A DNA stretch of 33,261 nucleotides from Mycobacteriales bacterium (GTDB lineage: Bacteria; Actinomycetota; Actinomycetes; JAFAQI01). The position numbers and the translations under genes are program-made. The notes below the pieces were generated by a model that did no database searches, was not told the DNA's origin, and saw only the letters and a list, made by a program, of their open reading frames with translations. This document shows, piece after piece, positions 1-33,261 of the stretch. Location of the stretch: NCBI GenBank assembly GCA_035550055.1, contig DASZRO010000099.1, forward strand, positions 1 to 33,261, written 5' to 3'. Position 1 is the stretch's first letter. Each line of letters starts with the position of its first letter.

Positions 1-908
1 GGGAAGAACAGCACGACCAGCACGAAAAAGACGCCGATCAGCGACATCCAGTTTTCGGTCTGGCTCGACAGGTAATCCTGCAGCACGACAAAGATCGCCG
101 CGCCGATCAGCGGCCCCCAGAACGAGCGCATGCCGCCCAGCACCGCCATGATCACAAAGTCGCCCGATAAATCCCAGCGCAGCGCCCGCGGGTCGACAAA
201 GTTGTTGAGGAGTGCATAGAGCGCCCCGGCAATGCTGACGAAAAAGCACGAGATCACCCACGACATCCAGATGTGACGGTCGATCGGGATGCCGAGAAAA
301 CGCGCGCGCCGCTCGTTCTCGCGGATCGCCACCAGCGTGCGGCCGAACGGCGAGCGCAGCAGCACCGCCATGGCCGCGAGGCAGACCGCAAAGAAGAACA
401 GCGCGAAATAATAGAACGCCTTGTCGTTGCCGAGGATGTCGATCGTCGCGACGCCGAGATGCAGCGGCACCCGGCGCCAGCCGATCAGCCCGTCGTCGCC
501 GCCGGTCATCGAGTTCCAGCGGAAGGCGATGAAATAGAAGACCTGACCGAAGGCGATCGTCACCATCGCGAAATAGACGCCGCGCAGCCGAATGATCAGC
601 GGCCCGATCAGCGCCGCCGCTCCGGTGCCGACGCCGATGCCGACAAGCATGGCGAGCGGCGTGCTCGGCGCGATGTAGCGGATCGTCATCCCGACGCCAT
701 AGGCCGCCAGCCCGAAATAGGCGGCGTGGCCGAACGACAGCACGCCGGTGTAGCCGAGCAGGAAATTGAGCGCCATCGCCGCAAGGCCCATGACCACGAC
801 CCGGCTGCCCAGCTCGGTGTAGCCGCCGACCAGCGGCATCCAGAACGGCATGGTCAGCAGCGCGGCCCAGATCAGCGCATCGGCGACCGGCTTGCTGACC
901 CGCGGCAT
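1..908 (-). CDS. livM: Branched-chain amino acid ABC transporter permease LivM, 3' end outside window
   Basis: One of the two membrane permeases of a Leu/Ile/Val-type (HAAT) ABC importer. Reading the minus strand from ATG 908 gives about 302 codons with no stop. LivM landmarks are an N-terminal hydrophobic region with LLGYTGVLSFGHAAYFG, the cytoplasmic-loop stretch RENERRARFLGI, and the late motif AVLGGMRSFWGPLIGAA. The family is usually about 320-340 residues, so only a short C-terminal tail should be missing. The start ATG overlaps the livH TGA (ATGA), implying translational coupling. Base use differs from all neighbours: Tyr is mostly TAT (7 of 11), TTT is frequent for Phe, and there is a TTA Leu codon at 168-170. 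It reads like a proteobacterial gene. The ATPases LivG/LivF would lie beyond the left edge. Confidence 0.9.
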   Translation of the reverse strand, partial: MPRVSKPVADALIWAALLTMPFWMPLVGGYTELGSRVVVMGLAAMALNFLLGYTGVLSFGHAAYFGLAAYGVGMTIRYIAPSTPLAMLVGIGVGTGAAALIGPLIIRLRGVYFAMVTIAFGQVFYFIAFRWNSMTGGDDGLIGWRRVPLHLGVATIDILGNDKAFYYFALFFFAVCLAAMAVLLRSPFGRTLVAIRENERRARFLGIPIDRHIWMSWVISCFFVSIAGALYALLNNFVDPRALRWDLSGDFVIMAVLGGMRSFWGPLIGAAIFVVLQDYLSSQTENWMSLIGVFFVLVVLFF

Positions 909-1831
909 CAGACGCGGCCCTCTTCGCCGAACAGACCGGTCGGCTTGATCATCAGCACCAACACGAGCACCAGGAAGGAGATCGTGTCGGTCCACTCCGT
1001 CTGGATGCAGGCGACACCGAGTGACTCGATGACACCGAGCAGCAGGCCGCCGACGACGGCACCGCGGATGTTGCCGATACCGCCGAGGACGGCGGCGGTG
1101 AAGGCCTTCAGGCCCGGAACGAAGCCCATGTTGAACTGCACGTTGTACGCCATGCCGTAGAGGAAGCCGCCGGCCCCGCCGACCAGGCCGCCGAGCACGA
1201 AGGTCGCGACGATGATGCGCTCCACGTTGACACCCATGAGACTCGCCGTCTCCGCGTCCTGCGCGACAGCGCGGATGCCTTTGCCGAGCCGGGTACGGCT
1301 GACCACGGTGTCGACGACGAGGTAGAGCGCGATCGCGACGCCGACGATGATCACGTAGGTGTTGAGCACCGGCGCGCCGAAGATGTGAAACACCGGGTGT
1401 TCGGCGTAGAGGTCTTGCTGCACCGCGATCGGGTTGTTGCCGAACTCCTTGCCGGCAAGGTTGAGGGCGAAGAACGACGCGCCGATCGCGCTGATCAGAA
1501 AGGCCAACGGAGGCGCGCCGCGGCGACGCAACGGCCGGTAGGCGACCCGTTCGAGGACGAATGCCGCTAGGCCTCCGACGACGGCTCCCGACGCCACCCC
1601 CAGCGCGATCAGCCACACCGTCGACCACCCGTGCGGGGTGGTCGGTCCGGCGACGGCCTGCACCGTGAACAAGCCGCCGAAAGCGCCGCTCATGAAGACC
1701 TCGCTGTGCGCGAAGTTGATCAGCTGCAGTACGCCGTACACGAGGGTGTAGCCGAGCGCGACCAGCGCATAGACCGAGCCGTTCTCGATCCCGCTGATGA
1801 ACAGCGGCCAGAAGTTATGCGAGAAGCACAT
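908..1831 (-). CDS. livH: Branched-chain amino acid ABC transporter permease LivH
   Basis: Second permease subunit of the HAAT importer, 307 residues, about eight hydrophobic segments. Family landmarks: GYTLVYGVLQLINFAHSEVF near the N-terminus, GKGIRAVAQDAETASLMGV in the EAA-like cytoplasmic loop (contact with the ATPase), and AAVLGGIGNIRGAVVGGLLLG near the C-terminus. Codon use is typical of the rest of the window, unlike livM downstream. The start is ATG 1831. An AGGAG lies 12 nt upstream, rather far, so initiation may be weak. It follows livK after a 116-nt gap that carries a strong hairpin and overlaps livM by 4 nt. The paralogous urea permease UrtB is the main alternative, but the LivK neighbour favours amino acids. 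Confidence 0.92.
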   Translation of the reverse strand: MCFSHNFWPLFISGIENGSVYALVALGYTLVYGVLQLINFAHSEVFMSGAFGGLFTVQAVAGPTTPHGWSTVWLIALGVASGAVVGGLAAFVLERVAYRPLRRRGAPPLAFLISAIGASFFALNLAGKEFGNNPIAVQQDLYAEHPVFHIFGAPVLNTYVIIVGVAIALYLVVDTVVSRTRLGKGIRAVAQDAETASLMGVNVERIIVATFVLGGLVGGAGGFLYGMAYNVQFNMGFVPGLKAFTAAVLGGIGNIRGAVVGGLLLGVIESLGVACIQTEWTDTISFLVLVLVLMIKPTGLFGEEGRV

Positions 1832-1880
1832 CGGGTGGCGCGGCTCCTGGGTCGGCGGCTACGACATCGACAAAGCAGAA

Positions 1881-1920
1881 CGTCGCGGGTCGGACGCTAC
1901 AACGCATCCGACCCGCGACG
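1881..1920 (-). terminator. Strong livK-livH intercistronic hairpin (attenuator or processing stem)
   Basis: A perfect 14-bp inverted repeat (1881-1894 with 1907-1920, arm CGTCGCGGGTCGGA) encloses a 12-nt loop. It lies 27 nt after the livK stop codon on the transcript strand. The downstream transcript is TTCTGCTTTG, only loosely U-rich. A hairpin placed between a binding-protein gene and its permeases typically lets the binding protein be made in excess, by partial termination or by protecting the upstream mRNA. That role is inferred; the stem is seen directly. Confidence 0.65.
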
Positions 1921-1947
1921 CCCTATTGGCTTACCTAGCCGATCCGC

Positions 1948-3123
1948 CTAGACCAGGCTGTCGATCGGGCCGAGGTAGTCGATGTTGCCGTTCTTCACCT
2001 GGTAGAGGTAGACGGCCGTGGTCTTCAGCTCGTGGTTCGAACCGAAGGCGATCGTCTTCGTGACGCCCGTGTAGTTGACGTTGGCGACGGCCGAGACCAG
2101 TGCCTGCCGGGTGACGTTCGCACCGAGGGACTTCATGGCGGCGATGATGGCGTTGGCCACGTCGTACGCCTCCGCGGAGTACGTGCCGGCAGCCTGGTTG
2201 AACGCGGCCTGGTACGCCGAGAAGAACGACGCAGCCTTGGTCGGGTCCGAACACGGGCAGGTGAAGTAGGCGCCGTTCGCCGCGGCACCGGCTTCCTTGA
2301 CGAAGTTCGGGTCCTTCGACCCGTCGTCGGACATGAAGACGCCCTTGAAGCCCGCCGAGCGAAGCGCCTTCAGGAACGGGCCACCGTCGGCGTAGTAGCC
2401 GCTGTAGTAGACCGCGTCCGCGCCGGAGCTGGCGATCTTCGCCGCCTCGTTCGTCGGCTTGGTGCCCTGCGGCAGGCCGTCGTGCTCGACCGTCACGCCG
2501 TCCGCCTTGAGGTCCTTGTCGAGCTCGGCGGCAAGGCCCTGGCCGTACGCCTCAGCGTCGTCGACCGAGTACACGTTCTTCACGTTGAGCTTCTTGCTGA
2601 GGTACTCGGCCGCGCCGGCACCCTGCGAGCTGTCGGTTGCGACAGCGCGGTAGAAGGTGGTGAAGCCGTTGCTCGAGTCGGTCAGCGTCGGCAGGGTGGC
2701 CGATGCGGTCACGGACACGAGGTTCGCCGCGGCGAACGCGGACTCGCTGGCCTGCGTGGCACCCGAGAAGGCGGGGCCGACGACGGCGACGACGTTGGAG
2801 TCCGAGACCTCGCTGGCGGCTGCCGCCGGCGCGTCGGTTGCCGAGCCCTGGTCGTCCACGGCCTTGTAGACCAGCTTGAACGGCAGGTCACCGGCCGAGT
2901 TCGCCTGGTCGATGGCGAGCTTCGCGCCGTCACAGATGTTGATTCCCAGAGCCGCGTTGTCCCCGGTGAGGGGGCCCTGGCAGGCGATCGTGTAGCTCTT
3001 GCCCGAGCTGGTGCCGCTGCCGCTGCCGCCGTTGCCTCCGCTGGAACTGCTGCCACATGCGGTCGCCGCGATCGCGGCGAGGGCGAGCGGCGCGACGAGT
3101 CGAATCGATCGACCGGTCTGCAT
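1948..3123 (-). CDS. livK: Branched-chain amino acid ABC transporter substrate-binding lipoprotein LivK
   Basis: Extracytoplasmic solute-binding protein of the HAAT importer (periplasmic-binding fold type I, Peripla_BP_6), 391 residues. The N-terminus is a lipoprotein signal: positively charged MQTGRSIR, a hydrophobic stretch, then AATAC with the lipidated Cys at residue 23, followed by a Ser/Gly-rich linker. Mature landmarks include GPLTGDNAALGINICDGAKLA and VVAVVGPAFSGATQASE, which form the ligand cleft in the family. The start was set at ATG 3123 because GAGAGGAG sits just upstream; a TTG 15 nt further up is in frame but lacks an RBS. The lipid would be added by Lgt and the signal cut by LspA, both encoded in this window. 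The ligand is not proven; amide- or urea-binding relatives look similar. Confidence 0.93.
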   Translation of the reverse strand: MQTGRSIRLVAPLALAAIAATACGSSSSGGNGGSGSGTSSGKSYTIACQGPLTGDNAALGINICDGAKLAIDQANSAGDLPFKLVYKAVDDQGSATDAPAAAASEVSDSNVVAVVGPAFSGATQASESAFAAANLVSVTASATLPTLTDSSNGFTTFYRAVATDSSQGAGAAEYLSKKLNVKNVYSVDDAEAYGQGLAAELDKDLKADGVTVEHDGLPQGTKPTNEAAKIASSGADAVYYSGYYADGGPFLKALRSAGFKGVFMSDDGSKDPNFVKEAGAAANGAYFTCPCSDPTKAASFFSAYQAAFNQAAGTYSAEAYDVANAIIAAMKSLGANVTRQALVSAVANVNYTGVTKTIAFGSNHELKTTAVYLYQVKNGNIDYLGPIDSLV

Positions 3124-3164
3124 CCTTGCTCCTCTCAACAGGTCGATTCGTGGTTTCGAAGCGC

Positions 3165-3193
3165 AACCTAGCGCCCGCAGACCGTCACAACAG
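3165..3193 (-). promoter_or_regulatory. Candidate livK promoter
   Basis: On the minus strand the -10-like hexamer TAGGTT (3165-3170) fits the actinobacterial TANNNT form and lies about 41 nt upstream of the livK ATG. A TGTTGT/TTGTGA stretch lies 14-17 nt further upstream as a weak -35. Identified by pattern only. Confidence 0.35.
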
Positions 3194-3201
3194 CCTCGCC
3201 T

Positions 3202-3212
3202 GCAACCGTTGC
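3202..3212. promoter_or_regulatory. Palindrome upstream of livK, possible operator
   Basis: GCAACCGTTGC is an 11-bp palindrome with a single central base, placed just upstream of the candidate livK -35 region. Its position suits a regulator site, but a palindrome this short also occurs by chance in GC-rich DNA. Confidence 0.25.
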
Positions 3213-3245
3213 CAGGTCGTTACAAAGCCCGCAGCGGCACGAACC

Positions 3246-3260
3246 GCCTCGAATCGAGGC
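3246..3260 (-). terminator. Short hairpin after pdtaR
   Basis: GCCTCGA-A-TCGAGGC is a perfect 7-bp inverted repeat starting 2 nt past the pdtaR stop codon. There is no U-tract, as is common for actinobacterial terminator-like stems. It may end pdtaR transcription before livK. Confidence 0.4.
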
Positions 3261-3262
3261 CG

Positions 3263-3853
3263 TCAGCTGTGCGGATCGGTCTGGGCGATGACGGCTTCCG
3301 CGACCTCGCGCATCGAACGACGGCCGTCCATCGCCGCCTTCTGGATCCACCGGAACGCCTCGGGTTCGGTCATCCCGTGCTCGGTCTGCAGGCGGCCTTT
3401 CGCTCGGTCGAGCATCTTGCGGGTCTCGAGTCGCTGCGTCAGGTCGGCTACCTCGCCGCTGAGCGCTCGCAGCTGCTCGTGGCGGCTGATCGACACCTCG
3501 ATCGCCGGGATCAAGTCGGCCTTGCCAAACGGCTTCACGACGTACGCCATCGCGCCGGCCTCGACCGCACGCTCGACGAGGTCGCGCTGGCTGAACGCGG
3601 TCAGCATCACGACGGGAGCGATCTCGTCGCCGACGATGCGTTGCGCGGCGGTGATGCCATCGAGCACCGGCATCTTCACGTCGAGGACCACGACGTCCGG
3701 GCGCGTCTCGTTGGCGAGGTCGATCGCCTGCTGACCGTCAGCTGCCTCGCCGACGACGTGGAAGCCCTCTTCCTCGAGCATTTCCTTGAGGTCGAGCCGA
3801 ATCAGGGCCTCGTCCTCGGCAATGAGCACCCGCCGCGGCTCCTGCGTCGTCAC
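3263..3853 (-). CDS. pdtaR: ANTAR-domain response regulator, PdtaR type
   Basis: Two-component response regulator that acts on RNA, 196 residues. The receiver domain (about 8-120) has the acidic pocket E13-D14, phospho-acceptor D58 in VVVLDVKMP, T85 and K107 in VVKPF. The C-terminal ANTAR helices (about 130-190) contain LETRKMLDRAKGRLQ and EAFRWIQKAAMDGRRSMREVA. ANTAR domains bind paired hexanucleotide-loop hairpins and act as antiterminators. The partner kinase in mycobacteria is PdtaS; no kinase gene is present here. The start is GTG 3853, preceded by a TAGGCT -10-like box 7 nt upstream and no clear Shine-Dalgarno, so the mRNA may be leaderless. It diverges from the tRNA gene across 48 nt. 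Confidence 0.93.
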   Translation of the reverse strand: MTTQEPRRVLIAEDEALIRLDLKEMLEEEGFHVVGEAADGQQAIDLANETRPDVVVLDVKMPVLDGITAAQRIVGDEIAPVVMLTAFSQRDLVERAVEAGAMAYVVKPFGKADLIPAIEVSISRHEQLRALSGEVADLTQRLETRKMLDRAKGRLQTEHGMTEPEAFRWIQKAAMDGRRSMREVAEAVIAQTDPHS

Positions 3854-3860
3854 CCGCCAA

Positions 3861-3866
3861 AGCCTA
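3861..3866 (-). promoter_or_regulatory. -10 box for a leaderless pdtaR transcript
   Basis: TAGGCT on the minus strand ends 7 nt before the GTG start of pdtaR, placing transcription start at or next to the start codon. The same hexamer stands 6 nt before the GTG of the first GH16-like gene. No convincing -35 is visible. Confidence 0.45.
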
Positions 3867-3881
3867 TCGAGCCTGCTTACC

Positions 3882-3887
3882 TACACT
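3882..3887 (+). promoter_or_regulatory. Candidate -10 box for the tRNA gene
   Basis: TACACT fits TANNNT and lies 14 nt upstream of the tRNA 5' end, leaving room for a short leader. No clear -35 is seen. The box falls in the short gap shared with the divergent pdtaR promoter. Confidence 0.35.
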
Positions 3888-3901
3888 CTTGGACACTTGT
3901 G

Positions 3902-3974
3902 GCCCCGGTATCCCAACGGCAGAGGAAGCGGACTCAAAACCCGCACAGTGTCGGTTCAAATCCGACCCGGGGCA
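3902..3974 (+). tRNA. tRNA-Leu(CAA), atypical short variable loop
   Basis: A 73-nt cloverleaf. The acceptor GCCCCGG (3902-3908) pairs perfectly with CCGGGGC, followed by discriminator A (3974). The D arm starts TCCC and has GG in its loop. The anticodon arm GCGGA/CCCGC surrounds loop CTCAAAA, giving anticodon CAA (3935-3937). The T arm GTCGG-TTCAAAT-CCGAC is perfect. CCA is not encoded. The anticodon means Leu (UUG codon), but canonical bacterial Leu tRNAs are class II with a long variable arm. Here the variable loop is only ACAGT (3945-3949), a class I size. The last anticodon-stem pair is an A-C mismatch. That it is a tRNA gene is near certain; the amino acid is inferred from the anticodon. 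Confidence 0.88.
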
Positions 3975-3986
3975 CTGCCGCCCCCT

Positions 3987-4067
3987 CGAAGTAGCACACA
4001 ACCCGGCATCAGCTGCGGCTTTCCTGCACGGATGTCCGGTTCCGGATGGAGGTTGTGTGCTACTTCG
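3987..4067 (-). repeat. Palindromic element E1 of the CGAAGTAGCACAC family
   Basis: A perfect 17-bp inverted repeat (3987-4003 with 4051-4067, arm CGAAGTAGCACACAACC) surrounds a 47-nt core. Read on the minus strand, the arm's first 13 nt are followed by 12 nt and then GAACCGGACA, the same spacing as in E2 and E3. Near the far end it shares CGCAGCTG with E2. It begins 11 nt after the gltD stop codon and ends 12 nt from the convergent tRNA, so it could serve as a bidirectional transcript end. No U-tract follows on either strand. The arms are less GC-rich than the surroundings. Confidence 0.85.
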
Positions 4068-4078
4068 GGAAAGTGGGG

Positions 4079-5521
4079 CTAGGCGATCGGGCGGTCGGTG
4101 GGGAGCACCGGTGACGGCAGCTGGGTGTCGCCCATCAGCCAGCGGTCGACCGACGCCGCACAGGCGCGCCCCTCGGCGATCGCCCACACGATGAGCGACT
4201 GCCCGCGGCCCATGTCGCCGCAGACGAACACCCCGTCGCTGTCGGTCATCCACTCACCGTCGCGCGCCACGTTCCCGCGCTGGTCGTAGGACACCCCGAG
4301 CCCGTCGAGCAAGGCGCCCTTCTCCGGGCCGAGGAACCCCATCGCGAGCAGCACCAGCTGTGCCGGCAGCTCCTTCTCGGTGCCCTCGATCGGAGCGAAC
4401 TTCTCGTCGACCTCACTGATCACGAGCCCGGACACCCGGCCGTCGGCGTCGCCGGCGAAGCGCTGCGTCGAGACCGCGTAGATCCGCTCGCCACCCTCTT
4501 CGTGGGCGCTCGACACCCGGTAGATCATCGGGTACGTCGGCCACGGCATGGCTGCCGAGCGCTGCTCCGGCGGCCGTTGCAGGATCTCGAGCTGGGTGAC
4601 TGACTTCGCGCCCTGGCGCAGCGCCGTACCGAGGCAGTCCGCCCCGGTGTCGCCGCCACCGAGGATGATCACGTCCTTGCCGGCGGCTGAGATCGGCGGG
4701 GCGTCGATGTCGCCCTGCTGCACCCGGTTGGCCAACGGCAGGTAGTCCATCGCCGGGTAGATGCCCTTGAGGTCACGACCCGGTACGTCGAGGTCCCGCG
4801 GCACGGTCGACCCGCCGGCGAGCACGATCGCGTCGTGCCGCTTGCGCAGCTGCTCCGCAGTGATGTCGACACCCACGTTCACCCCGGAACGAAAACGAGT
4901 GCCCTCCTCCTCCATCTGCAGCAGCCGCAGGTCGAGGTGACGCTTCTCCATCTTGAACTCGGGGATGCCGTAACGAAGCAGGCCACCGATCCGGTCCGCC
5001 CGCTCGTAGACGACCACCGTGTGCCCGGCGCGGGTGAGCTGCTGCGCGGCGGCCAGACCCGCGGGTCCCGATCCGACGACCCCGACGGTCTTGCCGGACA
5101 GCCGCTCGGCGACCTGCGGCGAGATCCAGCCCTCGTCCCATGCCCGGTCGACGATCTCGACCTCGACCTGCTTGATCGTGACGGGGTCGGAGTTGATGCC
5201 GAGGACGCACGCGCTCTCGCAGGGTGCGGGGCAGAGCCGGCCGGTGAACTCCGGGAAGTTGTTCGTCGCGTGGAGACGTTCGATGGCCTCGCGCCAGTCC
5301 TCGCGCCAGACCAGGTCGTTCCACTCCGGGATCAGGTTGCCCAGCGGGCAGCCCTGGTGACAGAACGGGATCCCGCAGTCCATGCAACGACCGGCCTGCT
5401 TCTGCAGACGCTGTGGGTCGAAGTCCTCGTACACCTCGCGCCAGTCGGAGATCCGTACGTCGACCGGCCGGCGCTTCGGCGTTTCACGGGGGGTGGTCAG
5501 AAAGCCGCGCGGGTCAGCCAT
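4079..5521 (-). CDS. gltD: Glutamate synthase (NADPH) small subunit
   Basis: The beta subunit of bacterial GOGAT passes electrons from NADPH via FAD and iron-sulfur centres to GltB, which makes two glutamates from glutamine and 2-oxoglutarate. It has 480 residues, a normal length. The N-terminus holds the cysteine sets [13 protein letters not shown] and [10 protein letters not shown] (4Fe-4S ligands). Next come the FAD fold [15 protein letters not shown], the NADPH fold [13 protein letters not shown], and a closing FAD contact [22 protein letters not shown]. It starts at ATG 5521, 8 nt inside the end of gltB, so the two are co-translated. E1 follows its stop codon. Confidence 0.96.
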
Positions 5522-8500
5522 GCGACGCCGCCATGATCGCTGCGTCCACGTCCTCGCCAGCCTCCTCTGCGGCCTTCGCCGCCTCCAGCACCCGCTTGTA
5601 GTCGCGCGGCATCACCTTCGCGAACCGCACCGCCGAGGCGTCCCAGTCCGCGAGCAGCGCGGCGGCCACGACGGAGTCGGTCTCGGCTTGGTGGCGCGCG
5701 ATCACCTCACGTAGGAAGTCTCGGTCGTCGGCCGAGAGCTCCTCGACGTCGACCATCTCGCCGTTGACCTTGCCCGCGTCGAGGTCGAGCACGTAGGCGA
5801 TCCCGCCGGACATGCCGGCCGCGACGTTGCGCCCGGTCGGGCCGAGGATCACGACCCGCCCGCCGGTCATGTACTCGCAGGCGTGGTCGCCGACGCCCTC
5901 GACCACCGCGGTCGCACCGGAGTTGCGGACGCAGAAGCGCTCGCCGACCAGACCGCGGATGAACGCCTCTCCCCCGGTCGCGCCGTAGAGGATGACGTTG
6001 CCGGCGATGACGTTCTCCTCGGCACGGAACGGCGCGGCCTGATCGGGTCGCACCACGATCCGCCCGCCCGACAGCCCCTTGCCGAGATAGTCGTTGGAGT
6101 CACCGAGCAACCGGAGCGTGATGCCTCTCGGCACGAAGGCGCCGAACGACTGCCCGGCTGAGCCGGTGAACGTCACGTCGATGGTGCCGTCCGGCAGCCC
6201 GGCATCGGCGTACCGCTTCGTCACCTCGTGGCCGAGGATCGTGCCGACGGTCCGGTTCACGTTGCGAATGGGCAGCTCGAGCCGCACCGGCCGGGCGTCG
6301 GCCAGCGCGCCTTCGCAGAGCTGGACGAGCGTCTGGTCGAGCGCCTTGTCCAGGCCGTGGTCCTGCGCGCGGGTCTGATGCCGCGGACCGTCCACCTCCG
6401 GCTTGTGCAGGATCGGGCTGAGGTCCAGTCCCGACGCCTTCCAGTGGTCGATTGCGGCGGTGGTGTCGAGCGACTCCACCTGGCCCACCGCTTCGTCGAT
6501 CGAGCGGAAGCCGAGCGCCGCCAGGTGCTCGCGGACCTCCTCGGCGACGAACTCGAAGAAGGTCTCCACGAACTCCGGCTGGCCGCTGAACCGCTTGCGC
6601 AGCTCCGGGTTCTGGGTGGCGATGCCGACCGGGCAGGTGTCGAGGTGGCAGACCCGCATCAGGATGCAGCCGGACACCACGAGCGGCGCGGTCGCGAACC
6701 CGAACTCCTCCGCCCCGAGCAACGCCGCGATCATCACGTCGCGACCGGTCTTCATCTGACCGTCGACCTGGACGACGATGCGGTCGCGCAGCCCGTTGAT
6801 CATCAGCGTCTGCTGGGTCTCGGCGAGTCCGAGCTCCCAGGGCGAGCCGGCGTGCTTGAGCGAGGTCAACGGCGCCGCTCCCGTGCCGCCGTCGTGCCCG
6901 GAGATCAGTACGACGTCGGCGTGTGCCTTGGACACCCCGGCGGCGACGGTCCCCACGCCCACCTCGGCCACGAGCTTGACGTGCACCCGTGCCTGCGGGT
7001 TGGCGTTCTTCAGGTCGTGGATGAGCTGCTTGAGGTCCTCGATCGAGTAGATGTCGTGGTGCGGGGGTGGCGAGATCAGCCCGACGCCCGGTGTCGACCC
7101 GCGCGTCTTCGCGATCCACGGATAGACCTTGTTGCCGGGCAGCTGGCCGCCCTCGCCCGGCTTGGCGCCCTGCGCCATCTTGATCTGGATGTCGTCGGCG
7201 TTGGTCAGGTAGTCGCTGGTGACGCCGAACCGGCCACTGGCAACCTGCTTGATCGCGCTGCGCCGCTGCGGATCGTGGAGCCGGTCGCTGTCCTCGCCGC
7301 CTTCGCCGGTGTTGGACTTGCCGCCGAGCCGGTTCATCGCGATCGCGAGCGTCTGGTGCGCTTCGAGCGAGATCGAGCCGTACGACATCGCACCCGTCGC
7401 GAACCGCTTGACGATCTCGGAGACGGGCTCGACCTCGTCGATCGGAACCGGCGGCCGCACGCCGTCCTTGAAGCGGAACAGGCCGCGCAGCGTCATGAGC
7501 TTCTGCGCCTGCTCGTCGACGGCTGTCGAGTACTCCTTGAACACCTCGTAGCGGCCGCTGCGCGTCGCGTGCTGGAGCTTGAAGACGGTCTGCGGGTTGA
7601 ACAGGTGCGGCTCGCCTTCGCGACGCCACTGGTACTCGCCGCCGACCCAAAGGCGGCGGTGCTTGTGGGGGGCTCGCGGGTAGGCGTGGGCGTGCCGGGC
7701 AGCGACCTCCTCGGCGATGGTGTCCAGCCCGACCCCACCGAGGCGTGACGTGGTCCCGGTGAAGTAGTCGTCGATCACGTCCTGCGACAGGCCGAGCGCC
7801 TCGAAGATCTGGGCGCCCGTGTAGGAGCTCTTCGTCGAGACTCCCATCTTGCTCATGACCTTGAGCACGCCCTTGCCGAGCGCCTTGATGTACTTGTGAA
7901 CCGCCTCGTCGGCGTCGATTCCCGTGACGACGCCGCCACGCACCAGGTCCTCGACCGACTCCATCGCGAGGTAGGGGTTGATCGCCGCCGCGCCGTACCC
8001 GATGAGCAGGGCGACGTGATGGACCTCCCGCACGTCGCCGGCCTCGACGATGAGACCGACCTTCGTCCGCGTCTTCTCGCGGATCAGGTGGTGATGCACC
8101 GCCGCGGTCAAGAGCAGCGACGGGATCGGCGCCAGCTCGGCGTCGCTGTCGCGGTCGGACAGCACGATCAGCCGGGCACCGCCGGCGATCGCGTCGCTGA
8201 CCTCCTGGCGGGCGCGCTCGATGGCGGCGCGCAGCGCCGCTCCGCCACCCGAGACCTGGTAGAGGCCCCGGACGACGTGACAGGCGAAGCCGGGCAGGTC
8301 CCCGTCGTCGTTGACGTGGATGATCTTGGCGAGCTCGTCGTTGTCGAGCACCGGGAACGGCAGCGTGACCTGCCGGCACGACGCAGGCGTCGGGTCGAGC
8401 AGGTTGCGCTCCGGCCCGATCGACGTGCCGAGCGAGGTCACGAGCTCCTCGCGGATGGCGTCCAGCGGCGGGTTGGTGACCTGCGCGAACAGCTGGGTGA

Positions 8501-10067
8501 AGTAGTCGAACAGCAGCCGCGGGCGAGACGACAGCGCGGCGACGGGGGTGTCGGTGCCCATCGAGCCGATCGCTTCCGCCCCGGTGCGCGCCATGGGCGC
8601 GACGATCGTGCGGAGCTCCTCCTCGGTGTAGCCGAACGCCTGCTGGCGGCGTACGACGGACTCGTGCGAGTAGACGATGTGCTCGCGGTCCGGCAGCGCG
8701 TCGAGGTGGAGCAGCCCGCCGTGCAGCCACTCGCCGTACGGGTGCGCGGCCGCCAGCTCGTCCTTGAGCTCGTCGTCGCCGACGATGCGGCCGGCAGCGG
8801 TGTCGACGAGGAACATCCGGCCCGGCTGGAGCCGTCCCTTCTGCACGACGCGATCGGCGGGGATGTCGAGCACGCCGACTTCGGAGGCGAGGACGACGCG
8901 GCCGTCGTCGGTCACCCAGTAGCGCGACGGCCGTAGCCCGTTGCGGTCGAGCACCGCCCCGATCACCGTGCCGTCGGTGAAGGCGACACACGCCGGGCCG
9001 TCCCACGGCTCCATGACGCAGGAGTGGAACTCGTAGAAGGCCTTGCGCGCCGGGTCCATCAGCGCGTTGTTCTCGTGGGCCTCGGGGATCATCATCAGAA
9101 CCGCGTGCGGGAGCGAGCGACCGCCCAGGTGCAGCAGCTCGAGAACCTCGTCGAAGCTCGCCGAGTCACTCCCGCCGGGGGTCACGATCGGGAACAGCCG
9201 GGTCAGGTCACCCGGCAGCAGGTCGCTTTCCAGCAGCGCCTCACGCGCGCGCATCCAGTTCCGGTTGCCCATGACCGTGTTGATCTCGCCGTTGTGAGCG
9301 ATGTAGCGGTACGGGTGCGCGAGCGGCCATGAGGGGAACGTGTTCGTGGAGAAACGGGAGTGCACCAGGCCGATCGCCGAGGCGAACCGCTCGTCGGTCA
9401 GGTCGGGGAAGAACGCCGGGAGCTGGTCGGTGGTCAGCATCCCCTTGTAGACGAGCGTGCGGCACGACAGCGACGGCAGGTAGGCGCCGACCTCGCGCTC
9501 GATGCGCTTGCGAGCACAGAACGCCATCCGCTCCAACGCCATGCCGGTCGACCCGTCGCCAGCCGCGACGAACAGCTGCCGGAAGCGCGGCATGACCGAC
9601 AAGGCGGTGTCACCGAGCGAAGACGGATCGGTTGGCACCTCGCGCCAGCCGAGCACCTGCAGCGACTCCTCGGCGACGACGCGTTCGATGGCGTCGACCG
9701 CCTTGCGCTCCTCCTCGTCGTCGCTGGGCAGGAAGGCCATGCCCACGGCGTAGCCGCCGACCTCGGGCAGCTCGACGCCGGCGACCTGGCGCAGGAACGG
9801 GTCGGGAATCTGGGTCAGGATTCCCGCGCCGTCACCGGTGTTGACCTCGGCGCCGGATGCACCTCGATGGTCGAGGTTGTGCAGCGCGGTCAGCGCGTCG
9901 GCGACGATCGCGTGGCTGCTGCGGCCGTGCATGTCGGCAACGAAGGCGACGCCACACGCGTCGTGCTCGTGCTTGCCGTCGTACAGACCCTGCGCCGCGG
10001 GGGTCGCGGCGGACCGGAACGGCTCACCGGGGACCAGCGACCCGGCGCGCGGCGGTGAACTCGACAT
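5514..10067 (-). CDS. gltB: Glutamate synthase (NADPH) large subunit
   Basis: GOGAT alpha subunit, 1517 residues. The order is an N-terminal class II glutamine amidotransferase with catalytic Cys38 ([13 protein letters not shown], exposed after propeptide cleavage), a central domain, the FMN/2-oxoglutarate synthase barrel ([18 protein letters not shown], then [14 protein letters not shown]), the 3Fe-4S cysteines in [15 protein letters not shown], and a C-terminal beta-helix GXGXG domain. ATG 10067 was chosen because AAAGGA stands 10 nt upstream; it leaves a 37-residue propeptide. An in-frame ATG at 10127 has no RBS. It is separated from the VIT gene by 181 nt, with a hairpin and a candidate promoter, so gltBD is probably its own unit. 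It overlaps gltD by 8 nt. Confidence 0.96.
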
Positions 10068-10172
10068 TGGCGACCCGTCCTTTGAATCGTCGCACGGCGC
10101 ACGCGAACCGGCCTGGGGTACGGCCATACGGTGCGGTTACGTGATGCGGGACGGCGTCGGCCCAGCCCGTTC

Positions 10173-10203
10173 AGGTTACCTCAGCGTTACACAGCCGGAC
10201 CAA
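10173..10203 (-). promoter_or_regulatory. Candidate gltBD promoter
   Basis: On the minus strand TTGGTC (10198-10203) and TAACCT (10173-10178) form a -35/-10 pair with a 19-nt spacer, slightly long. This would leave a leader of about 100 nt before the gltB start. Pattern match only. Confidence 0.3.
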
Positions 10204-10226
10204 CGGGATATCCGTCATGTTGCGAG

Positions 10227-10256
10227 CAGGGTGGAAACGGCGACGTTCCTACCCTG
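10227..10256 (-). terminator. Hairpin overlapping the VIT stop codon
   Basis: CAGGGTGGAAACG (10227-10239) pairs with CGTTCCTACCCTG (10244-10256) over 13 positions around a GCGA loop (plus strand), with one mismatch and one wobble in the RNA. The VIT stop codon (10249-10251) lies inside one arm. It is the likely end of the trp-lgt-VIT transcript before the gltB promoter. There is no U-tract. Confidence 0.5.
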
Positions 10257-10980
10257 AGACGCCGGCGCCAATCGCGTGGCCCACGCCGTACACCACGGCG
10301 ACCGTCACCGAGCCGAGCACGAGCTGGCGCACCGCACCGACGCCCACCGGCCGGTGGGTGAACCGCGCCACCGCCCCTCCCATGACCAGCAGCAGCGCGG
10401 CGCCGAGCACGATCGACCAGATGAGGGTGCGAGCGCCCAGCAGGTAGGGCAGCAACGGCACGACCGCGCCGATCCCAAAGGTGACGAACGACAGCCCGCC
10501 CGCGACATACGGCGACGGCTGCTCGTCCGGGTCGACCCCGAGCTCCTCGCGGACGTGGACCCGCCAGGCCTCGTCGGGGTCCTTGGACACTTCGCGTGCC
10601 ACCCGGTCGGCGAGCTCGCGGGGAAGCCCGCGCCGGCGGAACAGACCGGCGAGCTCACGCTCCTCCGCGGCCGGGCTGCGCTCGATCTCGGCTCGCTCCT
10701 TCTCGATCTCCGCCTGGACCAGGTGGGTTTGGGAGGCCACCGACGTCCACTCCCCCACGGCCATCGAGAACGAGCCGGCGAGCAGGCCGGCGAGACCGGC
10801 CAGGATGATCTGGTGGGACGATGCGCTGGCGCCGGCGACACCTGCGACGAGGGCGCCGTTGGAGACCAGCCCGTCCATCGCACCGAACACCGCCGGGCGC
10901 AACAGCCCGGCGTTGACGTCGCGGTGCGAGTGGTGGATCTCGCCGCCGGTACCTGCGACGGCGGGCATCGACTCCCTCAT
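10249..10980 (-). CDS. VIT/CCC1-family Fe2+/Mn2+ transporter
   Basis: Membrane transporter of the vacuolar iron transporter family, 243 residues, expected to move Fe2+ or Mn2+ out of the cytosol against protons. Visible parts: helix 1 with RPAVFGAMDGLVSNGALVAG, helix 2 with GSFSMAVGEWTSVASQ, a Glu-rich cytosolic metal-binding helical hairpin (about 85-150, including EIEKERAEIE and VREELGVDPDE), and a C-terminal hydrophobic region of three helices starting SPYVAGGLSFVTFGIG. The start is ATG 10980, which overlaps the lgt stop as ATGA. Many in-frame codons lie upstream but run inside lgt. It is the last gene of the trp-lgt run. Whether it carries iron or manganese cannot be told. Confidence 0.9.
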   Translation of the reverse strand: MRESMPAVAGTGGEIHHSHRDVNAGLLRPAVFGAMDGLVSNGALVAGVAGASASSHQIILAGLAGLLAGSFSMAVGEWTSVASQTHLVQAEIEKERAEIERSPAAEERELAGLFRRRGLPRELADRVAREVSKDPDEAWRVHVREELGVDPDEQPSPYVAGGLSFVTFGIGAVVPLLPYLLGARTLIWSIVLGAALLLVMGGAVARFTHRPVGVGAVRQLVLGSVTVAVVYGVGHAIGAGVSG

Positions 10981-11870
10981 CGGGTGACCTCCGCGGCCGA
11001 CCCGACGTCGCGCTCGTCGGTGTGGGCCGGCGCTTCGGCTCGGGGCCGGCCGGCCAGGTAGAAGTACGCCGCCGCGGCGACGAACACGATCACGCTGGTC
11101 CAGTCGTTGAGCCGAAGCCCGAGGAAGCGGTGTGCGTCGTCGATGCGCAGCGACTCGATCCAGCCGCGCCCTGCCGTGTAGAGCATCACGTAGAGCGCGA
11201 ACGCCCGACCCCGGGTGAAGTGGCGACGGCGGTCCGCCCAGATCACGACGAGCGCGACGCCGAGGTCCCAGATCGACTCGTAGAGGAAGGTCGGCTGGTA
11301 GTAGGCGACGAGCTGATACTTCGCGATGTAGGCGCCGGCGGCGTTCATCGGCCGGTGCGACGGGTCGATGTGCAACCCCCACGGCAGCGACGTCGGGCGC
11401 CCGTAGAGCTCCTGGTTGAACCAGTTCCCCCAGCGCCCGAGCGCCTGCGCGACCGGCAACGCCGGAGCGAGTGAGTCCGCGACCATCGCGAAGCTCAGCT
11501 TGTAGTGCCGGCACGCCAGCCACGCGCCGAGCGCGCCGAACACGACGGCGCCCCAGATCCCGAGGCCGCCGTCCCAGATCTTCAGTGCCGCGACGGTGCC
11601 CTGGCCGTTCTTCCCCCAGTACAGCTCCGGGTTGGTCGCGAGGTGGTAGATCCGCGCACCGACCAGGCCGAACGGCACCGCCCAGGTGGCAACGTCGGCG
11701 ATCGCCCCTTTACGGCCACCACGCGCGACGAACCGTCGATCGCCGATGATCGCCGCCGCGATGACGCCGGCGATGATGCACAGCGCGTAGAACCGGATCG
11801 GGAACGGTCCGACGTGCACGAGGTTGCGCGACGGACTCGGGATGTGAGCGGGCAGCATCTCCGACCACAC
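10977..11870 (-). CDS. lgt: Prolipoprotein diacylglyceryl transferase
   Basis: Integral membrane enzyme that moves diacylglycerol from phosphatidylglycerol to the lipobox Cys of prolipoproteins, the first step of lipoprotein maturation. It has 297 residues and about seven membrane segments. The signature GRWGNWFNQE is at 145-154, its Arg matching the essential Arg of E. coli Lgt. KIWDGGLGIWG matches the substrate-site loop and TAGRGWIESLRID the late conserved Arg region. GTG 11870 shares one base with the trpA stop (TAGTG), which suggests coupling. ATG 11858 is a possible alternative, but its GGAG abuts the codon. It overlaps the VIT gene by 4 nt. The C-terminal tail is short and charged. Confidence 0.95.
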   Translation of the reverse strand: MWSEMLPAHIPSPSRNLVHVGPFPIRFYALCIIAGVIAAAIIGDRRFVARGGRKGAIADVATWAVPFGLVGARIYHLATNPELYWGKNGQGTVAALKIWDGGLGIWGAVVFGALGAWLACRHYKLSFAMVADSLAPALPVAQALGRWGNWFNQELYGRPTSLPWGLHIDPSHRPMNAAGAYIAKYQLVAYYQPTFLYESIWDLGVALVVIWADRRRHFTRGRAFALYVMLYTAGRGWIESLRIDDAHRFLGLRLNDWTSVIVFVAAAAYFYLAGRPRAEAPAHTDERDVGSAAEVTR

Positions 11871-12673
11871 TAGTGAGCGGCGCGTACGCCGGCCGCGAGC
11901 TCCTTCGCGAGCGTCCCGACTGCGGCCGCACCCGCGGACTCGGTCGTCGCATCGAGCAGGCAGCGCACCAGCGCCGATCCGACGATCACGCCGTCGGCGT
12001 ACCTCGCCGTCTCCGCGGCCTGGTCACCGGTCGAGACCCCTAGGCCGACCCCGATCGGGAGGTCGGTGGCCGAGCGGACGCGCGCCACGAGCTCTGGCGC
12101 GGCAGCCGAGGTCGCGGTCCGCGCACCCGTGACGCCCATCGTCGACGCCGCGTAGACCCAGCCGCGGCAGGCCGCAACGGTGCTTGCGATGCGCTCCGGC
12201 TTCGACGACGGCGCGACCAGGAACACTCGCTCGAGGCCGGCACGATCGGACACGTCGAGCCACTCCGCGCCTTCGTCAGGGATCAGGTCGGGAGTGATCA
12301 GACCCTGTCCACCCGCCGACTGGAGGTCCTTCGCGAACCGCTCCACGCCGTAGGCGAGCACCGGGTTCCAGTACGTCATCAGGACGACCGGTACGCCGAG
12401 CGCTGCCGTCGCCTCGATGGTCCGGAGTACGTCGGTGATGCGCGTCCCGGATCGCAGCGCCTGCTCGGTCGCCGCCTGGATCGTCGGACCGTCGAGCACC
12501 GGGTCGCTGTAGGGCAACCCCACCTCGATGATGTCGACGCCGCCGTCGACGAGCGCGCGCATCGCTTCAAGGCAACCGTCGTACGACGGATAGCCGGCCG
12601 GCAGGTATCCGACGAAGGCAGCGCGTCCTTCCGCCTTCGCCGCGGCATAGGCCTGCCCGGTCGACCCAGTCAT
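11870..12673 (-). CDS. trpA: Tryptophan synthase alpha chain
   Basis: Cleaves indole-3-glycerol phosphate to indole, which tunnels to TrpB. It is a TIM barrel of 267 residues. The catalytic acids are E50 in [11 protein letters not shown] and D61 in VLDGPTIQ. The loop [10 protein letters not shown] and the phosphate-binding GVGLGVST fit the family. ATG 12673 overlaps the trpB TGA (ATGA), giving coupled synthesis of the alpha2-beta2 complex. Its stop is directly abutted by lgt. Confidence 0.96.
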
Positions 12674-13857
12674 ACGAGACCGAACCAGTGGGCGGCCGTG
12701 TCCATGTCCTTGTCGCCACGGCCGGACAGGTTGACCAACAGGATCGAGTCGGGTTCGCGCCGCGCCAACGAGCGCGCTCCGGCCAGGGCGTGCGAGCTCT
12801 CGATCGCCGGGATGATGCCCTCGGTCCGGCAGAGCAGCCGGAACGCCTCCATCGCGTCCTCGTCGTCGACGGGTTCGTAGCTCGCGCGGCCGATGTCCTT
12901 GAGCCAGGCGTGCTCCGGCCCGACACCCGGGTAGTCCAGACCGGCGGAGATGGAGTGGGACTCGCGGGTCTGGCCGTCTTCGTCCTGCAAAACGTAAGAG
13001 CGCGACCCGTGGAGGACGCCCGGCGATCCGCCGGTCAGCGTCGCCGCGTGCTTGCCGGTCTCGATGCCTTCTCCGCCCGCTTCGAACCCGTAGAGGCGCA
13101 CGTCCGGATCGGGGATGAACGCACTGAAGATGCCCATCGCGTTGGAGCCGCCGCCGACGCATGCGCACACCGCGTCGGGCAACCGGCCGATCTTGTCCAG
13201 GCACTGCGCGCGCGCCTCGGTCCCGATCACCGACGCGAAGTCGCGCACCATTGCGGGAAACGGAGCGGGGCCACCGACCGAGCCGATCACGTAGTGGGTC
13301 GTCTCGACGTTGGTCACCCAGTCGCGAAACGCCTCGTTCATCGCGTCCTTGAGGGTCCGCGAGCCGCTCTTGACCGGTGTGACCTCCGCGCCGAGCAACC
13401 TCATCCGTGCGACGTTGAGGGCCTGCCGCTCGGTGTCGACCTCGCCCATGTAGACGGTGCACTCGAGTCCGAACAGCGCCGCCGCCGTTGCGGTGGCGAC
13501 CCCGTGCTGCCCGGCGCCGGTCTCCGCGATGACGCGCGGCTTGCCCATTCGCTTCGTGAGCAGTGCCTGACCCAGCACGTTGTTGATCTTGTGGGCACCG
13601 GTGTGGTTGAGGTCCTCGCGCTTGAGCAGCACCCGGGCGCCGACGGCCTCGGAGAACCGGGTCGCGTCGTACAGCATCGACGGCCGGCCGGCGTAGTCGC
13701 GCAGCAACCGCTCGAACTCGGCCTTGAACTCAGGATCCTGGCGGGCCGCGGCGTAGACGTCGTCGAGCTCGTCCAGCGCGGCGATCAGCGCTTCCGGGAC
13801 GTAGCGGCCGCCGTAGGGACCGAACCGGCCGTCGCCGTGTTCGATGGTCGCGTCCAT
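12670..13857 (-). CDS. trpB: Tryptophan synthase beta chain
   Basis: PLP enzyme joining indole and serine to make tryptophan, 395 residues. The PLP lysine is K90 in [11 protein letters not shown]. The phosphate-binding GGGSNAMG and the catalytic Glu in ETGAGQHG are present. Start ATG 13857 has a near-ideal AGGAGG at 13866-13871 (8-nt spacing), and this RBS overlaps the trpC stop TAG (13870-13872). It is the strongest RBS seen inside the trp run, which may set TrpB level independently. It overlaps trpA by 4 nt. Confidence 0.97.
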
Positions 13858-13869
13858 CGCGGCTGCCTC

Positions 13870-14709
13870 CTAGGCCGGGTGGCGGCATGAGGGGTGCACC
13901 CCGGCCGCCACCAGGTCGGCGACCGCCTGCCGCGGGTTGTCGGCCTTGACCAGCCCCTCGCCCACCAGTACCGCGTCGGCACCCGCCGCGGCGGCGGCGA
14001 GCAAATCGTGCGGTCCGCGGATGCCGCTTTCGGCGACGCGCACCACCGACGACGGGATCTCCGCCGCCACCCGGGCGAAGGTGTCCCGATCGACCTCGAG
14101 CGTGCGCAGGTTGCGGTTGTTGATCCCGATCACCCGCGCGCCGGCATCGAGGGCGCGCAGCGCCTCGGTCTCGTCGTGCGCCTCCACGAGCGCCGTCATG
14201 CCCAGGCTCTCGATGCGCTCACGCAGACTGACGAGCACTTGCTGGTCGAGTGCGGCGACGATCAGCAGGACGACGTCTGCGCCGTGTGCCCTCGCCTCCC
14301 ACACCTGGTACGGCGTCACCACGAAGTCCTTGCGCAGCACCGGGATGTCGACCGCGGCACGCACCGCGTCGAGATCTGCGAGCGAGCCGTTGAACCGCCG
14401 CTGCTCGGTCAGCACGGAGATCACCGCCGCCCCGCCCGCGGCGTACTCCGTCGCCAGCTCGGCCGGGTCGCCGATCACGGCGAGCTCACCCATGCTCGGG
14501 CTGGAGCGCTTCACCTCGGCGATGACGGCGACCCCGTCGGTCGACAGCGCCGCCACGGCGTCACGAGGAGCCGGTGCGGAAGCGGCGAGCTCTTTGACGG
14601 CGTCGAGCGGCAGGACCCGCTCGCGCTCGGCGAGATCCTCACGAACCCCGCGCACGATGTCGTCGAGGACGGACATTCGGCAAGGGTAGTGATCCACTGC
14701 GGAGCTCAT
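13870..14709 (-). CDS. trpC: Indole-3-glycerol phosphate synthase
   Basis: Closes the indole ring: CdRP to indole-3-glycerol phosphate, about 270-280 residues, TIM barrel. Landmarks: [15 protein letters not shown] (substrate Lys), [31 protein letters not shown] and [12 protein letters not shown]. Two starts are possible. ATG 14709 overlaps the upstream TGA (ATGA) and has GGGGAGG at 14717-14723 with 7-nt spacing, so it was chosen. ATG 14676 gives the family-typical N-terminus [11 protein letters not shown] but has no RBS. The difference is 11 residues. There is no fused TrpF domain and no trpF or trpD nearby. Confidence 0.94.
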
Positions 14710-15320
14710 TCGGCCGCCTCCCCGCCCGCTGCCTCGAGCCCCGTGGCCGCGGCATCCGCAGTCGGATCCTCTCCCCTGTCGAGGGCGTCCCACGCGGTGT
14801 CCGACGGGTCTCCCTTGGCGACGACCGGACGCGACGCCGAAGGCGCGTCGTACTTGCGTCCCATCGCCGCCCACGCCCCGCTGCGTGCCGCCGCGAGGAC
14901 GCCCGCAACGACCGCCAGCAGCCCACCGACCGCCGCAAGCACCCACCAGGCGTTGGCGGTGCCGTGAGCGGGGATGGCGAGGCCACCGACCTCGTGAGAG
15001 GTGAGCGCGGCCGACACCGCGCCACGCCCGTCGATCGAGACCGCCACGACCGCGGCGCCGATCGCCACGATGACCACGCCGACGATCCGGCGCAGCACAC
15101 CACGCGCCGCGACCAGGCCTGCCGCGAGCGCAAGGATCGCGATCGCCAACGCCGACAGTGACGGTTCGACGGCGTTGCCGGTCACCGAGACGTGGGTCGC
15201 CGCGGCGGCGGGGATCTGCACCGTCGTCTGCGACCACACTCGGCCGGCGGCGACGAGCGCCAACACCCCGCCGAGCGCGGTGAGCGCCACCGCCCGCAGC
15301 AGCCCGGGTACGCCGTTCAT
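14706..15320 (-). CDS. Trp-operon-associated membrane protein (Trp_oprn_chp family)
   Basis: A 204-residue protein with four predicted membrane helices (about 8-26, 52-70, 76-94 and 120-140) and a polar, acidic C-terminal tail. Actinobacteria commonly carry such a conserved membrane protein between trpE and trpC, and its role is not known. Family assignment rests on position and shape. It starts at ATG 15320 (ATGA overlap with trpE) and ends in an ATGA overlap with trpC, so it is locked into the trp translation chain. Confidence 0.82.
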
Positions 15321-16840
15321 CGGACCGTGCGGATGGCCTCCGCCGACGCCAACGCGGCCAGCACCGCGGCCGCCTTGTTCCGCGACTCGGTGTCCTCCAT
15401 CGCCGGATCGGAGTCGGCGACGATCCCTGCGCCGGCCTGGACGTAGGCGTGCCCGTCGCGCATCACCACGGTGCGAATCGCCACGGCGGTGTCGAGATCG
15501 CCGGCGACGTCGATGTAGCCGACGACCCCGCCGTACAGGCCTCGCCGCGTGGGTTCCAACGCCTCGATGATCTCCATCGCCCGCACCTTCGGCGCTCCCG
15601 ACAGCGTCCCCGCCGGGAACGTCGCGCTGAGCACGTCGAGTGCGGTGACGTCCGGGCGGACGTCGCACACCACCGTCGAGACCAGATGCATGACGTGCGA
15701 GAACCGTTCGACCGTCATCAGGTCGACGACTTCCACCGTGCCGGGCACCGCGATCCGGCCGAGGTCGTTGCGTCCCAGGTCGACCAGCATGACGTGCTCG
15801 GCGCGTTCCTTGGGATCGGCGAGCAGCTCGGCGGCAAGCGCGGCGTCTGCTTCCGGGGTCGCACCGCGAGGCCGGGTGCCCGCGATCGGATGCATCAACG
15901 CCCGGCCGCCTTCGACCTTGACCAGCGCCTCGGGTGAGGAGCCGACGACGTCGAGGTCGTCGAAGCGGAGCAGGTACATGTACGGCGACGGGTTGCCGGT
16001 CCGCAGCGCGCGGTAGACGTCGAGCGGGTCCGCCGAGCAGTCGGTCTCGAACCGCTGCGACACCACGATCTGGAAGCAGTCACCGGCCCGGATGTGCTCC
16101 TTGGCGGTTTCGACCGCCGCCATGTACTCCTCGCGCGTCGACCGCTCCCGGTAGGCCGGCACCTGGGAGCTCGTCAGCGTCGCCACCGACGGCTCCGCCG
16201 CCTTGGCGAGGTCCGCCGTCATCGCGTCCAGCCGGGCGACCGCCTCGTCGTACGCCGACCCCGGGTCGTCGTCCGCGTGCGGCGTCAGCCCGTGAATGAC
16301 GTTGGCCACCAACAGGATCGAACCGTCACGGTGGTCGACGACCGCCATGTCGGTGGCGAGCAGGAAGTGCAGCTCGGGCATCTTCAGGTCGTCCTCGGCG
16401 ATGACCGGGAGTCGCTCGATCCGCCGCACCGTGTCGTGGCCCATGTAGCCGACGAGCCCGCAGGTCAGCGGCGGCAGGTCCGGGTTGCGCGGCGTGTGCA
16501 ACCGCGCCGCCGCGTCGTGGAGTGCCTCGAGCGGGTCGTCGGGGTGATCGTCCGGGCCGATGCCGGTCCAGACCGCGTGGCCGTCGCGCTCCGACAGCGA
16601 CGCGGCGGACTGGACGCCGATGAACGAGTACCGCGCCCACACCCCGCCGTGCTCCGCCGACTCGAGCAGGAAGGTGCCGGGCCGCCCCGCGGCCAGCTTG
16701 CGATAGGCGCTGATCGGGGTTTCTGCGTCAGCAAGCACCCGTCGTACGACGGGGACCACCCGGTCGCCGGCGATGGCGGCGAGGAACCCGTCGCGATCCG
16801 GACGTGTGACGCCGTCCGGACGCGAGCCGGCCGCTGTCAC
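15317..16840 (-). CDS. trpE: Anthranilate synthase component I
   Basis: Converts chorismate to anthranilate with ammonia supplied by TrpG, which is not in the window. It has 507 residues. The N-terminal tryptophan feedback site LLES is at 58-61, inside [20 protein letters not shown]. The chorismate-binding core shows [27 protein letters not shown] and [21 protein letters not shown]. There is no amidotransferase fusion. Start GTG 16840 overlaps the hisI stop (GTGA), which joins His and Trp synthesis in one translation chain. Further in-frame codons upstream lie within hisI and lack an RBS. Confidence 0.95.
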
Positions 16841-17217
16841 GCCGGCGGTTCGCCGACGACGGCGTCGAGCACGTCGGCGTCGAAGCAACGACGGTCGCCG
16901 GTGTGGCAGGCCGCACCGACCTGGTCCACCGACACCAGGACGGTGTCCGCGTCGCAGTCGAGCGCGACGGCCTTCACCCACTGCTGGTGCCCGGACGTGT
17001 CGCCCTTGACCCAGTACTCACCCCGGCTGCGGCTCCAGTAGGTGCAGCGCCCGGTGGTCAGCGTGCGGTGCAGCGCCTCGTCGTCCATCCAGCCGACCAT
17101 CAGCACCTCACCGGTGTCCCACTGCTGGGCCACCGCGGCGATCAGGCCGTTGTCGTCGCGCTTGAGGCGCGCCGCGATGGCCGGGTCGAGCGAGGACGGA
17201 CGGGCCGGACCAGACAT
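16837..17217 (-). CDS. hisI: Phosphoribosyl-AMP cyclohydrolase
   Basis: Opens the adenine ring of PR-AMP, the third step of histidine synthesis; a Zn/Mg enzyme of 126 residues. Metal ligands are visible: D87, C88, D89 and D91 in ALDCDADT, and C104 and C111 in [12 protein letters not shown]. The core [17 protein letters not shown] is intact. It has the cyclohydrolase domain only; the HisE pyrophosphohydrolase is absent here. Start ATG 17217 gives the typical [15 protein letters not shown] 17247 is in frame, but neither has a strong RBS. The upstream gap to hisF contains element E2, so its translation cannot be coupled to hisF. Confidence 0.94.
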
Positions 17218-17253
17218 GCCCCCATTGTGCCGGGTCGCGCCATCCACTTTTTA

Positions 17254-17357
17254 CTGACCCGAAGTAGCACACAACCGCCCGACGCCAGCTGCGATATGGC
17301 GCCGCGTGTGGCGCCGTGTCCGTTTCGTTGCGGACAACGTGTGCTACTTCGAGTCAG
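17254..17357 (-). repeat. Palindromic element E2 of the CGAAGTAGCACAC family
   Basis: Core element 17260-17351 (92 bp): arm CGAAGTAGCACAC (17260-17272) pairs with 17339-17351, and after one mismatch the stem continues for 5 more pairs (CTGAC/GTCAG, 17254-17258 with 17353-17357). Two inner hairpins are visible: TGTCCG/CGGACA (17317-17322 with 17331-17336) and GGCGCC/GGCGCC (17298-17303 with 17310-17315). Minus-strand order is arm, 12 nt, GAAACGGACA, as in E1 and E3. The hisF stop codon (17354-17356) lies in the outer stem. It lies between hisF and hisI, and is followed by A-rich rather than U-rich sequence. Confidence 0.85.
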
Positions 17358-18124
17358 CGGACCTCGTTGCCGGCGGTACGAAGGGCGGCCTTCACCTCGC
17401 CGATCGTCAGCGTGCCGAAGTGGAAGACGCTGGCGGCGAGGACGGCGTCGGCGCCGGCCGCGACCGGCGGCGGGAAGTCCGCGACCTTTCCGGCGCCTCC
17501 CGAAGCGATCAACGGGACCGTCACGACCCGGCGTACGGCTTCCACCATCGCCACGTCGAAGCCGGTCGTCGTACCGTCGGCGTCCATCGAGTTGAGCAGG
17601 ATCTCGCCGACGCCGAGCTCCTCGCCGCGGGCCGCCCACTCGACCGCGTCGATGCCGGTGCCCTGGCGCCCCCCGTGCGTCGTCACCTCGTAGCCGCTGG
17701 CGGTCCGCGTCGCGCCCTGGGTACGCCGGGCGTCCACCGACAGCACGAGCACCTGGTTGCCGAACCGCTGCGCAATCTCCTGCAACAGCTCAGGGCGGGC
17801 GATCGCCGCGGTGTTCACGCCGACCTTGTCCGCCCCGGCGCGCAGCAACCGGTCGACGTCATCGACGCTGCGCACCCCGCCGCCCACAGTCAACGGGATG
17901 AAGACCTGCTCCGCGGTACGCCGGACCACGTCGTAGGTCGTCTCCCGGTCCCCGCTCGACGCGGTGATGTCGAGAAACACCAGCTCGTCGGCGCCCTCCC
18001 GGTCGTAACGCGCCGCCAGCTCCACCGGGTCACCGGCGTCGCGCAGGTCGCGGAAGTTGACGCCCTTCACCACCCGGCCCGCGTCGACGTCGAGGCACGG
18101 GATCACCCGAACGGCGACACTCAC
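17354..18124 (-). CDS. hisF: Imidazole glycerol phosphate synthase, cyclase subunit
   Basis: Cyclase half of the HisF-HisH enzyme. It uses ammonia from HisH to turn PRFAR into IGP and AICAR. It has 256 residues and a TIM barrel. The catalytic aspartates are D12 ([14 protein letters not shown]) and D131 (LSVDARR). The phosphate-binding loops LTVGGGVRS and LIASGGAGK are present. GTG 18124 has GGAGG about 5 nt upstream. It lies 27 nt after priA and its stop codon is buried in the stem of E2. Confidence 0.96.
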
Positions 18125-18151
18125 CCGTCCTCCACCCGACGGCGCAGCCGG

Positions 18152-18892
18152 CTACACCGGCGCATCGTGCACAGCCGCGAGCGCTTCGGGCAGCGTGAAG
18201 GCGCCGGCGTAGAGCGCCTTCCCGACGATCGCGCCCTCGACGCCGACCTCGACCAGTCCCGCGATCGCCCGCAGGTCCTCGAGGCTGCTCACCCCGCCGC
18301 TGGCGATGACCGGTCGGTCGGTCGCCGCGCACACCTCACGCAGCAGGTCGAGATTCGGGCCGGTCAGCGTCCCGTCCCGGCGTACGTCGGTGACGACGTA
18401 ACGGGCGCACCCGTCCGCGTCGAGGCGAGCCAGTACGTCGAACAGCTCGCCCCCGTCCTTGGTCCATCCCCGCGCCGACAGCGTCGTACCGCGCACGTCC
18501 AGCCCGACCGCGATCCGGTCGCCGTACCGAGCGATCGCCGTACGCACCCACTCGGGCTGCTCGAGCGCGGCGGTGCCGATGTTCACCCGGGCGCACCCGG
18601 TGCCCAGCGCCGCCTCGAGGGATGCGTCGTCACGGATGCCGCCGGAGAGCTCCACCGCAACGTCGAGGCGGCCGACCACCTCAGCGATCAGTTCGCGGTT
18701 CGAGCCTCGGCCGAAAGCGGCGTCGAGATCGACGAGATGCAACCACTGCGCGCCGCCGTCCTGCCATGCGAGCGCAGCGTCGAGCGGTGCGCCGTACGCG
18801 GTCTGCGAGCCGGCCTCGCCTTGCACCAGACGGACCGCCTGGCCGTCGGCGACATCGACGGCGGGCAGCAGGACCAGCGGTGCGGTGCTCAC
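18152..18892 (-). CDS. priA: Bifunctional HisA/TrpF isomerase PriA
   Basis: One TIM barrel catalysing two Amadori isomerisations, ProFAR in histidine and PRA in tryptophan synthesis; 246 residues. HisA-type catalytic acids are D13 ([15 protein letters not shown]) and D132 (GLDVRG). PriA-specific features are R21 and the RGW motif (R141, W143) in [15 protein letters not shown], with the second-site Asp D173 in [10 protein letters not shown]. The absence of trpF from the trp cluster supports the double role. GTG 18892 overlaps the hisH stop (GTGA). Dual activity is inferred from these residues and from known actinobacterial PriA. Confidence 0.92.
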
Positions 18893-19500
18893 AGCGTCTT
18901 CAGCCAGTTCTCGAGCAGGGTGAGCCCGGCGTCTCCGGACTTCTCAGGGTGGAACTGCGTCGCCGACAGACAGCCGTGTTCGATCGCCGCGACGAACGCG
19001 GCGCCGTGGGTGGCCGTCGTCTCGCCGGCCGCGCCGGACGGCGCAACGCCGTAGGAATGTACGAAGTAGAACCGTTCGTCGCCGACACCGGCGAACAGCG
19101 TCGAGCCGGCGTCGGGCGTCACGGTGTTCCAGCCCATGTGCGGCAGGATCGGCGCCGCCAGGCGCACCACCTCGCCGGCCAGGGCGCCGATGCCGTCGGT
19201 GCGGATCCCGTGCTCCTCACCCGCGTCGTAGAGCACCTGCATGCCGACGCAGATCCCGAGGACCGGACGGTCGTCGGCGACGCGGTCCCGCACGAGCCGG
19301 TCCGCAGCCACCTTTCGTACGCCGGACATGCACGCGGCGTACGCCCCGACGCCGGGCAGCACGACGCCATCGGCATCGCGGGCGGCGGCGGTGTCGGCGC
19401 TGACCGTCACGTCGGCACCGACCCGGGCCAGCGCACGCTGCGCCGACCGCAGGTTTCCGGAGCCGTGGTCGACGACGACCACGGTTGGCTTGCTCGACAT
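18889..19500 (-). CDS. hisH: Imidazole glycerol phosphate synthase, glutaminase subunit
   Basis: Class I glutamine amidotransferase feeding ammonia to HisF, 203 residues. The triad is visible: C84 in VLGICVGMQ, then H184 and E186 in TQFHPEKSG. The oxyanion-strand region [11 protein letters not shown] is present. ATG 19500 is 3 nt after the hisB stop, with only a weak AAAGG upstream, so it probably depends on readthrough by terminating ribosomes. It overlaps priA by 4 nt. Confidence 0.95.
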
Positions 19501-19503
19501 CGG

Positions 19504-20091
19504 CTAGAGAACGCCTTTGGTCGACGGCACGCCGACCGAGCGAGGATCGAGCGAGACCGCGTCGCGCAGTGCGCGAGCGACCGCCTTGAACTGTGCTTCG
19601 ACGATATGGTGCGCGTTGCGCCCACCGAGCACACGGACGTGCAAGCAGATCTGCGCACTCGACACCATCGACTCCCAGATGTGCCGGGTGAGCGTCGTGT
19701 CATAAGTACCGATCAGCTCGACCAGCGGCGGCTCGTCGTGGACGAGGTACGGCCGGCCCGACACGTCGACCACCGCGTGCGCCAGCGCCTCGTCGAGGGG
19801 TACGAACGCGTCGGCGAACCGGCGGATGCCGGCCTTGTCCCCCAGGGCCTCACGCAGGGCCTGGCCGATCGCGATCGCGGTGTCCTCGACGGTGTGGTGC
19901 GCGTCGACCTCGAGATCGCCGACCGTCTTCACCGTCAGGTCGATCCCGCCGTGCTTGGACAGCTGAGCCAGCATGTGGTCGTAGAACGGGACCCCGGTCG
20001 AGATCTCGTTGATCCCGGTGCCGTCGAGATCGAGCGACACCGAGACCTGCGACTCCTTGGTCGAACGCTCGACCTTCCCGGTTCGTGCCAT
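19504..20091 (-). CDS. hisB: Imidazoleglycerol-phosphate dehydratase
   Basis: Dehydrates IGP to imidazole acetol phosphate, a manganese enzyme; 195 residues, dehydratase domain only (no HisN-like phosphatase fusion). The two metal-binding His motifs are HHTVED (65-70) and HHIVEAQFK (161-169). ATG 20091 has GGAGA and AAGGGA close upstream. A 119-nt gap with element E3 separates it from hisC, while hisH follows 3 nt later. Confidence 0.96.
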
Positions 20092-20111
20092 GTCTCCAGT
20101 ATCCCTTGACC

Positions 20112-20195
20112 CCGAAGTAGCACACGAAGTCCTTATCGGTGCCCCGATACCGCCCCGATCGTCCGATTCGGCGGGGAGGTTGTGTGCTACTTCGG
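20112..20195 (-). repeat. Palindromic element E3 of the CGAAGTAGCACAC family
   Basis: A perfect 14-bp inverted repeat (20112-20125 with 20182-20195, arm CCGAAGTAGCACAC) encloses a 56-nt core. On the minus strand the core begins AACCTCC as in E1, and 12 nt after the 13-nt arm comes GAATCGGACG, the same position as in E1 and E2. An inner hairpin TATCGG/CCGATA (20134-20139 with 20144-20149) is perfect. TTTTT precedes the element on the transcript strand, which is the wrong side for an intrinsic terminator. It lies between hisC and hisB. Confidence 0.85.
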
Positions 20196-20210
20196 AAAAA
20201 GGCGCGGGGG

Positions 20211-22572
<2,362 letters not shown>

Positions 22573-22576
<4 letters not shown>

Positions 22577-23157
22577 GGGGAGCCAGGGTAGGCCGCGGGC
22601 GCCTTCACCGTCGGTCGATTTACCGCGCGCAGCCAGGTGATCATCGAGCTGAGCAGCAATGATGCCATCGGCCAGCTCAACAGCATCGCGGTGGCGCGCA
22701 CCTTGAAGTCGAGCAGCCTGACGACGCCGTCGATTCCCTGTCGCGATGCGGTCGGGAAGGCCGAGTCGAGCGTCGACCGCAGGGGGCCGACGCCGACCAG
22801 GTACCCGACCCGGTCCGCGACGAACATCGCCAGCAGCCCGCCGGCCACGAGGCCGACCAACGCTCCGGGCCCGTCCGCAGCGGCCGCGGGAAGCGCGAGG
22901 AACACCGCCACCACGCACACGATCCCGGCGATGATGCCCAGCAGCGCCAACCACAGGTCGTCGCCCATGAGGGCCTTCGTCTTCTCCTCGGGGTTGTTGA
23001 TCGCGGCGTGCACGTCGAGGTGCGGCGCGACGGCGTGCCAGATCAGGCCGACGACCGATCCGAGCAACGCGATGCAGACCATCAGAACGAGCGCGAGGAC
23101 CGCCTCCGCCCGCCAGTCGATCCAGGATGTGGCCGGATCGACCGACGAGGGCTGCAT
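22573..23157 (-). CDS. Four-helix membrane protein, DUF2567-like
   Basis: A 194-residue protein with four predicted membrane helices: about 17-42 ([20 protein letters not shown]), 68-92, 96-120 and 155-178. A short polar loop with [16 protein letters not shown] follows helix 1. The layout and the L-x-W-x-x-x-AP-like end of helix 1 recall the actinobacterial DUF2567 family, from memory only. No function is known. ATG 23157 has a poor RBS. It lies 14 nt after the deacetylase stop and overlaps hisD as GTGA. Confidence 0.75.
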
Positions 23158-23171
23158 CGGTCCAGTGTCGC

Positions 23172-23882
23172 CTACCGGCCGTCGCCGATCGCCGCGACTG
23201 TCAGGTGGCGCTGCGCGAGCCGCTCGGCCAGCAGCGGAAGCGCTGCGAGCGTCGTACGCCAGGACCCGGGAGCGCTGGTCACGTCGGAGTCGTGCAGCAG
23301 CATGGTCCCGCCCGAGAGCCGGCCGGACTCGAGGTGGCCGACGACGGACTCGGGCGTCGCGTCGGCCTGCCAGTCCACGCCCCAGCTCGACCACAGCAGC
23401 GGTCGCAGGCCCAAGGCTCGTGAGGCGAGGTACGACGGACCGGACATCACGCCGTACGTCGGTCGCCACCAGCGCGGCGACTCCCCGACGACCTCGGCGA
23501 CGGTGTCCCGACCGCGCCGCAGGTCGGCCGCGATTCCCCACGGCGTGCGCGCGATGGTGTAGCGGTGCTGGTCGCCGTGCAGCCCGATCCGATGTCCTCG
23601 CCGCAGCGTCTCCACCACCACGTCGGGGTAGCGGCGCGCTTGCGAGCCGAGCACGAAGAACGTCGCCGGCCAGCCGAGCCGGTCGAGCTCGTCGAGGATC
23701 GCGATCGTCCCTTGCGGGTGCGGCCCGTCGTCGAAGGTGAGCGCCACCGAGCCCGGGGGCATCGGGCCACACAGCGGCGGGGCCACGACGCGACGCAACC
23801 CGGGTAGCCAGGTCCCGGCCGGAACGATCTGCACGGCCGCGGCTGCGCCGACCGCCACTGCCGCGATCTCGACGCCGTTCAC
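23172..23882 (-). CDS. Polysaccharide deacetylase (NodB domain), membrane-anchored
   Basis: CE4-type deacetylase, 236 residues. An N-terminal hydrophobic segment (about 5-22) suggests export or anchoring. The NodB motifs appear in order: LTFDDGP (48-54, Asp base and metal Asp), HGDQH (102-106, the two metal His), RPTYG (140-144), GVDWQAD (168-174) and MLLHDSD (194-200, catalytic His). All key residues are present, so it is probably active on an envelope N-acetyl sugar; the substrate is unknown. GTG 23882 is 10 nt past the glycosyltransferase stop and no good SD is seen. Confidence 0.88.
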
Positions 23883-23892
23883 GACGTAGAGA

Positions 23893-24957
23893 TCACCACA
23901 GCGTGTCGAGCACGTCGATGGCACGCTCGCACCCGAACACCGCGGCGGCCTCGACCGGTGGCCGGGCGTCGCGAACCGCGACCATCAGCTCGGCCGGGCT
24001 GGCCGCCCACCGCGCCAGGCCGGCGCGTTGCAGGGCATCGGCGTTGAGCCGGCCGTGGCCGGCGATCGGGCGGTAGAGGACCGTCGGTCTGCCGACGGCG
24101 AGGGCCTCCCAGCAGGTGGTGCCGCCGGCGTTGTCGACCACGACGTCGGCGGCCGCGAGCAGCCCGACGACGTCGCTGGTCCAGGGCACGGCACGCGCGC
24201 CCGGCACGGCCGCGATCCGGCGGGACAGGCGGCGCGAACGCCCGCACAGCACGAGGACCTGATCGGCTGCCGCGGTCAGCTGGCGAGCGGCTGTCACGAC
24301 CTCGCCCACTCCCCAGCTGCCGCCGTTGACGAGGACGACCCGCTCATGCGGTGCGATCGCCCACCGCTGGCGCGCCGCGTCGCGGTCGACCGGCTCGAGG
24401 TAGCGCTGCGCCACGAGCGGCGTGATCGGCTTGACGACCGCGGCGCTCATCTCCTCCAACTCGGCGGCGGTGGCGCTCATCGGGGCGAGGGTGAGGTCCA
24501 CGCCCGCCCAGACCCAGTACGGATGTGCTCCCGGGTCGGTGACGTAGGTCGCGACCGGCGCCGTCAGGCGGCCCTGGCTTCGCAGCCGGCCGAGCACCTG
24601 CGCCGCGAGGTTGTAGACGGCCACCACGGCGTCCGGGCGGAACGCGTCGACCTCCGCCAGCAACGGCTTCTCGGCGCTGCGACCGCCGTTGTGGGTGATC
24701 GCCTCGAACAGGCCGGGATGGGTGACCCACGTCCGCATGGCCCAGTCGTAGAGCCACGGGATCACCGCGATCATCGAGTGGTAGAAGGCGCGCAGTATCG
24801 CGCCTTGGCCGTGCGGCGGCATCTCGAGCAGATCGACGGTTCGGACCGTGTGACCCTCTGCCTCGGCTTGGGCAGCGAGCGCGGCCGCCGCGGCGTCATG
24901 ACCTGCGCCCATCGATGCCGAAACGATGAGCAGACGCTTCGAACCCATCGAGGTCAC
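23893..24957 (-). CDS. MGDG synthase/MurG-like glycosyltransferase
   Basis: GT-B fold glycosyltransferase, 354 residues. The N-terminal half begins RLLIVSASMGAGHDAAA, the MGxGH motif of the monogalactosyldiacylglycerol-synthase family. The C-terminal half has VLVNGGSWGVGEV and the sugar-nucleotide region VVVDNAGGTTCWEALAVGRP. Family members glycosylate lipids such as diacylglycerol or undecaprenyl carriers. Paired with the deacetylase it suggests an envelope glycolipid step, which is inference. The start is unsettled: GTG 24957 is used, ATG 24948 is equally possible; neither has an SD. The 43-nt gap from dnaE is markedly AT-rich. Confidence 0.85.
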   Translation of the reverse strand: MTSMGSKRLLIVSASMGAGHDAAAAALAAQAEAEGHTVRTVDLLEMPPHGQGAILRAFYHSMIAVIPWLYDWAMRTWVTHPGLFEAITHNGGRSAEKPLLAEVDAFRPDAVVAVYNLAAQVLGRLRSQGRLTAPVATYVTDPGAHPYWVWAGVDLTLAPMSATAAELEEMSAAVVKPITPLVAQRYLEPVDRDAARQRWAIAPHERVVLVNGGSWGVGEVVTAARQLTAAADQVLVLCGRSRRLSRRIAAVPGARAVPWTSDVVGLLAAADVVVDNAGGTTCWEALAVGRPTVLYRPIAGHGRLNADALQRAGLARWAASPAELMVAVRDARPPVEAAAVFGCERAIDVLDTLW

Positions 24958-25000
24958 GCTATTTCATTGACCAGAATCACCACATTCATACCTGAACCGA

Positions 25001-28000
25001 TCAAGAAACCGCGTTGGGCCCGAGCAGCTGCTTCAGGTCCGCCATGAGCGCAGGCGTCGGCGCGACCCGCAGCCGATCGTCGATGCGTACGACGGTGGAA
25101 CGGCCCGCTGACAGCAACGACAGGTGCACCTCGGTCGCCCCCGGATGGCCGGCGAGCACCTCCTTGAGCCGCTCGACCACCGGCGGGGTGCAGCGGTTGG
25201 CCGGCAGCGTGATGACCACCGGTCCGCGCGGCCCCTGGCTGACGTCCGGGATGGCGACCTCCATCGCCATCAGCCGCGGCGCCTCCTCGCGCTTGTCGAT
25301 CCGCGCCCGCACCAGCAGCACCGCGTCCTCGGCGAGATGGATGCCGTGCTCCTCGTAGGCCTTCGGGAAGAACAGCACCTCGATCGCGCCCTCGAGGTCC
25401 TCGAGCACCGCGGTCGCCCACGAGTCGCCCCGCTTGGTCATCTTGCGGGTGAGCGAGGAGATGATCCCGCCGACGGTGACGATCTGGCCGTCGCTGCGGT
25501 CCTCGCCGGACAGCGCCGAGATCGGGCAGTCCACCGCGGCGGCCAGCACGTGCTCGATGCCGAACAGCGGGTGGTCGGAGACGTAGAGACCCAGCATCTC
25601 CCGCTCGTAGGCGAGCAGCGTCGACTTGTCCCACTCACTCATGGGGATCGTGAGGTTGAGCGCCATGGTCGGCTCCGAACCGGCGTCGCCGTCACCCGCG
25701 CTGAACAGGTCGAACTGGCCGACCGCCTCGTTGCGCTTGGTGTCCATGCAGGCGTCGATCGCCTCGGCGTGGATGCGCAACAGTCCTTGCCGGGTGTGGC
25801 CGAGCGAGTCGAACGCACCCGCCTTGACCAGTGACTCGACGACCTTCTTGTTGCACACGACCGGCTCGACCTTGGTCAGGAAGTCGGCGAAGTCCGCATA
25901 CATCCCCTTGCTGCGCCGGGTCGCGCAGATCGACGCGACGACGTTCGTGCCGACGTTGCGAATGCCCGCCATGCCGTAGCGGATGTCGGTGCCGACCGGC
26001 GCGAAGTCGGCATCGGAGGAGTTCACGTCCGGGGGCAGCACCTTGATGCCCATCCGCCTGCACTCGTGCAGGTAGAGCGCGCTCTTGTCCTTGTCGTCAC
26101 GCACCGACGTCAGCAGCGCCGCCATGTACTCCGCCGGGTACTTCGCCTTGAGGTACGCCGTCCAGTACGACACCAACCCGTATCCCGCGGCGTGGGACTT
26201 GTTGAACGCGTAGTCCGCGAACGGGATCAGCGTCTCCCACAGCTTGTCGATGGCCGGCTGGCTGTAGCCGTGCGCCTTCATGCCGTCGCTGAAGGGAACC
26301 TTCTCCTTGTCGAGGATCTCCTTCTTCTTCTTGCCCATGGCCCGGCGCAGCGAGTCGGCTTGTGCCAGCGAGTAGCCGGCGACGCGCTGCGCGATCGCCA
26401 TGACCTGCTCCTGGTAGACGATCACGCCGTAGGTCTCGGCGAGCAGGTCGGCCAGTGACTCGGCGAACTCGGGGTGGATCGGCTCGATCTTCTGCCGGCC
26501 GTGCTTGCGCTCGACGTAGGCCAGATGGCTGCCCATGCCCATCGGACCCGGTCGGTACAACGCGTTGAGCGCCGCGATGTCTTCGAACGTCGACGGTTGC
26601 AGCGACCGGATCAGCGAGCGCATCGGCCCGCCCTCGAACTGGAAGACGCCGACCGTGTCGCCTCGGCAGAGCAGCTCGTAGGCCTCCGGCCGGTCCAACG
26701 GCAGGTTCTCGAGGTCGAGCTTCTCGCCGCGGTTGGTCTCGATGTGGCGCAGCGCGTCGTCGAGCACGGTGAGGTTGCGCAGGCCGAGGAAGTCCATCTT
26801 GAGCAGCCCGAGCGACTCACAGGCACCCATGTCGAACTGTGTGATGATCGCGCCGTCGGCCTCGCGCCGCTGGATCGGGATCACGTCGAGCAGCGGATAC
26901 CGCGACAGGATCACCCCGGCAGCGTGGACACCCCACTGCCGGCGCAGCCCCTCGAGCCCACGTGCGGTGTCGACGACCCGTTTCACGTCGTGCTCGGTCT
27001 CGTAGAGCTGCCGGAACTCCTTGCCCTCGCCGTACCGCTCGTGAGCCGGGTCGAAGATCGCGGCGAGCGGCAGGTCCTTGCCCATGACCGGCGGCGGCAT
27101 GACCTTGGTGATCTTGTCCCCGATCCCGTACGGGAACCCGAGCACCCGGGCGGCGTCCTTGACCGCCGCCTTCGCCTTGATCGTGCTGTAGGTGATGATC
27201 TGGCTGACCCGGTCCTCGCCGTACTTCTCGGTGGCGTAACGGATCATGTCGCCGCGCCGGCGCTCGTCGAAGTCGAGGTCGATGTCCGGCATCGAGATGC
27301 GCTCGGGGTTCAGGAACCGCTCGAACAGCAGGCCGTGCATGATCGGGTCGAGCTCGGTGATGCGCAGCGCCCACGCCACGAGCGAGCCGGCGGCCGACCC
27401 GCGGCCGGGCCCCACCCTGATGCCCGAGTCGCGAGCGTGGCGACACAGGTCGGCGACGACGAGGAAGTACCCCGGGAAGCCCATCTGGATGATGACGCCG
27501 AGCTCGAAGTCGGCCCGCTCCCGGTACTCCGCGGGCACCTCGGCGCCGTGGAAGCGCGCGTCGAGGCCACGGTGCACCTCGCCGCGAAGCCAGGAGTCCT
27601 CGGTCTCGCCGGCCGGTACGTCGAAGCGCGGCATCAGCTCGGCGCCCTCGTCGAAGGCGACGTCGCAACGCTGGGCGATCAGCAGCGTGTTGTCGCAGGC
27701 CTCGGGAACCTCCCGCCAGAGCCGGCGCATCTCCTCCGGGCTCTTCAGATAGAAGTCCTTGGCGTCGAACTTGAACCGGTTCGGGTCGGCCATCGTCTTG
27801 CCGGACTGGACGCACAGCAGCACCTCGTGCGCCTCGGCGTCCTTGGCGAAGGTGTAGTGAAGGTCGTTCGTGGCGATCGTCGGCATGCTGAGCTCACGGG
27901 CAAGCCGCAACAGGTCGGAGTGAACCCGGGTCTCGATGTCGAGACCGTGGTCCATGAGCTCGCAGAAGAACGACTCGCGGCCGAAGATGTCCTGCAGCTC

Positions 28001-28531
28001 GCCGGCGACCTGCTTGGCCCCCTCGTAGTCACCGATCCGCAGCTTGGTCTGGATCTCGCCCGACGGACAGCCGGTGCTGGCGATGAGCCCCGCGGCGTAC
28101 TCGCTGATCAGCTCCCGGTCGGCGCGCGGCTTGTAGAAGTACCCCTCGAGGCTCGACCGGCTGGCGAGGCGGAAGAGGTTGTGCATCCCGGCGGTGGTCT
28201 CCGCGAGCAGCGTCATGTGGGTGAAGGCGCCGCCGCCGGACACGTCGTCCTCGCCGCCCTCGGCCCAGCGCACCCGCGTCCGCTCGTAGCGCGACGTACC
28301 AGGGGTGATGTAGGCCTCCATGCCGATGATCGGCTTGACGCCCTTGGCCTTGCCCTTCTTCCAGAACTCGTAGGCCCCGAACACGTTGCCGTGGTCGGTC
28401 ATCGCCAGCGCGGGCATCCCCATGCGGGCGGCTTCGGTGAACAGCTCGTCGACCCGCGCCGCCCCGTCCAGCATCGAGTACTCGCTGTGGACATGCAGGT
28501 GCACGAACTGGTCGGCACCGGCGGCTTCCAT
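25001..28531 (-). CDS. dnaE: DNA polymerase III alpha subunit DnaE1
   Basis: Replicative polymerase, 1176 residues, full length. The N-terminal PHP domain keeps all nine metal ligands found in mycobacterial DnaE1 (H13, H15, D22, H47, E72, H105, C155, D223, H225), so intrinsic 3'-5' proofreading is likely. The polymerase active site is PDIDLDFDE with D418 and D420. Then come the fingers region, a helix-hairpin-helix stretch (SYWTAYLKAKYPAEYMAALL region and after) and an OB fold near 1000-1080 (VTVGGIISSLTRKMTKRG). ATG 28531 has GGAGGTG 13 nt upstream, a little far. It is the first gene of the long minus-strand run toward his and trp. Confidence 0.97.
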   Translation of the reverse strand: MEAAGADQFVHLHVHSEYSMLDGAARVDELFTEAARMGMPALAMTDHGNVFGAYEFWKKGKAKGVKPIIGMEAYITPGTSRYERTRVRWAEGGEDDVSGGGAFTHMTLLAETTAGMHNLFRLASRSSLEGYFYKPRADRELISEYAAGLIASTGCPSGEIQTKLRIGDYEGAKQVAGELQDIFGRESFFCELMDHGLDIETRVHSDLLRLARELSMPTIATNDLHYTFAKDAEAHEVLLCVQSGKTMADPNRFKFDAKDFYLKSPEEMRRLWREVPEACDNTLLIAQRCDVAFDEGAELMPRFDVPAGETEDSWLRGEVHRGLDARFHGAEVPAEYRERADFELGVIIQMGFPGYFLVVADLCRHARDSGIRVGPGRGSAAGSLVAWALRITELDPIMHGLLFERFLNPERISMPDIDLDFDERRRGDMIRYATEKYGEDRVSQIITYSTIKAKAAVKDAARVLGFPYGIGDKITKVMPPPVMGKDLPLAAIFDPAHERYGEGKEFRQLYETEHDVKRVVDTARGLEGLRRQWGVHAAGVILSRYPLLDVIPIQRREADGAIITQFDMGACESLGLLKMDFLGLRNLTVLDDALRHIETNRGEKLDLENLPLDRPEAYELLCRGDTVGVFQFEGGPMRSLIRSLQPSTFEDIAALNALYRPGPMGMGSHLAYVERKHGRQKIEPIHPEFAESLADLLAETYGVIVYQEQVMAIAQRVAGYSLAQADSLRRAMGKKKKEILDKEKVPFSDGMKAHGYSQPAIDKLWETLIPFADYAFNKSHAAGYGLVSYWTAYLKAKYPAEYMAALLTSVRDDKDKSALYLHECRRMGIKVLPPDVNSSDADFAPVGTDIRYGMAGIRNVGTNVVASICATRRSKGMYADFADFLTKVEPVVCNKKVVESLVKAGAFDSLGHTRQGLLRIHAEAIDACMDTKRNEAVGQFDLFSAGDGDAGSEPTMALNLTIPMSEWDKSTLLAYEREMLGLYVSDHPLFGIEHVLAAAVDCPISALSGEDRSDGQIVTVGGIISSLTRKMTKRGDSWATAVLEDLEGAIEVLFFPKAYEEHGIHLAEDAVLLVRARIDKREEAPRLMAMEVAIPDVSQGPRGPVVITLPANRCTPPVVERLKEVLAGHPGATEVHLSLLSAGRSTVVRIDDRLRVAPTPALMADLKQLLGPNAVS

Positions 28532-28594
28532 CGGTTCGTTCTAACACCTCCGGCCGACGGGTTCGGCGTGTCGGTGACGGCGAGTCTCAGCCCG

Positions 28595-28600
28595 TAGGCT
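28595..28600 (+). promoter_or_regulatory. -10 box for a leaderless GH16-like transcript
   Basis: TAGGCT lies 6 nt before the GTG start of the first GH16-like gene, so transcription should start at or next to the start codon. No SD is visible. The identical hexamer is used in the same position before pdtaR. No clear -35. Confidence 0.45.
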
Positions 28601-28606
28601 CAATCG

Positions 28607-29461
28607 GTGCCCAGCTCACGCCTGCTCGCCCAGTCCCGGGTGTTCGTGGCGTGCCTGGCGCTGGCGATCGTCGGCGTCGTCGGGCTCGGCCTGACCGCCG
28701 TCGCCACCCAGCCGGCGACCGCCTCCAGCAACGGCACCACCGCGGCCGACCCGACTCCGCCCGACGGCGGGAACCCCGGGCAGCGGCTGCTCAACTGGTC
28801 CGGGATCACCTGGCTGGTCTACCCGAACTGCCCGATCTGCGGCCCGGAGCACACTGCGACGACGAACGCCGCCCGCGCCGTCTACGTCGACCGGCGGGGC
28901 TGGCTGCACCTGGCGGTGTCCAAGATCGACGGCCGCTGGAGCGGGGTGGAGCTGCGGGCGCTCACCCAGGCGCCCTACGGCACCTATCGCTGGGTCGTGA
29001 ACAGCGCGACGGCCGACATGGACCCGTGGGCCGTGCTCGGCATGTTCGTCTACCGCCCCGGCACCGCCAAGCTGACCAACGAGATCGACGTCGAGGACTC
29101 CCGGTTCCCGCACCTGCTGCGGGCGCCCGACAACGCCCAGTTCACGGTTCAGCCGTACAACGTCGCGGGCAACCAGCACGGCTACTACATCAGCTCGGAC
29201 TACCACCCGCTCGTCCAGCAGTTCACCTGGAGCCCGGCGTTCGGCTCCGAGACGCACGGCTCGGTCCAGTTCGAGACGCGCGTCGGTACCACCGAGCGGT
29301 CGCCGTTGCTGGCACGCTTCAGCTACGGGGGCTACGCGGTGCCCACCTCGACGAACATGCAGCTGTTCGTGGTGTTGTGGATGAACAAGAACCACACGCC
29401 GACGACCGGCACGCATTCCGCGGTGATCCGCAATCTCAGCATCCAACCGCTAGGGGGTTGA
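28607..29461 (+). CDS. Secreted GH16-like protein A
   Basis: A 284-residue exported protein. The N-terminus is a signal peptide (RVFVACLALAIVGVVGLGLT, then ATQPATASS), followed by a Pro/Gly linker and a concanavalin-like domain (about 64-282). It carries the glycoside hydrolase 16 catalytic pattern E-x-D-x-E at E159, D161 and E163 (NEIDVEDSRF), plus the downstream YHPLVQQFTWSP strand typical of the family. The GH16 substrate (beta-glucan, galactan or other) is unknown. A CPIC pair (75-78) near the domain start is absent from the paralogue downstream and may form a disulfide. GTG 28607 was chosen for the signal peptide and the -10 box just upstream. It diverges from dnaE. Confidence 0.8.
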   Translation: MPSSRLLAQSRVFVACLALAIVGVVGLGLTAVATQPATASSNGTTAADPTPPDGGNPGQRLLNWSGITWLVYPNCPICGPEHTATTNAARAVYVDRRGWLHLAVSKIDGRWSGVELRALTQAPYGTYRWVVNSATADMDPWAVLGMFVYRPGTAKLTNEIDVEDSRFPHLLRAPDNAQFTVQPYNVAGNQHGYYISSDYHPLVQQFTWSPAFGSETHGSVQFETRVGTTERSPLLARFSYGGYAVPTSTNMQLFVVLWMNKNHTPTTGTHSAVIRNLSIQPLGG

Positions 29462-29467
29462 CCGGAA

Positions 29468-30319
29468 GTGCCCAGCCGCTTTCGCGCCGCGAGACCGCGC
29501 GCACTCCGATGGCTTGCCGGCATCGTCGCTCTCGGCACGCTCACCGCGGGCACCACGGCGCTGGCAGCGACGCCGCCGGGATCCGCTCAGCCGGGGCGGA
29601 CGGCCCACCTCGTGAGGAGCCCCGGTCCGTCCGGGACGCTGTTCCCGAGCCAGATCACCTGGTCGGGCTTCGCCTGGACGGTCTCGGCGAACGGCACCGA
29701 AGGGCCCGAGAACGACCGGCTGACGAACTCGTCGAACGCGGTGTACGTCGACAGCCGCGGTCGGCTCCACCTCAACATCGTCCAGCTCCAGGGATCGTGG
29801 CGCTCCGTCGAGCTGCGGTCGGCCTATCCGGTCAGCTACGGGCGCTACCGCCTGGTCATCGACACGGCCACCGGCGGCTTCTCCGACCGCACGGTCTTCG
29901 GGATGTTCGTCTACCGGCCCCACGCCCCGAAGTACACGAACGAGATCGACGTCGAGAACTCCCGGTTCCCGAACTACCTGCCGGCTCCCGACAACGCCCA
30001 GTTCGCGGTCCAGCCCTACAAGCCGGCGGGACACGAACACCACTACTACGTGAAGCCGTCCTACCACCCGCTGTTCGAGGAGTTCACCTGGTACCCGCCC
30101 TCCGGCGGCAAGGACAGCAAGGGGACGGTCGCGTTCCAGACCCGGGTCGGCGCCACTCCGCACTCGCGGCTGCTGACCCGCTGGAAGTACTACGGCGAGA
30201 GCGACCCGACGAGCCAGCACATGTACCTCTACCTCACGCTGTGGCTCAACCACGGGCTGCCGCCCGTGCACGGCACGCACTCGATCATCCTGCGTTCGTT
30301 GCGGTTCAAGGCGGTCTGA
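29468..30319 (+). CDS. Secreted GH16-like protein B, tandem paralogue
   Basis: A 283-residue exported protein, a clear duplicate of its neighbour. The two share AVYVD-RG-LHL, GMFVYRP, TNEIDVE-SRFP, APDNAQF-VQPY and GTHS, with no length change across the core. The signal peptide is RALRWLAGIVALGTLTAGTTALAA minus its last residues. The catalytic residues E159, D161 and E163 fall at exactly the same numbers as in protein A. It lacks the CPIC pair. GTG 29468 is 6 nt after the upstream stop, so the two genes are co-translated. It converges on the unknown gene at 30339. Confidence 0.8.
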   Translation: MPSRFRAARPRALRWLAGIVALGTLTAGTTALAATPPGSAQPGRTAHLVRSPGPSGTLFPSQITWSGFAWTVSANGTEGPENDRLTNSSNAVYVDSRGRLHLNIVQLQGSWRSVELRSAYPVSYGRYRLVIDTATGGFSDRTVFGMFVYRPHAPKYTNEIDVENSRFPNYLPAPDNAQFAVQPYKPAGHEHHYYVKPSYHPLFEEFTWYPPSGGKDSKGTVAFQTRVGATPHSRLLTRWKYYGESDPTSQHMYLYLTLWLNHGLPPVHGTHSIILRSLRFKAV

Positions 30320-30331
30320 CCGACGCCCTGA

Positions 30332-30350
30332 GCCGGCGTCAGTCGCCGGC
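30332..30350. terminator. Bidirectional hairpin between convergent genes
   Basis: GCCGGCG-TCAGT-CGCCGGC is a perfect 7-bp stem with a 5-nt loop. It starts 13 nt past the stop of GH16-like gene B, and the stop codon of the opposing gene (30339-30341) sits in its loop. A second, overlapping option is GACGCC/GGCGTC (30322-30327 with 30335-30340). No U-tract is present. Confidence 0.5.
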
Positions 30351-31235
30351 GTAGGCGAGCTCGGAGACCCGCTTGGTGTCCTGGGGCTCGAGCGGCACGA
30401 CGAGCAACGAGTCGAGGGACACGCCGACCGGAGCCGGGTCGAGGACGCGTACGGCGGCGGCGCCGGCGAGATCCTCGATCTGGGAAACCGGTCCGGACAC
30501 GATCAGCGCGAACACGCATCCGCAGTCCGAGCTCAGCCCGGCGGCGTCGACGCGCGCCTCGGCGGCCGCCGCCGCGCCGGCGTCGATCTCGTCGGACAGC
30601 TGCGGGCTCGGGCTCGCCAGCGACTCGGTCACCTCGCTCTTGTAGTGAGCGGCGACCTGGCTCGCCGACGCCTGCGCCGCGGACAGCGCGACCGCGAGGT
30701 TCGCTTGCGGCGAGGTGACGAGGACGTGCACCGACGCCTCAACCGGAGGCGGCACCCGGGCGAAGCCGCGGACCACCGCGACGTCCGGCGTCGCCGCGAG
30801 GAGCGTGTCGACCGCGAGCGGGCTGATGTAGGAGGTGAGGTCGACGAGGGCGTCGATGCGCTGCGAGGCGCCAAGGGTCCGCAGCCCGTCCCGGCGGGTT
30901 GCCGCAGCGGCGAGGTAGGACGCCACCGACGCCCCGGGCGCCGGTCCCAGCCGGCCGGCGCTCGGCGCCGCCGGCCCGGCCGCGACCGTCGACGGGCGGA
31001 CCGGGCTCTGGTCGTCGCCGCCGGTCGCGGCGATGAGGACCGCCGCGAACGCGATCGAGCCCACCGCGATCACGATGACCGGCTCGCGCCGGATCCACGA
31101 TCCGAGGACGCGACCGAAGACGCTGCGCCGCCCGACGATCGCGCCTGCGGCTCCGGCGAGGCCGCGCAACGCGCCGGCCACCAGCGGCAGCGCCCGGTCG
31201 TCGAGCTGGGAGAACCGGTGCGGCCGCTCGGTCAC
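30339..31235 (-). CDS. Unrecognised membrane-anchored protein
   Basis: Not recognised. It has 298 residues: a cytoplasmic N-terminus of about 50 residues rich in Arg and Gly, one membrane helix (about 52-71, [20 protein letters not shown]), a low-complexity Ala/Pro/Ser linker (75-105), and an extracytoplasmic alpha/beta-looking domain with an Ala-rich helix (180-232) and a CGC pair (C238, C240). The start is GTG 31235, overlapping the rluD stop (GTGA), so it is translationally tied to rluD. It ends convergently with the GH16 pair. Confidence 0.7.
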
Positions 31236-32158
31236 GACTGCGCCGCCAGCGCATCGAGCGCATCGCGGAGGTCCGCGGGCGGCTCGCTCACGAACTCGAC
31301 GGGCCGGTGCTGCGTCGGGTGGTCGAAGGCGAGGCTTCGGGCGTGCAGCCACTGCCGCTGCAACCCGATGCGCGCGGCGAGTGTCGGGTCCGCGCCGTAC
31401 GTGAGGTCACCGACGCACGGGTGGCGCACCGCCGACAGATGAACCCGGATCTGATGGGTCCGGCCGGTCTCGAGCCGGATGTCGAGCAGGCTCGCGGCCC
31501 GGAACGCCTCGACGGTCTCGTAGTGGGTGACGCTCGGACGGCCGTCGCTGACGACCGCCCAGCGGTAGTCGTGCGTCGGGTGCCGGCCGATCGGCGCGTC
31601 GATGGTGCCGCGGCTGGGGTCCGGGTGGCCTTGGACCAGCGCGCGATACCGCTTGTCGACCGTCCGGTTGCGAAACGCGTTCTTCAGCACCGAATACGCC
31701 CGCTCGCTCTTGGCGACCACCATCAACCCGGTGGTGCCGACGTCGAGGCGATGCACGACTCCCTGGCGTTCTGCGGCTCCGGAGGTCGAGATGCGGTAGC
31801 CGGCGGCGGCCAGCCCGCCGATCACGGTCGGCCCCGACCACCCGGGACTCGGGTGCGCCGCGACGCCGACCGGCTTGTCGACGACGACGATGTCCTCGTC
31901 GTCGTACACGACCTGCAGCCCGTCGACGGCGATCGGCTCGAGCGCGACCGTCGCCGGCTCCGGCAGCGAGACCTCGATCCACTCCCCCGCGCTGACCCGC
32001 TGCGACTTCGCGGGGGCTGACCCGTCCAGCAGCACCCCGCCGGCGGCCACCAGGTCGGCAGCCGCGGTGCGCGACAGGCCGAACAGCCGTGCGACGGCGG
32101 CGTCGACCCGGCTGCCGTCGAGCCCCTCCGGCAGCGGAAGGCGCCGGACCTGGCTCAT
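31232..32158 (-). CDS. rluD: Ribosomal large subunit pseudouridine synthase, RluD/RluA family
   Basis: Isomerises uridines to pseudouridine in 23S rRNA (helix 69 for RluD), 308 residues. An N-terminal S4 RNA-binding domain (about 15-70, [21 protein letters not shown]) is followed by the catalytic domain with D139 in [27 protein letters not shown] is the second RluA-family motif and [19 protein letters not shown] the first. ATG 32158 overlaps the lspA stop (ATGA). Its exact rRNA target is inferred from family and from the usual lspA-rluD pairing. Confidence 0.93.
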
Positions 32159-32694
32159 CGGGGTCGGCCGTCCATCTCGATCCCGCGTGCGGCCAGCAGG
32201 ACCGCGAGCACTCCCCCGACGACGATGGATGCGTCCGCGATGTTGAAGATCGGCCAGTGCGGCAGCTCGATCCAGTCGACGACGTGCCCGCGCAGCGGTG
32301 CCGGTGCCCGGAAGATGCGGTCGCTGAGGTTGCCGAGCGCGCCGCCGAGCAACAGCCCCAGCGAGACCGCCCAACCTGCGGAGGTCAGCGAACGCGCGCT
32401 CCGAACGATCACGACCACGACCGCAACCGCGACCGCGGTGAACACCCACGTCGCGCCGGTGCCGACGCTGAACGCCGCCCCCGGGTTGCGTGTGAACGTC
32501 AGCCAGAGGACATGCGGCACGACGGTGACCCGCGACCGGTGGGCCAGCTTCGCGACCGCGACGAGCTTGGTGACCACGTCGGTCGCCAGGACCGCTACGG
32601 CGACGACCACCAGCAGCGCGCTGCGCCGGTGAGCTGCACCGGCAGGTGCCGCGTCCTGCGCCGGGGTTACCGCCGCTCCTCTCGCTGTTTGCAT
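32155..32694 (-). CDS. lspA: Lipoprotein signal peptidase II
   Basis: Membrane aspartyl protease that removes the signal peptide from lipid-modified prolipoproteins such as LivK, acting after Lgt. It has 179 residues and four membrane helices. The catalytic aspartates are D125 (GNLSDRIFR) and D154 (FNIADASI), with the conserved [10 protein letters not shown] loop. Start ATG 32694 lies inside the end of the TraR/DksA gene (28-nt overlap); GTG 32703 is 9 nt further upstream in frame. Neither has a good SD. It overlaps rluD by 4 nt. Confidence 0.94.
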
Positions 32695-33233
32695 GACACG
32701 CACAGGGTGGCACGCGGGAAGGCCTGGAGCCGGGCCTTCCCGATCGGGTTGCCGCAGCTCTCGCAGACCGGGTAGGACCCGTCGTCGAGACGCTGAAGCG
32801 CGCGTTCCACCTGCGAGAGCAGGTCACGGCTGTTCGCGGCCAGCGACATCTCGTGCTCGCGCTCGAACGTCTTCGTCCCGGCATCGGCCTGGTCGTCGCC
32901 CGCACCCTCGCCGCTGTCGCGCTGCAGCGCCGCCCAGGACTCCTCGGCGTCGGTGATCTCCCCGCGCAGGTCACGCACCTGCACTTCCAGCGACGCCCGG
33001 ACCTTCGCCAGCTCCGGCTTGGTCCACGGCCGCTCTCCGACCAGCACCGTCGCGCCCGACTTCGGGGCGACCACTTCCGGAGTAGCCGGCTTCGGCTGCG
33101 CGGCAGCAGCCGCAGCGAGCAGCTCGGCGCGGGTCGGGGGCGCGGGAGTGTCGTCGGGCGCGGTCGGGACAGCAGCAGCCGCCGCCGCCTTCTTGGCCGC
33201 CGCCTTGACCGGCGCCGCCGGCCGAACGGCCAT
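32667..33233 (-). CDS. TraR/DksA-family zinc-finger protein
   Basis: A 188-residue protein. The first 60 or so residues are low-complexity Ala/Lys/Pro ([12 protein letters not shown] stretch). A coiled-coil region follows (about 70-145, [20 protein letters not shown] and [17 protein letters not shown]), then a C-terminal four-Cys zinc finger: C157, C160, C178, C181. DksA-like proteins bind RNA polymerase in the secondary channel; the coiled-coil tip acidic pair is not clear here, so the function is only inferred. ATG 33233 is used, but the frame stays open to the window edge and an earlier start is possible. It overlaps lspA. Confidence 0.85.
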
Positions 33234-33261
33234 GCGGGCGAAGGCGAGGATCGGCTGCGAG

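Follow-up and report, generated by a model that had tools for sequence, protein, structure and literature searches.

Palindromic elements of fixed length and their probable partner, an AbiEi-Vsr nuclease, in an actinobacterial genome

The three intergenic palindromes E1, E2 and E3 in the stretch of DNA analysed here (33,261 nucleotides, contig C99 of a draft Mycobacteriales genome, hereafter the window) probably belong to a family of about 50 copies that is the cognate repeat family of an AbiEi-Vsr nuclease, REPIN-like and non-autonomous. The copies are fixed in length, conserved in their arms and in part specific to one species in the sites they occupy; two of them flank the nuclease gene, and comparable pairs recur in Actinobacteria, with arms that co-vary with the nuclease. 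The pairing of nuclease and repeat is in itself very likely, and we give an even chance to the mobilisation of the elements by the nuclease.

Three palindromic elements in the window

A search of the window with the arm CGAAGTAGCACAC delimited E1 (3987 to 4067, minus strand, 81 nt), E2 (17260 to 17351, minus strand, 92 nt, of the long length class) and E3 (20113 to 20194, minus strand, 82 nt). The arm has exactly six exact matches in the window, which are the two ends of the three elements: 3987 to 3999, 17260 to 17272 and 20113 to 20125 on the plus strand and, as the same sequence on the minus strand, 4055 to 4067, 17339 to 17351 and 20182 to 20194. All of these 13-nt arms are perfect. With two mismatches allowed, any of 100 dinucleotide shuffles contained at most three arm matches, and in the whole 3.54-Mb genome the arm has 96 exact matches versus none for the reversed control pattern, which bears out the view of the initial annotation that the recurrence is not due to chance.

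The common architecture described there, namely the arm, 12 nt and then GAANCGGACR on the minus strand, was recovered in E1, E2 and E3; in E1, inspection of the sequence places the motif, as GAACCGGACA, at 4033 to 4042 (minus strand), 12 nt inward of the arm. The identical spacing that had been claimed is true of arm, interval and motif in all three elements but not of the total lengths, E2 representing a second class of 92 nt. Similarly, GAANCGGACR is common in the family but not universal, being absent or shifted in, for example, loci L025, L043, L048 and L050 and in the majority of the 82-nt elements found in the sister species, and CGCAGCTG, which E1 and E2 do have in common, is not a family feature.

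E1 lies between a tRNA gene (3902 to 3974, plus strand) and a gltD-type gene (4079 to 5521, minus strand), the stop codon of which is 11 nt from the element. E2 is situated in the gap between hisF (17354 to 18124, minus strand) and hisI (16837 to 17247, minus strand), 2 nt from the hisF stop codon, and E3 in the gap between hisC (20211 to 21296, minus strand) and hisB (approximately 19504 to 20091, minus strand), 16 nt from the hisC stop codon. An Rfam search of the window returned nothing above the gathering score except the tRNA. Elsewhere in the window, two adjacent and similar predicted secreted proteins (28607 to 29461 and 29468 to 30319) are tandem paralogues with no assigned role.

A genome-wide family with quantised length and near-invariant arms

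The source genome (G000) is a draft of 122 contigs with 98.75% completeness, and the sister genome (G005) is a draft Frankiaceae MAG with 92% completeness. A covariance model built from 57 copies recovered 50 intact elements in the source genome and 18 in the sister, each found on both strands. The initial annotation had stated in advance that a count of three would speak against a family; the count of 50 instead agrees with its description of a dispersed, intergenic palindromic family that is not a classic GTAG REP. The covariance model that it had proposed yielded the copies; covariation within the family extends over the 17-bp arm only.

The lengths are sharply quantised. The source genome contains elements of 81 nt (30 copies), 82 nt (18), 83 nt (one) and 92 nt (one), and the sister species elements of 82 nt (10), 91 nt (five) and 92 nt (three), so that every copy measures 81 to 83 or 91 to 92 nt, with a step of 10 nt that equals one helical turn. 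As the family has only two length classes, helical phasing of the length is suggestive rather than proven.

Across the 68 copies of the two species, arm positions 1 to 13 carry nine substitutions in 1768 positions, with a mean identity of 99.1%. While the arms are near-invariant, the interiors are close to unalignable, with a median identity of 65% within the source genome and 60% between the species, compared with 58% for shuffled sequences. All 17 bp of the arms pair. The changes on both sides at positions 16 and 17 may be due in part to subfamilies, one species having AAC and the other AAAGT. No mirror covariation was found inward of position 17 or in the flanks. No consistent interior fold was detected either, as RNAalifold supports the arms only and the folds of single copies disagree, and a structured RNA was ruled out as the identity of the elements on this basis.

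Decayed arms are rare: 211 matches were obtained with up to two mismatches, of which 96 are exact, and approximately 99 are expected from the control. This near absence of decayed copies implies that mobility alone is insufficient, and that selection on each copy or homogenisation is therefore also needed. The inner borders of the arms (AACC, AACGT, AACT, GAAGT, AAGT and AAAGC) form a small vocabulary that is combined almost freely across the two sides of an element, and this mixing looks as if half-elements recombine. Contigs C13, C68, C80, C98, C108, C113 and C118 end within approximately 500 nt of an element copy, and assembly breaks in the draft may therefore hide further copies.

In a collection of 84,980 species, the exact paired arms were found in one other species only. 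A related set of at least 18 copies, also hit by the covariance model, is present in another genus of the same family (G006). The copies that were read there measure 91 to 92 nt and have arms CGTTTCAGCACACAAC, which retain the core AGCACACAAC and are altered in the outer part on both sides together. The paired inner core of the arm has 28, 3 and 18 matches in the three genomes and is absent from all 391 other genomes of the class (3 of 394 in all). A change common to all of the arms of one family points to a reader acting in trans. On contig C24 of the other genus, two tandem elements about 30 nt apart (L119, 1501 and 1623) have the same outer parts and different centres.

An AbiEi-Vsr nuclease gene enclosed by two elements

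In all three genomes, two elements approximately 1.03 to 1.06 kb apart enclose the same gene, encoding an AbiEi-DUF559 nuclease, which is the only gene found between them. In the source genome this cognate nuclease gene is single-copy (contig C30, bases 17457 to 18311), and the orthologues from the other two genomes are 69% and 56% identical to its product. These proteins match the AbiEi, DUF559 and MTES_1575 nuclease families, some of the matches being below the Pfam cut-offs, and an NCBIfam search returned no specific family for the nuclease. The genes on either side of the element-gene-element cassette of the sister have a single element and no nuclease gene between them on contig C113 of the source genome, with a flank that is 81.7% identical over 2 kb.

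The C30 protein consists of an AbiEi-like module (residues 1 to 177) followed by a PD-(D/E)XK domain of the Vsr/homing-endonuclease type (residues 181 to 285). In its AlphaFold2 model (pLDDT 91.6), residues 1 to 177 resemble the AbiEi antitoxin 6y8q (Z 12.3, rmsd 6.9), and residues 180 to 285 resemble the catalytic domain of I-Bth0305I (3r3p; Z 13.4, rmsd 2.2), NGO0050 (3hrl; Z 12.6) and Vsr (1cw0; Z 11.3). Sequence profiles also recover the same nucleases as the structure search. Among the acidic residues of the nuclease domain, E185, D218 and E229 are invariant and D231 nearly so.

The initial annotation had pointed to REP/RAYT elements on account of the GTAG that the elements contain. This hint was not borne out: Y1_Tnp (PF01797) gave no match at E values up to 1 in the source and sister drafts, in a search that was positive in E. 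coli and other genomes, and the GTAG is paired within the stem. A GTAG REP/RAYT system was rejected, as PF01797 is absent from both drafts.

The two 23-bp inverted repeats bound by AbiEi are separated by 3 bp, and the repeats of the pairs bound by Rv2827c by 13 bp (PMC7319586). The spacings of these two proteins differ by 10 bp (PMC7319586), and the length classes of the present elements differ by a like step. Considering the predicted fold together with the published work on AbiEi, binding of the AbiEi-type module to the arms appears plausible.

The nuclease could instead be an enzyme directed against invaders, with the palindromes acting as decoys, self-marks or sensing sites. Its PD-(D/E)XK domain and the match of the PADLOC AbiEi models to its N-terminal part (E 1.6e-16) fit such a defence role; however, the PADLOC match is confined to the common AbiEi module, no partner toxin or methylase was identified, and within one genome the private palindromes differ from paralogue to paralogue, which would be odd for a common self-mark. 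We consider a role in defence or self-recognition decidedly unlikely, and favour the nuclease as the partner of a repeat family.

Placement at gene ends and occupancy of sites

The open reading frames were predicted using a codon model that had been trained on the window genes, and the gene ends given here are therefore approximate. Among the 65 intervals that contain an element, the neighbouring genes are convergent in 28 and divergent in six. At 29 of the 89 neighbouring gene 3' ends, the reading frame stops at the TAG of the arm (CGAAG-TAG), and a further 33 of the 89 lie no more than 17 nt away. The earlier statement that none of the elements encodes a protein thus needs a footnote, because the arm TAG doubles as the stop codon of the adjoining reading frame at those 29 ends.

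The position of 62 of the 89 gene 3' ends inside an arm or within 17 nt of one, and the ability of every copy to fold as RNA (about -32 to -54 kcal/mol), are what would be expected if the elements were RNA 3'-end structures, such as bidirectional terminators or stabilisers, that are under selection for their folding and have only an incidental link to the nuclease. However, the elements have no U-tract and no consistent interior fold, the sequence of the arm is fixed rather than just its pairing and changes as a set between genera, and the association of nucleases with palindromes is far above the control (see below). Selection for RNA folding is accordingly judged very unlikely as the explanation, and the reading as a nuclease-associated repeat family is retained.

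The initial annotation had suggested a search for empty sites in relatives, and such a comparison found E2 and E3 to be missing from the his operons of relatives. The gap between hisF and hisI measures 0 to 61 nt in seven relatives of other genera and is a rearranged interval of 1.7 kb in the sister. For hisC and hisB, the gap is 28 nt long in the sister and 629 nt long in one other relative (L092), and four more relatives have a gap of 0 nt. Since the his gaps of the relatives are compact, E2 and E3 look like additions in the source lineage. The E1 site, on the other hand, is also occupied in the sister, with flanks that are 83.5% identical over 2.8 kb and an interior that is 67% identical, near the 95th percentile of shuffled sequences, and two more sites are occupied in both species with unlike interiors (L042/L066 and L025/L068). 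Such shared sites count against mobility, as mobile elements share sites only by descent or through strong preference. The comparison of the two species covered selected loci, and at these the flanks were too diverged for a target-site duplication or a clean empty site to be made out.

A further possibility is that the elements are operators. The AbiEi-nuclease would use the flanking copies to repress the gene that encodes it, and selection would maintain the copies dispersed elsewhere as sites of a regulon or of chromosome organisation. AbiEi proteins are autorepressors that bind inverted-repeat pairs (PMC7319586), all copies have conserved arms and decayed ones are few, and some sites are occupied in both species. 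Nevertheless, the clustering of copies at gene 3' ends, shown by the gene orientations above, is the wrong placement for promoters, E2 and E3 lie within the his operon in the source species only, and the copy number differs almost threefold between the sister species. We regard operators as an unlikely explanation.

The flanks of the elements are pyrimidine-rich on the left and purine-rich on the right, with no direct repeats seen. This last observation bears on the idea that the elements are MITEs of a DDE transposase yet to be identified, with the AbiEi-nuclease as a passenger or bystander. MITEs would likewise be short and dispersed, with terminal inverted repeats and species-specific insertions, but they would leave flanking direct repeats, and that idea does not account for the nuclease as the only gene between element ends in all three genomes or for the co-variation of arms with the nuclease across many genomes. 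MITEs of this kind are thus most improbable, and a family served by the nuclease remains our preferred reading.

Comparison with known systems and a possible mechanism

The arrangement resembles the REPIN/REP-RAYT systems (REPtron) of Pseudomonas and enterobacteria (PMC3116915, PMC3733652) in having a variable spacer of set length between two highly conserved, inverted ends, in its dispersed copies placed between or downstream of genes, and in its single-copy nuclease gene that is flanked by copies and paired with a family-specific repeat. In a REPIN, two invariant 16-mers enclose a spacer, the length of which is important (PMC3116915). The present arrangement differs in that no Y1/HUH RAYT gene was found and its enzyme, a fusion of AbiEi and Vsr, has an unrelated fold, and in that the halves are not short stem-loops footed by GTAG; here the GTAG lies in the 17-bp arm and pairs with CTAC of the opposite arm, and there is no conserved short stem-loop after it. 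The system thus works like REPIN-RAYT but is not a member, a cautious label to be kept until mobilisation is shown. It might also be classed as a separate kind, because its class of enzyme and its reading of DNA are unrelated to those of HUH transposases.

With the type IV AbiE toxin-antitoxin antitoxins AbiEi and Rv2827c (6y8q and 1zel; PMC7319586), the nuclease shares the AbiEi fold in its N-terminal 177 residues; unlike in those proteins, the module is here part of a fusion with a nuclease, and inverted pairs exist in tens of dispersed copies as well as on both sides of the gene. Its C-terminal domain has the fold of Vsr (1cw0) and I-Bth0305I (3r3p) (Z 11 to 13, rmsd about 2 Å) and their conserved PD-(D/E)XK acidic residues, but is joined to a different DNA-binding module and has palindromic repeats as its partner rather than an intron or Dcm mismatch repair. 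MITEs, ERIC, Correia and other intergenic palindromes are also short, palindromic, non-coding and dispersed, whereas the present elements show no target-site duplication, are sharply quantised in length and have a partner enzyme that is not a DDE transposase. Integron attC sites were rejected as well, the arms being perfect repeats of 13 to 17 bp without R'/R'' cores and the copies being dispersed singly over many contigs without arrays.

We envisage that two AbiEi modules would bind the two inverted arms of one element as an inverted operator pair, which would require a defined helical distance between the arms, with overall lengths of 81/82 or 91/92 nt that differ by one turn. Binding to the arms would bring the nuclease domains onto the element, where nicking or cutting might permit copying of the palindrome, its excision or its insertion; we infer both the cleavage and the copying step. 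Spread would be mainly to gene 3' ends, where the damage would be least and where the arm TAG could close the reading frame. The elements would then be passengers of the resident nuclease, which would evolve along with their arms.

Recurrence of nuclease-palindrome pairs in Actinomycetes

DUF559 homologues were found in 89 of 118 sampled genomes of the class, and a single genome may have as many as 14. A palindrome with an arm of at least 15 bp within 450 nt of the gene was present at 34 of 53 nuclease loci versus six of 352 control windows taken from his loci, a control rate that is rough because the windows overlap; at the other 19 loci there was no long-arm palindrome by the 15-bp criterion. 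Under a strict two-sided rule, with matching palindromes on both sides, the figures were 16 of 53 loci and nine of 352 windows; here the contrast is weaker than in the single-sided test because short GC-rich repeats pass the strict rule. The similarity of the arms, hand-picked from the best palindrome of each locus before the test, correlated with that of the nucleases (Mantel r 0.60, p 0.0002, n = 34), compared with r -0.10 for the reversed-arm control. Arms are alike between orthologues and different between paralogues of one genome.

Two further families illustrate this pairing. The second, CACAAACGT...ACGTTTGTG, has eight copies in the source genome (contigs C17, C18, C26, C55, C95 and C108; loci L170, L172 and L174 to L179) and three in the sister, all 71 nt in length, and two copies per genome flank a second AbiEi-DUF559 gene (C18, 135225 to 136046, in the source genome). 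The third, GTT-GAGTGCGACG...CGTCGCACTC-AAC, has 36 copies of 55 to 57 nt, spread over six genomes that belong to three other genera (L204 to L219; G002 to G004 and G007 to G009), with paired changes along its stem; it has no copies in five genomes with other arms, and its distribution follows the matching nuclease clade.

These data suggest that a kind of small mobile DNA which seems not to have been described is widespread across Actinobacteria. In the open-licence PMC literature, where DUF559 is mentioned in 14 papers, titles, abstracts and term counts showed no link between DUF559 and repeats, and an earlier description may exist. The broader proposal is that the AbiEi-Vsr (DUF559) nucleases are the enzymes of class-wide mobile systems of Actinobacteria, each made up of a palindrome family and a nuclease and unrelated in mechanism to HUH/RAYT and DDE systems. 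Each paralogue would own and co-evolve with a private palindrome family of fixed length, which AbiEi modules would read as a helically phased inverted pair; we hold this proposal to be evenly poised between right and wrong. DUF559 is abundant in Actinobacteria and is listed by Pfam as a domain of unknown function, for which a private palindrome family per protein would offer a concrete, testable substrate. The REP-RAYT arrangement would also have a second and non-homologous counterpart, in a phylum without reported GTAG REPs (the survey of GTAG repeats names no Actinobacteria; PMC3733652). A class of intergenic palindromes in high-GC genomes that has so far lacked an explanation, with some members that give their neighbours stop codons, would be accounted for as well.

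At positions 541 to 610 of L044 (contig C68), a lone, unpaired arm of the first family runs into a different palindrome of about 62 nt (GAGCCCAACGATATTGGTCACTC...) and not into a transposase, and an IS end was rejected for this arm. The GAGCCCAACGATATTGGTCACTC palindrome resembles the arms beside the DUF559 gene of L163 and probably represents a fourth family. In L193, from another family of the class, 62-nt palindromes at 1423 to 1484 and 2416 to 2477, with arms of 29 to 31 bp (GAGCAGACG...AAAGCCCCC), enclose a DUF559 gene.
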